64,000 bases of DNA from Methanosarcina flavescens (GCF_001304615.2 NZ_CP032683.1:2046001-2110000), one strand, 5' to 3'; positions 1-64,000 are shown, numbered from the stretch's first letter. The notes: generated by a model from the sequence alone, not told the origin. Made by a program: numbers and translations.

Positions 1-682
1 CGGCTGCAACCACCGACGGCTCTGGTTCATAGGCACAGAGTTTCATCTTATCGGTTTCTTTTATCTGTGGAAGCATCCCGTATTTTGAAACCAACCCTTC
101 CCCTGCAGGCAGAGCCACAGCCATGCGGTCATGCTGTTTCAGCCCGCCAAAGTAAAGGGTAAGCCGGTTGAGCTGCCCATCCAGTGAGATGTATTCTTTT
201 TCGCAGTCAAAAGGAATCCTTTCAGGCGGCATCTGGGGAGGAGCTTCAAAAGCGAAATTCCTGGTCTTTTCCCCATACGCAGCCAGCACATTCGGAATTC
301 CCGGCTCAAGGCTTGAGACCTGCCTTTTGCTTTCTTCAGCCGGGCGGAAAGGATCCGAAAATATCACATCAACAGCCGGGATTTGCTCTATTATTTTCGG
401 GTCAAGGGCGTCCCCGCAAATGAATTTAACGTTGCTGAGCCCGTACATTGCGCAGTTCTGTTTTGCATACTCGATTTTCTTTGGGTCGATTTCCACTGCA
501 TACACGAACCCGCACTGCTGTGCAAAAAAAACAGTCTGTCCTCCTATCCCGCAACTGATATCAGCAAGAGTTTTTGCTCTCAGGCGCTGCGCCCTGTAGC
601 GGGCAATGGGCTCAGGGGTCGCAAAGCGAAGGCTTTCCTTATCCCCATGCAGGGGCTTCTCAAATTGCTTTTTCCTTGCCAC
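1..682 (-). CDS. Class I SAM-dependent methyltransferase, C-terminus cut by window edge
   Basis: The minus-strand frame stays open to the window edge, so the C-terminus is missing. Residues 41-48 (DISCGIGG) form a class I SAM-binding motif I. A VEID acidic loop and a DPFRP motif follow in the motif II and IV positions. This order recalls the THUMP-like methyltransferases of archaea and bacteria, but the substrate cannot be named. No ATG opens the frame. I chose GTG at 682 because a TATA-like TTTAAATC lies about 35 nt upstream and no Shine-Dalgarno (SD) site is present, which suggests a leaderless or nearly leaderless message. A TTG about 50 nt further upstream is possible. Confidence 0.7.
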   Translation of the reverse strand, partial: MARKKQFEKPLHGDKESLRFATPEPIARYRAQRLRAKTLADISCGIGGQTVFFAQQCGFVYAVEIDPKKIEYAKQNCAMYGLSNVKFICGDALDPKIIEQIPAVDVIFSDPFRPAEESKRQVSSLEPGIPNVLAAYGEKTRNFAFEAPPQMPPERIPFDCEKEYISLDGQLNRLTLYFGGLKQHDRMAVALPAGEGLVSKYGMLPQIKETDKMKLCAYEPEPSVVAA

Positions 683-747
683 GTCGATCAGGAATAGTAG
701 ATAGGTTATGGGATTTAAAGGCAACTGAAAAAAGTATAGTTGAATTT

Positions 748-1230
748 TTATTCCACTTCAGAAATAATTACAACATAATTCTTCCCATATTTTTCAGCAC
801 AGGCGGGACAGGTGGTGTACCACATATACCATTTTTTGACTGCAAGCCCTTTACTTTTTGCATAATTTTCAAAGTCGCTGCACCATTCTGCAGTCTTCTC
901 GAAATCTCCCTCATACACTTTGCTCAGAAATTTCCCGCTGAGTGTTACGTTTTCGGCGCCGTCAACTTCTTTATCGACAGCCAAGTAAAGGTCCATATTG
1001 CTTTCCGAGGTATGGTCTGACAGGCAGAGCCAATCCGGCATTTCTGCACCAGCCCTGGTGACTTTCTCGCTCATCCTTGTTATTACCTCTCCAAAATTTA
1101 GAGGCATATAAAACTGTGTGGTAACCGAATCTTTGATGAATCTTTTATTGTTCCATTCAAAGAGTTTTCCGTCCCAGGGGACGGGGTCGAATCGAGGACA
1201 ACATTCCTGAGTCTGAATTTGGCTGCTCAT
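748..1230 (-). CDS. CCPRFDP-type conserved protein (often annotated as hydrolase)
   Basis: This 160-residue protein has the conserved N-terminal CCPRFDPVPWDG segment. Its middle part holds MPLNFGEVI and LCLSDHTS, and a CPAC pair lies near the C-terminus (TTCPACAEKYGKNYVV). I recognise the pattern from a family found in many bacteria and methanogens that is labelled hydrolase or hypothetical, with no reaction I know to be proven. The Cys residues at both ends could bind a metal. The start is supported by GGGTGA 6 nt upstream of the ATG. It is transcribed toward the partial methyltransferase with a gap of about 65 nt. Confidence 0.75.
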   Translation of the reverse strand: MSSQIQTQECCPRFDPVPWDGKLFEWNNKRFIKDSVTTQFYMPLNFGEVITRMSEKVTRAGAEMPDWLCLSDHTSESNMDLYLAVDKEVDGAENVTLSGKFLSKVYEGDFEKTAEWCSDFENYAKSKGLAVKKWYMWYTTCPACAEKYGKNYVVIISEVE

Positions 1231-1610
1231 AATTTTTCACCCTGTTAATAATGACTTTTAAGGTTATTTTAGGTTTTGGTTTTTAGATTTTGGTTGGTGA
1301 GACCTAATTTGAATTATTTCTGTAAACAACTGTTTGAAACAAAAACTTGTTATGAAAGATATCAAAAAGCTTAAATAATTAAAAAAGTATTCTTCTGTAT
1401 TTATGAATAATTTGAAAATTTTTGTCAAAAAGTTAGCTGTTAAGATGCATTGTTGTAGCTTTCTTGTTAAAAGCTTGAATAATAGGCTCATTTGCGAGCA
1501 AGCTCAACTGAGACAAAGATTAAGGCTTGGGTTATACACAAACTATTTTGAACAGATTAAATCTGAAAATTTTCATTACTGGGTTAAGGTAAACTTGTGG
1601 AGGTAAAAAT
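1231..1610. other. Intergenic region upstream of the CARF gene
   Basis: This AT-rich 380-nt stretch contains a TATA-like TTAAATAAT near 1369 on the plus strand. A possible 67-codon frame runs from 1403 to 1606 and is described separately. The SD of the CARF gene, GGAGGT, lies just before 1611. I see no RNA gene. Confidence 0.4.
1403..1606 (+). CDS. Possible small protein upstream of CARF effector
   Basis: A 67-codon frame starts at ATG 1403, about 30 nt after a TATA-like TTAAATAAT, so it could be leaderless. Its last codons (TGG AGG TAA) contain the GGAGGT SD of the CARF gene, which begins 4 nt later. That is the usual arrangement for coupled genes. The product is basic and matches no family I know. 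The frame could equally be chance. Confidence 0.25.
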   Translation: MNNLKIFVKKLAVKMHCCSFLVKSLNNRLICEQAQLRQRLRLGLYTNYFEQIKSENFHYWVKVNLWR

Positions 1611-2933
1611 ATGAAAGTACTCGTTATGACAGTAGGAGGCTCTTGTGCCCCTCTAGTTACGTCAATCCGACAAAATAGGCCTGATATAATACATTTTCTC
1701 TGTTCAGAAAATAGTAAGAAAAGTATTGATGGAGAGGGAAAAGTTTGCGGAAAGGATCCGGAGAATCCAGATCAGCCGAATGTATTAACACAATGTGGGA
1801 TAGCTGAAAATGAGAAAAACAAACGGTTTTTCATTCATCTTATTAGAAACGAAGACAGTTTAAATGACTGCTATGTAGATAGCCTTAAAATTCTAAACGA
1901 GATCTTGCGGGATAATATAAACACTGAAATAATTGTGGATTATACAGGCGGAACGAAATCAATGTCTGGAGGACTTGCTGTAGCATCTCATGATTTTTGT
2001 GGTATTAAGCTTTGTGTAGTATCAGGTAAGAGAAATGATCTTATAAAAGTTCAGGATGGAACTCAGCGAATAAAATTAACTCAGGCAAATTTTGCTTTTC
2101 TCAATAGGCAATTTGAACAGGTTAAAAAATTAATAGACAGATACGACTATGTGGGAGCTTTAACTATTTTTGACGAGATCATTATGGTTCCTGACATTCC
2201 AGAAGATTTCGATAAAAAAATCCAAAGGCTTTTTTTGTTTTCAAGAGCTTATTTAGCTTGGGATCATTTTGATCACGTTAAAGCATGGGAACTATTGTAC
2301 CAAAACCGTGGAGTTGCTCCTGAAAATATTATGTTTTTAGAGGCTGTGGTGAATAGTAGAATCAGATTTGATGAAGGGTTGAATAATTGTAAAGTTGAGG
2401 GAATTAGCTTATCCCCAAAGGGTTGTGGGTATGAACTCGTTGAGGATCTTGTATTGAATGCAGAGCGACGGGCAAGTCAAGGCAGATACGATGATGCTGT
2501 CGGAAGGCTGTACCGAGCAATGGAAATGCTTGTGCAGATTCATTTATGTAATAACTATTCGATCGATACTGGGGATGTAGATCTTGAAAGGCTTCCAGAA
2601 GCATTAAAGGTAGAATACGAAGCCAGAAAAGGAGCAAATGGGAAGGTAGAAATAGGACTTCGAAATAGTTATGAACTTTTGAATAAGCTAAACTCAGAAG
2701 ATGAACTGGGGAAGCTTTATATCAGAAGCCAGAAGAAACTAATTAATTCTCTTTCCATCCGCAATAAATCGCTATTCGCACATGGAATGACCCCAATTTC
2801 CAATGAACAATACGAAATATTCTATGAAGCTTTTGTGAAAGAGGTTCTTGATCCTTTTCTCAATACTTTAGGGAAAAGGTACGTTAAAAGAAACCAATTT
2901 GCGACTGCAGAAAAACTATTGGAAAAAATCTAA
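1611..2933 (+). CDS. CRISPR-associated CARF-HEPN protein, TIGR02710 type
   Basis: This is a likely ring-nucleotide sensor and RNase that acts downstream of the type III complex. The N-terminus (MKVLVMTVGGSCAPLV) and VDYTGGTKSMSGG at 109-121 match the nucleotide-binding CARF fold of the Cas02710 family. The C-terminal half is helical and carries RNKSLFAH at residues 384-391, an R-x6-H motif of the HEPN RNase type. The start follows GGAGGT by 6 nt. The gene is convergent with cmr6, 134 nt away. By family knowledge, cyclic oligoadenylate made by Cas10 would bind the CARF domain and activate the HEPN nuclease. The specific ligand is inference. Confidence 0.85.
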   Translation: MKVLVMTVGGSCAPLVTSIRQNRPDIIHFLCSENSKKSIDGEGKVCGKDPENPDQPNVLTQCGIAENEKNKRFFIHLIRNEDSLNDCYVDSLKILNEILRDNINTEIIVDYTGGTKSMSGGLAVASHDFCGIKLCVVSGKRNDLIKVQDGTQRIKLTQANFAFLNRQFEQVKKLIDRYDYVGALTIFDEIIMVPDIPEDFDKKIQRLFLFSRAYLAWDHFDHVKAWELLYQNRGVAPENIMFLEAVVNSRIRFDEGLNNCKVEGISLSPKGCGYELVEDLVLNAERRASQGRYDDAVGRLYRAMEMLVQIHLCNNYSIDTGDVDLERLPEALKVEYEARKGANGKVEIGLRNSYELLNKLNSEDELGKLYIRSQKKLINSLSIRNKSLFAHGMTPISNEQYEIFYEAFVKEVLDPFLNTLGKRYVKRNQFATAEKLLEKI

Positions 2934-3067
2934 AAGAGGAAAATCGGGATTGTTTCTCAGCAAAAGCCTATTCTATGTCAACACCTTAACCGCATCTTTG
3001 TATTCAGGCATGAGTTAATTTCTTTTTTTGAAGTGTATTTTATATTTCCAATTTTTCTATTTAATTT

Positions 3068-4015
3068 TTAAACATTTTTTATAGTAGATTCTAAATCAAT
3101 ATTTTCCTCGAAGTACCCGTATCCAACAGAAGTTTTAGCCCCAATACCATGTTCTTTGAGAGTTTTATTCATCCAATCGTAGGCAACTGATAACAAATTT
3201 GTGTTTTTTGATCCAACTGTAAATTCAAATTTCGTATCTTTCACAACTAAAAAGAATATGGGCTTTGGATCGTGATAATCAGCAGGAGGTACCGTGTTTG
3301 AACTATCAGAATAGTATTCAGAAAAATGAGGGTTCATTATTTCAGGTTCAATTTTAGGTTTGGATAAGGGTAAAGCATCAAAAAATATCACTTTTCCCTG
3401 CCTGCTTTCTTCATATAAACTCTCTTTTGGACACCCGAATATATCACAGAATTCTTGATCTTCTAATGCACGAGCTTCAGCCTTTTTTAAATCAAGGTTT
3501 CCATTTTTATCTTTACCGAATTTCTCTAAAATTATATGACTTCGAATAGCGCCCTTAATTGAACTTCCAGGAATGTATGGGATGCCATATATGTGATGAA
3601 GCTTTATCGATGTTTCATAAACGGATTCATTCCCAAGACCAATTGCAAGTTTCCAATCAATTTTATAGATGCCTGATTTAACTTCTAAACCTAATTTTTT
3701 GAGGCTGTCTCTATATCTATCTGAAAGAGCCGAAAAGTTTATGCCAGAAAAATTGGGTTCGATGTTTATCAAGACATCTTTCTTATCCTTTTCAAAAAGC
3801 TTAAATTTCTCCTCTTTATAGTCAAAAGGAGAGGCTTTGTTTAATTTTAAAGCATAATTGTCAATTGAGCCAATATTTCCCTCAATTAACTTTCTAGTAT
3901 CCGAGGGCATGATATATTCAAAATACTCATTGTTGCGCCTGTTTTTCCTAGAATTATTTTCAGTACGTTTTTTTCCATTGGAATTAGGATGAGTGGACTT
4001 AGACTTGCTTTTCAT
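3068..4015 (-). CDS. cmr6: Type III-B CRISPR RAMP protein Cmr6
   Basis: This is a RAMP subunit that caps the Cmr complex backbone beside Cmr1. The diagnostic segment is GIPYIPGSSIKGAIRSHI, the glycine-rich RAMP loop. The N-terminal 35 residues are rich in Lys, Ser and Asn and probably disordered. I prefer ATG at 4015, which has AAGGAG 9 nt upstream. A TTG at 4033 would add six residues. The start overlaps the end of cmr5 by 17 nt, showing tight coupling. It is the last gene of the seven-gene minus-strand operon. Confidence 0.88.
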   Translation of the reverse strand: MKSKSKSTHPNSNGKKRTENNSRKNRRNNEYFEYIMPSDTRKLIEGNIGSIDNYALKLNKASPFDYKEEKFKLFEKDKKDVLINIEPNFSGINFSALSDRYRDSLKKLGLEVKSGIYKIDWKLAIGLGNESVYETSIKLHHIYGIPYIPGSSIKGAIRSHIILEKFGKDKNGNLDLKKAEARALEDQEFCDIFGCPKESLYEESRQGKVIFFDALPLSKPKIEPEIMNPHFSEYYSDSSNTVPPADYHDPKPIFFLVVKDTKFEFTVGSKNTNLLSVAYDWMNKTLKEHGIGAKTSVGYGYFEENIDLESTIKNV

Positions 4016-4427
4016 CTTCGGGTTCTCCTTCAATTAGTCCTTCTGAAAAACGAGAAAGCCATTTAAAGAGGGATAAAACCTCGTTTGTGACAGCGCGATA
4101 AGTTGGAGAATCAAGTGAAATTATCCATTCTACCAGATCTTTTTCTTGTTTTAAAAACCCACTTTCTTTTAACCACTGAGAAGTCTGGTCATATATTAAA
4201 TAATAGGCATAGCCCGGCTTATCAGTTTCTTCAGCCCTTTTGACTTTCTTTGCTTTTACAAAAGCAAAAGTTTCACCCAGTCCATTAGTCTTAATCAATG
4301 TTGGTATCTTTCTTACGTAGGCTTTATACTCTTTTTTTCTTTCTTCTTTGCTCCCTTCCAAAGCTTTCTCATATGCAAATTTCGCTCTTCCCTGCTCAAG
4401 CCCTTTTCTTGTACTTATTTCACTCAT
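3999..4427 (-). CDS. cmr5: Type III-B CRISPR protein Cmr5 (small subunit)
   Basis: This 142-residue all-helical protein matches Cmr5, which lines the inner filament of the Cmr effector. The segment KIPTLIKTNGLGETFAF is the recognisable Cmr5 core. The position between cmr4 (16 nt upstream) and cmr6 (17-nt overlap) fits the canonical gene order. It has no catalytic residues, as expected for this family. Confidence 0.87.
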   Translation of the reverse strand: MSEISTRKGLEQGRAKFAYEKALEGSKEERKKEYKAYVRKIPTLIKTNGLGETFAFVKAKKVKRAEETDKPGYAYYLIYDQTSQWLKESGFLKQEKDLVEWIISLDSPTYRAVTNEVLSLFKWLSRFSEGLIEGEPEDEKQV

Positions 4428-4442
4428 CCAATGCTACCCCCA

Positions 4443-5387
4443 TTAGAGATCCATTATTCTGGTTCTGACAATTCCTTTGCCAATAGTAGAGTTTCCTCCC
4501 AGCTGGATTACAGGAGGTAGTCCTTTGATAAAGTACTCCATCACCAAATCTTCTTCATTTTTCCCGTTATTTTTTGCAAAAACTTTTTTGTTTTTGTCTT
4601 TACCTACAAAAATGGGACTTGTTAAAATCAGAGAGTAAAGAATAGTTTCACTTGGAAGGTATTCTTCAGTGAACAAAGCGCCTGTTTGGACAGTTCCAGT
4701 TTCGTTATTGATCTTGACTCTTGTAATCACTTCAGTTGAAAGATTTACAAAATCTTTAAAATCATCGTCACTCAAAATAACAAGATCTTTTTGCAGTTTT
4801 TGTGTCCAGTAATTGAAAATCTGACCCTTTGGAATCACATTCTTTGAAAGCCAGTGAGCAAACTTTGAGCATTTCTCATCCATTTTCACTTCAAAAGTGT
4901 ATTCTTCTAAGATGACCTTATTCCCCTCAAATAATAATTTACAGTCATCTGGAACTGTATTCTCTTCTGGCAATTTTGGAATTCCTTGGACATTAGCTAG
5001 ACTGAGATCAGTAATAAAACGCCCTAATACCTTTGGACATGTAATCCATGCAAAAACTCCTTTCATTGATTTCACTGGGAAGAGTAAAAGCCTAGCGTCT
5101 GTAAAACCAATTGCAGATCCATGATCATCTCCATTTTCCGGCCCAAAAACCAGTGAAATAACATCTTTATCTGATATTTTGACCTCCTGAGAATTTACTT
5201 TTATTTCAGCATGATTAGTTTCAAATGCTTCTCTTATCCCTCCTTTTAAACCGGAGCCCTCAAATTTAGGAAACCCGGTATGTCTTTCTCTTTGAATGGG
5301 TAAGTCTACAACACCAAGGTCAGTACCACTTCCAGCATGGAGAGGGGTTTCTACAGTCAAGAAAAAAGGCCTTACTCTTTTGAACAT
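4443..5387 (-). CDS. cmr4: Type III-B CRISPR RAMP protein Cmr4 (target RNA-cleaving backbone)
   Basis: Cmr4 forms the helical backbone and cleaves target RNA at 6-nt steps. The N-terminus contains LHAGSGTDLGVVDLPIQRE. Asp28 (or the nearby Asp23) sits where the catalytic Asp of known Cmr4 proteins lies, and GSGLKGGIRE follows as the RAMP glycine loop. The C-terminus ends with an ordinary glycine-rich GGNSTIGKG loop. The length of 314 residues is typical. The nuclease residue therefore looks intact, so RNA cleavage should be retained. Confidence 0.9.
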   Translation of the reverse strand: MFKRVRPFFLTVETPLHAGSGTDLGVVDLPIQRERHTGFPKFEGSGLKGGIREAFETNHAEIKVNSQEVKISDKDVISLVFGPENGDDHGSAIGFTDARLLLFPVKSMKGVFAWITCPKVLGRFITDLSLANVQGIPKLPEENTVPDDCKLLFEGNKVILEEYTFEVKMDEKCSKFAHWLSKNVIPKGQIFNYWTQKLQKDLVILSDDDFKDFVNLSTEVITRVKINNETGTVQTGALFTEEYLPSETILYSLILTSPIFVGKDKNKKVFAKNNGKNEEDLVMEYFIKGLPPVIQLGGNSTIGKGIVRTRIMDL

Positions 5388-5415
5388 TTTCCCACCAGTA
5401 ATCCGAATTTATTTT

Positions 5416-6495
5416 TTATTCATTTACTTTTCCAACAAATGTTATACCAAATCCCTGTTTAGCATACTCGTCTGAAATTGATTGTTTATTGAACAAAGAA
5501 TAAATTTCCTTGATATCTCCTTCGATAATTTTAAAGTAATAAACACTCCCAGCAGGAGTAGCCCTCCACATAGGTTTGGGTTTCTTCTGTTTAAGGTCAA
5601 AGCCTCCAATGTTCTGATATTTTCCGATTGAAGCCGTCAACAACTTAAATTTCAAATTTTTGTACTTACCTTCTAAACTATTCATATCTATCCAAGAGGG
5701 GAGCCATCCTTGGTGGAAGATTGCAGGAGTTGACAAATATAATTTGAATTTTTCAATATCTTTATTGAGATTCTTTTCAGAATAATTACAATTTATTAAT
5801 TGCTCCGAAATTTTTTCGTAAGAAGCAGCTTTACCTTCTCCCCCTAATTTTAGCAAGCCCTTCTCAGGAATCTCCAGACCCTCAAATTCAACCAAAAAGC
5901 TGAGATTTTTTAGTCTTTTCATACCCACCCTGTATATTTTAGATTCATCGGCTGTGTGGGTCTCTCCGCTCAAGCCTATACCTATCTTCGGCTCAGTAAT
6001 AACTCTCGAATTCAATCGTAGAATGGAAAAATTTTTGCTATTACAAGATAGATACCCTTTCAATAATTCCCCACTTATCAGACCATTATCAATAGCTTGT
6101 ACTCCTTGATCTCCTTTCAAAACATGAGAAGTAGGACAGGAACTTTTCAGTTTTAGCTCAACAAGAGAAAGGAGGTTTACTTCATTTTCCATCTCAGCTT
6201 CTACATCTTTTTTTTGGACCAAGTCAAGAGGTAATGGTAAATACAGGGTATTCTTATTTTCTAAATTGTCTAGGAAGTAAATTCCTTTTATAACCAGATT
6301 GTTAGTAGGGTCTTCTTCAGTGTTTGCTTTTTCAAGTAGGTCAATGTGATTTGAAAAATAAACAGTCCTTATAGCGCCATATATTACTGAGGGAGAAGGC
6401 GGGAATATGCAATTTCCCCAAGTGTCTTCTCCCATAGAAAATGGTTTTCCATCTCTAAAAAAAATTGTGTCCAAAGGATCAATTTTTATCAGCAT
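5416..6495 (-). CDS. cmr3: Type III-B CRISPR protein Cmr3
   Basis: Cmr3 holds the 5' repeat handle of the crRNA next to Cas10. The family hallmark DTIFFRDGKPFS is at residues 9-20, followed by PPSPSVIYGAIR. The C-terminal region has GGFDLKQKKPKPMWRATPAGSVYYF split over the usual RAMP loop. The ATG overlaps the stop of cmr2 by one base, so the two are translationally coupled. At 359 residues the length is normal. Confidence 0.9.
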   Translation of the reverse strand: MLIKIDPLDTIFFRDGKPFSMGEDTWGNCIFPPSPSVIYGAIRTVYFSNHIDLLEKANTEEDPTNNLVIKGIYFLDNLENKNTLYLPLPLDLVQKKDVEAEMENEVNLLSLVELKLKSSCPTSHVLKGDQGVQAIDNGLISGELLKGYLSCNSKNFSILRLNSRVITEPKIGIGLSGETHTADESKIYRVGMKRLKNLSFLVEFEGLEIPEKGLLKLGGEGKAASYEKISEQLINCNYSEKNLNKDIEKFKLYLSTPAIFHQGWLPSWIDMNSLEGKYKNLKFKLLTASIGKYQNIGGFDLKQKKPKPMWRATPAGSVYYFKIIEGDIKEIYSLFNKQSISDEYAKQGFGITFVGKVNE

Positions 6496-8267
6496 TAATT
6501 AGACCCCCGTTCAATAAAAACCGCAGTATTTAAAAGAGACAGGAAGTTCTCCAAAGATTTGCTTTCTCTAGCTAATGCATATAACTTCTCTGTTATATCT
6601 TCAATTGTTTGCTCTTTTCTGGTGTAAAAATCTGTTTCTGTTTCTCCTGTTTTCTTAACCATCATACAGGACCTACTTATTAATCTTTTAATCTCAGTCT
6701 TGAGCAGTTTAAACTCGGAATAGTTGCCATTTTCATCCATTAATAAATTAAATTCTTCATTTAGTTTTTTTACAAAACTATCTGAAAAGGATGGATTTCC
6801 TGAAGAATTTGGGGATCTTAAAAGGTTAATTAATTCTTCTAAAACTTCGATAGTATCGAAAGTTCCATACTTCCATTTGAATACAGTTTTGTGTATTTCT
6901 CCAGATCTTTTGAGCACAGCAATTGCAAACGCGTCTTTCTCATTATTGCCATCAATCGACTTCGCCTCATGTTCCATTTTTCTTGCCCATGAAAGGACTT
7001 CCTGAAGGGGCGTTTTGTAATGAGCAATGCAAACACCACATGAAGCCGATGATTTTTTTCCTTGTTTTATGTAAGAAAATTCTTCAAATGCTGGGAAGTT
7101 CTTCCTTAATTCTTTCATTACAGGTAACAAATAATTAAGGTTGATAAAAGCAAGAACATCATCCCCACCTGAATAAACCAGTTTACCTTTTGGATTAACT
7201 TCTGAATCAACAATGTTTTTTACTTCATTTGCATATCTACCAAGTTTTTCCGTCAGATAACTATGAAATCTCTCAAGTTCTGATTTCCCCTTGTCTTCCA
7301 AAAATTCTCCAGAGAGCCACTTCCCCATGTTATCTCCATCAAGACAAAGCAAAGCATAATAGTTTGAAAATTTTAATCCCATTTGTTCTGCAGTGTTTGT
7401 GATTTTAGCTAATTTTTCCAAGCTAACTTCTGGATCGGCTTTAATTCCATTTTTTTCAAAGTATTTTTTAGTCAAATTATCTTTAAAGTACAGCTGTTCA
7501 TCAAAGTCTTTACCAAAAAAACTCTTATACTCTTTTAATAGCGAGGAATCAAGTTTTGAGAGTGTATCCATTAATGCAATTTCAGCCGTTGATGGATAAT
7601 TTCTCTGATATTTTTTCTTAAAATGTTCGCCAGCAAAGCGTTTGGAAAGGCACACTGCACATAGACCCTCTCCATCACTAATAAATTTGTTAGAAACGTG
7701 GGTTACTTTTTTCGCATCTTGAACATATGCTCTCTTCTCGTCACCACCATAAAAGAGTACGTTTCTTTCACCACATAGTGAGCATTTTCTGCCAGATTCT
7801 TGAAATTGTTGAAAACGGCGTATATTTTTTACTGCTCCTAAATAACTTTCAAGCTCACTAAATTTTGAAGCATAATCTCCTTCTTTAAAGTCCAATGCAA
7901 TCCAGTGTAAGTCCAATAAATTGTCTATTTGCTGGCCAAAACCATCTGGAATATTTAAATTTAATTTTACAACTATATCTCCGCATATTTTCCTGTATTC
8001 ATTTTGGACAAAGTTGCACAATTCAGAGCCAATTTTTTCAGGATCTTCACATTCAATTTTGGCAATAAAACGACTTGGTTTAGAATCTATCTCTTTATCT
8101 GGGAATATTATATCGCATGAGTCGACTAATCTACTCAATTCATCTATCGCTGCATCTGATAGATGTGATAATAGGAAGCTTCCTGCGTAAAGATCCTGTG
8201 TTTTTCTGGCTTGGGAAATATAAGATTGAACCGGTCCTATTGTAAAAAGAAAAAGAAATTGACTCAT
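6495..8267 (-). CDS. cmr2: Type III-B Cas10/Cmr2 without HD domain
   Basis: This is the large Cas10 subunit, expected to make cyclic oligoadenylate on target RNA binding. It opens directly with the Cmr2 N-terminal segment (LFLFTIGPVQSYI), then a CSLC...CAVC zinc knuckle at about 162 and 203. A first palm motif (CLDGDNMGKW) lies near 308 and the cyclase motif SGGDD at 366-370. At 590 residues it is shorter than Cmr2 proteins with an N-terminal HD nuclease, and I see no HD motif. DNA cleavage in cis is therefore not expected, while cyclase activity is. Its ATG overlaps the cmr1 stop by 4 nt. Confidence 0.92.
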   Translation of the reverse strand: MSQFLFLFTIGPVQSYISQARKTQDLYAGSFLLSHLSDAAIDELSRLVDSCDIIFPDKEIDSKPSRFIAKIECEDPEKIGSELCNFVQNEYRKICGDIVVKLNLNIPDGFGQQIDNLLDLHWIALDFKEGDYASKFSELESYLGAVKNIRRFQQFQESGRKCSLCGERNVLFYGGDEKRAYVQDAKKVTHVSNKFISDGEGLCAVCLSKRFAGEHFKKKYQRNYPSTAEIALMDTLSKLDSSLLKEYKSFFGKDFDEQLYFKDNLTKKYFEKNGIKADPEVSLEKLAKITNTAEQMGLKFSNYYALLCLDGDNMGKWLSGEFLEDKGKSELERFHSYLTEKLGRYANEVKNIVDSEVNPKGKLVYSGGDDVLAFINLNYLLPVMKELRKNFPAFEEFSYIKQGKKSSASCGVCIAHYKTPLQEVLSWARKMEHEAKSIDGNNEKDAFAIAVLKRSGEIHKTVFKWKYGTFDTIEVLEELINLLRSPNSSGNPSFSDSFVKKLNEEFNLLMDENGNYSEFKLLKTEIKRLISRSCMMVKKTGETETDFYTRKEQTIEDITEKLYALARESKSLENFLSLLNTAVFIERGSN

Positions 8268-9109
8268 AATATCATCGCCTTGAACTTATCCTGAACCAGC
8301 TTATCCTGAACCGAGAAGTTCGCTTTTTTAGTAGAATCTTTATTAAAGACTGTGTTCAAAGTTGAGATAATTGGGAAATACCTTCCATTTGAGTTTTTCA
8401 ATACTGATACATATATTGGTGAAGCAAGCCTGCCTTTAGATGAAGTAAATCCTAAAGAGCGATTACAACATTTGCTTGAAGCTGTTCCTATACTCTCAAG
8501 TACTTCCTCCCACTTCTCATATTCTCCTCCAAAAATTACTTCTTTTAAATAGGGGTATTGAGACTCTTGGAGGAAGCTTTCCTTTAAAACTATCTTCTCA
8601 CCCTTCATGTCATAATTGCTCGAGCCTACACGATTGATTAATTCTAAGATATCTTCAATTTCAAGATTGATATCCTCGGGCTCTAAACTCCCAAAACCTC
8701 GCCGAGACCTTTTACCAAATCCGCCCAAAATAAGACATAGGTTTAAAATATCGCTATAATCTTGAATATTAGAATAGCTCGATAAAATTATTGAAAGATC
8801 TTGATTAGGAGATATAACCTTAACACGTCCCATATTCTTATGAGGTAGCAAGAAGTAATTGCCTTGGTCTAATTCCCCACTTTGGATCCGAATCCTGATC
8901 TTGGATTTTCCTACTTTTTCATTGCTCGCACCAAAAAGATCAGATTCCCTCTTTTTTAATTCTTCAAGGGACAAATGTCCGTTTACAGCTCTCCACCAGA
9001 ATCTCATCATACCTTTAATTGAAGGAGGTCTTAACTCTGGAGTACGACCATCTGCCCCAGTCATGAGAAGAGGAGTAATAATTTTACATTTTATTTTTTC
9101 TATTTCCAA
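8264..9109 (-). CDS. cmr1: Type III-B CRISPR RAMP protein Cmr1
   Basis: Cmr1 caps the 3' end of the crRNA in the Cmr complex. The family motif RPPSIKGMMRFWWRA is at residues 27-41, preceded by ITPLLMTGADGR, both typical of Cmr1. A GGFGKRSRRGFGSL loop follows. GGAGGG lies 6 nt upstream of a TTG at 9115 but 12 nt upstream of the ATG at 9109, so the true start may be that TTG, adding two residues. It follows cas6 by about 45 nt. Confidence 0.9.
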   Translation of the reverse strand: MEIEKIKCKIITPLLMTGADGRTPELRPPSIKGMMRFWWRAVNGHLSLEELKKRESDLFGASNEKVGKSKIRIRIQSGELDQGNYFLLPHKNMGRVKVISPNQDLSIILSSYSNIQDYSDILNLCLILGGFGKRSRRGFGSLEPEDINLEIEDILELINRVGSSNYDMKGEKIVLKESFLQESQYPYLKEVIFGGEYEKWEEVLESIGTASSKCCNRSLGFTSSKGRLASPIYVSVLKNSNGRYFPIISTLNTVFNKDSTKKANFSVQDKLVQDKFKAMIL

Positions 9110-9156
9110 CTCGTGCCCTCCAAAATAAAATTATTAAACTTATATCGATTGAGTTT

Positions 9157-9831
9157 TCACATCCTTATTTTCCTCACAGTCCCAAACCCTTTTGCAACTC
9201 CTTTTCCTATTCCAATAAAATCCGGAATCAGAAAATTGGTCATAAAACCGCCTGTAAAAGAAGTAAAATCCAGATTTTTGTACTTTGAACGCTTGACTTC
9301 CACATTGACATCACATTTTATGGTATCAGGAACTGTATATCCAAAAGCCTTTGACATAGAGAGCAGGTTTCCTACAAGCGTCTTCCTGAGGATTTCCTTT
9401 TGTTCTTCAGGGTTTCTAGTCTCAAAGAACTTTTCTTTGTTTTCTTTGTTGAGGGCAAGCCAGGGAGTGAGAAATTCGTAAAAGTAAAGGCTTTTTGTCA
9501 GGCCGAAATCCTGTTTTTTAAGCCTCAGAGACCGCTCTGTGATTTCAAAGTTTTGATGAGGAAGAGTGACGGTATCAAATTTGTCAAATAAACCTTTCAA
9601 AATTTCTGCCCCTTCATTTATGCCAACTATAAGCAGCATCCTGTCAAGAACCTTATATTGTACCAGAGGGTAGCGGTAATAAAATCTGTCAGTATTGTGG
9701 TTATGGAGCTGGTCGTATTCATTGAATTTTGACGCAAAGAAACCGCGGATCTGATTTGCATTACCCCTGAACTCCTCTGGGCCTTCAAAGGTCATTTCAA
9801 GAGTCTTGAGTTTAATATTTTCCGGAGTCAT
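9157..9831 (-). CDS. cas6: Cas6-like CRISPR repeat endoribonuclease
   Basis: Cas6 cuts the pre-crRNA inside each repeat, leaving the 8-nt 5' handle used by the Cmr complex. The 224-residue protein has a RAMP fold. The C-terminal glycine-rich loop GIGKGVAKGFGTV at about 207-219 is the main hallmark, and HNHNTDRFYYRYPLVQYK near 43-60 supplies candidate active-site His residues. It is the first gene of the cmr operon and lies 3.6 kb from the array it would process. It is divergent enough that the exact Cas6 subtype cannot be stated. Confidence 0.8.
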   Translation of the reverse strand: MTPENIKLKTLEMTFEGPEEFRGNANQIRGFFASKFNEYDQLHNHNTDRFYYRYPLVQYKVLDRMLLIVGINEGAEILKGLFDKFDTVTLPHQNFEITERSLRLKKQDFGLTKSLYFYEFLTPWLALNKENKEKFFETRNPEEQKEILRKTLVGNLLSMSKAFGYTVPDTIKCDVNVEVKRSKYKNLDFTSFTGGFMTNFLIPDFIGIGKGVAKGFGTVRKIRM

Positions 9832-9952
9832 GAAATATGGATAATTTTTTAAATAATATCTTTTCTAATTTTGTTATTATTTTCTCTTATCATATATACA
9901 TTTTGATATTTATAAAGGAGAATCTGTAACAAAATAAAATCTTCGTATATAT

Positions 9953-10219
9953 TTAAATAATGTTTTGTATTTTCTCGCCAAGACTCCGCTCAATATTTTC
10001 AATTCCAGCCGCACAATCCGTATGCTTGTAACAGTTTATCCAGAGAACAATAACTTTGTATATATTTTTGATCTTATTATTGAGCGACTTATCTTCTTCT
10101 TTATAGACAAAGTCTTCTTTTTCTGTGCGTTCAATCTCTTCTATGCTCTCACTTATCTTTTCAATCGACTCTTCAGTGGGTATAATTCTTATACTACTTC
10201 CTGTCCCATTTTCCTCCAA
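9953..10219 (-). CDS. Hypothetical 88-residue acidic protein, doubtful start
   Basis: The frame codes for a Glu-rich N-terminal half (TEESIEKISESIEEIERTEK) and a C-terminal half with two Cys. I recognise no family. The frame opens at TTG 10219. A GGAGG directly after that TTG is placed for an ATG in another frame, which stops after six codons. This suggests either a misplaced start or an N-terminal frameshift. It lies upstream of cas6 on the same strand, 121 nt away, and could belong to the cas transcript. Confidence 0.3.
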   Translation of the reverse strand: MEENGTGSSIRIIPTEESIEKISESIEEIERTEKEDFVYKEEDKSLNNKIKNIYKVIVLWINCYKHTDCAAGIENIERSLGEKIQNII

Positions 10220-10391
10220 ACTTATTAATAAAATAGAGAAAGAACTATGTACTTAATAACTGAATAATTTTAAACAGAATGTTGTCTTTTGCCAGAATAT
10301 GTCTGCATAATTCAAAGATTCCTTTGAATAATTAATGATTTAATCGTATTTGCATGGATGGTTACAAATCAACTTTTACGGAGAAAACTTG

Positions 10392-10883
10392 ATGTACAGG
10401 AGAAACTTGATAGATATCGCTTCTGAACCCAAAAACGATGTTTATAGGCACCTGATAGATCTGGCTTTTGATTTATGTGATAGGTTTACTCTCGTTGTAT
10501 ATGAAGAAACTAAATTAGACGATAAGGGTAAATCCATATTGGAAAAGCTAAATGATCATTTAATAGAAATGAATAAGCAATCAGAATGGCCAGGCACAAT
10601 ACTATGTGACCAGTTTGCATATGTTTATTATTACCGTGCCAGTCCGGAAGCCAGAGAGATAATAAAAGAGGTTTCAAATTCACTTTACAGTAGTTGGATA
10701 TGGCCTCTCGAAGACTTGAGTTTTTATAAGAATGGTAAACCATGGCTAGTAAACACAGCTCATGAAAAAATTAGCTATATTCTTAGCGACGACGAGTCTG
10801 AGATCGACAGAATCATGAGCATAGAAGGCCTTAAGGCAAGAAAAGCAAGCGGGGCGTTTAAAACCCTGTCTAATTGGTATTGA
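10392..10883 (+). CDS. Conserved hypothetical protein of about 163 residues
   Basis: I place the start at ATG 10392 because GGAG lies 8 nt upstream. The frame extends 14 codons further but without an SD. The product is soluble and mixed alpha/beta with the segments RFTLVVYEETKLDDKG, WPGTILCDQFAYVYYY and SSWIWPLEDLSFY. Similar proteins in methanogens are, as I recall, sometimes mislabelled stage III sporulation protein AH. No function can be given. It sits alone between the cas module and the toxin remnant. Confidence 0.65.
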   Translation: MYRRNLIDIASEPKNDVYRHLIDLAFDLCDRFTLVVYEETKLDDKGKSILEKLNDHLIEMNKQSEWPGTILCDQFAYVYYYRASPEAREIIKEVSNSLYSSWIWPLEDLSFYKNGKPWLVNTAHEKISYILSDDESEIDRIMSIEGLKARKASGAFKTLSNWY

Positions 10884-10910
10884 TGAAGATCGAGGTTTCA
10901 ATTCTTGTTT

Positions 10911-11069
10911 TTACAGCAGCTTATATCTTCTATATTTCTTATGTGCCTGTTCAGCGGCCAAAATATCGAAGATATGTACTTTCTTTTCTTCTTCATCAAT
11001 TTTATAGAAAACCCGGTAGTTACAAACCCACAGATGGTAAGTAACTATTCGGTTCCTTTGAATTGTTTT
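10911..11069 (-). pseudogene. RelE/ParE-type toxin remnant (C-terminal part)
   Basis: A minus-strand frame ending at 10911 encodes YRVFYKIDEEEKKVHIFDIL, the hallmark C-terminal half of RelE-type toxins (NYRVFYKI...V.IFDI). In-frame coding stops at a TAA at 11070-11072, leaving about 52 residues where the family has about 85 to 95. No antitoxin is seen next to it. I read it as a decayed toxin gene. Confidence 0.6.
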
Positions 11070-11194
11070 TTATTTCCGTAACTATCCGGAAATTTTGCTG
11101 ATTATAAAATCCCGGAGTTGGATTGAGATCCCTGCAGTCCGCCGGCCATGTTTTTATTTACTGCCAAATGTATTAGCTTCTATCCACAGCCATC

Positions 11195-12637
11195 TCAGGT
11201 TAATCTGTAAGCTCCCACCGGCATCTGGGGACAGTCCGGCGGTGGGTGGTGTATTCTTCCGTAGGCGAATAATGCATCTCTGAAGCAGTAGCCTTTATCA
11301 TGGATACAATTATTGAAATCCGTGCAGAGTTGACACGGGGTGCCGACAAAATTCTCCCTCGGCGGGCAGATGAATCTGAGAAGCTCTGGGGAGTTCCAGA
11401 CCTCCATTATCGACTGTCTTTTAAGGTCTCCAAAGAAGTACTTTGCATCAAGGGGCATCTGTTCGCACAATACAGCGCTTCCATCAGGTGCGATCCCAAG
11501 CGTAGTTCTGCCTGCAGAACAACCTGCTCTGGACTCCCAGTTTTTTCTCCTCTCTTTTTGGTTCTCAGGACTAGGGGGAGTATACTTTACTGCATCTCCT
11601 TCTATTATCAGGTCAGGCCAGCTCTCCTTTGCAGCTTTTAAGAGATCTGAAGCCTTCAATTTCATTTCATCAGTGAGGAACAGATGATCATCATGGCGGT
11701 AGTGACTTCTTGCATAGTTGGTGAACTGGAAGGTTCTAATACCAAGCTCAGAAAAGGTTTCGACATGATCATAGGCCTGATGGTAATTGATTGGGGTCAA
11801 AACGGCCTTGACCTTTGGCTCTATATCTGCATCCATGAGATTCTGCAGCGTCTCTGTCGCTCTGCTGAGGTAGCCTTTACACCTCATTAAGCGATCAGCT
11901 GTTTCCGGGTCCGGGCTATCAATGCTGACCTGAAATTCTCTGTTGACGCCATTTACGGGGTTATTCCATCCAGCTTCAGCCAGTCGATTAGCATCATCCA
12001 GACTGACATAGCACTTTGTAGATGCCAGGAATATGAATCCCATCTCTGTAAGCCTTGCCAGAAACTCCGCTGAGTTCGGCCTGCTCATCGGGTCTCCCCC
12101 TGTAAGCTGGAGCATACGTATGCCGAGATCCCTGGCCTGCTCCATTATCTCCATCCATTGTCCCAGGGACATGTGATTAAGCTTACGCATGTTAGTAAGA
12201 TCTGCATAGCAGTAGATACAGTTTGTCTGGCACCAGCCGCTGAAGTACAGCATCAAAGTCAAGGGCCTGGCTAGCCTGTGCTGGCATACGAACTCTTCCG
12301 GGGATACGAGGAAATCCAGAGGATTATATTCTACAGCCGTGGTGTCTGGAACGTCAAGTACATCGATTTTCTCTAGCTTATCGTTGAGCACGTTAACTAT
12401 GTTTTCTAATAGTGATCTGGATGAGTCTGTGGATATATCGAACAGGAAGCCTATTGTCTTTGTCAGATCCCCTACACAGCGCCTGCCGTTTATCAGGCTT
12501 ATAACCGTGGCTGTTACTGGATCTAATATCTGGTATTCTATGTTCTTGGTGGAGGTTAGGTAAAGTATGACCTTGTTACCGTCGTTTCTTAAAACCCATT
12601 CAGGTTTCAGCTTGAGGTAATTATCATCTTTCAGCAT
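11195..12637 (-). CDS. PqqD-domain radical SAM/SPASM protein, putative peptide maturase
   Basis: This 480-residue enzyme has an N-terminal PqqD-like domain (about 1-95), a peptide-leader recognition module. The radical SAM core has its [4Fe-4S] cluster motif CQTNCIYC at Cys136, Cys140 and Cys143, followed by LTGGDP. The C-terminal SPASM-type domain is rich in Cys (CSAG, CEQM, CQLC, NNC, GYC, PDC) for auxiliary clusters. GGAGA lies 6 nt before the ATG. It follows a gene for a small Cys-rich peptide by 121 nt on the same strand. By family knowledge such enzymes modify ribosomal peptides through thioether or C-C links. The reaction here is inference. Confidence 0.85.
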   Translation of the reverse strand: MLKDDNYLKLKPEWVLRNDGNKVILYLTSTKNIEYQILDPVTATVISLINGRRCVGDLTKTIGFLFDISTDSSRSLLENIVNVLNDKLEKIDVLDVPDTTAVEYNPLDFLVSPEEFVCQHRLARPLTLMLYFSGWCQTNCIYCYADLTNMRKLNHMSLGQWMEIMEQARDLGIRMLQLTGGDPMSRPNSAEFLARLTEMGFIFLASTKCYVSLDDANRLAEAGWNNPVNGVNREFQVSIDSPDPETADRLMRCKGYLSRATETLQNLMDADIEPKVKAVLTPINYHQAYDHVETFSELGIRTFQFTNYARSHYRHDDHLFLTDEMKLKASDLLKAAKESWPDLIIEGDAVKYTPPSPENQKERRKNWESRAGCSAGRTTLGIAPDGSAVLCEQMPLDAKYFFGDLKRQSIMEVWNSPELLRFICPPRENFVGTPCQLCTDFNNCIHDKGYCFRDALFAYGRIHHPPPDCPQMPVGAYRLT

Positions 12638-12758
12638 GTCAGGTCTCCAATCATTCCGTCAAATCATTCCGTCAAATGTGAGCCCTTGGTTAAGCTTTGG
12701 GTAAAAATAGTTGGATAAGGGGTTTTGTACCCATCTATCCCTAATTGATCGCTTCCTT

Positions 12759-13016
12759 TTAAGAATAGGCTACGCAGTCAGTGCAGGCAGTTATGCATAC
12801 TTCACAGAAGCCGCAGCCCACAGCAAGAGATGGCTGACTGCCAGGGGTTCGTCCGCTTTCTAATCTGATGCCTTTGCTACGAATCGCCTCTTTTATCAAG
12901 CCCATGGCACTCCTGTCAAACTCAGCTTTCAACTCTTGGTACTCTTTTATGCCTGACAGCTTGCTTTCAAATTCCATCTTCAGCTCTATAAGCCCTGGTA
13001 TTTCACGTTCCTTCAC
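12759..13016 (-). CDS. Candidate RiPP precursor with five-Cys C-terminal core
   Basis: The 85-residue product has a charged, helical leader-like part (1-62) and a short Gly/Cys-rich tail. Its five Cys at 68, 71, 74, 78 and 81 are spaced C-x2-C-x2-C-x3-C-x2-C and end in VAYS. A strong SD, GGAGGGG, lies 7 nt before the GTG start. A TATA-like TTTATAAAAA near 13056-13065 would drive it. It is the first gene of a two-gene unit with the PqqD-radical SAM-SPASM enzyme. No known precursor family can be named with certainty. The alternative is a small metal-binding protein. Confidence 0.7.
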   Translation of the reverse strand: MKEREIPGLIELKMEFESKLSGIKEYQELKAEFDRSAMGLIKEAIRSKGIRLESGRTPGSQPSLAVGCGFCEVCITACTDCVAYS

Positions 13017-13430
13017 TCTAATACCCCTCCAATTATTTGTATAGTCTGTCCTTTTTATAAACAGAGTTTATGCAATTGAAGCTCAAAAACAAGCACATAG
13101 ACATTAAGGTTTTAATGTAAATTTAATAATTTAAAGGTCTAAAACCATTATTTTAAATCCAATCGCATAAGCTCTGCTAAACCCCTATACGTGTAATTAT
13201 ATAAGAAAAGTAAAGAATAAATCTTCAGGATTATAAGTATCTTATATTAGCCTACATGTTTGTGTATATTATATCTGACAATATGCTTAGATACTATATC
13301 AGGTACATTATAGGATCTTATTTTCAGAAGGTTATTCCAAGTTCTATTTCATTCGACAATTATAATAAAATATCTGGCAGATTTGTTCGCGAATATGATA
13401 TCGCCACGCAAAAACATTACGAAGTAAAAT
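13017..13430. other. AT-rich spacer between RiPP-like operon and trailer end of CRISPR array
   Basis: It holds the promoter-like TATA of the precursor gene near 13056-13065. The rest is AT-rich with no convincing gene. The array's last-in-line repeat begins at 13431 without a degenerate partner before it. Confidence 0.5.
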
Positions 13431-16400
13431 GTTTCAATCCTTGTTTTAGTGGATCTTGCATTCGAATGATGAAACAGGGGAACTTTAAATCCCGCTTCGA
13501 AAGTTTCAATCCTTGTTTTAGTGGATCTTGCATTCGAATTAATGTATCTTGCATTCTACAAGTTCCTCCCATCCAGTTTCAATCCTTGTTTTAGTGGATC
13601 TTGCATTCGAATAAGTGCCGCCTGATACATACCATGACCGGCAATAATGTTTCAATCCTTGTTTTAGTGGATCTTGCATTCGAATATTGAAATACTCTAG
13701 CATTATTTGAGCTTGTTTGTAGTTTCAATCCTTGTTTTAGTGGATCTTGCATTCGAATAAGATATATAGATGTACGAACTGTGGGAGGATTTTTTAGTTT
13801 CAATCCTTGTTTTAGTGGATCTTGCATTCGAATTCGATTAGGGAAGTTGGAACAAGCAAAATATAATCAAGTTTCAATCCTTGTTTTAGTGGATCTTGCA
13901 TTCGAATGTGACGAAGCCGACCAGAGAGAAGCGACCCTACTTTTGTTTCAATCCTTGTTTTAGTGGATCTTGCATTCGAATTGTACATTATGGTTGCCTA
14001 TCCACCGACCCACATGGTTTCAATCCTTGTTTTAGTGGATCTTGCATTCGAATTACATGGAGAAAATAAAGGGCAGCCGTATGTAGTGAGGTTTCAATCC
14101 TTGTTTTAGTGGATCTTGCATTCGAATTTCGCTACACAGTCCCGTTTCTTCGTCAATGCTTTGTTTCAATCCTTGTTTTAGTGGATCTTGCATTCGAATA
14201 GGACACTGTATTACCAGGTGACAAGTTCAAAACGTGTTTCAATCCTTGTTTTAGTGGATCTTGCATTCGAATGAGGCCATAAGGTCCCGATAATAACGAT
14301 TACAACCGGTTTCAATCCTTGTTTTAGTGGATCTTGCATTCGAATAATGATTCTAAATCTCACACAACACATAGCAACCGAGTTTCAATCCTTGTTTTAG
14401 TGGATCTTGCATTCGAATTATTCATGCCTACGAACATGACAACCCTATACGCTGGTTTCAATCCTTGTTTTAGTGGATCTTGCATTCGAATCAAAGCTAA
14501 AAACTTAGTGAAGAAAAACGAAATGTAGTTTCAATCCTTGTTTTAGTGGATCTTGCATTCGAATTCGTGGATTATTTTTTCCTCGGGTTCAATCACTTAG
14601 TTTCAATCCTTGTTTTAGTGGATCTTGCATTCGAATAAAAATGACCGATGGGAAGAAGTCAAAAACATCGGCTGGTTTCAATCCTTGTTTTAGTGGATCT
14701 TGCATTCGAATTTTTGCGAATGATGATCACTCAAAACAGTATGAGCCGTTTCAATCCTTGTTTTAGTGGATCTTGCATTCGAATAGAGAACTATTCTAAA
14801 TTTCTGAGAATCACGGGAAGTTTCAATCCTTGTTTTAGTGGATCTTGCATTCGAATACCGCCACTGAGCAAATAGGACATACCCTGATAGAAGGTTTCAA
14901 TCCTTGTTTTAGTGGATCTTGCATTCGAATATCATGGGGTCGGCTAGGAATGCTTCTTTTCTGAGGTTTCAATCCTTGTTTTAGTGGATCTTGCATTCGA
15001 ATCATGCTAACTTTCAGCTTGAACGGGCAGAACATTTGTTTCAATCCTTGTTTTAGTGGATCTTGCATTCGAATCTTATAATCCTCTATGGTCACAAGAT
15101 CCCCTATTAGTTTCAATCCTTGTTTTAGTGGATCTTGCATTCGAATCATTCAATCACTGTTTTAATGCGTACAATACAATCGAGTTTCAATCCTTGTTTT
15201 AGTGGATCTTGCATTCGAATCTGGATAATATCGCGGAGTCTGTGAAAAAAGCATGTTTCAATCCTTGTTTTAGTGGATCTTGCATTCGAATAATGAACAT
15301 CGGGACCGGATATACACTTTTTGCAAGCGGTTTCAATCCTTGTTTTAGTGGATCTTGCATTCGAATTCAATAAACTCGTACTGTTTAGAGTTGGATAAGA
15401 TGTTTCAATCCTTGTTTTAGTGGATCTTGCATTCGAATCATTCCATCCCCCGACGGCAATACCTGCATTATAATGTTTCAATCCTTGTTTTAGTGGATCT
15501 TGCATTCGAATCCTCTTCGTATCCTACAAGTGAAGCATATTTATCAGTTTCAATCCTTGTTTTAGTGGATCTTGCATTCGAATTTATGCCTGGGAACCAT
15601 TGAAATTAATTTATCCCGGTTTCAATCCTTGTTTTAGTGGATCTTGCATTCGAATCTTTCGGGGTGCTGCTCGGCTGCTGCAATACCATTGATGTTTCAA
15701 TCCTTGTTTTAGTGGATCTTGCATTCGAATGCAACACAGGTTAATGCAATTTTGAAAGCTTGTCTAGGTTTCAATCCTTGTTTTAGTGGATCTTGCATTC
15801 GAATCAATCAACGACTAGATTACCTTTATTTATGGTACTGGTTTCAATCCTTGTTTTAGTGGATCTTGCATTCGAATGGGTGCTATATGGCATGATGCCC
15901 CCTGCCGGAGGATGGTTTCAATCCTTGTTTTAGTGGATCTTGCATTCGAATGGATTGGTTGGAGAGGAAGATTAAGAAGGTGTTTGTTTCAATCCTTGTT
16001 TTAGTGGATCTTGCATTCGAATAGATCTTCCGCTTCAGGTTGTAGATACAGAAAAGGGAAGTTTCAATCCTTGTTTTAGTGGATCTTGCATTCGAATGGC
16101 TCTTTGGGGAATGCGCCCTCCAAAGGGTCTACTGTTTCAATCCTTGTTTTAGTGGATCTTGCATTCGAATCCTTCTCAAAGATTACAAAATTATTACATC
16201 TGATAAGTTTCAATCCTTGTTTTAGTGGATCTTGCATTCGAATAAGCCGAGTATTATAATCATCGTTCTTATTAAGTGCAGTTTCAATCCTTGTTTTAGT
16301 GGATCTTGCATTCGAATCCCATTTCGTCCCGAGCTGGAAACGTGCACAGCATCTGTTTCAATCCTTGTTTTAGTGGATCTTGCATTCGAATGTAAAAATG

Positions 16401-19400
16401 GGTTATTCGTTTTCAGTCTTCAATGTGAGTTTCAATCCTTGTTTTAGTGGATCTTGCATTCGAATCACGAAATATCTTCTTGAAGAAAAGGAACACATAA
16501 AGTTTCAATCCTTGTTTTAGTGGATCTTGCATTCGAATTTGCATCCTTCTTTTTTGCTGGGCTTGGACAGATTTAGTTTCAATCCTTGTTTTAGTGGATC
16601 TTGCATTCGAATCAGGCATACCAATCTGGGAAGGCTACGCAATGGGCTGTTTCAATCCTTGTTTTAGTGGATCTTGCATTCGAATATGCCTTCGGGAGAT
16701 TATGCCGTTGCAAACATCTGTGGTTTCAATCCTTGTTTTAGTGGATCTTGCATTCGAATGCAGCGAAAGCAAAATTATCCTGATTATTTTTTTTCGTTTC
16801 AATCCTTGTTTTAGTGGATCTTGCATTCGAATCCCTTGTTTATGTGCCTTCTGACGGGCTTACAAAAGGTTTCAATCCTTGTTTTAGTGGATCTTGCATT
16901 CGAATATTGCCTTCCGGCAATCCTAACATCCTCCCTCTAAAGTTTCAATCCTTGTTTTAGTGGATCTTGCATTCGAATCCCTGTATGCGGATTTTGAATC
17001 AGACGACTTTATGAGGTTTCAATCCTTGTTTTAGTGGATCTTGCATTCGAATGGGGTACTCGGCTGCACATCCTGAAATTGAGCAGTTGTTTCAATCCTT
17101 GTTTTAGTGGATCTTGCATTCGAATTCGGCTGCATACCTTTAAAAAATTTAGTCCCAACCGCGTTTCAATCCTTGTTTTAGTGGATCTTGCATTCGAATC
17201 CTATCAGGTCGTCTTCATGCCAGCGAGTCGCCGGTTTCAATCCTTGTTTTAGTGGATCTTGCATTCGAATAGCTGTAGGCACGATTGAGTATCAAACTGT
17301 AGGCAAGTTTCAATCCTTGTTTTAGTGGATCTTGCATTCGAATAAAAGTTATATCTTGAAAATATCACGAGCGAGAGAGTGTTTCAATCCTTGTTTTAGT
17401 GGATCTTGCATTCGAATCCTGGATTGAGGCCTCATTCCTGGAGTTTCGCATAGTTTCAATCCTTGTTTTAGTGGATCTTGCATTCGAATATTCAAATCGC
17501 TAACATTATTCAGGAAAATGATGAGTTTCAATCCTTGTTTTAGTGGATCTTGCATTCGAATTAGTGCGCTTATCCCGCCTGTAGCTGCGTCAACTGAAGT
17601 TTCAATCCTTGTTTTAGTGGATCTTGCATTCGAATGCGGATAGGCTCATCTGAGCGTATTTTTGCAATGCAGTTTCAATCCTTGTTTTAGTGGATCTTGC
17701 ATTCGAATCACTCGACAGGGCGACTGAAATCGCAATAAAACTATGTTTCAATCCTTGTTTTAGTGGATCTTGCATTCGAATCTGGATCAGGTACAACCTG
17801 CGAAGCTGCAAGACTGTGTTTCAATCCTTGTTTTAGTGGATCTTGCATTCGAATAGAACATCCAAGACTGTCCAGATTTAATAATGACAGTTTCAATCCT
17901 TGTTTTAGTGGATCTTGCATTCGAATAATGCAGATAGTTATGCAGATGCAGACCCTGCAACAAGTTTCAATCCTTGTTTTAGTGGATCTTGCATTCGAAT
18001 CTTTGAGCAGAAAAACGGATTTACCTTAATGTTTGGTTTCAATCCTTGTTTTAGTGGATCTTGCATTCGAATAAGGAAAGACACTTGCCTATCAGACTTG
18101 GATTTGTAGGTTTCAATCCTTGTTTTAGTGGATCTTGCATTCGAATTTCCCAAATCTGCCGAGATGCTGTAGACTCTTATCTGTTTCAATCCTTGTTTTA
18201 GTGGATCTTGCATTCGAATCGGGGCTTCTCGTTTCAGGACTCTTTCACAATTTCAATGTTTCAATCCTTGTTTTAGTGGATCTTGCATTCGAATTTTCTT
18301 TTTGTTACCTTATCCGGTAAAATCGTTATGGTTTCAATCCTTGTTTTAGTGGATCTTGCATTCGAATCGGAATTGAATGTATTAACTGCTGAAGGGCGTT
18401 CGGAGTTTCAATCCTTGTTTTAGTGGATCTTGCATTCGAATTCGTATCTCAAAATTACTTGCGTTCATTCGAAAAAGTTTCAATCCTTGTTTTAGTGGAT
18501 CTTGCATTCGAATAGCACCGTATAGACTTAGTTCAGGTCTTGAACTTAGGTTTCAATCCTTGTTTTAGTGGATCTTGCATTCGAATGCGAGAAAGAAGTA
18601 GTTTCGACAATCGAAAATAAAAGTTTCAATCCTTGTTTTAGTGGATCTTGCATTCGAATCTAGAGAGTCGTATCAGGGAGTTATAGAGCGACTTATGTTT
18701 CAATCCTTGTTTTAGTGGATCTTGCATTCGAATTCGCATTCCAATGCTGGCGTAAGGAGTGCTCTTAACGTTTCAATCCTTGTTTTAGTGGATCTTGCAT
18801 TCGAATCTTCCAGAGTACCGGAATCTTTGAGTTTGTCAGGGGTTTCAATCCTTGTTTTAGTGGATCTTGCATTCGAATTACAAGGAATTGGTACAGTAGT
18901 ACCGGAATGAGGGTTTCAATCCTTGTTTTAGTGGATCTTGCATTCGAATAGGAATCGCAAGAAAGCAAAATACCAGAACAAGGTGTTTCAATCCTTGTTT
19001 TAGTGGATCTTGCATTCGAATCTCCTGTACTCCAAGCGGCTGTAGAAGTTGCAAAAGGTTTCAATCCTTGTTTTAGTGGATCTTGCATTCGAATTCAGAA
19101 GTGCGCTCAGTTGCGACCTGAACAATGGTTGGTTTCAATCCTTGTTTTAGTGGATCTTGCATTCGAATTTCGCCGGTTGTGGTCGAGAGAAGCCGTTCCT
19201 TAAGTTTCAATCCTTGTTTTAGTGGATCTTGCATTCGAATTCTAATCAGTCCTTAGAGGGTTGCCCTGATCCACGTTTCAATCCTTGTTTTAGTGGATCT
19301 TGCATTCGAATTTATTATAACAGGCGACTCCCTTAGAAAATCTAATAGTTTCAATCCTTGTTTTAGTGGATCTTGCATTCGAATGATTTTTTATAAAACA

Positions 19401-19817
19401 CTACTGTATTAATTCCGGGTTTCAATCCTTGTTTTAGTGGATCTTGCATTCGAATTTCGCCAACAAACACGGGGATGTTGTTGACTAGTTTCAATCCTTG
19501 TTTTAGTGGATCTTGCATTCGAATCTGTGGGATTTCCTCGCTTTCCCGTTTTGAGAAAGCAGTTTCAATCCTTGTTTTAGTGGATCTTGCATTCGAATTT
19601 GTATATATACCTTCCTACTTATCCTAAAAATTAAAGTTTCAATCCTTGTTTTAGTGGATCTTGCATTCGAATCATCAAGGATTAAGGGGGCAGGGAGGTC
19701 AAAGCCGTGTTTCAATCCTTGTTTTAGTGGATCTTGCATTCGAATCAGTGGATAGCAACACATCAGCCGTCAGACTTCTCGTTTCAATCCTTGTTTTAGT
19801 GGATCTTGCATTCGAAT
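13431..19817 (-). CRISPR. CRISPR array, 88 repeats of 37 nt, 87 spacers
   Basis: On the plus strand each repeat begins GTTTCAATCC and ends GCATTCGAAT. I counted 88 copies from 13431 to 19781 at intervals of 69 to 75 nt, giving spacers of 32 to 38 nt. All copies I read look identical, including both terminal ones. The reverse strand ends in ATTGAAAC, the 8-nt handle known from Methanosarcina crRNAs, so transcription runs right to left from a leader after 19817. Each unit carries a short stem (GATCC with GGATT in the crRNA sense) and starts with the palindrome ATTCGAAT. I saw no duplicated spacer, but did not compare all pairs. Confidence 0.98.
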
Positions 19818-19993
19818 AGGGGAAAATTTTCCTTTATTTGGCTAGAAAAAGCCTGAGATTAGTCCTATATTAAAACTAAATTTCTTGTTGGGATATTATC
19901 AAACCCTTTATAAATACAAGAAAAACAGCGTTTTTTAGAGGTTTGGAAATATCTCGTTATATGCCTTTCTTTCTATTAAACTTTTGTATTTAA
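19818..19993 (-). promoter_or_regulatory. CRISPR leader with promoter and leader-proximal palindromes
   Basis: The leader abuts the youngest repeat. A perfect 12-bp palindrome GGAAAATTTTCC lies at 19821-19832, 3 nt from the repeat. A small inverted repeat GGCT...AGCC lies at 19839-19852. On the minus strand a TATA-like box at 19907-19916 (reading TATTTATAAA) would start transcription about 60-70 nt before the first repeat. The palindromes sit where spacer-integration machinery is known to read leaders in other systems. That role here is inference. Confidence 0.6.
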
Positions 19994-20113
19994 GGCTCTG
20001 TAGAAATCCTCTGAAATAACCAATCTTAACAAATTAAAACTGAATTGCCTGATTCAATTTTGCTGAGAACTTTAAGTCTATTAATGACGATTAAGTAGGT
20101 TTTCTACAGAGCC
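19994..20113. mobile_element. MITE with IS6-like terminal inverted repeats
   Basis: The 120-bp element is bounded by GGCTCTGTAGAAATCCT on the left and the inverse of GGCTCTGTAGAAAACCT on the right, matching at 16 of 17 positions. It is flanked by a perfect 8-bp duplication, GTATTTAA, at 19986-19993 and 20114-20121. The ends and the 8-bp duplication fit the IS6 family. No transposase frame fits inside, so it is non-autonomous. It lies in the distal CRISPR leader, 176 bp from the first repeat. Confidence 0.85.
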
Positions 20114-20121
20114 GTATTTAA

Positions 20122-20421
20122 AGTCATTTTTAATAAATTCAAGGAACAGCTTATATAGTAATTTTTAACATTTCAAAAACGATAATATTTAGACAACTCC
20201 GTCACTAATCTTTCTTACTCTTATACTCTTAATCTTTCTCCAAATTCCTTTTGAGCCTTAAAAAGAGTTTTTGAATAAAACAGATTTAAATCTCGATTTT
20301 TTGCACATTTTTTGATTAGCAGCTTGCTCATGAATTAAAAATGGAATAAGAAGGCTGATAATAGTAGAAAATAAGAAAAAATGGGAAAAGGGTGTTCAAC
20401 TACACTTGAAACAATAACAAT
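20122..20421. other. AT-rich region between MITE and GNAT gene
   Basis: This 300-nt region has no convincing gene or RNA. Before the MITE insertion it would have been continuous with the CRISPR leader. Confidence 0.4.
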
Positions 20422-21060
20422 TTACTGGACAATGCCTTTTCTACTGCTTGATTTTCCAGTCTGATTAATTAGATTAACCATGCTCAAAAAGTTCGTACCA
20501 GCCTGTTTCAGTTTCCCTCTTACAGAATATCCATGTTTTTTATATAATTTTAGAGCACCTTTGTTTTCGGGTTTAACAATCAATGAGATTTTAGAAATGC
20601 CAAGTTTATGAGACTTGAGAGTAGCTGCTTTTAGCAATTTACTTCCAATCCCACATGCTCGGTACTGTGGATAAACTGCAAGTGAATCTATATAATATTC
20701 GCCAGGTTCCGCCTCTTTTGTTTTTAACATGGGAACTACTTTTCTTTGATAATCTTTAGCATCGGATTTATAAAATTTAGGAAGCTTTTCTACCAATAGC
20801 TTACTCAAACGTGGAAAATGGTCTGAGGGAAATGATAAAATCAAGCCTGCTATACGGTTACGTACCTCGGCGACATAAATATTTTGATAACTCAAAATAT
20901 TATCTGGTTGCTTATAGAATTTCTTTATAACCTCTTGTGCAACCTTCTGATTATTAGAACCTGCGAGCACATAAGCACATTCTCCCCAGGCCATGCAAAT
21001 TAATTCTGCCGCTTCTTCTGCATCTTCAATTTTAGCCTGTCGAATATTCAAACATATCAT
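20422..21060 (-). CDS. GNAT-family N-acetyltransferase
   Basis: The 212-residue protein has the GNAT acetyl-CoA loop YRACGIGSKLLKAA at about 134-147 (motif A, Q/R-x-x-G-x-G). The C-terminal NKGALKLYKKHGYSVRG is typical of motif B. The opening LNIRQAKIEDAEEAAEL is also typical. The acceptor is unknown. The gene stands alone between the CRISPR leader and an IS630-like remnant. Confidence 0.8.
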   Translation of the reverse strand: MICLNIRQAKIEDAEEAAELICMAWGECAYVLAGSNNQKVAQEVIKKFYKQPDNILSYQNIYVAEVRNRIAGLILSFPSDHFPRLSKLLVEKLPKFYKSDAKDYQRKVVPMLKTKEAEPGEYYIDSLAVYPQYRACGIGSKLLKAATLKSHKLGISKISLIVKPENKGALKLYKKHGYSVRGKLKQAGTNFLSMVNLINQTGKSSSRKGIVQ

Positions 21061-21281
21061 ACCTCATAAATAAAAACACTTACTTCTTGTTTTATTTTCA
21101 TTATCTTTTTCCAATATTCTATATTTTTTATATTTTTCAAATTATATATATACATTAAACTTTTTTTATAATTTAACTCTAAATAAAAAAATCTCAGAAT
21201 TACTTTTTCATGGTCGGAAATTGATAACCTCAAATTCAAAATTAGAGAAATAACTTTGAGTCACGGATCAATTAATTGTTT

Positions 21282-21707
21282 TCACCTGCTCTTACCTGCT
21301 CTTTTTAAACTTTGAAGAATAATCCAGACCTGTTTGAGGCTGTATTCGACACCGAATTCTTGAAGAATCAGATCCTGTACTTCTCGAGTTCGCCAATTAT
21401 TCCGTTCATTAAGCATTTCCTTTAACTTAGCTTTCTGGAGGTCTGAGAGTTTTGAGGGACTTCCGCCTCTAAATTGAGGTATTAAGCCTTCGTAACCCTG
21501 AGCGTTCCATCTCTGTTGCCAGATATTCCCATTGCTTCTGGAGACTCCAACAATATTTGAGGCTTCTTTAACACTTTTGCCTTCATAACGGGCTTTAATA
21601 AATATGAGACGTTGGACAATTCGGGGATTTTTCTCAGCCTTGATCATTTTAACAAGCTTGTCATAACTTAGATGGCGAGTTACGGGGATCTGTTCAGGTT
21701 TGGACAC
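21282..21707 (-). pseudogene. IS630-like helix-turn-helix fragment, truncated transposase
   Basis: The 141-residue product (GTG start) has the HTH of IS630-type transposases (EGKSVKEASNIVGVSRSN) and a second winged-helix part (WRTREVQDLILQEFGVEYSL). It ends just after the second domain, where the family continues with the DDE catalytic domain. No DDE frame follows. The end contains a local duplication, AGAGCAGGT twice in succession. I read it as a remnant, although an HTH-only OrfA is possible. Confidence 0.6.
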
Positions 21708-22176
21708 ATAATATAATATGGCATATATGTATTAAAGTTTGCGTAAAAAATGTAGTAACCCTGGTTCAAAATCACAGGATAACAATGTTTTCATAGCTAG
21801 TAGACTATGTTTTTATTTTTACTTTGATAGAGTTTATTTTTAAGTTTTACAGATTACAAAATATCTAATACATTAGTCAAGTTTTAATCCTTATTTTGGT
21901 AATCGTGATCACGAATAAAGGGATACTGTGCCCATAGTTGAGTTAGATTTTGTAACACAATTTCTTCTAAAACTACTAATTTAGTATTACATATATTTAG
22001 GAAAGTATTTATACAAAATGGTTTTATTAATCTTAATTTTAGCTTAAAAAGTATTGCTATAGTATTAATTTTTATTTTATATGTGTTATTTTATAGGTTA
22101 TAAATTATTTAAAATGCCCCCAGTAATGTAATACTATTGCAATAACTCAAATAATAGAGAAAAAGGAGGAGTTTAA
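21708..22176. other. Long AT-rich region upstream of first binding-protein gene
   Basis: It contains an orphan CRISPR-like repeat (21881-21916) with a 12-bp palindrome TCGTGATCACGA at 21903-21914. Further on, TATA-like stretches (near 22098) and the GGAGGAG of the binding-protein gene are seen. No other gene is visible. Confidence 0.5.
21881..21916. repeat. Orphan degenerate CRISPR-like repeat
   Basis: This 36-nt stretch aligns end to end with the 37-nt array repeat at about 27 positions. It begins GTTTTAATCCTTATTTTGGT and ends CACGAAT, against GTTTCAATCCTTGTTTTAGT and TTCGAAT in the array. No second copy is found nearby. It lies about 2.1 kb beyond the leader end of the array. Confidence 0.6.
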
Positions 22177-22179
22177 ATT
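22165..22179 (+). promoter_or_regulatory. Perfect SD site deciding an ATT start
   Basis: GGAGGAG at 22165-22171 is followed after 5 nt by ATT AAG AAA AAC. The codon before ATT is an in-frame TAA, so translation cannot start further upstream. The next ATG, at 22246, has no SD and would remove the signal peptide. Confidence 0.75.
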
Positions 22180-23838
22180 AAGAAAAACCAGCAATATCTC
22201 TTAATAGGGGTAATAGCCCTAATTGTCGCGGCCGCTTTTGCTTTCATGCCGGCTGGCGAGTCAGTCAGCCCGGTTCCTCAGGTCTCTGATGGATCTGTAT
22301 CCGGATATTCGGATAAATTAGTTTCTGAGGGTTCGGATGAACTTGTGGTAGCAGTAGGTACACATGGAGGAGAGCCAGAAGCAGGTTTTGACCCGATTGC
22401 CGGCTGGGGAAACAGCAGGGAACCTCTGGTTCAGAGCACTCTCTTCAAAAGGGACAGCGAGGCAAACCTGATTAATGACCTGGCTACAAATTATACGGTC
22501 AGCAGCGATGGACTGAAGTGGACCGTTACAATACGGAACGGTGTTAAGTTCCATGACGGAATGCCTTTAACAGCCAGAGACGTAGCATTCACGTTTAACA
22601 CGGCAGCAGATGCAAGTGGAAGTATAGATTTATCCATGCTGGAAAAGGCAACAGCAACCGATGATTATACCATTGAATTTGAGTTGAACGACCCTCAGTC
22701 TACCTTCATCAATAAACTGGTAGCTCTTGGCATTGTCCCTGTGCATGCTTACAACGCTGAGACTTATGGGTCCAATCCAATAGGTTCGGGCCCATATAAG
22801 TTTGTGCAATGGGACAAAGGGCAGCAGGTAATCTTTGAAGCAAATCCGGATTATTACGGACAGGAGCCATACTTCAAAAAGTTAACTATGCTCTTTATGG
22901 GATCAGACTCCGCTTTTGCAGCAGCAAAGGCAGGACAGGTCGACCTGGCTGAAATTCCTGCTTCTTACGCCAATCAGGAAGTAGCTGGGATGAAAATAGT
23001 ATCCCTTGATTCCATAGATGCCCGTGGGATAAGTTTCCCCATGAATCCGAATACTGGAGAAAAAACCGAAAACGGCTATGCAATCGGAAATAATGTGACT
23101 TCTGACCCTGCAATAAGAAAAGCTCTGAACATCGGGATAGACAGGCAGGCGCTGATTGAAGGGGCTTTAAATGGGCAGGGAAAAGAAGAATTCACTGGCG
23201 TAGATAAACTGCCATGGGGTAATAAGGAAGCTATTTTCGAAGACGGAGATATAGAGGAAGCAAAGAAAATTTTAACCGAAGGCGGTTGGATTGATACTGA
23301 TGGAGATGGCATTGTTGAGAAAAATGGCTTGAAAGCCGAATTTACTCTTCTGTATCCTGCAAACGCCCAGGATAGGCAGGCATTAGCGGTTTCAGTAAGT
23401 GAAGAAGCTAAAAAACTGGGTATAAATATTAAAGTCGAGGGCAAGAGCTGGGATGAGATTTACTCCCTTTGCTATTCGACTCCAAATGTTTGGGGTTATG
23501 GATCATTGGACCCGACTGACATATACTTAAGATATTACAGTAAGAGCTACGATCCCTCAACCCATAACAATGTAATAATGTACAACAATTCTGCTGTGGA
23601 CAGTTACCTGAGAAAAGCCATAACCAGCCCTGACCAGGAAACTGCCAACAAAAACTGGCAGCAGGCTGCCTGGGACGGAACAACAGGATTCTCCGCAAAA
23701 GGGGACGCTCCCTGGATGTGGATGGCAACCATTAATTATGTCTACATAATGGATGAAGACCTTGATATCGGAACTCCAAAAATACAGCCCCATGGAGCAG
23801 ATATCTTTGGTAGCATTCTGGAATGGAAACGTGCATGA
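22177..23838 (+). CDS. Peptide/nickel-family ABC substrate-binding protein 1
   Basis: This is an extracellular solute-binding protein of family 5. Starting at ATT 22177 gives 553 residues and a classical signal peptide (KKNQQ, then LLIGVIALIVAAAFAF). Family features include ETYGSNPIGSGPYKFVQWDKGQQ and ADPAIRKALN-type segments near the lid. The ligand (peptide, nickel or another cation) cannot be told from sequence. The gene has its own terminator-like hairpin at 23849 and a long private upstream region, so it is probably a separate transcript. It is closely related to the next gene. Confidence 0.85.
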   Translation: MKKNQQYLLIGVIALIVAAAFAFMPAGESVSPVPQVSDGSVSGYSDKLVSEGSDELVVAVGTHGGEPEAGFDPIAGWGNSREPLVQSTLFKRDSEANLINDLATNYTVSSDGLKWTVTIRNGVKFHDGMPLTARDVAFTFNTAADASGSIDLSMLEKATATDDYTIEFELNDPQSTFINKLVALGIVPVHAYNAETYGSNPIGSGPYKFVQWDKGQQVIFEANPDYYGQEPYFKKLTMLFMGSDSAFAAAKAGQVDLAEIPASYANQEVAGMKIVSLDSIDARGISFPMNPNTGEKTENGYAIGNNVTSDPAIRKALNIGIDRQALIEGALNGQGKEEFTGVDKLPWGNKEAIFEDGDIEEAKKILTEGGWIDTDGDGIVEKNGLKAEFTLLYPANAQDRQALAVSVSEEAKKLGINIKVEGKSWDEIYSLCYSTPNVWGYGSLDPTDIYLRYYSKSYDPSTHNNVIMYNNSAVDSYLRKAITSPDQETANKNWQQAAWDGTTGFSAKGDAPWMWMATINYVYIMDEDLDIGTPKIQPHGADIFGSILEWKRA

Positions 23839-23848
23839 GATTAAACAG

Positions 23849-23884
23849 GGATTTGAGGCATTCACTCAAATCCTCTTATTTTTT
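23849..23884 (+). terminator. Hairpin plus T-run after first binding-protein gene
   Basis: GGATTTGAG at 23849-23857 pairs with CTCAAATCC at 23865-23873 around a 7-nt loop. TCTTATTTTTT follows, consistent with a terminator 11 nt after the stop codon. Confidence 0.6.
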
Positions 23885-24143
23885 CAGGTTATTCGGGAAG
23901 ACTCTTTTCATTCAATAGAATGAATCAAAATTGATAGATACGGAGATAAAAAATTCTTTGGTAACGAAATAAAAACAGAGACTATTGACCCCCTGTTTAG
24001 ATAATATAAAATTATATTTTTCATTTATAGAATACTTATTAAAAGACCCAGTAAGAATTCGAGATTTAGATTTAGTATTACTATATTTTCTAAAATTTAG
24101 ATTAAATACTACATATTTATGACAAAGTACTTATAGAAAAATT

Positions 24144-24185
24144 AGTGTTAATCCATTTAACATTACTTTGAGGAAAAGTAACACT
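24144..24185. promoter_or_regulatory. Possible operator upstream of second binding-protein gene
   Basis: AGTGTTA at 24144-24150 and TAACACT at 24179-24185 form an inverted repeat. A second, weaker inner pair (GTTAA...TTAAC) lies between them. It sits 20-60 nt before a TATA-like box, where archaeal activators or metal repressors bind. I have no evidence for the protein that binds. Confidence 0.3.
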
Positions 24186-24296
24186 TCTACAAATTTTCTG
24201 TAAAATATTATTTAAAAAACTCTCTTTATTTCAGTAAAGATTCATAGAAAAACGCTATGGATTTCAGTCGAGGGTATTCAGGATACTAATATATCA

Positions 24297-24311
24297 GGAG
24301 GAGTTCCGATC
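24297..24311 (+). promoter_or_regulatory. Perfect SD site deciding an ATC start
   Basis: GGAGGAG at 24297-24303 is followed after exactly 5 nt by ATC AAG AAA AAC CAG CAA. The encoded KKNQQ start is the same as in the paralogue at 22177. The first conventional candidate, TTG at 24330, lies 26 nt beyond the SD. Confidence 0.72.
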
Positions 24312-26015
24312 AAGAAAAACCAGCAACATTTGTCTGTAGGGGCATTGATAGTAACTATAGCAGTTATTGGTATTATCAGTTCTATGTCCGGCTGTGTATC
24401 CAGCTCGATGGATGATTCTGGGCTAGCTTCTGCACCAGACTCAGAATCAGGTTCTGTATCAGCCAGCTCGACTTCCAGGGCTTCCGATGAACTGGTAGTA
24501 AATGTATATTCGCATACAGGAGAACCGGAAACAGGATTTGACCCTCTTCTGGGATGGGGATGCGGTCATGTGAATTTTGAGCCATTAATACAGAGTACCC
24601 TTTTTAAATCAGCGGATGATGGCAGTATAGTAAATGACCTTGCTACAGGTTATTCTGTCAGTCCTGATGGGAAGACATGGACTGTAAATATAAGAGACGA
24701 TGTAAAATTCACAGATGGAGAGAAGTTAACAGCTGAAGATGTTGCATTTACATTCAATACTGCAATTGGGAGTAATTCTGAACTCGATATGAGTAACCTT
24801 GAAAACGCCAGGGCAGTAAATGAGACTGCAGTTGAATTCAAACTAAAAGAGCCCCAGTCCAGTTTCATCTGGAGGCTCAGGTATGTTGGAATCGTGCCTG
24901 AACATGCCTATAAAAAAGAGACCTATGGAGCCAGCCCTATAGGGTCAGGCCCGTACAAAATGGTACAGTGGGATAAAGGTCAGCAGGCAATATTTGAACT
25001 TAATGACAATTACTATGGACAGAAGCCGTATTTCAAAAGAATAACCATGTTATTCATGGACAAGGACACTGCATTTGCAGCTGCAAAGTCCGGCAAAGTA
25101 GACATAGCTGAAATCGATATCATCCATGCAAATCAGACCGTAGATGGCTATGACATAATCTCGCTTCCCTCCTCAAGAGCATTCGGAATTTCTTTCCCAA
25201 TGCAGAACGATACCGGCAAAAAAAGCCTTACAGGAGACCCTATAGGCAATAATGTAACATCGGACATCGCAATTAGAAAAGCATTAAACACGGGGATTGA
25301 CAGAAAAGCAATACTTGACGGGGTAATATACGGAAAGGGAGATGTAGAATATACAGGTGTGGATCAGAGGATCTTTGGAAATCCAGAAGCAAGGATCAAC
25401 GACTCGAATCCTGAAGAAGCTAAAAAAATACTTGAAGATGCAGGCTGGAAAGACACAGATAGCGACGGTATCCGGGAAAAAGACGGAACTAAAGCAGAAT
25501 TTGACCTGTATTATTCTTCATCCGACCAGACAAGACAGGCTCTTTCAGTAGCCGTAAGTGAACAGGCTAAAAAATTAGGTATAAAAATAAACCTTGTCGG
25601 TACAAACTGGGATGAAATATACGCAAACCAGTACAGTTCAGCCGTTTTATACGCCTACAGCAGTATAGATACTTTCAATCTGTACCAGCAGTATCATACT
25701 AAAGAAGCTGATGATACATACAAAAACCCTGGCCTTTACAGCAATCCTGTCGTAGACGGGTATCTGGAAACAGCTTTGAGAACTTCAGACCAGGATCAGG
25801 CTATCAAAAACTGGCAGCTAGCTGCGTATGATGGAAATACAGGCTTTGGGCCTGCAGGAGATGCTACATGGTTATGGCTTGTAACAATGGATTATCTCTA
25901 TGCAGTTGATGAAACCATAGATATAGGAACCCCGGAGAAAAACGCCGGATCAGATATTTTAGGAAATATTTACGAATGGACAAGGAAAAACGCAACCGAT
26001 CCTGCTCAAAAATGA
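24309..26015 (+). CDS. Peptide/nickel-family ABC substrate-binding lipoprotein 2
   Basis: This paralogue of the upstream gene has 568 residues if read from ATC 24309. The signal segment ends in SSMSGC, a lipobox-like site where Cys would anchor the protein to the membrane lipid. A Ser-rich linker follows. Shared segments include GEPETGFDPLLGWG, IGSGPYKMVQWDKGQQAIFE and SDIAIRKALNTGIDRKA. The first binding protein has no such Cys. The pair may offer two specificities or a soluble and an anchored form to the same permease. A hairpin and T-run at 26077 suggest a separate transcript. Confidence 0.85.
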   Translation: MKKNQQHLSVGALIVTIAVIGIISSMSGCVSSSMDDSGLASAPDSESGSVSASSTSRASDELVVNVYSHTGEPETGFDPLLGWGCGHVNFEPLIQSTLFKSADDGSIVNDLATGYSVSPDGKTWTVNIRDDVKFTDGEKLTAEDVAFTFNTAIGSNSELDMSNLENARAVNETAVEFKLKEPQSSFIWRLRYVGIVPEHAYKKETYGASPIGSGPYKMVQWDKGQQAIFELNDNYYGQKPYFKRITMLFMDKDTAFAAAKSGKVDIAEIDIIHANQTVDGYDIISLPSSRAFGISFPMQNDTGKKSLTGDPIGNNVTSDIAIRKALNTGIDRKAILDGVIYGKGDVEYTGVDQRIFGNPEARINDSNPEEAKKILEDAGWKDTDSDGIREKDGTKAEFDLYYSSSDQTRQALSVAVSEQAKKLGIKINLVGTNWDEIYANQYSSAVLYAYSSIDTFNLYQQYHTKEADDTYKNPGLYSNPVVDGYLETALRTSDQDQAIKNWQLAAYDGNTGFGPAGDATWLWLVTMDYLYAVDETIDIGTPEKNAGSDILGNIYEWTRKNATDPAQK

Positions 26016-26076
26016 GTGAAGCTTAAAAAAGTGGTGATTCAGAGCGAATGATAATTTAAAATAAGTACTCGCAAAG

Positions 26077-26116
26077 TGAGAGATTTTCTTTAAAGTGAGA
26101 ATTTCTCTCATTTTTT
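26077..26116 (+). terminator. Hairpin plus T6 after second binding-protein gene
   Basis: TGAGAGA at 26077-26083 pairs with TCTCTCA at 26104-26110 and is followed by six T. This fits a terminator about 60 nt after the stop. Confidence 0.55.
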
Positions 26117-26299
26117 AAACTGCGCTTTGAATTCCCTTTTTTTATTCTTTTTATTTTCGACCATGACCGAGAGTAAATAGTTAGTGTGCATGGAAAATCT
26201 ATTTCGACTTTAAAGTATGAGCTTTCATTAAATTAATCGCAAATATTATGGTTGTTCCAAAGTAAATTTAATATCGAGTAATAATAGTGAGGGAAGCGT

Positions 26300-27292
26300 G
26301 TGTTGGATACCGAAAAAATAGCAAGTTTTGCAGGGAAAAAAATACTCAGGCTGGTAAGTCTTCTTGCTGTAGTTTGTTTTGTAAGTTTCATGCTTATTCA
26401 ATACTCTCCCATAGACCCTGTTAGAGCCTATATAGGCGAAATGACTGTCAGTGAAGAGCATAAAACCAAACTTGAAGAATACTGGGGAGTCAATACCCCT
26501 CCGAAGGAAAAATTCCTGAACTGGGCAGGAAATATTCTCAAAGGGGATTTTGGAGTATCATTGATTTACCGGACGCCGGTCGCCGATGTGATTAAAGAAA
26601 GATCTATGGCCTCTTTCGTCCTTATGGCAACTTCATGGCTGTTCTCAGGAGTACTGGGTTTCATTCTGGGGATAGTAGCAGGAATGAATAAGGGCACATG
26701 GGTTGATAGAGCAATAAAAACTTACTGTTACGTGCTGGCAGCCACTCCGACATTCTGGCTGGCACTGGTTATGCTGATGGTATTTTCCGTAAGTCTAGGG
26801 TGGTTCCCGATAGGCTTGAGTGTGCCCATAGGGGTTACGGCTGACAACGTGACTTTTTTTGACCAGGTACGGCATTTAATTCTCCCTGCATTAACCCTGA
26901 GTTTACTGGGAGTAGCCCAGATCGCAATGTTTACCCGAGAAAAACTAATCGAAGTTTTGTCCAGCGATTATGTGTTATTTGCAAAAGCACGAGGTGAAAA
27001 AGGGCTGGACCTGGTGTTGAGACATGGAATCAGGAACGTTGCACTTCCTGCTATTACTCTGCAATTTTTAGGGTTCAGCGAATTGTTCGGAGGAGCAGTT
27101 CTGGTTGAACAGGTTTTTTCCTATCCTGGAATAGGGCAGGCAGCAGTAGCAGCAGGATTGAGGTCTGATGTGCCTCTGCTTTTAGGGATAGTCATCTTCA
27201 GTGCAATATTTGTCTTTTCCGGAAACCTGATTGCTGATATTATTTACGAATTCGTTGATCCTAGAATAAAACAGCAGGAGGCAACAGTATGA
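26300..27292 (+). CDS. ABC permease of the DppB/NikB type
   Basis: This 330-residue membrane protein carries the NikB-type N-terminus (RLVSLLAVVCFVSFMLIQYSP) and about six membrane segments. The cytoplasmic EAA-like loop is YVLFAKARGEKGLDLVLRHGIRN near 232-254, where the ATPases dock. The start is GTG 26300 with GAGGGA about 6 nt upstream. The stop overlaps a 9-codon mini-ORF that leads into the next permease gene. Confidence 0.88.
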   Translation: MLDTEKIASFAGKKILRLVSLLAVVCFVSFMLIQYSPIDPVRAYIGEMTVSEEHKTKLEEYWGVNTPPKEKFLNWAGNILKGDFGVSLIYRTPVADVIKERSMASFVLMATSWLFSGVLGFILGIVAGMNKGTWVDRAIKTYCYVLAATPTFWLALVMLMVFSVSLGWFPIGLSVPIGVTADNVTFFDQVRHLILPALTLSLLGVAQIAMFTREKLIEVLSSDYVLFAKARGEKGLDLVLRHGIRNVALPAITLQFLGFSELFGGAVLVEQVFSYPGIGQAAVAAGLRSDVPLLLGIVIFSAIFVFSGNLIADIIYEFVDPRIKQQEATV

Positions 27293-27318
27293 ACATTATA
27301 GAGGAGGCTGGAATATGA
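27289..27318 (+). other. Nine-codon bridging mini-ORF between permease genes
   Basis: ATG at 27289 overlaps the stop of the first permease (TATGA), and its own TGA overlaps the ATG of the second permease (ATATGAG). It encodes MNIIEEAGI. GAGGAGG inside it is the SD of the second permease. It may carry ribosomes across the gap. Confidence 0.4.
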
Positions 27319-28172
27319 GCACTGCTGTTGTAACAGCTAACAAAGGAGTATTCCGGGGACTGAACCTGAGGCAGAAAACCCTGTTGATAATAGGTCTGAC
27401 ATCACTTTTGCTGCTTACGATAGTGGTTTCAAGTGTCACTCTGGATGAAGATTCCTTAAAGACTGATTTTGGCTCCAAAAACCTTAACCCTTCAGCTGAA
27501 CATCCGTTTGGGACAGACTGGATGGGAAGGGACATGTTTATACGGACTGTCAAAGGGCTTGGTTTAAGCATTCTGGTCGGAGCTTTTGCATCTACAATCA
27601 GTACCGTACTGGCTGTAGTTCTGGGCTTGCTATCAAGCGCAGGAAAAGTTGCAGATTCCTTTATTTCCTGGCTGGTAGACCTGTTCCTTTCGATTCCTCA
27701 TCTTCTATTGATAATCCTCATTTCCATAGGGCTCGGAGGAGGGGCTTATGGAGTCATTATGGGTGTCGCGTTAACGCACTGGACAAGCCTGACCAGGGTA
27801 GTAAGAGCAGAGATCAAGCAACTAAAGACCCAGGAATACATCCATATTTCGAGGAACCTTGGAAAATCAAAATGGTGGATAGCTACAAAACATATCCTGC
27901 CCCATTTAGTTCCCCAGATATTGCTTGGCGCGATTTTGATGTTTCCTCATGCCATTCTTCACGAAGCTTCGGTCACATTCCTTGGCTTTGGGCTTTCCCC
28001 ACACGAACCGGCGATTGGTATCATTTTATCAGAGTCTATGAAATACCTTTCCGCAGGATACTGGTGGCTTGCATTTTTCCCTGGGCTATCACTCCTGATT
28101 GTGGTTCTGGCATTTGATATGATAGGAGACAATCTGGGAAGAATAATTGATCCGAAAACTGCTCATGAATGA
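27315..28172 (+). CDS. ABC permease of the DppC/NikC type
   Basis: The 285-residue protein starts at ATG 27315 with GAGGAGG 7 nt upstream. It has the NikC hallmark HPFGTDWMGRDMFIRTVKG and a docking loop KTQEYIHISRNLGKSKWWI. It ends with FDMIGDNLGRIIDP, the family's conserved tail. It pairs with the preceding permease to form the membrane channel. Confidence 0.88.
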   Translation: MSTAVVTANKGVFRGLNLRQKTLLIIGLTSLLLLTIVVSSVTLDEDSLKTDFGSKNLNPSAEHPFGTDWMGRDMFIRTVKGLGLSILVGAFASTISTVLAVVLGLLSSAGKVADSFISWLVDLFLSIPHLLLIILISIGLGGGAYGVIMGVALTHWTSLTRVVRAEIKQLKTQEYIHISRNLGKSKWWIATKHILPHLVPQILLGAILMFPHAILHEASVTFLGFGLSPHEPAIGIILSESMKYLSAGYWWLAFFPGLSLLIVVLAFDMIGDNLGRIIDPKTAHE

Positions 28173-28207
28173 GTTGTATGTGAAAATTTCAATCTAAAGG
28201 TGAGAAT

Positions 28208-29185
28208 ATGAAAAGTAAAGCAGAAATTAATGCTGAAGAAAGCAGGAAGACTGAAGCACTGTTAAAAGTAAAAGACCTCTCACTTTCCTTTGTTCAATAT
28301 ACCTCAGGGCTCAGGCAGACTGAATTAAAGGTAATCTCCAATTTGAGTATAGAGGCTTATAATGGAAAAATTTTAGCTGTAGTGGGATCAAGCGGTTCCG
28401 GAAAAAGCCTTCTTGCCCATGCGATTTTAGGAATTTTGCCTTCAAATGCAAAACTCAATGGTAAGATAGAATATGATGGCGAAGAGCTTACCCAGGAAAG
28501 AAAGGAAGCATTAAGAGGTAAAGAAATAGCTCTGGTTCCCCAATCCGTAACTTATCTGGACCCTTTGATGAGGGTTTCCGATCAGGTAATAGGGTGTGTG
28601 GAGGAAGAAAAAGCAGGCTTGATGAAGAAGCTCCAGAAGGAAATCTTTCAGAGATACGGCTTAAAACCGGATGTTGAAAAGATGTTTCCACATGAGCTCT
28701 CAGGCGGGATGACCAGAAGAGTTCTGGTTTCCACTGCAGTAATAAGATCTGCAAAGCTTGTAATTGCAGACGAGCCTACTCCTGGATTGGACGAAAAGAC
28801 TCTGAATGAGACGCTGGATTATTTCAAAGACATGGCAAATAAAGGCTGTGCAGTAATAATTATAACTCATGATATAGAGGCAGCACTGAAGATTTCCGAT
28901 AAAATTGCCGTCTTCTATGCAGGCACAGTCCTGGAAGTAGCTAATGTTGAGGATTTCAAGAACGATGGCGAGAACTTAAGGCATCCATACACCCGAGCCC
29001 TCTGGAACGCGCTTCCCCAAAATAAATTCCAGGTAATTAAAGGTCATCAACCAATGCAAGATGAAGTCATTGACGGATGCATCTTTTATGAAAGATGTTC
29101 CAAAAAGAAAGCTCTATGCTCTCAGGGTATCCCTGAGCTTAGGCAGGTCAATGGAGGAGTGGTGAGGTGCAACAATGTATCTTAA
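28208..29185 (+). CDS. ABC ATPase of the DppD/NikD type
   Basis: The 325-residue ATPase has Walker A GSSGSGKSL, the Q-loop PQSVTYLDP, signature LSGGMTRRV and Walker B LVIADEPTPGLD. The C-terminus has the oligopeptide-transporter Cys cluster GCIFYERCSKKKALC and a final VRCNN. GGTGAG lies 6 nt before the ATG. It overlaps the next ATPase gene by 11 nt. Confidence 0.88.
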   Translation: MKSKAEINAEESRKTEALLKVKDLSLSFVQYTSGLRQTELKVISNLSIEAYNGKILAVVGSSGSGKSLLAHAILGILPSNAKLNGKIEYDGEELTQERKEALRGKEIALVPQSVTYLDPLMRVSDQVIGCVEEEKAGLMKKLQKEIFQRYGLKPDVEKMFPHELSGGMTRRVLVSTAVIRSAKLVIADEPTPGLDEKTLNETLDYFKDMANKGCAVIIITHDIEAALKISDKIAVFYAGTVLEVANVEDFKNDGENLRHPYTRALWNALPQNKFQVIKGHQPMQDEVIDGCIFYERCSKKKALCSQGIPELRQVNGGVVRCNNVS

Positions 29186-29786
29186 AGGCGAAAATATAAC
29201 TTTCGGATACAAAAAGAATAATTTAATTTTAAAAGACGTTAATATTTCTTTAGGCAGTGGAGAAATACTGGGACTGGTTGGAGATAGTGGAAGCGGGAAA
29301 TCGACCTTATGTAAGATATTAGCTGGCTATGAAACCAGGTATAAGGGAAAAGTGAGTCTGGATGGAAAACCTCTCCCGTCAAAAGGCTATAATCCGGTTC
29401 AACTTATCTTCCAGCATCCGGAAAAAGCTGTAAATCCCAAATGGAGAATGGAAGATATCTTAAATGAGGGGCATACCGTTTCACAGGATATTTTAGACTC
29501 ATTCGGAATAAAAAAGAGCTGGCTTAACCGATGGCCAAATGAGCTTTCCGGAGGAGAACTCCAGAGATTCGCCCTTGCCCGGGCTTTAAGCCCTAAAACC
29601 AGGTTTTTAATTGCCGATGAAATAACTACAATGGTAGACGCTATTACTCAGGCTCAGATCTGGAATGTACTTTTGAGTATAGTTGAAGAGCTTAATATTG
29701 GAGTACTGGTCGTGAGCCATGATAGGAATTTAATTAATAGATTATGCCACGATACTATTTATTTAAGAGATATATCCAGTGCTTGA
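29175..29786 (+). CDS. ABC ATPase of the DppF/NikE type, short
   Basis: This 203-residue ATPase has Walker A GDSGSGKST, signature LSGGELQRFALARAL and Walker B FLIADEITT with switch H in VVSHDR. It lacks the C-terminal oligopeptide-type extension of its partner, so it is a minimal domain. It is the last gene of the importer operon. Confidence 0.87.
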   Translation: MYLKGENITFGYKKNNLILKDVNISLGSGEILGLVGDSGSGKSTLCKILAGYETRYKGKVSLDGKPLPSKGYNPVQLIFQHPEKAVNPKWRMEDILNEGHTVSQDILDSFGIKKSWLNRWPNELSGGELQRFALARALSPKTRFLIADEITTMVDAITQAQIWNVLLSIVEELNIGVLVVSHDRNLINRLCHDTIYLRDISSA

Positions 29787-30457
29787 GTAAAAATAGAACT
29801 TTTAGAGTGGTTAATTACATAAATTGTATAAGATTCTTAAATAACTCTTCCCTCATTACACCCATTCCTCAATAATTTTTCGGAGAAATAAACTATACCA
29901 ATTACTGATGAGTACACGAAAAAGATGCTGACTAAAACTGAAGCTTGCACTCTCGTTATCCTGAGAGCTGCATAAAATCTGAACAAGTCTGAGGCTGAAA
30001 AACTAATCTGGGAGCACGGGAGAAGGGATTTTTTTCCCTTCGGGAGGAAGGAAAACTGTCAATCATCTGTCCTGTGATTGACGATACCGATGTAAAAGGA
30101 GTAGGAATTTTCAGCACAAATGAAGAAGAAATCAGAAAATAATGGAGGACGATCCTGCTGTAAAAGCTGGGATCTTTACATACGAAATTCCTCCATGCAG
30201 GAGTTTTCCCAGGAATATATTACCTAGAAAATAAAGTTATAGGTTTTGTAGAAGTGCTGTGAAATAACAAATCTACATTAATTGGAAAATTGTATGATCT
30301 GTATTTATTTGCTCAGCCACAGCCTCCGAATACTGATTTAAATGAGTTTCCTATAAAACCAGATTTTCAGTTTAGAGACTTTTGGAATAAATTCCTCGGC
30401 AAAAGTATTTTAATTTAAGCTATAATTACTTTTAAAAACTTTTCGTGGTTGTTAATT
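29787..30457. other. Region with a decayed YciI-like gene
   Basis: Apart from the YciI-like pseudogene at about 29975-30213, this stretch shows no intact gene. A hairpin-like AAGGGATTTTTTTCCCTT lies near 30023-30040. Confidence 0.5.
29975..30213 (+). pseudogene. Frameshifted YciI-like protein gene
   Basis: Three frames together give one protein-like path: EKLIWEHGRRDF, then KLSIICPVIDDTDVKGVG and IFSTNEEEIRK, then KIMEDDPAVKAGIFTYEIPP. This order (hydrophobic strand, EEEIRKIMEDDPAVKAG) is the YciI-like fold signature. At least two frameshifts and no good start show that it is dead. Confidence 0.65.
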
Positions 30458-31639
30458 ATGTACTTTAATATTTTACACATTTCCATTCTAATTTTTTCAA
30501 TTGCAACGATCATATTCTATAAACTTGAGGTAAAAAGACCTTTTAAAAAATTATACCAATCGCTAACGAGAGACGAATTAATTGATGACAATCAAGCTTT
30601 AAGTGATCTCTTTAAGATTTTATACAGTAAAACAAATATGGAGCTTGCGATATTTAATTCAAAAATTGGAAGGATGTTATATTCAATCTCTTTTTTAGTG
30701 GCAGGCATCTGCCCATTTATTCTAAAAGAATATGTTGGCAAAATAATTTCTTATTTCTTAGCCGGATTTTTTTTATTCTTACCTGATATTTACGTGTATT
30801 CAAAAAGGATATACAATCGTAAACTCCTCAAAGAAATATCTCTCCAAAATTGGATGGATTTTCTTTTAGTTTTATGTCAAAAATATCTTAAGCTTGCATT
30901 CTACTTACTCTACTGTTTGTCATCTTTGATCTTTGTAATGCTCCTTCTTCTCCTTTTGGATCAATATTTACAGTTAGATAAAGGATTAAATCCCAATATT
31001 TTGTTATCAGGTGCAGTTAATAGTACAATTAATACAACTCTGTTTTATGAGAGTAAACCATTGGATGTAATTTCTGGGAATAAGTTATCATTCTCTGGTA
31101 TTTTATTTACGCTAGGTATTGGTGGAACGGTTATTTTCTCATTGATTGACTATTATAATAAACAAAACGAAATAATTAACAGGGATGCAATAGAAATAAA
31201 AAACTATTATCAAAAATGGTTTCAATTGAATCAAAGTAATCTTGATTTTAACCCAAATAAATATACTGAATTTAACTCTGCAGTTGATCGTATTCGTGAC
31301 GAATTCAACCCTTATATAAAAATAAATAACAGTATAAAACGATATCAATTTGCTCGGATGTTGATTATTTTAATTTATATTATGGGAATCTTTACAATAA
31401 TAGGCTCCGATTTAATAATCGAAATAATCTTTAAACTTTTCCCATTTATTTCAATTTTTTTTATTTTCGTGATTTTTTCCCTTTTTAATAATTCCTACAA
31501 TCTCATCCCTTCTTCAGCAGAAAAAATAAATCTCTATTCGGAAAAAGATAGTACCTTAAGTAAATCTACAAGCAGTATTCAGGATAGTTACAGAGATGTG
31601 ATATCTGAGAAAGATAGAAAAGCAAAACTTCTAAAATAA
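30458..31639 (+). CDS. Orphan multi-pass membrane protein
   Basis: The product of about 393 residues has membrane segments near the N-terminus (ILHISILIFSIATIIFY), around 75-110, 145-170, 215-235 and 305-350. A soluble loop (KNYYQKWFQLNQSNLDF) and a Ser/Lys-rich tail follow. The coding sequence is strikingly AT-rich compared with the neighbouring metabolic genes, which may indicate transfer. I recognise no family. The ATG at 30458 is chosen; a TTG three codons upstream is possible. Confidence 0.7.
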   Translation: MYFNILHISILIFSIATIIFYKLEVKRPFKKLYQSLTRDELIDDNQALSDLFKILYSKTNMELAIFNSKIGRMLYSISFLVAGICPFILKEYVGKIISYFLAGFFLFLPDIYVYSKRIYNRKLLKEISLQNWMDFLLVLCQKYLKLAFYLLYCLSSLIFVMLLLLLLDQYLQLDKGLNPNILLSGAVNSTINTTLFYESKPLDVISGNKLSFSGILFTLGIGGTVIFSLIDYYNKQNEIINRDAIEIKNYYQKWFQLNQSNLDFNPNKYTEFNSAVDRIRDEFNPYIKINNSIKRYQFARMLIILIYIMGIFTIIGSDLIIEIIFKLFPFISIFFIFVIFSLFNNSYNLIPSSAEKINLYSEKDSTLSKSTSSIQDSYRDVISEKDRKAKLLK

Positions 31640-31700
31640 GATAAGTTTTTACAGTTATGTTTTCAAAAATTGGATTAAATGGATAGAAAGCTCTATCCAG

Positions 31701-32828
31701 TTATTCTCCCTTTATTATTCTTGCAATGTCATCCCCGACATCCGAGGTGCCACTCCTGCCGCCCATGTCGTAGGTTTTAACTTTGCCGTCCAGGATATTT
31801 TTCTGGATTGCGCTTACTATCATATCTGAAGCTTCTTTCTCTCCAAGTTGTTCTATGAGCATGGCACCTGCCCAGATTGTGGCAATCGGGTTGACTTTAT
31901 TCTGGCCCTTATATTTCGGGGCTGAACCGTGAATAGGCTCAAACATGCTTGTGCCTGTCGGGTTGATATTTCCGCCGGGAGCAAGCCCGAGGCCGCCCTG
32001 GATCATGGCTCCAAGGTCTGTAATGATATCTCCGAACATATTAGGGGTTACGACCACATCAAACCATTCCGGATTTTTCACAAACCACATGGTTATGGCG
32101 TCAACAAAGTTGAAATCCGTGGTAAAATCGGGATATTTTGCGGAAACCTTATTGAACTCCTCTCTCCAGAAGCCGTAAATGTCGGAAAGTACGTTTGCCT
32201 TGTCAACGGACGAAACATGTTTTTTACGGTTTCCAGCAAGGTCGAAGGCGTACTCGATAACTCTTCTCGTGCCTTCTTTGGAGATCATACCTATCTGGTA
32301 TCCTATTTCTTCGCTATCTGTCTCGATATCAAGCCCGAATTTTGCGGAATAGAGTGTTCGCCTGACTTCAAGGAGATCTTTGCTCTCTCCTTTTTTTGCC
32401 CTGCCGCCAATTCCTATGTAGAAGTCTTCGGTGTTTTCCCTGACAACCACGAAGTCGATATCTTTTGAAGTTTTATCCTTGATAGGTGTCCAGACTCCAT
32501 CAAGGAGTTTTATGGGGCGGAGGTTAATGTACTGGTCAAAGTAGAAGCGTGCAGCTAATAAGATTCCCTTCTCAAGAATTCCAGGGGCAATCCTAGGGTC
32601 TCCGATGGAACCAAGGTAAATGGCAGGGTATCCGGATAATTCCTTTAAGGTCTCTTCCGAAATCAGTTCACCCGTTTCAAGGTAGTGATCTGCCCCATGC
32701 GGGTATTCAATCCATTCCACATCAAAACCGAATCTTTCACCAGCGGCATCTATAACTTTTCTGCCTTCGGCGATAATTTCTGGGCCTATACCGTCTCCCG
32801 GGAGAACCGGAATCTTATACTGCGTCAT
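31701..32828 (-). CDS. leuB: 3-isopropylmalate dehydrogenase (isocitrate/isopropylmalate family)
   Basis: The enzyme would oxidatively decarboxylate 3-isopropylmalate with NAD in leucine synthesis. It has the family start [13 protein letters not shown], the substrate loop [12 protein letters not shown] and metal-binding Asp residues in [13 protein letters not shown]. It ends with [15 protein letters not shown]. It follows the dehydratase small subunit, which supports leuB. Homoisocitrate dehydrogenase (aksF) of coenzyme B synthesis is the main alternative, because methanogens carry both. Confidence 0.82.
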
Positions 32829-32901
32829 ACTTATACTCCTTTAAAATTTTCAGGTAAAACTGCCATTTTACTGCGAGTTGTCAAGCGCGGACAGGTGTAT
32901 C

Positions 32902-33411
32902 TCAGGACAAATTTTCTGTTTCTGAGCGCTCAGAGACCAGCTTCCTGGCATATTCTATAAGTCCTCCTTCATCTACGATTTCGCGCACGAAATCAGGGAG
33001 AGGGGTCGCCTGGTAAGTCTCACCTTTTGTTTTGTTTACAATGACTCCTGTCGCAAGATCTACTTCAAGTTCGTCTCCGTCATCGATTCTGTCAGTGTCA
33101 GGGCATTCTAGGACAGGGACCCCAATATTTATTGCATTCCTGAAAAATATCCTTGCAAAAGATTTTGCAATTACACAGGCTACCTTTGCTCCTTTCAGGG
33201 CAAGGGGTGCGTGTTCGCGTGACGAGCCGCAACCAAAATTGCTTCCTGCGACCACGATATCATTTTCGTGTACGTTTTTTGCAAATTCGGGGCGTACGCC
33301 TTCAAACGTGTACTTTGCAAGCTCTTCAGGGGTATTGTAAATCAGGTACCTTCCAGGAATTACTGCATCGGTATCCACGTCATCTCCGAACTTCCAGGCT
33401 CTTCCTTTCAT
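32902..33411 (-). CDS. leuD: 3-isopropylmalate dehydratase small subunit (LeuD/HacB type)
   Basis: The 169-residue protein starts [20 protein letters not shown], the swivel domain of the aconitase family. The conserved [14 protein letters not shown] loop is intact. I place the start at ATG 33411 behind GGTGATGAT rather than 8 codons upstream. It is upstream of leuB on the same strand with a 73-nt gap. The large subunit is not nearby. A role in homoaconitase is possible. Confidence 0.85.
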
Positions 33412-33605
33412 ATCATCACCGATCTTTTGCTGCAATTAAATGCTGCTATTATTAGAATTCTTACAGCCTGCACTTAGCTGTATTCACAGGGTTGAAGTAT
33501 CACAAGTAATATTTAAATTATTTTCTGACATTATATAAAAGTTGGTTAACACTTTTCATCCTTTCACTCCTGAGTTTCCCGAAAAACCTGCAGAAACTAG
33601 TATCT

Positions 33606-34937
33606 TTATGGCTGGTTTGAATTTTCACTGCTTTCTTCCTCATCATAAGGCTCAAGAGCATTCGGTTCTCCTCCTCCGTGCCAGCTTAACCTCGGGCGGA
33701 TGCGTACAAGATGAACTGACTCGGAATGGTCATCCACAATCAGGGCAGCCCCTCTTTCGCTCCCCATCTTCTTAAGGTAAGCCTGAATGCTTTCCTGCAT
33801 ATAAAGAGGACGCGACGCCTCAAGAGCCAGAATATCATCACTTGCCGTGAGTCTGTGGCAGATAAGAAGATCACTCTGGGAAACGACATCAGGATGCAGG
33901 CTTGCAGGTCTCTGCGTTGCCAGAACCAGGGAGAGTCCAGGCTGCCTGCCCTGCCTGAGACAGCGGTTAATAAGTACTCTCGAGGCAAGCCCTTCAGTCT
34001 TTGCAGGTACGAAAATATGAGCCTCATCTATAAAGAGCCAGACCATGGGAAATTCTTCCTCAAAGAATTTCTCCCCCATGAGCTTCTTTTCGTAGACCCT
34101 TCTTGCCTCAAGTCTTGCTTCATACAGCTTACCCGCAAGAATTGACACTGTTGCTGCACAGACGTTTTCATTTTCAAGTGTATTCACATCAAGAATAGTT
34201 GTTCTCCCGCCTGATATGAGTTCTGTCAGAGATATCCCTTCTTTTGAGAAGAGCCCCCAGGAATTCACTGCCCTGAAGTAATTCTCTACAGCCCCTTTCG
34301 AAGCCTCATCCGAGCGTGTGTCCCTGGCTATCTCGCTGAGGATTTCCTCAAAAGAGTATGTATCCCCTCTTTCTCTGAGAGATTCGATTGCCCTTACCAG
34401 AAGAATTCCAGGGGGAGAAACCTCCTCTATATTAAAAATCCTGCACCACTGGTTTCCTGAAAGTTCTCTCATCGGAATGGAAAAGGGCTTTACATTGATA
34501 TTCCGTTTCCTGTAAGCCTCAACCATCCCCTCAGGCACAAAAATCTCAGCCTCAAACCCAACTGGAGCAAGGTTCCAGCTTTTCAGCGTCGGAGCTTCAA
34601 ACGTATTTGGGTAGTTCATTGTCCAGAAAATTCCCATGGTATCAATAACAAAGGACGCAAGCCTTTTCTTAATATCCGGCTCAAGAAGAGAAAGTTCTTC
34701 AAGTAAGCAGCCCATAGTGTAGGATTTCCCATACCCTCTTTTACCGCAGATCAAAACAGCATGAGGCTTCAAGGCATCGAGATAAACGGCAGCCCCTCTG
34801 GAATGATCCAGTGCCATGTAATTTCCAATGGAGAGTAAACCTTTTCTAGGATTTTCTTCATTTCCAAGCACATGCAAAGTCCTGGTAACCTTTCCCCCAA
34901 AAGCAGGTCTGGGTTGTTTGTTTTCGACTTTCTGCAT
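33606..34937 (-). CDS. HerA-like ATP-binding protein
   Basis: The 443-residue protein has a Walker A motif GKRGYGKSYT near 70 and a Walker B-like VWLFIDEAHIF near 299-309. LVLATQRPASLHPDV follows as the sensor region of HerA/FtsK-type ATPases. RQGRQPG precedes it as a likely arginine finger. HerA proteins pump DNA with NurA nuclease, but no nurA is next to it, so a link to recombination is inference. Confidence 0.78.
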   Translation of the reverse strand: MQKVENKQPRPAFGGKVTRTLHVLGNEENPRKGLLSIGNYMALDHSRGAAVYLDALKPHAVLICGKRGYGKSYTMGCLLEELSLLEPDIKKRLASFVIDTMGIFWTMNYPNTFEAPTLKSWNLAPVGFEAEIFVPEGMVEAYRKRNINVKPFSIPMRELSGNQWCRIFNIEEVSPPGILLVRAIESLRERGDTYSFEEILSEIARDTRSDEASKGAVENYFRAVNSWGLFSKEGISLTELISGGRTTILDVNTLENENVCAATVSILAGKLYEARLEARRVYEKKLMGEKFFEEEFPMVWLFIDEAHIFVPAKTEGLASRVLINRCLRQGRQPGLSLVLATQRPASLHPDVVSQSDLLICHRLTASDDILALEASRPLYMQESIQAYLKKMGSERGAALIVDDHSESVHLVRIRPRLSWHGGGEPNALEPYDEEESSENSNQP

Positions 34938-35319
34938 CTGATAGTATCGGACTGAAAACTATTTAAAATAATTTATTTACAAGCAATAAAATAAAACTAA
35001 ACTTTTGAATCCTTAAAGCCTGGTTAAAAACCATTGAACTGAAACCATTGCGCTGCAACCCTTTTACGAAAAGGCTTGACCGAAACCGTTGCGCTACAAC
35101 CCTTTTCAAAAAAGGCTTGACCGAAAATGCTGTTTTTGATCAAACTTTTTCTTAAAAAGTTTGTGTTTATCACCAAGCATTGTGCCGCTTGACCACGCCG
35201 TCACGCCGTTTTCGATAAAACCTTCTCAAAAGGTTTTCGCTCAAGCCTTTTTTGAAAAGGCTTGCGATAAAGCCTATTCTCAAAAGGTTTTTGAGAAGGT
35301 TTGTGAAAAACTCTTGTGT
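34938..35319. repeat. Cluster of hairpins and short repeats
   Basis: Perfect or near-perfect hairpins occur at 35141-35163 (CAAACTTTTT type), 35217-35237 (AAAACCTT type), 35242-35264 (CAAGCCTTTT type) and 35277-35297 (TTCTCAAAA type). Left of them, a partly repeated unit (AACCCTTTT...AAGGCTTGACCG) occurs at about 35056-35122. The cluster lies between the end of purP and the start of the HerA-like gene. It may terminate purP. Confidence 0.7.
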
Positions 35320-36390
35320 TCAGGATATTATCTGATCCAGCTGGTTGGTCTGGGCAGCTACTTTGATTTCCCGAGCGATTCTCCTTCCAGTTGAGAGGTT
35401 TTCTTCCATCAGATCCGAATAAGGTGAGCCTGAAATGTAAAGGTTTGTTCCTGCAACAATTCTGGCCGAGATCTCAAAGACCTTAATCTCAAGTTCATCT
35501 GTAAAGACCGTCTCAAGGCAGAAAGCTCCTATCATCCCTCCAAAAAGATCCAGGGATTCTTCAACTACCCGTTCTCCGAGAGAGAAGATAAGGGGCAGTA
35601 AGGACTCTCTTGCTACAAGGGGTACGTTTCCTGTGACCACGTATGTCGGGCGAATGCCTGCTTCTATGAGCTCTTTGGGCGAGCCCAGCCTGAAGATCTC
35701 ATCGGCATTGGATTCTACCCTGCGGTCCATGCTAAGCAGTTCAAGGCTGCCCTTGCTTAAAGTGTATCCATCGTTTTTGATAGGTGAGTAGAAATAATGC
35801 AGGTAATAACGGGTTCCAGTAATGAATTCCTGAATTGTATATTTCTGGGATCGGTCTACGAGTTCATTGAATTCCTCATAAGTTTTTGCGACGAAGAAAC
35901 CTTTTCCGCCCTTTGCTCCGTCATACTTAACCATTACAGGTCCATTGATATCGCGAGGGTCGTCAATTTTCCCGGGCATGTGGATACCTGCTCCAAGTAG
36001 CCACTCCCGCTCTTTGTTCCTATCCGACTCCCATTCGAGCACAGCCCGGTTTCCGAAAGTAGGCACAGTCAGCTCTGCAAAATTTTCCGTGCCAAGATAA
36101 GCGACAAATGAGCCATGTGGAATAATAATAGTGTTTTTCTCTCTGAGCTCCTCAGCCTTATTCATTATATCGGCATAGCTATCGACAATAAGGTACTCAT
36201 CAGGTTTTGCTTTGGGAAAAGCTTCATAAAACTTGGGAGGTTTGCCAACGCAGATTCCCAGAGTTCTGAAGCCTTCTTTTCGAGCTCCATCAAAGATTTG
36301 AAGGCTTGAGTGAGAACAGACTGTCGCAATTGTAATGTTTTCTAAATCGTAATTTTTCAGAAATTCCAGAACCTGCTGTTTTGTGATCAT
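35320..36390 (-). CDS. purP: FAICAR synthetase, formate-dependent (PurP)
   Basis: PurP forms FAICAR from AICAR, formate and ATP in archaeal purine synthesis. The N-terminus (ATVCSHSSLQIFDGARKEGF) and the ATP-grasp segment PVMVKYDGAKGGKGFFVAK near 150 identify it. The C-terminal GAFCLETVFTDELEIKVFEISARIVAG is split over the usual metal-binding strands. The length of 356 residues fits the family. Confidence 0.92.
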   Translation of the reverse strand: MITKQQVLEFLKNYDLENITIATVCSHSSLQIFDGARKEGFRTLGICVGKPPKFYEAFPKAKPDEYLIVDSYADIMNKAEELREKNTIIIPHGSFVAYLGTENFAELTVPTFGNRAVLEWESDRNKEREWLLGAGIHMPGKIDDPRDINGPVMVKYDGAKGGKGFFVAKTYEEFNELVDRSQKYTIQEFITGTRYYLHYFYSPIKNDGYTLSKGSLELLSMDRRVESNADEIFRLGSPKELIEAGIRPTYVVTGNVPLVARESLLPLIFSLGERVVEESLDLFGGMIGAFCLETVFTDELEIKVFEISARIVAGTNLYISGSPYSDLMEENLSTGRRIAREIKVAAQTNQLDQIIS

Positions 36391-36579
36391 GATTGGTACC
36401 AGCGGAAAATTTAGATTAGAATATACAATGTTATATTTAAGTTTAAGGTCTGGATTCTATATATAAACATAGTGGCGCATGTATAATTATATACAAAATA
36501 AAAGTTTATATTAAGATTCACGTAAACTAGAGTATGTACTGATTAAAAAATAGGCAAGTTTTTAATCAAGGAAGTAATT

Positions 36580-37500
36580 ATGGACGGGTTTGAAAATCAA
36601 AACGATTTAACGGATGCGAGGAAACCCCCACAGGGGTTAGATACGGTTGAGCAGGGAGGCAGGATACTTGTTCTCCCAGTAAATGGGGAATCTAGAAAAA
36701 TAACTCAAGTTCTTTCCAATGAAACATCATTAAAAATCCTAGAGTTACTCGGGAAAGAAAGCATGTCTGCAACCAGTATTGCAGAGGAATTGAAGCTTCC
36801 CCTTACTACTGTCAAGTATAATCTTGACTCTCTTGTTGAATCCGGTCTTATAAAAGTAAAACAAATAAAATGGAGTAAGAAAGGACGACAAATAAAGATA
36901 TATGAATCAGTGGAAAAACTGATTGTGCTCGTCCCTTCGAAAAGCCCTATTGACAGGCTCTCTATAATAAGCCTGCTTCAAAAGTACATCGGGGTAGTAG
37001 GAGCTGCCTTTTTTGCAGCTGCAGGGATAGAATATTTTTCAGCGTATATGCAGGCAAAGAGGGTCATTGATGCGACTGCACCTCTGATAATGGGGACAAT
37101 GGAAATACCCGATGAACCTTCTCTGAATCACACAGCTATGGAAGTAAATGAAAGTAGCAATATAAGCCCTAATATAGCTCTCGACCAGCAAATCTCCGAA
37201 AACGGAGCCTTGAATGCAAGTTCAAGGGCTCTGGAATCTGGAACAGGAAATATCTCTTCCGGACTGGAAACCAGCCCAATTCAGGAAGTTGCTGAAGTTC
37301 CCGTATCCATGCCAGATGGCTCGGATTCTGTCCAGGGAATTCCCTCTATCCTGCCTGAAGGGTTAACTCACGCAGGCGGGATTCACGGGCTTTATGACGC
37401 GCTTTCTCTTCACCCAGGAATCTGGTTCCTTTTTGGATGTCTTTTTATAGTAGTCGTGCTGATTGTAAGAGAAGTCTATTATAAGAAGAAAGCCAGGTAG
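36580..37500 (+). CDS. Membrane-anchored winged-helix regulator
   Basis: The N-terminal half is an ArsR-type winged helix (LSNETSLKILELLGKE, then TSIAEELKLPLTTVKYNLDSL) at about 45-95. One membrane helix follows near 140 (YIGVVGAAFFAAAGIEYF). A long Ser/Asn-rich, probably extracytoplasmic loop leads to a second helix near the end (WFLFGCLFIVVVLIV). This layout suggests a sensor that couples an outside signal to transcription. Targets are unknown. It precedes truA by 8 nt. Confidence 0.78.
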   Translation: MDGFENQNDLTDARKPPQGLDTVEQGGRILVLPVNGESRKITQVLSNETSLKILELLGKESMSATSIAEELKLPLTTVKYNLDSLVESGLIKVKQIKWSKKGRQIKIYESVEKLIVLVPSKSPIDRLSIISLLQKYIGVVGAAFFAAAGIEYFSAYMQAKRVIDATAPLIMGTMEIPDEPSLNHTAMEVNESSNISPNIALDQQISENGALNASSRALESGTGNISSGLETSPIQEVAEVPVSMPDGSDSVQGIPSILPEGLTHAGGIHGLYDALSLHPGIWFLFGCLFIVVVLIVREVYYKKKAR

Positions 37501-37508
37501 AGATTCTT

Positions 37509-38318
37509 ATGAGAGTCGCTTTAAAACTTGCATACATAGGCACCGAGTTTCACGGCTCCCAGATCCAGCCCAACGTCGAGACCATAGAGGGAGAACTCTT
37601 CAAGGCTCTCCGGAATCTCGGGATTATAGAAAGCCCTAAATCTGCAAATTACACCTGCGCTGGCAGGACTGATGCCGGGGTTCATGCCCTTGAACAGGTT
37701 GTTGCTTTTGATACGGACAAGCCGGGTCTGGCAATTCCAAGGATCATAAATTCCGAGCTCCCTCCGGCAATCTGGGCCTGGGCTCACGCGGAAGTACCTC
37801 GGAGCTTTGATGCCAGGAGAGATGCGGTTTCCAGACATTACCGATATGTGATGGCTGGGAAAGAGTACGATATTTCCAGAATTCGGGAAGCTTCGAAATT
37901 GCTGCTGGGCACTCATGATTTTGAAAATTTTTCTCGAACCAACGGAGAAAAAAGTACAATTCGAACCATAGAAAGAATCAATGTCCGCGTAGACGGAGAT
38001 CTTACAAAGATTGATGTTGTTGGAAATAGTTTTCTCTGGAATATGGTCCGGAAAATCGTAACCGCCCTTTCCATGATAGGAAAGGGGGTACGTGACAACG
38101 ACTGGCTTCTCCAGATGCTTAATCCGGATATTTATGAAGAAGGGATTGAACCGGCTCCTGCCTATGGATTGACTCTTCTAAAAGTGAACTATGATGAGAA
38201 AATGGGATGGATTGAAGACAATTATTCTATCAGAAGAGCAAGCAATCTGAACCAGAAGCATATCCTCCGGCACAGGGTTATGGCAGAAGTACTGGAAGAA
38301 CTGAACTCTCACGAGTAA
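37509..38318 (+). CDS. truA: tRNA pseudouridine(38-40) synthase TruA
   Basis: TruA converts uridines 38 to 40 of the tRNA anticodon arm. The catalytic Asp lies in CAGRTDAGVHA near residue 54. LAYIGTEFHGSQIQPN at the start and FLWNMVRKIV near 178 are typical. The length of 269 residues is normal. It follows the regulator closely and probably shares its transcript. Confidence 0.92.
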   Translation: MRVALKLAYIGTEFHGSQIQPNVETIEGELFKALRNLGIIESPKSANYTCAGRTDAGVHALEQVVAFDTDKPGLAIPRIINSELPPAIWAWAHAEVPRSFDARRDAVSRHYRYVMAGKEYDISRIREASKLLLGTHDFENFSRTNGEKSTIRTIERINVRVDGDLTKIDVVGNSFLWNMVRKIVTALSMIGKGVRDNDWLLQMLNPDIYEEGIEPAPAYGLTLLKVNYDEKMGWIEDNYSIRRASNLNQKHILRHRVMAEVLEELNSHE

Positions 38319-38491
38319 ATTTCTATTTTAAATTTTTTAGGATTTGCGCGGTTGGATCGATAAATCGATATGCTTTTAACCTTCAACATTTTTAAAACGA
38401 ATTAGACTGTAATGCCTAATGTGCTTGATTTTGTATTTCAAGTGCGTAATTCCTGTTTTTTACTTTAATCATTTATTCTCACTTCTCGTTT

Positions 38492-39574
38492 TCACTCTCG
38501 GTTCTTATTTTCATTCTTCAATTCTTTCTGAAAATTGTCTTTCTTAAAAATAGTTATTGTTCGGGTAAGGCTTCTGTGAACTCTCTGGGCATAGATATTA
38601 AGAACTTTAAGCCCTGCTTTTTTCCCATATTCCGATGCAGGTTTATCCGAGACTACAACTGCAATGCCTCCAGGCTTAAGAACACGCTCGATTTCTTCAA
38701 GGGCGCAGGAATAAAGCCCTTCCAGAGATTCGGCAAGGATTGCTGCCGATCTGCCGTATGGAGGGTCTGTAACAACCGCATCTATTGTGGCTTCTTTAAG
38801 CGGCATCCTGCAGGCATCTCCTTTCATCAGGGCGTAATCCAGCTTGAAGGCTTCAAGGTTCATACGGGCACCCATAACCAGTTTTTCCTGGGCATCGATT
38901 CCTATAACCCTTGCTCCCACAAACCCTGCTTCAACAAGAATCCCTGCAGTGCCGCAAAAGGGATCCAGTATAAGTTCACCGGGCTTTATTCCTGACAGGT
39001 TTATGAGGGCACGTGCGACCCTCGGCATAAGCACACCAGGATGGAAAAAAGGTTTATTTTGGGGAGTTCTGGCTTCATAGGCACTCCTATCGATAGAGGA
39101 CAGAAGGGTTCCGAGCACAGCCTTTTCACTCAGAATTACCCTGAATTCCACATCAGGATTTTTCAGGTTTGCCCTGAAGCCTTTCCTGTAAATGCATCCT
39201 CCGATCTTCTGTTCCAGAAACTCTCCCGGAAAATCCACATGATGTTTGATTCGCTTCGCTCTGACCACAAAGCTCTGTCCCTCTTTTATATAGTCTGACG
39301 AATCAAAGGCTTCTGCAAGTTTCAGGATTGCGTCCGGAGTATTTTCAGTAACTCCTACAACTTTCAGGATATGGTGGGTCATTGCCAGCCTGTCGGTTAT
39401 CGGGCCTATAAGGATTTTTTCCACATTCTTCTCTTCGCCGGTTATCTCCACCACCAGGCACTGGTCAACCATAGTATGGAGCCTGAAATCAAGCCCCTCA
39501 GTTTTAAGGCAAGCTAAAACTTCGGCAGCAGGCAGTTCTTCATGTTCTCCAGAGAGTTCAAAAGCGTATAACAT
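38492..39574 (-). CDS. tRNA (guanine(10)-N2) methyltransferase, THUMP type
   Basis: The 360-residue protein has an N-terminal THUMP region and a class I methyltransferase domain. Motif I is LDPFCGTAGILVEA near 200 and the catalytic motif IV is TDPPYG near 267. These, with THUMP and the FFHPGVLMPRVARALINL segment, match archaeal Trm-G10 enzymes that act on G10 of tRNA. The lysine-rich tail is not conserved in the family as far as I know. Confidence 0.87.
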   Translation of the reverse strand: MLYAFELSGEHEELPAAEVLACLKTEGLDFRLHTMVDQCLVVEITGEEKNVEKILIGPITDRLAMTHHILKVVGVTENTPDAILKLAEAFDSSDYIKEGQSFVVRAKRIKHHVDFPGEFLEQKIGGCIYRKGFRANLKNPDVEFRVILSEKAVLGTLLSSIDRSAYEARTPQNKPFFHPGVLMPRVARALINLSGIKPGELILDPFCGTAGILVEAGFVGARVIGIDAQEKLVMGARMNLEAFKLDYALMKGDACRMPLKEATIDAVVTDPPYGRSAAILAESLEGLYSCALEEIERVLKPGGIAVVVSDKPASEYGKKAGLKVLNIYAQRVHRSLTRTITIFKKDNFQKELKNENKNRE

Positions 39575-39862
39575 TGGTGATCCGGAATATGTTGATAATT
39601 ATAATTCGAATAGCATTAGCAACATGCAGTGATGGCATAAATGTAAATGCCCTGCGTGAAATGTGAAGGTAGTTATTAAAAGTAATTGCAATAAAGTGAA
39701 TTATAATAAGTTTCAAGATTTTTGAAAGTACTAAAACAGTACAAATATTTACGTTTAGAATATATTCTGTGAAATGAAGTAGTAGCTCTTGAAACTCTAC
39801 CTGAATGAGTTGAGTCAAAAGCAATCTTTCTTAAAACATATTTTCCTTAAAACATATTTTCC

Positions 39863-40150
39863 TTAAAACATTCTCTCCAGAGCTTCTCTGCCAGTCATTC
39901 CGGGTTCTACACCAAGTTCTCTGGCAAACCGGGTTACTTCAACGACCTCGGCTTTAAGCATATCTTCAAAACTCTGTACGCCTTTTACTTTCGCTGCCGT
40001 GTCCCCAAGTGTCTCTGCAGCATCTATATTCAGGTATCCGCACATCAGGAAGCCTTTTTCTGCCCTTATAACCAGAAGAGGATATTTTTGCATCTCAAAG
40101 CTGAGGCCAAGAGCGCACCCATTATCAAGCCGAATTTGTTCGATAAGCAT
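39863..40150 (-). CDS. DUF1805 family protein
   Basis: The 95-residue product starts MLIEQIRLDNGCALG and contains GFLMCGYLNIDAAETLGD, the core of the DUF1805 (YunC-like) family. No function is established to my knowledge. The ATG at 40150 is preferred over a TTG seven codons upstream. It follows the secreted-protein gene on the same strand with a 27-nt gap. Confidence 0.75.
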   Translation of the reverse strand: MLIEQIRLDNGCALGLSFEMQKYPLLVIRAEKGFLMCGYLNIDAAETLGDTAAKVKGVQSFEDMLKAEVVEVTRFARELGVEPGMTGREALERMF

Positions 40151-40177
40151 AATTTTCAGAATAAATTTCAAGCCAGA

Positions 40178-40981
40178 TTAACTTTTTGGACTTGAACAAG
40201 ACCGCGCAAAGCTGTCTTTGAAAGATCCAAAGAGTTTCCAGGGTTTTATGGTTTCTCCAGCAGCTCCGGTCTTATTTTTACTGTCCTCTTTTCCTATACT
40301 TTGCTCTGCGCTTCCTTTTCTGTCCTCTAATATGGCTTTAGAGCTTTCATCCGAAACCCAGAGGGTTATATTCTTTTGTGGGCTGAAGTTGCCTTTAAGC
40401 ACTGTATGGTTATTTTCGAAATCCTGACTTTTGTTATCCAGCCCCTCGGTCCTTTCTACTTTGAGACCCGCAGGCAAAGTGATTGTAACACTGGAGTTTG
40501 GAGTGCCCATAAACCAGATGCGTGTGCCCTTCCCTACCTCTTTCTCGAAAATATAACTTACAAGGGCAGAATTAGTAATTGACGAGTTTTTTTCAACTTT
40601 GCCCAGAGCTTCTTCTGAAAGCCAGAAATCAACATCTGTAACTTTAACCAGTTCTGAACTATCGTTAAGTTTCACACTAGGTTTGGTTTTTAATGCCTCT
40701 TTTGTCCGATTTCTGAGAATATTTTCTGCTTTCTGGATTTCCCATGCATTGACAAAGTTATCATTATCTCCAGCTTGCATGTCTATGAAATTTCTGAAAA
40801 GGATGGCTTTATTGCCTGTAATTTGTTCATGGTATTCCCAGGTCATTCCATTCCTTTCCAGTGTGATGTTATTACCGAGTACAAAAGCAGCAGCACAGGG
40901 TTCTGCCAGAAAAGCTGATATAAAGGAAGATATTAACAGAAAAGTGGTTAGAGAAAGAATATATGCTTTCAAGGCTTTCAA
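40178..40981 (-). CDS. Secreted protein of unknown function
   Basis: An N-terminal signal peptide (YILSLTTFLLISSFISAFLA, then EPCAAAF) is clear. The rest is extracytoplasmic in character, with many Asn-x-Ser/Thr sites and a beta-rich core (GTRIWFMGTPNSSVTITLPAG). The C-terminal 60 residues are low-complexity and charged. I recognise no catalytic motif. It is upstream of the DUF1805 gene. Confidence 0.7.
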   Translation of the reverse strand: MKALKAYILSLTTFLLISSFISAFLAEPCAAAFVLGNNITLERNGMTWEYHEQITGNKAILFRNFIDMQAGDNDNFVNAWEIQKAENILRNRTKEALKTKPSVKLNDSSELVKVTDVDFWLSEEALGKVEKNSSITNSALVSYIFEKEVGKGTRIWFMGTPNSSVTITLPAGLKVERTEGLDNKSQDFENNHTVLKGNFSPQKNITLWVSDESSKAILEDRKGSAEQSIGKEDSKNKTGAAGETIKPWKLFGSFKDSFARSCSSPKS

Positions 40982-41148
40982 CTCATCTCTTCTTTAGTCT
41001 TTTACTTTTTAACCTTTATATCCTTTCTCTTCTTTCTCATTTTTATAAATTTTTTCTTTTTATCCCATTTTTTCTTTACTTTCAGATTCTATTTTATTTT
41101 ATCTTCAATTTTATTTTATCTTCAATTTTACTTTTTATCTTTAGGGTT

Positions 41149-42039
41149 TTACTTTGTTGTGACTTCGCAGCCATCCTGGGTTATTATTATAGTATGTTCA
41201 GCCTGGGCTACAAGCCCACCTGCGCTCTCAAGAAGCACGGGATAGGAGTGAAGGATTCCTGCCCTTTCAAGCTGGATCAAGGCGAATTCCAGTCTATCAG
41301 ATTCAAGCCAGCGCTTTGCAAAAGGTAATTCCCTGTATTCTTCAGCCTGTTTCAGGACATTCCTGACTGCGGGCATACGGACCGGCTTTTTTCTTACCAG
41401 GCTGTATATCTCAGCCCAGTTTCCGTCATGGACAGAGCCTGCTCCATTCGTTGCAAAGGGCTCAATTGCAAGCACGTCTCCTTCTTTTAAAACTGTTCCT
41501 CCTTCCACACGCCGGTTAGGTACAGCAGGCTCGTCGTGAGCCTCATACTGGGAAAGCCCGTGACCTGTCAGGTTCGTTATCGGGTTCAGGTTATAACTGC
41601 GAATACTTTCCTCGATTGCAGCCCCGAGTTCTCCTGTTGTAACCCCTGGCTTTGCAAGGTCGATAGCTGCGGCAAGAGCATCCTCTGCAGCTTTTAAGAT
41701 ATCGGAATTTCCTGATAGGTCGACAGTTACAGCCGAGTCTGCAATATACCCGTCAACATGGACTCCTAGGTCCAGTTTGACCATATCTTTTCCAAAAATA
41801 TCGGTATCTCCTGCCTTAGGGGTCGCATGTGCAGCCTCCTGATTTCTTGAGATATTACAGGGAAAAGCAGGCCTGCCCCCAAGCTCTATAGTCCGGTTTT
41901 CAACAAATTCCGCAACTTGCAGCAGAGCGTTTCCTACCCTGATCATTTCTACGGCTTCATCCCTGACAATTTTCAGGATCCTGCCTGCTTCCCTGTATTT
42001 CTCAAGAATCTCTTGTCTATTGTGCACATTATCGGTCAT
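41149..42039 (-). CDS. map: Methionine aminopeptidase, type II
   Basis: The enzyme removes the initiator Met. The metal ligands are visible: LDLGVHVDGYIADSA (two Asp) near 100, NLTGHGL (His) near 170, and AIEPFATNG (Glu) near 210, with a C-terminal Glu in the AEHTIII segment. The length of 296 residues fits the archaeal type II enzyme. Confidence 0.93.
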   Translation of the reverse strand: MTDNVHNRQEILEKYREAGRILKIVRDEAVEMIRVGNALLQVAEFVENRTIELGGRPAFPCNISRNQEAAHATPKAGDTDIFGKDMVKLDLGVHVDGYIADSAVTVDLSGNSDILKAAEDALAAAIDLAKPGVTTGELGAAIEESIRSYNLNPITNLTGHGLSQYEAHDEPAVPNRRVEGGTVLKEGDVLAIEPFATNGAGSVHDGNWAEIYSLVRKKPVRMPAVRNVLKQAEEYRELPFAKRWLESDRLEFALIQLERAGILHSYPVLLESAGGLVAQAEHTIIITQDGCEVTTK

Positions 42040-42313
42040 ATTAACCCCTTATAGGATAATTTATTGGAATTTTACTGGATTTACTGGATTTTACTGAATT
42101 TTACTGATTTTACTGAAATTATTGGAATTATTAAGTGATCTTATTACAACCTTATTAGAACGTACAGGAAGTACTTGGATCACTGAAATTATTGCAACCT
42201 TACTGAACCTTACTGAGACCTTATAAATGGTCCTGTTTGAGCTGGTTCAATATTCTCAAACGGATATAAATGGAATATAAGCAAAATATAATACTCTTTA
42301 AATTGTAAATTTG
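42040..42313. repeat. T-rich degenerate short repeats
   Basis: The region has many loosely repeated copies of TTTACTGGA and ACTGAATT-like units between about 42070 and 42220. It separates the two M24 peptidase genes. I see no gene. Confidence 0.55.
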
Positions 42314-43483
42314 TTATAATACAAATCTCTTTTCCAGCCCTGTAAGATTCTGACATCCATTCTCAGTAACCAGAACCATATCTTCGAGTCGTATTCCTCC
42401 GATTTCAGGATAATACAACCCAGGTTCGATAGTAATTACATTGCCTGCCTCAAGTAGAGCCTCGTTTTCTCCTACTGATGGAAGCTCATGTATATCGAGC
42501 CCAACCCCATGTCCTGTCGAGTGGATAAACCCGGCTTTTGATCCGCTTCTGTATGTATCGTAACCATGCTCTTCAAAGAGGTCGCAGATGGCATTATGCA
42601 CATCGGCTGCCTTCACTCCCGGTTTGACCATCCCAAACGCTTTCTTCTGTGCTGCAAGCACGGTTTCGTACATTTTTTTGAGTTCTTCTGAGGCTTCTCC
42701 ATACAAAACTGTACGGGTCATATCTGCAAAATAGCGTTTTTTCTTGCTTCGAGGGAAAATATCAAGGATAATCGGGGCATTTGCTTTCAACGGACCGTCT
42801 GTATTACCGTGCGGGTTTGCCGTATCCTTGCCGCACGAGACAATGGTTTCTTCGGCTTCACATCCGTAATCAAGCAGGGTATGATCTATGACTGAGAGCA
42901 CTTTAACCCCTGTCAGCACCTCACCTTGGTGATAGAGTAAACCTTCTCTCTCTTCTGCTCCTGCTATCAGGACTATTGCAGCTTCCATAGCCTTTTCTCC
43001 GGCCATCTGGGTATACTTTATGGCTTCAACCTCTTCCGGTTTTTTCAAGCTCCTCATTTTTCTGAATGGGCTTTTTATAGGCACTATGGTAAAACCTGCT
43101 TCAGCCAGGGAATTTGCGTAGAATATCGGAAAATCGTAAGGTACTGCAACTTTCTTAATTCCTTCTCCTGCAAGCAGTTCAGATATACAGGCTGCATAAG
43201 CAATAGAAGAATCTTTCTTTTCCTTCATCTTCTCCCGATAGCCCAGATCCTGCAAAGTTTTTATTACCGAAACTCTCGATTCGATTTCTGCTCTTCCTTT
43301 TTCCATATCCGAGATAAAAAGTATCTCTTCACCTGATTCTGTTTGCAGGTACGTGAAATCGTCGGAAGCCAGGAAATGGGTCACGTAGTAAATATCGGAA
43401 TTATGAAAGTTCCCTGTCATAAGATACGCATCAGTTCCTGCTTCTTCAAGGGCATTTTTTATGCTGAATTCTGGCTCTGTCAT
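42314..43483 (-). CDS. M24 family Xaa-Pro aminopeptidase/dipeptidase
   Basis: The protein of 389 residues has a creatinase-like N-terminal domain and the M24 catalytic domain. Metal-ligand segments are PIILDIFPRSKKKRYFADMTR, split over two Asp, then STGHGVGLDIHELPSV (His) and ITIEPGLYYP with IRLEDMV (two Glu). The substrate is likely Xaa-Pro peptides. It overlaps no neighbour and is 11 nt downstream of the next upstream gene. Confidence 0.85.
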   Translation of the reverse strand: MTEPEFSIKNALEEAGTDAYLMTGNFHNSDIYYVTHFLASDDFTYLQTESGEEILFISDMEKGRAEIESRVSVIKTLQDLGYREKMKEKKDSSIAYAACISELLAGEGIKKVAVPYDFPIFYANSLAEAGFTIVPIKSPFRKMRSLKKPEEVEAIKYTQMAGEKAMEAAIVLIAGAEEREGLLYHQGEVLTGVKVLSVIDHTLLDYGCEAEETIVSCGKDTANPHGNTDGPLKANAPIILDIFPRSKKKRYFADMTRTVLYGEASEELKKMYETVLAAQKKAFGMVKPGVKAADVHNAICDLFEEHGYDTYRSGSKAGFIHSTGHGVGLDIHELPSVGENEALLEAGNVITIEPGLYYPEIGGIRLEDMVLVTENGCQNLTGLEKRFVL

Positions 43484-43494
43484 GCAAGGTATTT

Positions 43495-44154
43495 CTAGCT
43501 TCTGTGCATAAAGGTCTTGTCGTCAGGGTTTTTTCCTTCTATCTTTAACATTTCCTGCTTCATTTCATGATTCAGAATAAAAAACTCCTCACACAACTTT
43601 AAATAGCGGTCAAGGGAAGCTGTCATTTCATCCGATAACCTGAGAAAACATACATACTTTCTTTTTCCCCTCTCTTTTACCCATCCTTTCTGCTCAGGTT
43701 CCCCTTCTTCCAGTTCCCAGAAAACTTCGGTGGTGCAACCAATTATTATCCGAACGCTCGAGGTTAGCTCCTTTTGGATCTTTTCCTTTTTAAACTCAAC
43801 ATAGTCTCTGGATATGTCCGGCTGAAAAAGTGCTTTTCTATGAATCCAGTAATTGTCGCGGTTGAGATGTGTTTCCACAATATCTGAAACTTTGAGGGAC
43901 AGCTCGTTCGGACCTAATTTTGATTTGTCGGGTTTCCCGCTATCGAATCTTATATTCTCAGGAAAAGCTGAGCTCTCAGGAGAGCACACAGCCATTTCAA
44001 TTTCTCTTTGAATCCACTCAGAGACAAACTGTTTGGTAGCTTCAATAAAAGCGAGAGCTTCCACCTCCATTTTTTCTCGGGTGGCTTCTAACCTTTCACG
44101 TATACGGTTTAATTTTTCCTTGGAACTGTCAGAAGTAGCAACTTTAATTCTCAT
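43495..44154 (-). CDS. Conserved hypothetical protein
   Basis: The product of about 219 residues is soluble, with a coiled-coil-like N-terminus (KLNRIRERLEATREKMEVEAL). No family is recognised. I prefer ATG at 44154 (MRIKVATSDSS). A TTG at 44190 would add 12 residues. It lies 11 nt upstream of the M24 peptidase on the same strand, so the two are likely co-transcribed. Confidence 0.6.
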   Translation of the reverse strand: MRIKVATSDSSKEKLNRIRERLEATREKMEVEALAFIEATKQFVSEWIQREIEMAVCSPESSAFPENIRFDSGKPDKSKLGPNELSLKVSDIVETHLNRDNYWIHRKALFQPDISRDYVEFKKEKIQKELTSSVRIIIGCTTEVFWELEEGEPEQKGWVKERGKRKYVCFLRLSDEMTASLDRYLKLCEEFFILNHEMKQEMLKIEGKNPDDKTFMHRS

Positions 44155-44405
44155 CCTGCATTCTCTCACTTTTACTTTCTTTGCTTGCAAAATATAGTTA
44201 ATCCTTGCCGCTGCAGAATTATGAATTTATTGATCTCAACGGAAAAACAATAAGTTTAGAAGCATAACTTTGACTTTGACCTGAATTCGACTGAATGAGT
44301 TGGAAGGATGATTATGTCAGGGATATTTTAATACTTAATTTTAAAATTAGTAATTTTAAATAGATTTATAAAAATATATAAAGAGTTGGCAAAGCGAAAA
44401 AAAAA

Positions 44406-44478
44406 CGCCCGGACCGGGATTCGAACCCGGGTCGGAGCCTCGACAGGGCTCCATGATAGGCCTCTACACTATCCGGAC
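44406..44478 (-). tRNA. tRNA-Asp(GTC)
   Basis: On the minus strand the acceptor GTCCGGA pairs with TCCGGGC, with G as discriminator. The anticodon stem GAGCC/GGCTC encloses CTGTCGA, which gives anticodon GTC. The T arm reads CCGGGTTCGAATCCCGG. The total is 73 nt without an intron. Confidence 0.93.
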
Positions 44479-44590
44479 ATTTTGGTTTCTTTTGCTACTG
44501 TTTTTGCCCACGTTGCGAGCAAATCTTAAATGCTTTTTTAATATATAAATGTTCCCGTCGAAGTCTTTCTATTCTGGTAAATGTTTCAGG

Positions 44591-44706
44591 TCCCGCCTCC
44601 CAGACTCGAACCGGGGACATCGCGGTGCCTGCGCGGAGATGTACGGGTAAATTTACCCGCACGAGCCGAACTACAGCCGCGCACTCTACCACTGAGTTAA
44701 GGCGGG
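44591..44706 (-). tRNA. tRNA-Tyr(GTA) with a 44-nt intron
   Basis: The acceptor CCCGCCT pairs with AGGCGGG, with A as discriminator. C1-G72 is the archaeal tRNA-Tyr identity pair. The anticodon arm CGCGG-CTGTAG is interrupted after position 37 and resumes with ACCGCG. This leaves a 44-nt intron at the canonical 37/38 site. The intron region can fold into a bulge-helix-bulge. The T arm is CCCGG-TTCGAGT-CTGGG. Confidence 0.88.
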
Positions 44707-45052
44707 ACAATGTATGTTGATCCAGTGCTGCACTGCTAGAGTGCACCATTTCATATATGATGATGATATATATGTTTTTCGCTAGGTGAGGGCTATAGCC
44801 TCAATTTTGTACAATTTCTATAAGTGAACTAATGCCATAACCCTCGACTCTAAAAAATGGTTTCCCGCCAGAATAAGTATTTTTATCAAATACCAACGTT
44901 TAGCATTAAAAAATAGGAGTTTCTCTTTAAAACCAAACAACTTCTCGTTAAAAATAAATGATTCCTTACTGGAGTAAACTAAGGTCAAAAACAGTTATAA
45001 CGAGAATTTATGAGAAGAACCTGAAGGTTCTTCTCGGTAGCATATGCTTTAC

Positions 45053-46249
45053 TTAGAAAGTGCTCAGTTCTCCTTTAATTACCATTTCGGTAATCTTTGT
45101 CACATTGGAAAGCCAGTCATCCATGACAACTTCGGCTTCGGCTTTGACCTTAGCAAAAGAAGTGCCTTCCTTCGGGATGATCTGTGCGCTTGCAACAAGC
45201 GGCTGGTCAATTGGTTTTCCTATCTGGGAAAGTAGCCTGATATGAACATCCTGGACTTCCGGAACATGCTTTACAATATCATTGGCCATCTGGGTAGAGA
45301 GGAGGTTGTAGATCTTACCTATATGGTTAATAGGGTTCTTCCCGCTAGTTGCTTCCATGCTCATAGGCCTGTTTGGTGTGATCAGCCCGTTACAGCGGTT
45401 TCCGCGTCCGACAGAACCGTCATCTCCCATTTCAGCTGAGGTACCTGTAACTGTGAGGAAGATACATTTCGTTTTCAGATTATCTCCGGTATTAATAAAA
45501 ACCTTTACATCACGCTCAGTATACCTAGTTGCGAGTTCCTCTACATATGTTTTCATCTCCTGGGTCATGCTTATATAGCTATCCAGGTCGTCAATGTATC
45601 TCCCGATCATGCCGCTGCAAATTGTAAGGGTTATATCCTCTCCATCCCTGAGCCCCATAACTTTCGTATCTTCTCCGATTGCAGGCATGCGTGATTTAAG
45701 GTCTGTGAGCAGTTGTCTTTCGGTATTGTATACGATATTTTCAAGCTCAGAAAACGGAGCATGTCCGACCCCGAACGAGGTGTCATTCGCAACTGGAACT
45801 CTGTCCCTTTTGAAGACGTCCCTGAGGTCTGATGACCCTGTCCCGAGTTTGCAGTCCATGATAACATCTCTTTCGAGATCCATGTTTGCAAGGGTATTCT
45901 TAAGATATCTTCTGGCAGCTTGAAGGGCGACAGACTCGGTAGCAAGCTCGATCCCTTCGAATTCCTTTGTTGCCCTGCCCACAAGCAGTATGTATATTGG
46001 CTGCAGGATTTCTCCGCCCCCGAACCTGGGGCTAGACCTCCCGGCTACAATTTGGGTTTCGTCGGTGTTATGGTGAAGTACAGCTCCACATTTATCTATA
46101 TATTCTCTGCATAGTGCGCGGCTCACGGCTTCAGCCAGTCCGTCCGATATGCTGTCAGGATGCCCTATCCCTTTGCGTTCTACAAGCTCTATCCGCTGCT
46201 TCTCAATCGGGGTCTGGAAGAGCTCCTCCACTTTAATATTTCGGGCCAT
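45053..46249 (-). CDS. mat: Archaeal S-adenosylmethionine synthase
   Basis: The 398-residue protein makes SAM from methionine and ATP. It is of the archaeal type, recognised by [36 protein letters not shown] and [22 protein letters not shown], each split over the usual active-site loops. GAGG lies 6 nt before the ATG. The gene stands alone and diverges from hisG. Confidence 0.92.
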
Positions 46250-46728
46250 TTGAATCCTCTTTTTTCAAAATCGGTAATAGTTTTATTAGGTAAAAGTCGA
46301 TGTCATTGGTTTACTATTTTTCGGTCAGTTATGTCATCAGTATGCTATATCAGCACTCTGTTTAAATTGATTCCTACTCTGTTATGAAACTAATAATATT
46401 ATATATAATATTATATATGACTCGAAAGCTAGCTTCTATTAAATTACTAGGACTATATAATTTTTCCCATATTCTAATTACTGAAAGTAATATATCCCCT
46501 AAAACTACTTTTTTATTTTTCAAGTTAAAAGTTACCAGTTTTGCTCTTTGAATTAATTAACAATGAACAGGCTTTTTATCTATGAATCTGCCTTTCTCAA
46601 TGGAAAACTTCCATTTGATATTACCGTGAAGTCTATATTATACTGAAGTATTCTGGATAAACGTTTTTACTTGGAAAAGTTCGCCCGGGAAAAGTTTCCC
46701 GGCAGATTACCTATAGAGGACATAATAG
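46250..46728. other. Divergent intergenic region with a 22-bp AT palindrome
   Basis: This 479-nt region separates divergent mat and hisG. A perfect 22-bp palindrome of A and T only lies at 46393-46414. GAGGACATAATAG before hisG provides its SD. No gene is seen. Confidence 0.5.
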
Positions 46729-47598
46729 ATGATTCGCATTGCAATACCCAATAAAGGGCGCCTTTACGAACCCACAATCTCCATTTTCAAAGATGCAGGA
46801 CTCCCAATCAGTGGGGGAGCCGAAAGTCGAAAACTCTTTGCAAAAACTACAGATCCGGATATCCATATCCTCTTTGCCAGGGCTGCTGACATACCTGAAT
46901 ACGTACAGGACGGAGCTGCAGATGTCGGTATTACAGGATTGGATCTTATTATGGAGAGGGGAGCCAGGGTTGAAACCCTTCTGGATCTGAAATTTGGAAA
47001 GGCGAGCCTTGTTCTGGCTGTCCCTGAAGATTCGGATTTCCAGAAAGCTCAGGATCTTGAAGGCAAAAAGATTGCAACCGAGTTTCCGGAAATCACAAGT
47101 CAGTATTTTGAAAGGCTTGGAGTTAACGTTGAAGTCATAAAGGTCAGCGGAGCCTGTGAGATGACTCCTCATGTCGGAATTGCCGATGCAATTGTGGACA
47201 TCTCAAGCTCAGGAACAACTCTGTTGATAAACCACTTAAAGGCTATTGATACAGTCTTTTCTTCCACAGTCTACATGATCGCAAATAAGGAAAGCCTCAA
47301 AGCAAAAGACAAAATCCTGGATATAAAAACTGCACTGGAAAGTGTGCTCAATGCTAAACAGCGGCGTTATCTTATGATGAATGTTCCTGAGGCTTCCCTT
47401 GAGGTAGTAAAAGAGGTTCTGCCAGGGATGTCAGGCCCAACAGTTATGAAGGTTGAGTCCGGCAAATTGTCCGAAGAATCTATTCTTGCAGTTCACGCTG
47501 TTGTGGACGCAGACCTTATTTTTACTGTTGTAAATAAGTTAAAGAAAATTGGTGCACGGGACATCCTTGTCGTACCTATCGAGAGGATAATGCCCTGA
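46729..47598 (+). CDS. hisG: ATP phosphoribosyltransferase, long form
   Basis: HisG catalyses the first step of histidine synthesis. IPNKGRLYEPTISIFKDAG at the start, and GAADVGITGLDLIMERGA and DAIVDISSSGTTL later, identify it. At 289 residues it has the C-terminal regulatory domain of the long form, so it needs no HisZ. It is followed by hisA after 83 nt. Confidence 0.93.
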   Translation: MIRIAIPNKGRLYEPTISIFKDAGLPISGGAESRKLFAKTTDPDIHILFARAADIPEYVQDGAADVGITGLDLIMERGARVETLLDLKFGKASLVLAVPEDSDFQKAQDLEGKKIATEFPEITSQYFERLGVNVEVIKVSGACEMTPHVGIADAIVDISSSGTTLLINHLKAIDTVFSSTVYMIANKESLKAKDKILDIKTALESVLNAKQRRYLMMNVPEASLEVVKEVLPGMSGPTVMKVESGKLSEESILAVHAVVDADLIFTVVNKLKKIGARDILVVPIERIMP

Positions 47599-47681
47599 AA
47601 AAGGAATAGACGTGGAAAAATAATATAAGAAAAGATAAGCAAAGGAGATTTCCTCAAAACTTGCCGGAGATGCTGGTTTAT

Positions 47682-48419
47682 ATGATTTTTGAAGTGATTC
47701 CTGCGGTAGATATGCGGGGTGGAAAGTGCGTTCAACTTGTCCAGGGAGTGCCGGGCAGTGAGATTGTATCCCTCGATGATCCTCTTGAAGTTGCCCTTGA
47801 CTGGGTCCGAAAAGGAGCAAAGACCTTGCACCTTGTAGATCTGGATGGAGCAATTGAAGGAAAACGCAAAAACGCTCCTATAATTGAGAAAATAGTCAGC
47901 GCATGCCGGGAGAAAGGAGTGCGGATTCAGGTTGGAGGAGGTATTAGAAGCTTTGAGGATGCATCTGCTCTTCTTAAACTGGGGGTTTCGCGGGTTATTC
48001 TCGGAACTGCTGCGCTTCAGAACCCGGAACTTGTAAAAAGGCTCTCCAATGCCTTTGGAAGTGAATGCATAACTGTTGCCCTGGATGCAAAAAATGGTAA
48101 AATCTCGATCAAAGGCTGGACTGAAGAATGCGCACATACTCCTGTGGAAATGGGCAGAAAGTTTGAAGAACTGGGCGCAGGCAGCTTGCTTTTTACAAAT
48201 ATAGATACTGAAGGCCTTATGCAGGGAATAAATCCTGCTCCTACAAAAGAGCTTGTCGATTCTGTTAGTATCCCCGTAATCGCATCAGGAGGGGTAAGTT
48301 CTTTGCAAGATCTGAAGGTTCTAAAGAAGACCAGGGCGGCAGGAGTTGTTATAGGCAGTGCTCTCTATACAGGCAGGTTCACGCTTGAGGCTGCAATTGA
48401 CGCAATTCTGCATGATTGA
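47682..48419 (+). CDS. hisA: Phosphoribosylformimino-AICAR ribotide isomerase HisA
   Basis: HisA is a TIM barrel that isomerises ProFAR. The start EVIPAVDMRGGKCVQLVQG carries the N-terminal catalytic Asp. Half-barrel repeats appear at VQVGGGIRS-like (IQVGGGIRSFEDA) and PVIASGGVSSL. I prefer ATG at 47682, which opens directly at MIFEVIPAVDM. Starts at 47661 and 47670 are also open. It lies between hisG and hisB. Confidence 0.9.
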   Translation: MIFEVIPAVDMRGGKCVQLVQGVPGSEIVSLDDPLEVALDWVRKGAKTLHLVDLDGAIEGKRKNAPIIEKIVSACREKGVRIQVGGGIRSFEDASALLKLGVSRVILGTAALQNPELVKRLSNAFGSECITVALDAKNGKISIKGWTEECAHTPVEMGRKFEELGAGSLLFTNIDTEGLMQGINPAPTKELVDSVSIPVIASGGVSSLQDLKVLKKTRAAGVVIGSALYTGRFTLEAAIDAILHD

Positions 48420-48465
48420 GACAAGATACAAAGCTTTTATAAATTTAAAGAGAATGTGATGCTGT

Positions 48466-49041
48466 ATGAGAACAGGCAGAATGTCCCGCAAGACAAAAGA
48501 AACCGATATCCAGCTTGAATTGAACCTTGATGGCACAGGAATTGCCGATGTCAACACAGGGATCGGGTTTTTTGACCATATGCTTATCTCTTTTGCCAGG
48601 CATGCGGAATTTGACCTTAAGGTGCATGCGGATGGCGACCTGTATGTGGATGAGCATCACCTGATAGAAGACACAGCGATAGTCCTCGGAAAAGTGCTTG
48701 CAGATGCGCTTGGAGATATGGCAGGAATTGCCCGCTTCGGGGAAGCCAGAATCCCAATGGACGAAGCCCTTGCCGAGGTTGTCCTGGATATAGGTGGGCG
48801 CAGCTATCTTGTCCTGAAAGCCGAGTTTGCAGCGCCTAGGGTTGGACAATTCAGTACCCAGCTTGTAAAACACTTCTTCGAAACGTTTGCCTCAAATGCG
48901 AAAATTACCATCCATGCAAGTGTCTATGGCGATAATGACCATCACAAGATCGAAGCTCTCTTCAAAGCTTTTGCCTATGCTATGAAACGGGCTGTAAAGG
49001 TCGAGGGTCAAGAGGTAAAGAGCACCAAAGGGCTTCTGTAA
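48466..49041 (+). CDS. hisB: Imidazoleglycerol-phosphate dehydratase
   Basis: HisB dehydrates imidazole glycerol phosphate. The paired metal-binding His segments are [19 protein letters not shown] and [10 protein letters not shown] in the first half, with [15 protein letters not shown] in the second. The length of 191 residues is normal. It closes the hisG-hisA-hisB run. Confidence 0.93.
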
Positions 49042-49403
49042 CGGCAGAGTTGCGGCTCTGCAGTGCGCTGCCCTTTTCGCTTCGCTCAAGAGGGCTAATT
49101 TAGAGGTAAGTAATAGTAAATCTTTGCCCAGGCGAACTGGTTTATGATAGGTACTTTGCTGTCTCAGGAAGGTTGATTTACAAATGTGGGGCAGCTTTTT
49201 CCGTGCTTTTTGTGGTTTTCTGCAGTTTTTTGTGGATTGAGTCAGTGTAAGTATCTACGTTCAAATCCTGTTTTAATGCATAATTTAGCAGATTCTATAG
49301 GTTTAAGCGCATATTTTTTCGTTGTTGCTGGCTCAAAGGAGAGGGAAACCGTAAATTTTTATTCTGGGAAATTAATTTTATAGATAGAATTTGGGGGGAT
49401 GAA
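49042..49403. other. Intergenic region with hairpins after hisB
   Basis: Two hairpins follow the hisB stop directly: GCAGAG/CTCTGC at 49044-49061, and GCCCT/AGGGC at 49070-49096. They may terminate the his transcript, though no long T-run follows the first. The remainder holds no gene. Confidence 0.5.
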
Positions 49404-50045
49404 ATGAAAATTCTTTATGTTTATGCACATCCGGAACCGAAATCTTTTAACGGCGCTTTAAAGGATACAGCCCTTGCTGCCTTGCAGGAAAAGGGGCATG
49501 AAGTAAAGCTATCTGACCTGTATGCAATGAAGTTTCACCCTGTCCTGAAAGCTTCGGATTTTCCGGAGAGGAAAAATCTTGAGATTTTCAACCCTTTCTT
49601 AGAGGCTATAAAAGCAATAAAGACAGGAGCCTTTTCATCTGATATAAAGGAGGAGATGGAAAAAGTAAAATGGGCTGACCTTTTGATTTTTCAGTTTCCT
49701 ATTTATTTTACGGCTATGCCTGCCATTATGAAAGGCTGGATAGACCGTGTTCTGGCACCTGGGTTCGGGTTTGACCCGGTTACCAATAGTGCTTATGATA
49801 CCGGTCTCTTCAAGGGGAAGTCTGCAATGCTTGTTACGACAACAGGGGCTCCGAAGGAAATATATTCCGAAGGAGGCGCGCATGGCGACCTTAACAGACA
49901 TCTCGAACCAGTAACACACTGTGTTTTTGAATATATGGGAATGAAGGTGCTCCCATCATACATAATTTACGAAGCCAGTGCTATGAAATGGGAAAGAGGG
50001 GCTGAAGAGCTGGAAAAGTATAAACAGAGGCTGCTTGAACTTTGA
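49404..50045 (+). CDS. NAD(P)H dehydrogenase (quinone)-like flavoprotein
   Basis: The 213-residue protein has the flavodoxin-like fold of the NQO/MdaB group. KILYVYAHPEPKSFNGAL is the FMN/FAD phosphate loop, and LLIFQFPIYFTAMPAIMKGWIDRV, split around the isoalloxazine site, is typical. TTTGAPKEIY is the third loop. It would reduce quinone-like compounds with NAD(P)H. The physiological acceptor is unknown. Confidence 0.82.
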   Translation: MKILYVYAHPEPKSFNGALKDTALAALQEKGHEVKLSDLYAMKFHPVLKASDFPERKNLEIFNPFLEAIKAIKTGAFSSDIKEEMEKVKWADLLIFQFPIYFTAMPAIMKGWIDRVLAPGFGFDPVTNSAYDTGLFKGKSAMLVTTTGAPKEIYSEGGAHGDLNRHLEPVTHCVFEYMGMKVLPSYIIYEASAMKWERGAEELEKYKQRLLEL

Positions 50046-50199
50046 TTCAGGTGAAGAGTCCTCAAGTTTAAATATTCAATTTTGATTAATTTTAAATGAG
50101 AAAATTAACGTTTCTTGTTTTTCCCTGTTTACTTCCTTCTGTTTACTCTTTAACTTTTTAATTTTATCCTTTATTTCCTGCTGGCGATTTTATATCATT

Positions 50200-50883
50200 T
50201 TATTTGCCTGCATGTTGTACAATAATTCTTTTTTCAACAAGAATATTCCTACTTTTGCTGTCAATAACTCTAAAAAGGATTTCAGAATCCGCTTTGAAAC
50301 CATAATTATCGGAGGTGTTGCTGTCTCCATCCACACTTACTTTCACACTGGAATTAACATATTTTGAACTATCTTGCCCACACAGGATCAATTTCTCTCC
50401 AATAGTCCAGAAGCCGTCTTCAAGAGTTGCACTGTTTCGGGTAACGTATGTATTGTTTTTCTTTTCAGGGCTCAAATTCTCGTAAAAAACCTCCGTATCT
50501 CCTTCAGCACGAGTTCCTCCTTTTCCAACATCACCCTGGTAAGAGTTTCCATATCCCGAAATCCTTATGGAAATGGTGCTGAAAGGAAGAGCATCGCCTC
50601 CTTCGTGCATAAGCACAATCCTGTTTTCCTCAAGCCTGACCCGATCCGTCATCGAACCTACCCCGTAAAGCCCTCCTTCACAGGATTCAATAGTAATTTT
50701 CGCTATCAAAGGTTGAGAATTTGCGTCTTCTCCAACACTGTTAAAGATAATGCCAGAAATTGCACCCGCAAGTACAACCAGAATAAGCAGCGTAAGGAGA
50801 GAACCTACAATAGGAGTTACAGCTTCGGATGCTGATTCTGATGAGAAGAGACCTTTATCTCGAAACTTTCTGCAGGCTTTCAT
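50200..50883 (-). CDS. Type IV pilin-like secreted protein
   Basis: The N-terminus (ESASEAVTPIVGSLLTLLIL) is the class III signal used by archaeal pilins, with a hydrophobic helix that follows the cleavage site. The rest is a beta-rich extracellular domain with many Asn-x-Ser/Thr sites. ATG at 50883 is preferred over GTG at 50904. It is followed by no pilus assembly gene, so a role in surface adhesion is inference. Confidence 0.75.
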   Translation of the reverse strand: MKACRKFRDKGLFSSESASEAVTPIVGSLLTLLILVVLAGAISGIIFNSVGEDANSQPLIAKITIESCEGGLYGVGSMTDRVRLEENRIVLMHEGGDALPFSTISIRISGYGNSYQGDVGKGGTRAEGDTEVFYENLSPEKKNNTYVTRNSATLEDGFWTIGEKLILCGQDSSKYVNSSVKVSVDGDSNTSDNYGFKADSEILFRVIDSKSRNILVEKRIIVQHAGK

Positions 50884-50979
50884 CAATGAGAAAATAGGTA
50901 ACACTGTAATAAATACTTTATTAAGAGCTCTGGGAAAAAGGAATTTACTAAGAAAAGTTTGGAGGGAATTTCTCCTGAA

Positions 50980-51843
50980 TTATTTCCTCCTCCGGTGTCT
51001 CTGGTCATATTCCTTTTCGAGCTCGAAAATCCCTCGAACCGATTCAAGTTCTTTTCTGCTTCTGGCATAATGCAAAAGCACAAGACCAACTCCGCAGAGC
51101 AGAGCTATAATCGCAGCAGAGAAAAGCAGGGGTGCTGATTTGGTATAGTACTTAACCTGGATAGCTTCCTCCCGCTCTCCCATCTTCGAGGAAATCCACA
51201 GGAGGTTTTGCCTTCCTTTTTCATCAACGGTTACATTCGCAGGCTCCGGCCTGGCTATCCCGAATACCCTGTTGCCAGTGACATATCCTTCTGGAAGTAC
51301 CACACGGATAAATTCAGAATTGGGTTTAAGGAACGCAAAGCCCTGGGTTCCCGGAATTTCAAGCGTATATGCAATAAAACCTGTTACGGGCTCTTTGAAC
51401 TCCAAGTTTATAACTTTCATATTCCGGCTGATTTCCTGAGTCAGGGTATAATTCAGATCTGAAGTTTCGTTTCTGCGTGATAGCTCTTCAAAAGTTTGCG
51501 GGGCTGCTGTGGTTTCATTAGCAGGCTCTACAAGCAGTACAAAATTCTGAATCGGATTCTCTTCGCGACCACCGCCCAGGGTTTCAGGGGGATAAATCTC
51601 AAGCTTGCTGGTATTTACTGCGATATTTACAACCTGCACCTTCGTATTATCTTCCAGCAGATAGTACGTGGTTGTATTTGCAAGTGTTTGATTGCTTGAT
51701 TCATTTAGAAAAACCTCAAATTCGTAATTAGAAATATTGCCAGGCTCATCCACGACAATTTCCTTTTTTTGGTCCATACAGCCCGATACTAAGACCACCA
51801 GCAGGGCAAGGAACATAAACACAATTTTCGTTCTTATTCTCAC
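50980..51843 (-). CDS. DUF5803-like lipoprotein
   Basis: The signal segment ends in VVLVSGC, a lipobox-like Cys. A long extracellular domain with Asn-x-Thr sites follows, then one C-terminal membrane helix (LLFSAAIIALLCGVGLVLL) and a basic tail. I recognise the layout as DUF5803, from memory only. GTG at 51843 fits GGGAG better than TTG at 51849. It is upstream of the pilin-like gene on the same strand, 97 nt away. Confidence 0.68.
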   Translation of the reverse strand: MRIRTKIVFMFLALLVVLVSGCMDQKKEIVVDEPGNISNYEFEVFLNESSNQTLANTTTYYLLEDNTKVQVVNIAVNTSKLEIYPPETLGGGREENPIQNFVLLVEPANETTAAPQTFEELSRRNETSDLNYTLTQEISRNMKVINLEFKEPVTGFIAYTLEIPGTQGFAFLKPNSEFIRVVLPEGYVTGNRVFGIARPEPANVTVDEKGRQNLLWISSKMGEREEAIQVKYYTKSAPLLFSAAIIALLCGVGLVLLHYARSRKELESVRGIFELEKEYDQRHRRRK

Positions 51844-52055
51844 AAACAAGTTCTCCCTTGAGCTTGAAGCGACCTCTTTACAGCCTGCAGCAAATTACTC
51901 TTCTTCCAGATAAAACCTGTGCAGGGTCAGGGACAGGTTAATATTTACCCTATGCTTCCTATTCTTAATAAACAACACGGATAGACATCTCTAATAAATA
52001 TGATTGAAAGCTCACTTTCCTGAATAATAAGATAGACCTGGCAAGTAGCAAAAAT

Positions 52056-52313
52056 TCAAATATCAGATTTTCCGGAAGAGTTAAGGAATCTTTCCACCAT
52101 AGCCCAGTCAACTTTCTTTATATACTTTGCCTGAAGCTTGGAAACATAAAGAATATTGCTACCAATCAGGATTTTAAGGTCTGAAGGCTTGGGATCGGCT
52201 GTACCCAGTGGAAGAAGTACAGGTCCCTCAGGGGATGTAGATAGCCTGAAATCCTGCCCGCTCTTTCTTATATAGGCTCTCACCTTTTCATCAATTGCAA
52301 ACGATGGAATCAT
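52056..52313 (-). CDS. Small conserved hypothetical protein
   Basis: The 85-residue product begins MIPSFAIDEKVRAYIRK, with GGTG 5 nt before the ATG. It reads like a compact alpha/beta protein (GPVLLPLGTADPKPSDLKILIG). I know no function. It is divergent from srp19. Confidence 0.6.
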   Translation of the reverse strand: MIPSFAIDEKVRAYIRKSGQDFRLSTSPEGPVLLPLGTADPKPSDLKILIGSNILYVSKLQAKYIKKVDWAMVERFLNSSGKSDI

Positions 52314-52392
52314 ATTAACACCATTCAAAACTTGTCCGGGGAAGATAAATAATTACAGGTTACAGATACAATAAAACTAAAGATCTGGTAAG

Positions 52393-52429
52393 CAGGAAAA
52401 CTATCCTGGCAGACAGGAAAACTGTCCTG
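52393..52429. repeat. Tandem 21-bp repeat, each with a 16-nt hairpin
   Basis: CAGGAAAACTATCCTG at 52393-52408 is followed by CAGGAAAACTGTCCTG at 52414-52429. Each is self-complementary at its ends. They lie about 60 nt before srp19, where they may affect its transcription. Confidence 0.6.
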
Positions 52430-52490
52430 ACCATAGGAGGTTTCCGGGGCAGTTTTAAATCGCATGAAAGCAATTTAGGACGAAGATAAT

Positions 52491-52802
52491 ATGATGATGA
52501 GAGATAAGGGAAAACTTGTAATCTGGCCAGTATATCTGGATCAGACGAAGTCAAGGAGCAGCGGTAGAATTATCTCCCGGAAAAATGCAATAAAGGAACC
52601 TCAACTTAGCGAGATAAAAGAGGCAGCCCAGCAGCTTGGTTTACATCCTGAAGTAGAGCCTGAAAAAGCCTATCCCAAATCCTGGTGGGAAGTAAGCGGG
52701 AGGGTGCTTGTAGATGATAAAGGTCCGAAATCTGTTATCGCAAAACAGATTGCCTTAGCTATAAAAAAGATGAGAGGCCAGGAGAGTCCTGCCAAAACCT
52801 GA
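52491..52802 (+). CDS. srp19: Signal recognition particle 19 kDa protein
   Basis: SRP19 binds the tips of helices 6 and 8 of 7S RNA. KLVIWPVYLDQTKSRSSGR at the start and KSWWEVSGRVLVD later are the family hallmarks. The length of 103 residues is typical for archaea. Three adjacent ATG codons make the exact start uncertain by two residues. Confidence 0.9.
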   Translation: MMMRDKGKLVIWPVYLDQTKSRSSGRIISRKNAIKEPQLSEIKEAAQQLGLHPEVEPEKAYPKSWWEVSGRVLVDDKGPKSVIAKQIALAIKKMRGQESPAKT

Positions 52803-52936
52803 TATTAATATTGCTTCTTAATATATAAAAAAAGACTTTGAAAGCCCAGAGATGAATAGTTCGGGGTGTTTTGGAAATTCCCCTGTTTGTACTTCAGGTA
52901 GCCTCTATAAGTCCAAGTTAGTCTTTATAAGTCTAG

Positions 52937-53269
52937 TTAGTCTTTATTTTTTAGTCTTTTATAGGGATATCTCATTTCTTTTCCGCAGCGCTGGCAGGAA
53001 ACAACAACATAACCTTCTTTCAGCCTGTAACGGACATTTTTCCCGGGCACGAGAAAAGCGTAGCAGTGTTTGCAGATCCTGCTTTTTATCTCCCTTGGAA
53101 TACTCGTCCGGGTTCTCATAGAGATATTCCTGATAAGCTGCACATAACGCTCGCTGCGGTCAGGATGCTCGTCATGCTCCCTTCTTGCAAGCTCAAAAAG
53201 CCGCCACATGCGCTGGGTTGCAATAACCTGAATCAGGTTTTTCTGCTGTTTTCTTGCTATTCTGGACAT
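52937..53269 (-). CDS. rnp4: Ribonuclease P protein component 4 (Rpp21 homologue)
   Basis: The 110-residue protein carries the Rpp21 zinc site: CKHCYAFLVPG and, later, VSCQRCGKEMRYPYK. The helical N-terminus RIARKQQKNLI and the MWRLFELARRE segment are typical. It assists tRNA 5' processing. It is convergent with srp19. Confidence 0.9.
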   Translation of the reverse strand: MSRIARKQQKNLIQVIATQRMWRLFELARREHDEHPDRSERYVQLIRNISMRTRTSIPREIKSRICKHCYAFLVPGKNVRYRLKEGYVVVSCQRCGKEMRYPYKRLKNKD

Positions 53270-53333
53270 TGGTAAACCAATCCTGCATTTTCGAATTGGA
53301 TCTCGATTTTTGAAGCGTTTTTAAAAACCGAAA

Positions 53334-53996
53334 TCAGGAATCAAGAATAATCACATTGATATCAGGATTCTTGCCGTGTACAAGGGTTTTAAACTTTTCG
53401 GGATCTCCGTCTGTAATTCCAGGTTTCCCATAGTGCATCGGAATTACATCTTTTGGGGAAATGGCTGCAGCCGCATTTGCTGCCTCCTCCTCATCCATTG
53501 TGTACGTCCCTCCTATGGGCAAAAGGGCGACATCTGCTCTGATATCTTTCATCTCAGGGAAAAAATCACAGTCTCCTGCATGATAAATCCGGATTCCTCC
53601 AAGCTCCACTATATATCCTACTCCGAATCCATGCGGATGATAGGGTTTATCGATATTATAAGCCGGAACCACCTCAATCCTGATTCCTTTTATTTCAAGT
53701 CCGTCGGCCAGCACATCTCCCTCCCCAATCCTTCTTGCATCCCCTTTGAATTGCAGGGATAAATTTTCAGGGATCAGAGTAGTTGAGTCTGACCTGCGGA
53801 CCTTTCGGATATCATCAGGACTGCAGTGATCAGAGTGCTCATGGGTGATCAACAGGATGTCGGCCTTATCTTCAAAAGCAGGCTCTTCACCGAGATCATA
53901 AGGATCGATATAAATCTTTTTTCCATCCCCCTCAAGCAGAAAACCAGCGTGACCCAGCCATCGAATATTTACTCTTCCTATCTTTACACTGTTCAT
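53334..53996 (-). CDS. MBL-fold metal-dependent hydrolase
   Basis: The protein of about 220 residues has the metallo-beta-lactamase ligand motif LITHEHSDHCSPDD near 50-63. Further ligands lie in YHAGDCDFFPEM and in PMHYGKPG. These match the UlaG-like UPF0173 group. The substrate is unknown. ATG at 53996 has AGGTG 6 nt upstream and is preferred over GTG at 54005. Confidence 0.82.
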   Translation of the reverse strand: MNSVKIGRVNIRWLGHAGFLLEGDGKKIYIDPYDLGEEPAFEDKADILLITHEHSDHCSPDDIRKVRRSDSTTLIPENLSLQFKGDARRIGEGDVLADGLEIKGIRIEVVPAYNIDKPYHPHGFGVGYIVELGGIRIYHAGDCDFFPEMKDIRADVALLPIGGTYTMDEEEAANAAAAISPKDVIPMHYGKPGITDGDPEKFKTLVHGKNPDINVIILDS

Positions 53997-54198
53997 CTCA
54001 TACACCTACGAACTCCGTAATTGAGCTTGTGAGAAAACCTTATAGAAAGATTATATCAGGACTATATTCATAGAAGAATTGTTTTGCGATTATATTAATA
54101 GTATCCGACAGTATCGACTCTATCTATCTTTTAAGAGGAAAATGTTCACAGAAGCATCACAAGGCTTAAAAAAGTTAAAACACCTGAAAAGCAACTGA

Positions 54199-54969
54199 TT
54201 ACCTATCCTTATTAACATAACCTGGCTCAAGTACCCTGTCATAGATCATCTTCTGCATATAACACACAATCGGGAGTTTGATTACCACTGCTTCTCTCTT
54301 GTTTCCTGCACTGTGAACTCCAATTGACTCTTTCCCATCAGCAATCAGGAAGAACTCTTCATTATACCTAACACCATCAATTACAATATTATCCAGAAAA
54401 TCAATGAATTCCTCTGTGGCTTTTTTGAATTCAAAAGGCAGCAAACTGAACCTTTCCGGTTTATCAACGATAACAGTCAGTTTGCAGGTTTTTTCCAGTT
54501 TTTTTAGTTCCGGTTCAAACTCTTTTAGAAACTCAGGGCTGGACGAGAAAATAATAAGTTCTTCTTTTACTCTATCCAAGATTTCACGTATTCTATTCTT
54601 TATCCCCCAATCACTTTGGATGCACCATACAGGAGAAGTTTTTGGGAGTTCATAGCTCAGTTCATTGAGCTGGTCAAGCGTCTCGATTGCACAATTAATA
54701 AATTCGTCTTTTATCTTCCCGATTACCTGCCTTGGGTCGACTGCCCGGAAATAGGTAGGAGATCCCTGCCTTACTTCAAGAAAACCTTTTTTGGCAAGTG
54801 CTTTGAGAATTTCATATATTTTGGCTCTTGGCACATTTGTAAGCTCATGGATCTCACGGGCTGTAGCTTCTCTCAAACTTACAAGCCCGACATAGGCTTT
54901 TGCCTCATTTTCGGTTAGCCCGAGCTTTTCAAGGTTGCGAATTAACTGAGGATTAATTTGTGGAAACAT
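54199..54969 (-). CDS. TrmB-type transcriptional regulator
   Basis: The N-terminus (KLGLTENEAKAYVGLVSL, then TNVPRAKIYEILKALAKKGFLEV) is the TrmB winged helix. The C-terminal half (IFSSSPEFLKEFEPEL onward) is the PLD-like effector domain of this family. Its ligand is unknown. It is divergent from the RND exporter operon across 239 nt, so it may control it. Confidence 0.85.
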   Translation of the reverse strand: MFPQINPQLIRNLEKLGLTENEAKAYVGLVSLREATAREIHELTNVPRAKIYEILKALAKKGFLEVRQGSPTYFRAVDPRQVIGKIKDEFINCAIETLDQLNELSYELPKTSPVWCIQSDWGIKNRIREILDRVKEELIIFSSSPEFLKEFEPELKKLEKTCKLTVIVDKPERFSLLPFEFKKATEEFIDFLDNIVIDGVRYNEEFFLIADGKESIGVHSAGNKREAVVIKLPIVCYMQKMIYDRVLEPGYVNKDR

Positions 54970-55194
54970 TTGTTACCCCTAATGTAACAATAAACTTAAA
55001 TCTTTTCTGTCTATATACGTCATAGACCTGGGCTACTAAAAAAATTTGCCGCACATTGCAATAATTATAAGAACGTCTATTTGAATACAGGTTAATAGAC
55101 CCTGAATGGGTAAGTAAGCCTCCAGCTCAAAAAGAAAAAAACATATTGAAGGCGTGGCTCAAAGTCCTTAAATTGACTTCATATTAAAAATTAT

Positions 55195-55211
55195 GAGAGG
55201 AATCTACTATT
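55195..55211 (+). promoter_or_regulatory. SD site deciding an ATT start for the RND exporter
   Basis: GAGAGGA at 55195-55201 is followed after 7 nt by ATT AAA AAT GCC. An in-frame TGA lies just upstream. No ATG, GTG or TTG occurs in this frame until 55323, which would delete the first membrane helix. Confidence 0.65.
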
Positions 55212-57569
55212 AAAAATGCCTTTGAAAAACTGGGGTTTTTTATCCAGAATAACCGCTTTTCCGTACTCCTGATAGCTTTCCTGTTCATAATAATATCAAC
55301 ACAGGGAGCACAGCTTATTGAGATGAAATCAGGAACGGAAACCTTTGTCGGGAAAGACTCTCCTCTCTACCAGGATTATGATCACCTTTATCAGAATATT
55401 TTTCAGACACAATCTATTGTTATAATGGTAGAGGGCAATGAGGTAAAAAGTGCTGATCTGATGAAAGCCGTAGACAGGTTAGAGCATCAGCTACAGGCTA
55501 CGGATGGGGTGATCGAAACTACAAGCCCTGCCTCCCTTATCAAACAGGTTAATTACCAGATGATAGGAAGGTACACGCTTCCTGAAACCGATAAAGAAAT
55601 AAAAGCCATTATAGATGAAAACCCTGCAATTTTCGGTCAGATCATCCCTGACAATACTCATATGCTGATTTCTGTAGTTATGGCAGGTTCAGCTACCGAT
55701 AGGGTACAGGAAGACATTCTTACAGCAACTGAAGATGCCGTCTCATTTGCAGATTTTCCGCCATCTTACAACATTATTGTTACTGGCGATCCGGCATTCA
55801 TGGTTTCCATGAACTATGAGATGAATTCCAGTATGGGCGTACTTTTAGGGCTTTCAGCCGTCTTCATGGTAATTGTCCTGCTCCTCGTATTCAGGCATGT
55901 CCGCTGGTCTCTTCTCCCTCTGCCTGTAGTTCTTCTGGGCATCGTTTATACCTTCGGAGCTATGGGCTATTTAAAGATTCCAATGTCCATGGTCTCTATG
56001 TCTGCGTTCCCGATCCTTATAGGTGTGGGGATTGATTATGCTATTCAGTTCCACAACAGACTTGAGGAAGAATTGCAGGAAAAAGGAAACAAAACAAAAG
56101 CAGTTATAGAAACTATAAAGCATACCGGTCCTGCAGTTCTCATAGCTCTGGCAATGACAGCTCTTGGATTTTTCTCCCTTTTTACATCTACTGTGCCAAT
56201 GATCCAGGATTTTGGGCAACTGCTTATGATAGGCATTTTAATGTGTTACTTCTCTTCCATTTTCGTAGGCGTTGCAACGATTTCTCTATTTGACGAGTAT
56301 TCGGAGAGAAATCCACTGAAGAAAGTAGTAAATAAGATAAAACCTTCAAATTCGGAAAAGAAGCAAAAATCTGAGGAAGAAAGTCAAAGCAATCGCCTGA
56401 TAGGAAGAATCCTCCAGAAAACTACGAATACGACCCTCAAATACGACGTTCTTGTACTGGGAATCGCATGCATACTCTGTTTTGGTGGCTTCTATCTCGA
56501 TCAGTCTGTACCTATTGAGACTGATGTTCAAACCTTTGTGCCCCAGGATATGCCTTCTCTTGTTGATCTCAAGCACATGGGAGATATCATGGGGGGAAGC
56601 GATGAATTGAATCTCATCATCAAGGTAAAAGACACAGCGAACCCGGATGTTCTGAAATGGATAGACCGTTTTTCTGAACATGAGGTAGCATCCAATGGAC
56701 ATATTTACAGCGCTACTAGCATAGTGCCTCTCGTAAAGGAAAAAAATGGAGGAGTAATCCCCGATACCAGCCAGGAAATAGAGAACATCTATTCCCAGAT
56801 CCCCGAGGCACAGAAGAATCGCTACATGTATGGGAAGAACATGCTTCTCCTGAACTTCAATATTGGAAATGCGGTTTCGGACATCAAGCTGGTAGGGATT
56901 GAGGAGCTTACAAACATTGTAAAGCAGGATATACAGTGGATGCCAGCTCCACCTGGAACCACAGTTACAATTACTGGAAACTCGGTCGTGTTTATGGAGG
57001 TTCTTACTGCTCTTACTACTGGAAGAGTTGCGATGACATTCTTAGGCCTTATTCTTGTGCTTGCAGGGCTTCTTGTCGTCTACCGCGACTGGGTGAAAGC
57101 GCTCGTTCCTGTAATCCCGATGTTCATAGTTATCGGCTGGTCAGGAGGGGTCATGAACTACCTTAATATCGACTACACTCCCATGACAGCAACCCTGGGA
57201 GCCCTGATTTTAGGGGTAGGGTCTGAATACGCAATCCTCATGATGGAACGTTATTTTGAAGAAAAGGACAAAGGAAAAAGCCCTATTGAAGCAATTCGGA
57301 CGGCTAGTTCCAAAATAGGAAGCGCAATTCTCGCTTCAGGAGCTACAACAGTATTCGGGTTTATGGCCCTGCTGGTTTCCCCCTTCCCAATGATTTCAGA
57401 CTTCGGTATGGTTACGGTTATCGATATCGTGCTGGCTCTCCTGGCAACCTTTGTAGTCTTTCCGCCACTTATGATTTCCCTTGATACCTGGCGGGATAGA
57501 AGAAAAGGTCTCAGGACGGCAGAAAAAGGGACTGAAATACAGAAACAAACTCAGGGAGCCGAAATATGA
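55209..57569 (+). CDS. RND/MMPL-family exporter (HAE3 type)
   Basis: Read from ATT 55209, the protein has 786 residues and the family's N-terminal helix (FSVLLIAFLFIIIS). GTETFVGKDSPLYQDYDHL begins the first extracytoplasmic domain. Two halves follow, each with about five membrane helices and an extracytoplasmic loop. The conserved segments are GVGIDYAIQFHNRL and, in the second half, GVGSEYAILMMERY. HAE3 members move hydrophobic compounds or lipids. Cargo is unknown. Two COG1361 genes overlap and follow it, so they probably act together. Confidence 0.87.
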   Translation: MKNAFEKLGFFIQNNRFSVLLIAFLFIIISTQGAQLIEMKSGTETFVGKDSPLYQDYDHLYQNIFQTQSIVIMVEGNEVKSADLMKAVDRLEHQLQATDGVIETTSPASLIKQVNYQMIGRYTLPETDKEIKAIIDENPAIFGQIIPDNTHMLISVVMAGSATDRVQEDILTATEDAVSFADFPPSYNIIVTGDPAFMVSMNYEMNSSMGVLLGLSAVFMVIVLLLVFRHVRWSLLPLPVVLLGIVYTFGAMGYLKIPMSMVSMSAFPILIGVGIDYAIQFHNRLEEELQEKGNKTKAVIETIKHTGPAVLIALAMTALGFFSLFTSTVPMIQDFGQLLMIGILMCYFSSIFVGVATISLFDEYSERNPLKKVVNKIKPSNSEKKQKSEEESQSNRLIGRILQKTTNTTLKYDVLVLGIACILCFGGFYLDQSVPIETDVQTFVPQDMPSLVDLKHMGDIMGGSDELNLIIKVKDTANPDVLKWIDRFSEHEVASNGHIYSATSIVPLVKEKNGGVIPDTSQEIENIYSQIPEAQKNRYMYGKNMLLLNFNIGNAVSDIKLVGIEELTNIVKQDIQWMPAPPGTTVTITGNSVVFMEVLTALTTGRVAMTFLGLILVLAGLLVVYRDWVKALVPVIPMFIVIGWSGGVMNYLNIDYTPMTATLGALILGVGSEYAILMMERYFEEKDKGKSPIEAIRTASSKIGSAILASGATTVFGFMALLVSPFPMISDFGMVTVIDIVLALLATFVVFPPLMISLDTWRDRRKGLRTAEKGTEIQKQTQGAEI

Positions 57570-58705
57570 GGCTAGTGACCATAAAATTAAGGCAAAAAAT
57601 GATTAAAAAATTCACTATAATCACGTTAATACTATCAATATTATCTATTACTGCATTCCCAGCCCTCGGAAATAACGATGAGACAAACTACCTTATTCCA
57701 GGGCATGGATATACCGTGGACTATTACAAGAGTTTTGGGGAGCCGGTCATCCGTGCGTCAATTACAGGGAACCCCGAACTCAGCAGGGGGGAAACAGTAG
57801 ACCTGCAGATAATAATTGCTAATTGTGGAGTGATAGAAGGTTTCAAGAGGCTTAACGTAAACCAGAATAGAATTCCAGACTCAGCAGAGGAGAAGCTTGC
57901 AGAGGCTGAAATGGAAGAAGAAAAAGAGTGCACGACAGCAAAAGATATTAAAGCCGTCCTTGTGTCTGAAACTGAGTATATTGAAGTCGAACCTACAGCC
58001 AGTTTGCAGATTGTGGAGGAACTTGAAACAGGTTATACGGCAAACCTCCGCTATACAATAAAAATAGATAGTGAGGCACCTGCTGGAAGTTACGAGCTCC
58101 TCCTGCCTTTAAATTATCAGTATCAAGCAAACGTTCGGACTACAACTGCAGACATAATAAATCTGGGCTTAACGGATACGCGGTATGTAAGAGAGTACAG
58201 AACTAAAGCCGAAACTCTCAAAATACCTATCTCTATAGAAAATAAACCTAAATTAAAAGTGACCAATGTCTCCGGAAATTTAGCTCAGGGAGAGAGTAAA
58301 GCCATTGAAATCACCTATAAGAACACCGGGGAGGGTGTAGCAAAAGACGCTTTAGCCCGAATTATCGTTATGAGCCCATTGAGTACTGAGAAATCCATAG
58401 TGAGGCTTGGAGACATAGAACCAGGGGAGGAAAAAATTGCCAGGTTCGTGATTTCTGCAGATCAGGATGCCCTTGTGAAGAATTACGGCATAAATAGTGA
58501 AATAAAATATATTGACGAAGATGGGGAAACCTCCTTTTCAGAAAACATGAAAGTAAGTATACACCTTGAAGCTTCAGAAAAAAAATTTAGCATAACGGGT
58601 GTAGCAGTCATACTGATTGTCCTTATCGCTCTTTATCAGATCATAAATGTGTACCGGAAAAGAAACAAGAATAATGAGAATGTATCAGGTGATTTAAATG
58701 AATAA
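57566..58705 (+). CDS. COG1361-type membrane-anchored S-layer-like protein 1
   Basis: The 379-residue protein has a signal peptide (FTIITLILSILSITAFPALG) and CARDB/COG1361-type beta-sandwich domains (ISIENKPKLKVTNVSGN, then ITYKNTGEGVAKDA). A C-terminal membrane helix (VAVILIVLIALYQIINVY) follows. Its ATG overlaps the exporter stop by 4 nt. It is a likely extracytoplasmic partner of the exporter. Confidence 0.82.
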   Translation: MRLVTIKLRQKMIKKFTIITLILSILSITAFPALGNNDETNYLIPGHGYTVDYYKSFGEPVIRASITGNPELSRGETVDLQIIIANCGVIEGFKRLNVNQNRIPDSAEEKLAEAEMEEEKECTTAKDIKAVLVSETEYIEVEPTASLQIVEELETGYTANLRYTIKIDSEAPAGSYELLLPLNYQYQANVRTTTADIINLGLTDTRYVREYRTKAETLKIPISIENKPKLKVTNVSGNLAQGESKAIEITYKNTGEGVAKDALARIIVMSPLSTEKSIVRLGDIEPGEEKIARFVISADQDALVKNYGINSEIKYIDEDGETSFSENMKVSIHLEASEKKFSITGVAVILIVLIALYQIINVYRKRNKNNENVSGDLNE

Positions 58706-59756
58706 AAATGGATTTTCTATTGCTGTTACAACCCTTCTAGTCCTCTGCTGGGTGATCCTTCCAGCGCAAGCAGCTCTACCTGAAAATTTTGATATCAGTG
58801 AGAATTATTACAGCGTATATGGAGGGCCTGACCTTAGTGCAACACTCATCGGAGATAATGAATTTTCGAGAGGAGATACTGTAACCCTTAATATAGAGAT
58901 GATGAATAAAGGCAAAATTACCGGTTTTAAAGTTGAAAACGAAGTAGATCTCGGGAATTATGTAGATGAAATGCTTCAGCAGTCAGAAATGCAGTATGAA
59001 GCTCAGGCTACGACAGCAGTAGGCATCCTTGCAACCCTCAAATCCGAAAACCCTAATATTAAGGTTAAATCAGGGTCACAGCAAGCAGGCACTCTCAGAC
59101 AGGGTAAACAGAGTTCAAGCCCAACAAAATTTACGATTGAGATTAACAAAAATACCCCTGCAGGCACCTATCCATTAATCCTTGAACTTTCATACCAGTA
59201 CCAGCACAATGTCCAGGTAGGAGGAGACGAATTTGACACCACAACAGGTGTTGTAACTAACAAGGAAGTAGGCATGTGGTATGAAAACAAAACTCAGACA
59301 CAGACTATCAATATAAAGGTCAAAAAAGAGCCTTACTTTGAAGTCACAAACGTGACAGGTGACCTTTACCCTGAAGAAGGCGGAATGCTCCGTGTTACCT
59401 ATAAAAACAGTGGCGAAGAACCAGCAAAAGATGCCACTGTCAGGGTCAGTGCAGCCGATCCTTTCAGCACAACTGACGACCAGGCTTATCTCGGAACTCT
59501 GAACCCGGGAGAAAGTGCTGTTGCCGTTTTCGATATGGATGTAGACGAAACTGCAACCCCGAAGCCTTATTCTCTCAACAGTGAAATTCTCTATGAAGAT
59601 GCTGACGGGCACAATCAGGTCTCAGATAGTATCAAGATTAACACTGAGGTCCTGCCTGCTAAGGAGAGCCTTCCTGGATATCAGACGGTAACAGGCGTGG
59701 CATTTATGGCTCTTGCAGCATTTTTCGTCATGTTAAGGAAGAAAAGACAGGACTGA
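58698..59756 (+). CDS. COG1361-type membrane-anchored S-layer-like protein 2
   Basis: This 352-residue paralogue of the preceding gene shares the DLSATLIGDNEFSRGDTVTL start and the EVTNVTGDL / VTYKNSGEEPAKDATVRV domain. It has a signal peptide and a C-terminal helix followed by basic residues (MLRKKRQD). It overlaps the upstream gene by 8 nt. The pair may form a heteromer at the exporter. Confidence 0.82.
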   Translation: MNKNGFSIAVTTLLVLCWVILPAQAALPENFDISENYYSVYGGPDLSATLIGDNEFSRGDTVTLNIEMMNKGKITGFKVENEVDLGNYVDEMLQQSEMQYEAQATTAVGILATLKSENPNIKVKSGSQQAGTLRQGKQSSSPTKFTIEINKNTPAGTYPLILELSYQYQHNVQVGGDEFDTTTGVVTNKEVGMWYENKTQTQTINIKVKKEPYFEVTNVTGDLYPEEGGMLRVTYKNSGEEPAKDATVRVSAADPFSTTDDQAYLGTLNPGESAVAVFDMDVDETATPKPYSLNSEILYEDADGHNQVSDSIKINTEVLPAKESLPGYQTVTGVAFMALAAFFVMLRKKRQD

Positions 59757-60012
59757 AATTAACCACCAAAATATTAAAAAGGTTTGAGCTAAAAGCGTAT
59801 CCAAAGAAAGATATCTAGATAGTCTTTTAAAAGGGTTATAACTCTTTATTTTTAGAAATACGCATATCCGGCTTTATAAGTTTGAATTTTTTACTCGAAC
59901 AGCAAAGCAATCACCTGAATAATTCTGAAAATCAAACCTTTCTGAGTATAACCGAATTAATTTTTTTCCGTCACGCCGGTGCATTGTGCTTAAAGAGAAT
60001 GGAGTATAAGAT

Positions 60013-60477
60013 ATGAATGGAGAACTGTATAAAAATATAGTGATTGCAACAGATGGATCCAGAAACACCCGGAGAGCTATTTCTTATGGTGTTGAGCTTG
60101 CGAAACTTAGTGGGGCTACCGTCTATGCCCTTTATGTAGTTGATACCATGTCCACGATTTCCGAGAACTGGACTATTGGCAGGGATACAATATATAACAT
60201 CATGAAAAGTGATGGAGAGAAGGCGGTATCCGAAGTTAGGACTATTGGAGAAGCTTCAGGGGTAGAGGTAAGAGAGGTTGTTTTAGACGGTTGCCCGAGT
60301 AATGAGATTATCAAATTTGCAGAAAGTAATAATGCTGACCTGATAGTAATGGGTACCCTTGGAGTATCCGGGCTCGAAAAATTTCTGATTGGAAGCGTTG
60401 CAGAAAAAGTAGTAAGAGGCTCAAAAGTTCCGGTTCTGGTCGTCCGGGGGAAGAGCAGATCTGAAACCTCCTGTTAA
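60013..60477 (+). CDS. Universal stress protein, UspA type
   Basis: The 154-residue protein has the UspA start NIVIATDGSRNTRRAISYGV. Its ATP-binding signature is G-x2-G-x9-G-S, seen in MGTLGVSGLEKFLIGS. It probably binds ATP. The trigger and role are unknown. Confidence 0.88.
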   Translation: MNGELYKNIVIATDGSRNTRRAISYGVELAKLSGATVYALYVVDTMSTISENWTIGRDTIYNIMKSDGEKAVSEVRTIGEASGVEVREVVLDGCPSNEIIKFAESNNADLIVMGTLGVSGLEKFLIGSVAEKVVRGSKVPVLVVRGKSRSETSC

Positions 60478-60492
60478 ATTTTGATTATAAAT

Positions 60493-61080
60493 TCAGTCGG
60501 AACGATCTGGCTCTTTGGAACTGGCTTCGGTTTGCCTTTTTTCACTGACATGTTTTGCAATCATTACTTCGGTGGATTTAATAACTGCGTAAACCCTGTC
60601 TCCAGGATTTATATCCAGTTTTTCTACAGCTTCTTCGGTAACGACTGAGGTTATAATTGAAGGTTCTACCTCAATTGTAATTTTGCAAACAAGCCCGTCT
60701 TTTTCCACTTCAAGAACTTTACCTGACAACTGATTTCTGGCTGATAACTTAAAACTAATGTTTTCCCAGGCTGTTTCATCCTCTATTGTTTCATTAATAA
60801 GCTGTTTACCTGCCTCATACTCAGCCAGCAACTTTCTACCAAGATCGGTCAGGAAGGTACCCTGCTCCTTTCCCCCACGTACTGTGATGACAGCGGGTTC
60901 GCCAAGAGCTTCATTCATTTTTTTAAGCATGGTCCAGGCATGTTTATACGAAATTCCGAGTTTCTTGCAGGCTTTCCGAAGTGAGCGTTCTTCTTCTATT
61001 GTCTTCAATAACTCAGCTCTTCCAGCACCCATAACCGTTTTTCCGCCTTCCGTAAACCAGAGCTTTGTTTTTGCTTTCAT
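60493..61080 (-). CDS. ModE-like regulator with TOBE domain
   Basis: The N-terminal winged helix (LLKTIEEERSLRKACKKLGISYKHAW, split over the HTH) is the ModE DNA-binding domain. A TOBE/Mop domain (SARNQLSGKVLEVEKDGL, then VTEEAVEKLDINPGDRVYAVIK) near 115-178 would bind molybdate or tungstate. It would control the adjacent transporter genes, of which only the binding protein is intact. Confidence 0.85.
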   Translation of the reverse strand: MKAKTKLWFTEGGKTVMGAGRAELLKTIEEERSLRKACKKLGISYKHAWTMLKKMNEALGEPAVITVRGGKEQGTFLTDLGRKLLAEYEAGKQLINETIEDETAWENISFKLSARNQLSGKVLEVEKDGLVCKITIEVEPSIITSVVTEEAVEKLDINPGDRVYAVIKSTEVMIAKHVSEKRQTEASSKEPDRSD

Positions 61081-61093
61081 AGATTCTCACCTT

Positions 61094-61476
61094 TTACCGG
61101 AGCACGTGGACAGAACTTGCCTTGAACTGGGCATAGGCCGGAATCCCGAGAAGAATATTCATTTCTTCCGCCGATTGCCGGATTACAGGGCATTAAGGGA
61201 ATGCCGCTGTCAAGCTTCACCCTGACAAGAGCTCCCAGCATCCAGACTTAAGTACCCCTACCCTGCAGGGAGTTTCAGACTCTGGATTGTGTGGAAGTTT
61301 TACTTAAAGCTATGTTCTCAGGTCTCAGGAAGGTGTGTACCTGGTTCCCATCCTCAATATTCCCTGAAGCGTTAATAAATATCTACCCGGCTTCAATTCT
61401 CAGAAATCTGCGGCCCGAAGATATAACCCTGCCACTCAGCATATTCTCAAACCCTGCGAAACTGGCTACACGGCTG
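61094..61476 (-). pseudogene. Decayed molybdate/tungstate ABC ATPase (ModC/WtpC), C-terminal part
   Basis: Frames on the minus strand give SRVASFAGFENMLSGRVISS, then FLRPENIALSKTS, then WMLGALVRVKLDSGIPL, then MNILLGIPAYAQFKASSVHV followed by LR and stop. Together these are the C-terminal domain of a WtpC/ModC ATPase. Several stops and frameshifts break it. No Walker motifs remain. Confidence 0.72.
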
Positions 61477-61499
61477 TTTTTTATTTATTTTATCTGTCT

Positions 61500-63030
<1,531 letters not shown>

Positions 63031-64000
63031 ATGGACGGTTACAATATTTTCCTTATATTGCTTGCGGTCTACATAGCCGGGCTTGTATCGGTCGGCTGGT
63101 ATTTTAATAAAAAACAGAAATCTATTACTGACTTCTGGCTTGCAGGAAGGGGAATAGGGCCCTCTCCCCTTGGTTTTTCAGCTGCAGCTTCCTGGCTAAC
63201 AGCAGGCGGAGTTCTTGCAGTTATCGGGTATTTCATGCTTCAGGGAATGGGATCTATATGGGCTTTTGTAGCTCCGAATATCATTGCCCTGCTCGTAATC
63301 GCAGTGCTTGTGAAAAAGATTAAGAACTTGCCAGCAATTACACAACCCGAACTTTTAGAACAGCGCTATGGCAGTATAGTCAGATGGCCTATTGCCCTGA
63401 TTATCACGGTTGTAATGATTCTCTTTGCAGTTGCCGATGTTACAGGGCTTTCCCTGGTATTGCAGACATTCTACGGTCTTGATCCCTTTTATGCCGCAGC
63501 CATTGTTGCAATTGCAGTTTCGATTTACGTGACGCTTGGAGGACTATCTGCAGTTGTCTGGACGGATGTTATCCAGTTTGGCTTCCTCTCCCTTTTCATA
63601 ATAGTAATGGCTTTTGTTGCAGTAGGGACTGTGACAGATGGAGGGCTTCAGGTGCCTGCAATAAGCAGTTCCGAACTTTTCGGAAGCGTGTCAGGAGACT
63701 GGTGGAATCCTCTTTCAATCGGTCTTCCCATGGTACTAATTTTCTGCTTTGCTATCATTCCTGGCTGGATTATTGAGCAGGACCCCTGGCAGAAAGTCTG
63801 GGCAGCAAGGGATGCAAAATCTGCCAGTCTTGGAATGATTATAGGGTCACTTATGATCGCTGTGGTTTTCGCGGCATGTGCCGTAATTGCAATAGCCCTC
63901 AGTTACATTTTTCCTGATATAGCAGGTATGGGTTTCCCTGCAGGCATGTCCCTTGCAGAACCCGCACTTTTAGCCTTTGTAAGTGAACGTTTTGCCTCTG
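63031..64000 (+). CDS. Sodium:solute symporter, C-terminus cut by window edge
   Basis: This frame is open to the window edge. It encodes the N-terminal helices of the SSS family (IFLILLAVYIAGLVSVGWYF), then KSITDFWLAGRGIGP and SAAASWLTAGGVL. Further helices include GLSLVLQTFYGLDPFY and GGLSAVVWTDVIQFG, family hallmarks. The substrate cannot be told. Confidence 0.88.
   Translation, partial: MDGYNIFLILLAVYIAGLVSVGWYFNKKQKSITDFWLAGRGIGPSPLGFSAAASWLTAGGVLAVIGYFMLQGMGSIWAFVAPNIIALLVIAVLVKKIKNLPAITQPELLEQRYGSIVRWPIALIITVVMILFAVADVTGLSLVLQTFYGLDPFYAAAIVAIAVSIYVTLGGLSAVVWTDVIQFGFLSLFIIVMAFVAVGTVTDGGLQVPAISSSELFGSVSGDWWNPLSIGLPMVLIFCFAIIPGWIIEQDPWQKVWAARDAKSASLGMIIGSLMIAVVFAACAVIAIALSYIFPDIAGMGFPAGMSLAEPALLAFVSERFAS

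Follow-up and report, generated by a model that had tools for sequence, protein, structure and literature searches.

Putative AUU and AUC start codons behind a conserved Shine-Dalgarno sequence in paralogous binding-protein genes of Methanosarcina

Non-canonical start codons in bacteria and at this locus

The infC gene begins with AUU in Escherichia coli and with ATC in Streptomyces, pcnB also begins with AUU, and autoregulation of infC by IF3 has been proven. In Staphylococcus aureus and Bacillus, infC (AUA), cvfC1 (AUU) and ccpN (AUA) start behind an extended Shine-Dalgarno sequence (SD), and reporters with non-canonical starts reach roughly 10% of the AUG level (PMC13009471). Streptomyces sigR has GTC in 32 of 34 cases and GTT in 2, with an extensive conserved ribosome binding site and demonstrated repression by IF3 (PMC5472188). 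According to a 2021 review, elongation and termination are the only stages at which non-canonical translation has been demonstrated in archaea (PMC8211752), and in the open literature that we searched no archaeal counterpart of the attenuated non-AUG starts of bacteria seems to be on record.

Here we describe two solute-binding protein (SBP) genes of Methanosarcina flavescens, found in a 64,000-nucleotide stretch of its genome (NZ_CP032683.1:2046001-2110000, hereafter the window), which appear to start at ATT and ATC; a search of the open literature for ATT/AUU starts in Methanosarcina returned nothing on these genes. Like infC, pcnB and ccpN, they have a near-cognate codon where relatives have a canonical one, a strong and well-spaced SD, and conservation of both across species. 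What they share with the S. aureus and Bacillus cases is a conserved AUH start (AUU, AUC or AUA; ATH in DNA) at a strong, closely spaced SD. Those cases differ in that they are bacterial, occur where IF3 is present and concern regulators, a small protein and IF3 itself, and their starts were proven by initiation profiling and reporters, whereas the SBP starts are predicted from sequence. Shared with infC and pcnB more generally is a conserved AUU or AUC as the sole start codon, but infC is autoregulated by IF3, a factor that to our knowledge is absent from archaea, in which aIF1 is the comparable fidelity factor. With sigR the common element is a non-canonical start held across a genus, the purpose in sigR being stoichiometry with RsrA.

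The two start sites and their conservation

Both genes carry GGAGGAG followed by five nucleotides and the start codon, the intervening sequence being TTTAA before ATT in gene 1 and TTCCG before ATC in gene 2, and both continue with AAG AAA AAC CAG CAA and a hydrophobic stretch (Table 1). The sequence thus agrees with the earlier note, which had proposed these starts and had pointed to the in-frame TAA directly 5' of the ATT. Its further claim was that no ATG, GTG or TTG gives a signal peptide with an SD. The first such codons in frame downstream are those that the note had named, ATG 22246 (codon 24 of gene 1) and TTG 24330 (codon 8 of gene 2), and they have no SD. Across the 3.28 Mb genome the pattern GGAGG-N7-ATH-AAR-AAR occurs three times; two of the three are the SBP genes, and the third meets a stop three codons on. 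Starts were checked in three of the four downstream transport genes, and these are GTG, ATG and ATG. No Rfam match was found in the 20-31 kb part of the window.

Table 1. Features of the binding-protein locus, in window coordinates
Feature	Position	Strand	Basis
Shine-Dalgarno GGAGGAG, SBP gene 1	22165..22171	+	read in sequence; GGAGG at -12..-8 in 46/46 copies
In-frame TAA abutting start codon, SBP gene 1	22174..22176	+	sequence
Putative ATT start codon, SBP gene 1	22177..22179	+	ATT/ATC/ATA in 47/47 copies
SBP gene 1, SBP_bac_5, YntA/NikA-like, 553 aa, KKNQQ signal peptide	22177..23838	+	profile and structure-relative matches
Shine-Dalgarno GGAGGAG, SBP gene 2	24297..24303	+	sequence and alignment
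Putative ATC start codon, SBP gene 2	24309..24311	+	sequence and alignment of copies
SBP gene 2, SBP_bac_5, 568 aa, KKNQQ signal peptide with SGC lipobox-like site	24309..26015	+	profile matches
Permease gene (BPD_transp_1), GTG start, ordinary control	26300..27292	+	
Permease gene (BPD_transp_1), ATG start behind GGAGG, ordinary control	27315..28172	+	
ABC ATPase gene (ABC_tran and oligo_HPY), ATG start	28208..29185	+	
ABC ATPase gene (ABC_tran)	29175..29786	+	

Both products match Pfam PF00496 (SBP_bac_5) far above its gathering score of 32.4, with 266 bits for gene 1 and 251 bits for gene 2 (E 6e-79 and 3e-74). Among solved structures, gene 1 is best matched by 3ry3, a putative solute-binding protein, and 4ofl, the Yersinia nickel-binding protein YntA, both of which align across the entire mature protein (E 3e-119 to 1e-119). 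The genes resemble nickel/peptide binding proteins of the YntA/NikA type in this SBP_bac_5 likeness, and here they precede two permease and two ATPase genes, but they fall under the 393-bit cut-off of the NikA equivalog TIGR02294 (125.7 for gene 1, 174.1 for gene 2), and a nickel or peptide substrate is only putative. Just 5' of the SBP genes, on the minus strand at 21282-21707, lies an HTH_32/HTH_23 protein that resembles an insertion-element helper ORF, and from 17010 to about 19800 the window holds a CRISPR array in which a 37-nt repeat (GTTTCAATCCTTGTTTTAGTGGATCTTGCATTCGAAT) recurs at least 39 times at a spacing of about 73 nt.

Protein similarity, which takes no account of the start codon, was used to collect relatives; the start regions come from 24 Methanosarcina genomes and two MAGs recorded as Methanosarcinaceae archaeon. 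Among 47 SBP copies, many of which share few ancestors and so are non-independent, the start codon is ATT in 37, ATC in 9 and ATA in 1, with ATG, GTG and TTG in none. Forty-six of these were located by script and form the alignment set (ATT 36, ATC 9, ATA 1); the 47th, which lies in genome G020 and is frame-shifted farther down, was added separately and reads ATT AAT AAA AAT CAG. One Methanosarcina genome has three paralogues, all with ATT. Three copies, one each in genomes G020, G021 and G024, carry an internal frameshift or stop, and are either decaying or misassembled. Invariant in the 46 aligned copies are GGAGG at -12 to -8, T at -5, A and T at +1 and +2, and the 7-nt spacing. Columns -14 to -40 are near-random, which argues against coding sequence 5' of the start, and a stop codon lies directly before the ATH in 19 of the 46. 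The KK-hydrophobic N-terminus is conserved and starts exactly at the ATH. In codons 2-22, pN is lower than pS in 307 of 364 closer pairs, a signal-peptide contrast that is modest (0.22 v 0.32).

Outside the genus the picture changes. ATG stands at exactly the aligned codon in two Methanomethylovorans sequences and a Methanococcoides MAG, one codon upstream in a Methanobacteriaceae MAG and one codon downstream in two Acetobacterium sequences, and the SDs of these ATG relatives are weaker than GGAGGAG. The earlier note had named orthologues with ATG as the observation that would count against it. No ATG occurs in the Methanosarcina copies, and its presence in the Methanomethylovorans and Methanococcoides relatives indicates that ATG is compatible with the protein. 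Taken with the genus-wide conservation and the absent alternative start, the outgroup ATG at the same or an adjacent position lends strong support to AUU and AUC as the start codons. In the SBP tree the Methanomethylovorans ATG clade adjoins the two ATT MAGs within the gene-1 group (support 86/72). Because the ATG clade nests there, parsimony suggests that ATH probably predates the duplication into genes 1 and 2, with one return to ATG accompanied by a weaker SD.

Decoding, and near-cognate starts in other genes

Among the tRNAs located in the genome one is of initiator type; it has a CAU anticodon, A1-U72 and an anticodon stem with three G-C pairs. The single Ile-GAU tRNA is of elongator type, and no dedicated initiator-type tRNA with an Ile anticodon was found among them. 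Because the sole initiator tRNA found has CAU, the ordinary initiator would have to decode AUH despite a mismatch at the third base. The region around the SBP starts is weakly folded, less so than the gene body, and RNAalifold predicted no conserved RNA structure there.

A sample of 864 kb from the M. flavescens genome (G000) was surveyed for such starts, and candidates were sorted into true and false by their orthologues. ATH starts behind GGAGG are rare genome-wide on this sample, ATH at 7 nt past GGAGG summing to 5 against a background of about 2 per spacing. Out of 545 ORFs sampled, about 49 have a canonical start that follows GGAGG. The clearest further case is mtbC, which encodes a dimethylamine corrinoid protein (NCBIfam NF041607; G000:C1:2174314-2174952). 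All 22 Methanosarcina orthologues begin with ATT, as do those of three other genera of the family; two further genera have ACG, and in others the same position reads ATG AGC AAA GAA GAA. An MFS transporter (G000:C1:3055515-3057119) has ATA in 8, ATC in 1 and GTA in 1 of ten orthologues, nine of them with GGAGG, and a second group of the same transporter has GTG in 5/5 with a weak SD and no GGAGG. Behind AGGAGGGG, the start of a TPR gene (G000:C1:3207054-3208553) drifts from species to species among ATG, ACG, ATA and ATT. In a NosD-like secreted surface family, close members have ATA or ATT at GGAGG-N7, and in many copies a further in-frame codon, ATG or GTG, lies at -18, six codons upstream, so that the start is ambiguous. 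A GH15 gene has ATT in two species only, M. flavescens and one other. A further candidate, at 2494518-2495327, proved a false positive with its real start at an internal ATG.

Across these families near-cognate starts sit behind GGAGG and canonical ones in most cases do not, which points to a trade-off between SD strength and start codon; since the search demanded GGAGG, this association is partly selected for in M. flavescens itself, unlike in the orthologues.

Readings of the conserved codon

We consider it probable, with some reserve, that both genes are initiated at AUU or AUC by the CAU initiator behind a strong SD, that the codon caps synthesis, and that the pair is kept by selection. 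The initiator Met-tRNA would mispair at the third position of the codon, while GGAGGAG, precisely spaced as GGAGG-N7, would hold the 30S subunit in place. The weak AUH codon would then cap initiation at a level far lower than that of AUG behind an identical SD, and the combination of strong SD and weak codon would be retained by selection throughout Methanosarcina. The sequence shows the position, spacing and conservation of the codon, the absence of alternative starts and the single CAU initiator tRNA, while translation from the ATH, its lowered efficiency and selection for the lowered level are inferred. The argument for initiation at ATH is much stronger than that for selection against ATG. 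In M. mazei 79% of the longer genes start with ATG (PMC11456600), and a favoured ATG would presumably have come back, which makes its absence noteworthy. In the same SBP alignment 85 of 95 four-fold degenerate columns hold at least one G and 10 hold none, and among T-rich four-fold columns 12 of 16 hold G and 4 do not, so that, taken alone, a missing ATG would arise at an unselected column with a probability of about 0.1 to 0.25. The selection argument from this absence is accordingly of moderate weight.

The serious rival to capped synthesis is drift without function, in which a very strong SD makes initiation in Methanosarcinaceae tolerant, ATG decays to ATH or ACG and nothing selects it back. 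We regard this as possible, if clearly the lesser prospect. It accommodates the near-cognate starts of unrelated genes behind GGAGG, the wandering start of the TPR gene and the restricted distribution of ATT in GH15, and a G-less column is, as noted, not rare. Set against it are the complete lack of ATG in the SBP family and in Methanosarcina mtbC, unlike the TPR gene, and the invariant GGAGG and spacing of the SBP copies, which imply a constrained site. What counts against capping is that mtbC is a catabolic gene and expected to be highly expressed, which is awkward for a codon meant to cap synthesis.

A broader reading would make the output of a Methanosarcinaceae gene set (the nickel/peptide binding proteins, mtbC, the MFS transporter and possibly the NosD-like surface proteins) depend on near-cognate AUH or ACG starts traded against SD strength. 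The set would perhaps be co-regulated through aIF1 stringency, as a first archaeal control layer at the level of the start codon; we find this doubtful, though worth stating. Active regulation of the SBP genes themselves, in which the AUH start would answer to aIF1 or another fidelity state as the infC AUU and sigR GTC do with IF3, seems to us unlikely. It would have the bacterial precedents behind it (PMC5472188; PMC13009471), and a passage in PMC6237735, citing S. solfataricus work, holds that archaeal aIF1 rejects erroneous initiation complexes and destabilises those on non-AUG mRNA. The aIF1 (SUI1) gene is present once per genome, no extra copies having been found. The sequence reveals no link between aIF1 and the SBP genes, though, and these have no evident physiological tie to mtbC or the MFS gene. 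Modulation of AUH starts by aIF1 level or activity is speculative, and a constitutive cap fits the evidence at least as well as active control. M. acetivorans and M. mazei are tractable organisms, and an AUH start conserved across the genus offers a ready system for in vivo tests of archaeal start-codon fidelity and aIF1.

The remaining accounts deny the start itself. Initiation at ATG 22246 and TTG 24330, yielding proteins with an incomplete signal peptide, is what gene callers limited to ATG, GTG and TTG would pick, and such callers will truncate these SBPs, dropping their signal peptides, and may misplace the mtbC start. We hold it to be very improbable, given the missing SDs, a first downstream canonical codon that ranges from codon 8 to 49 among copies, and a conserved N-terminus that begins at the ATH. 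Methanosarcina decodes UAG as pyrrolysine, and TAG precedes the ATH in some copies, so an upstream start might reach the frame by readthrough or by frameshift at GGAGG; the varied preceding codon (TAA, TAG, TGA, TTG, CCG, CGC or TAT) and the unconserved region upstream of -14 make this scarcely credible. From two copies the earlier note had judged a sequencing error unlikely, which if anything understated the case; the chance of a sequencing or assembly error is negligible, since independent assemblies from many sources agree over the 47 copies.
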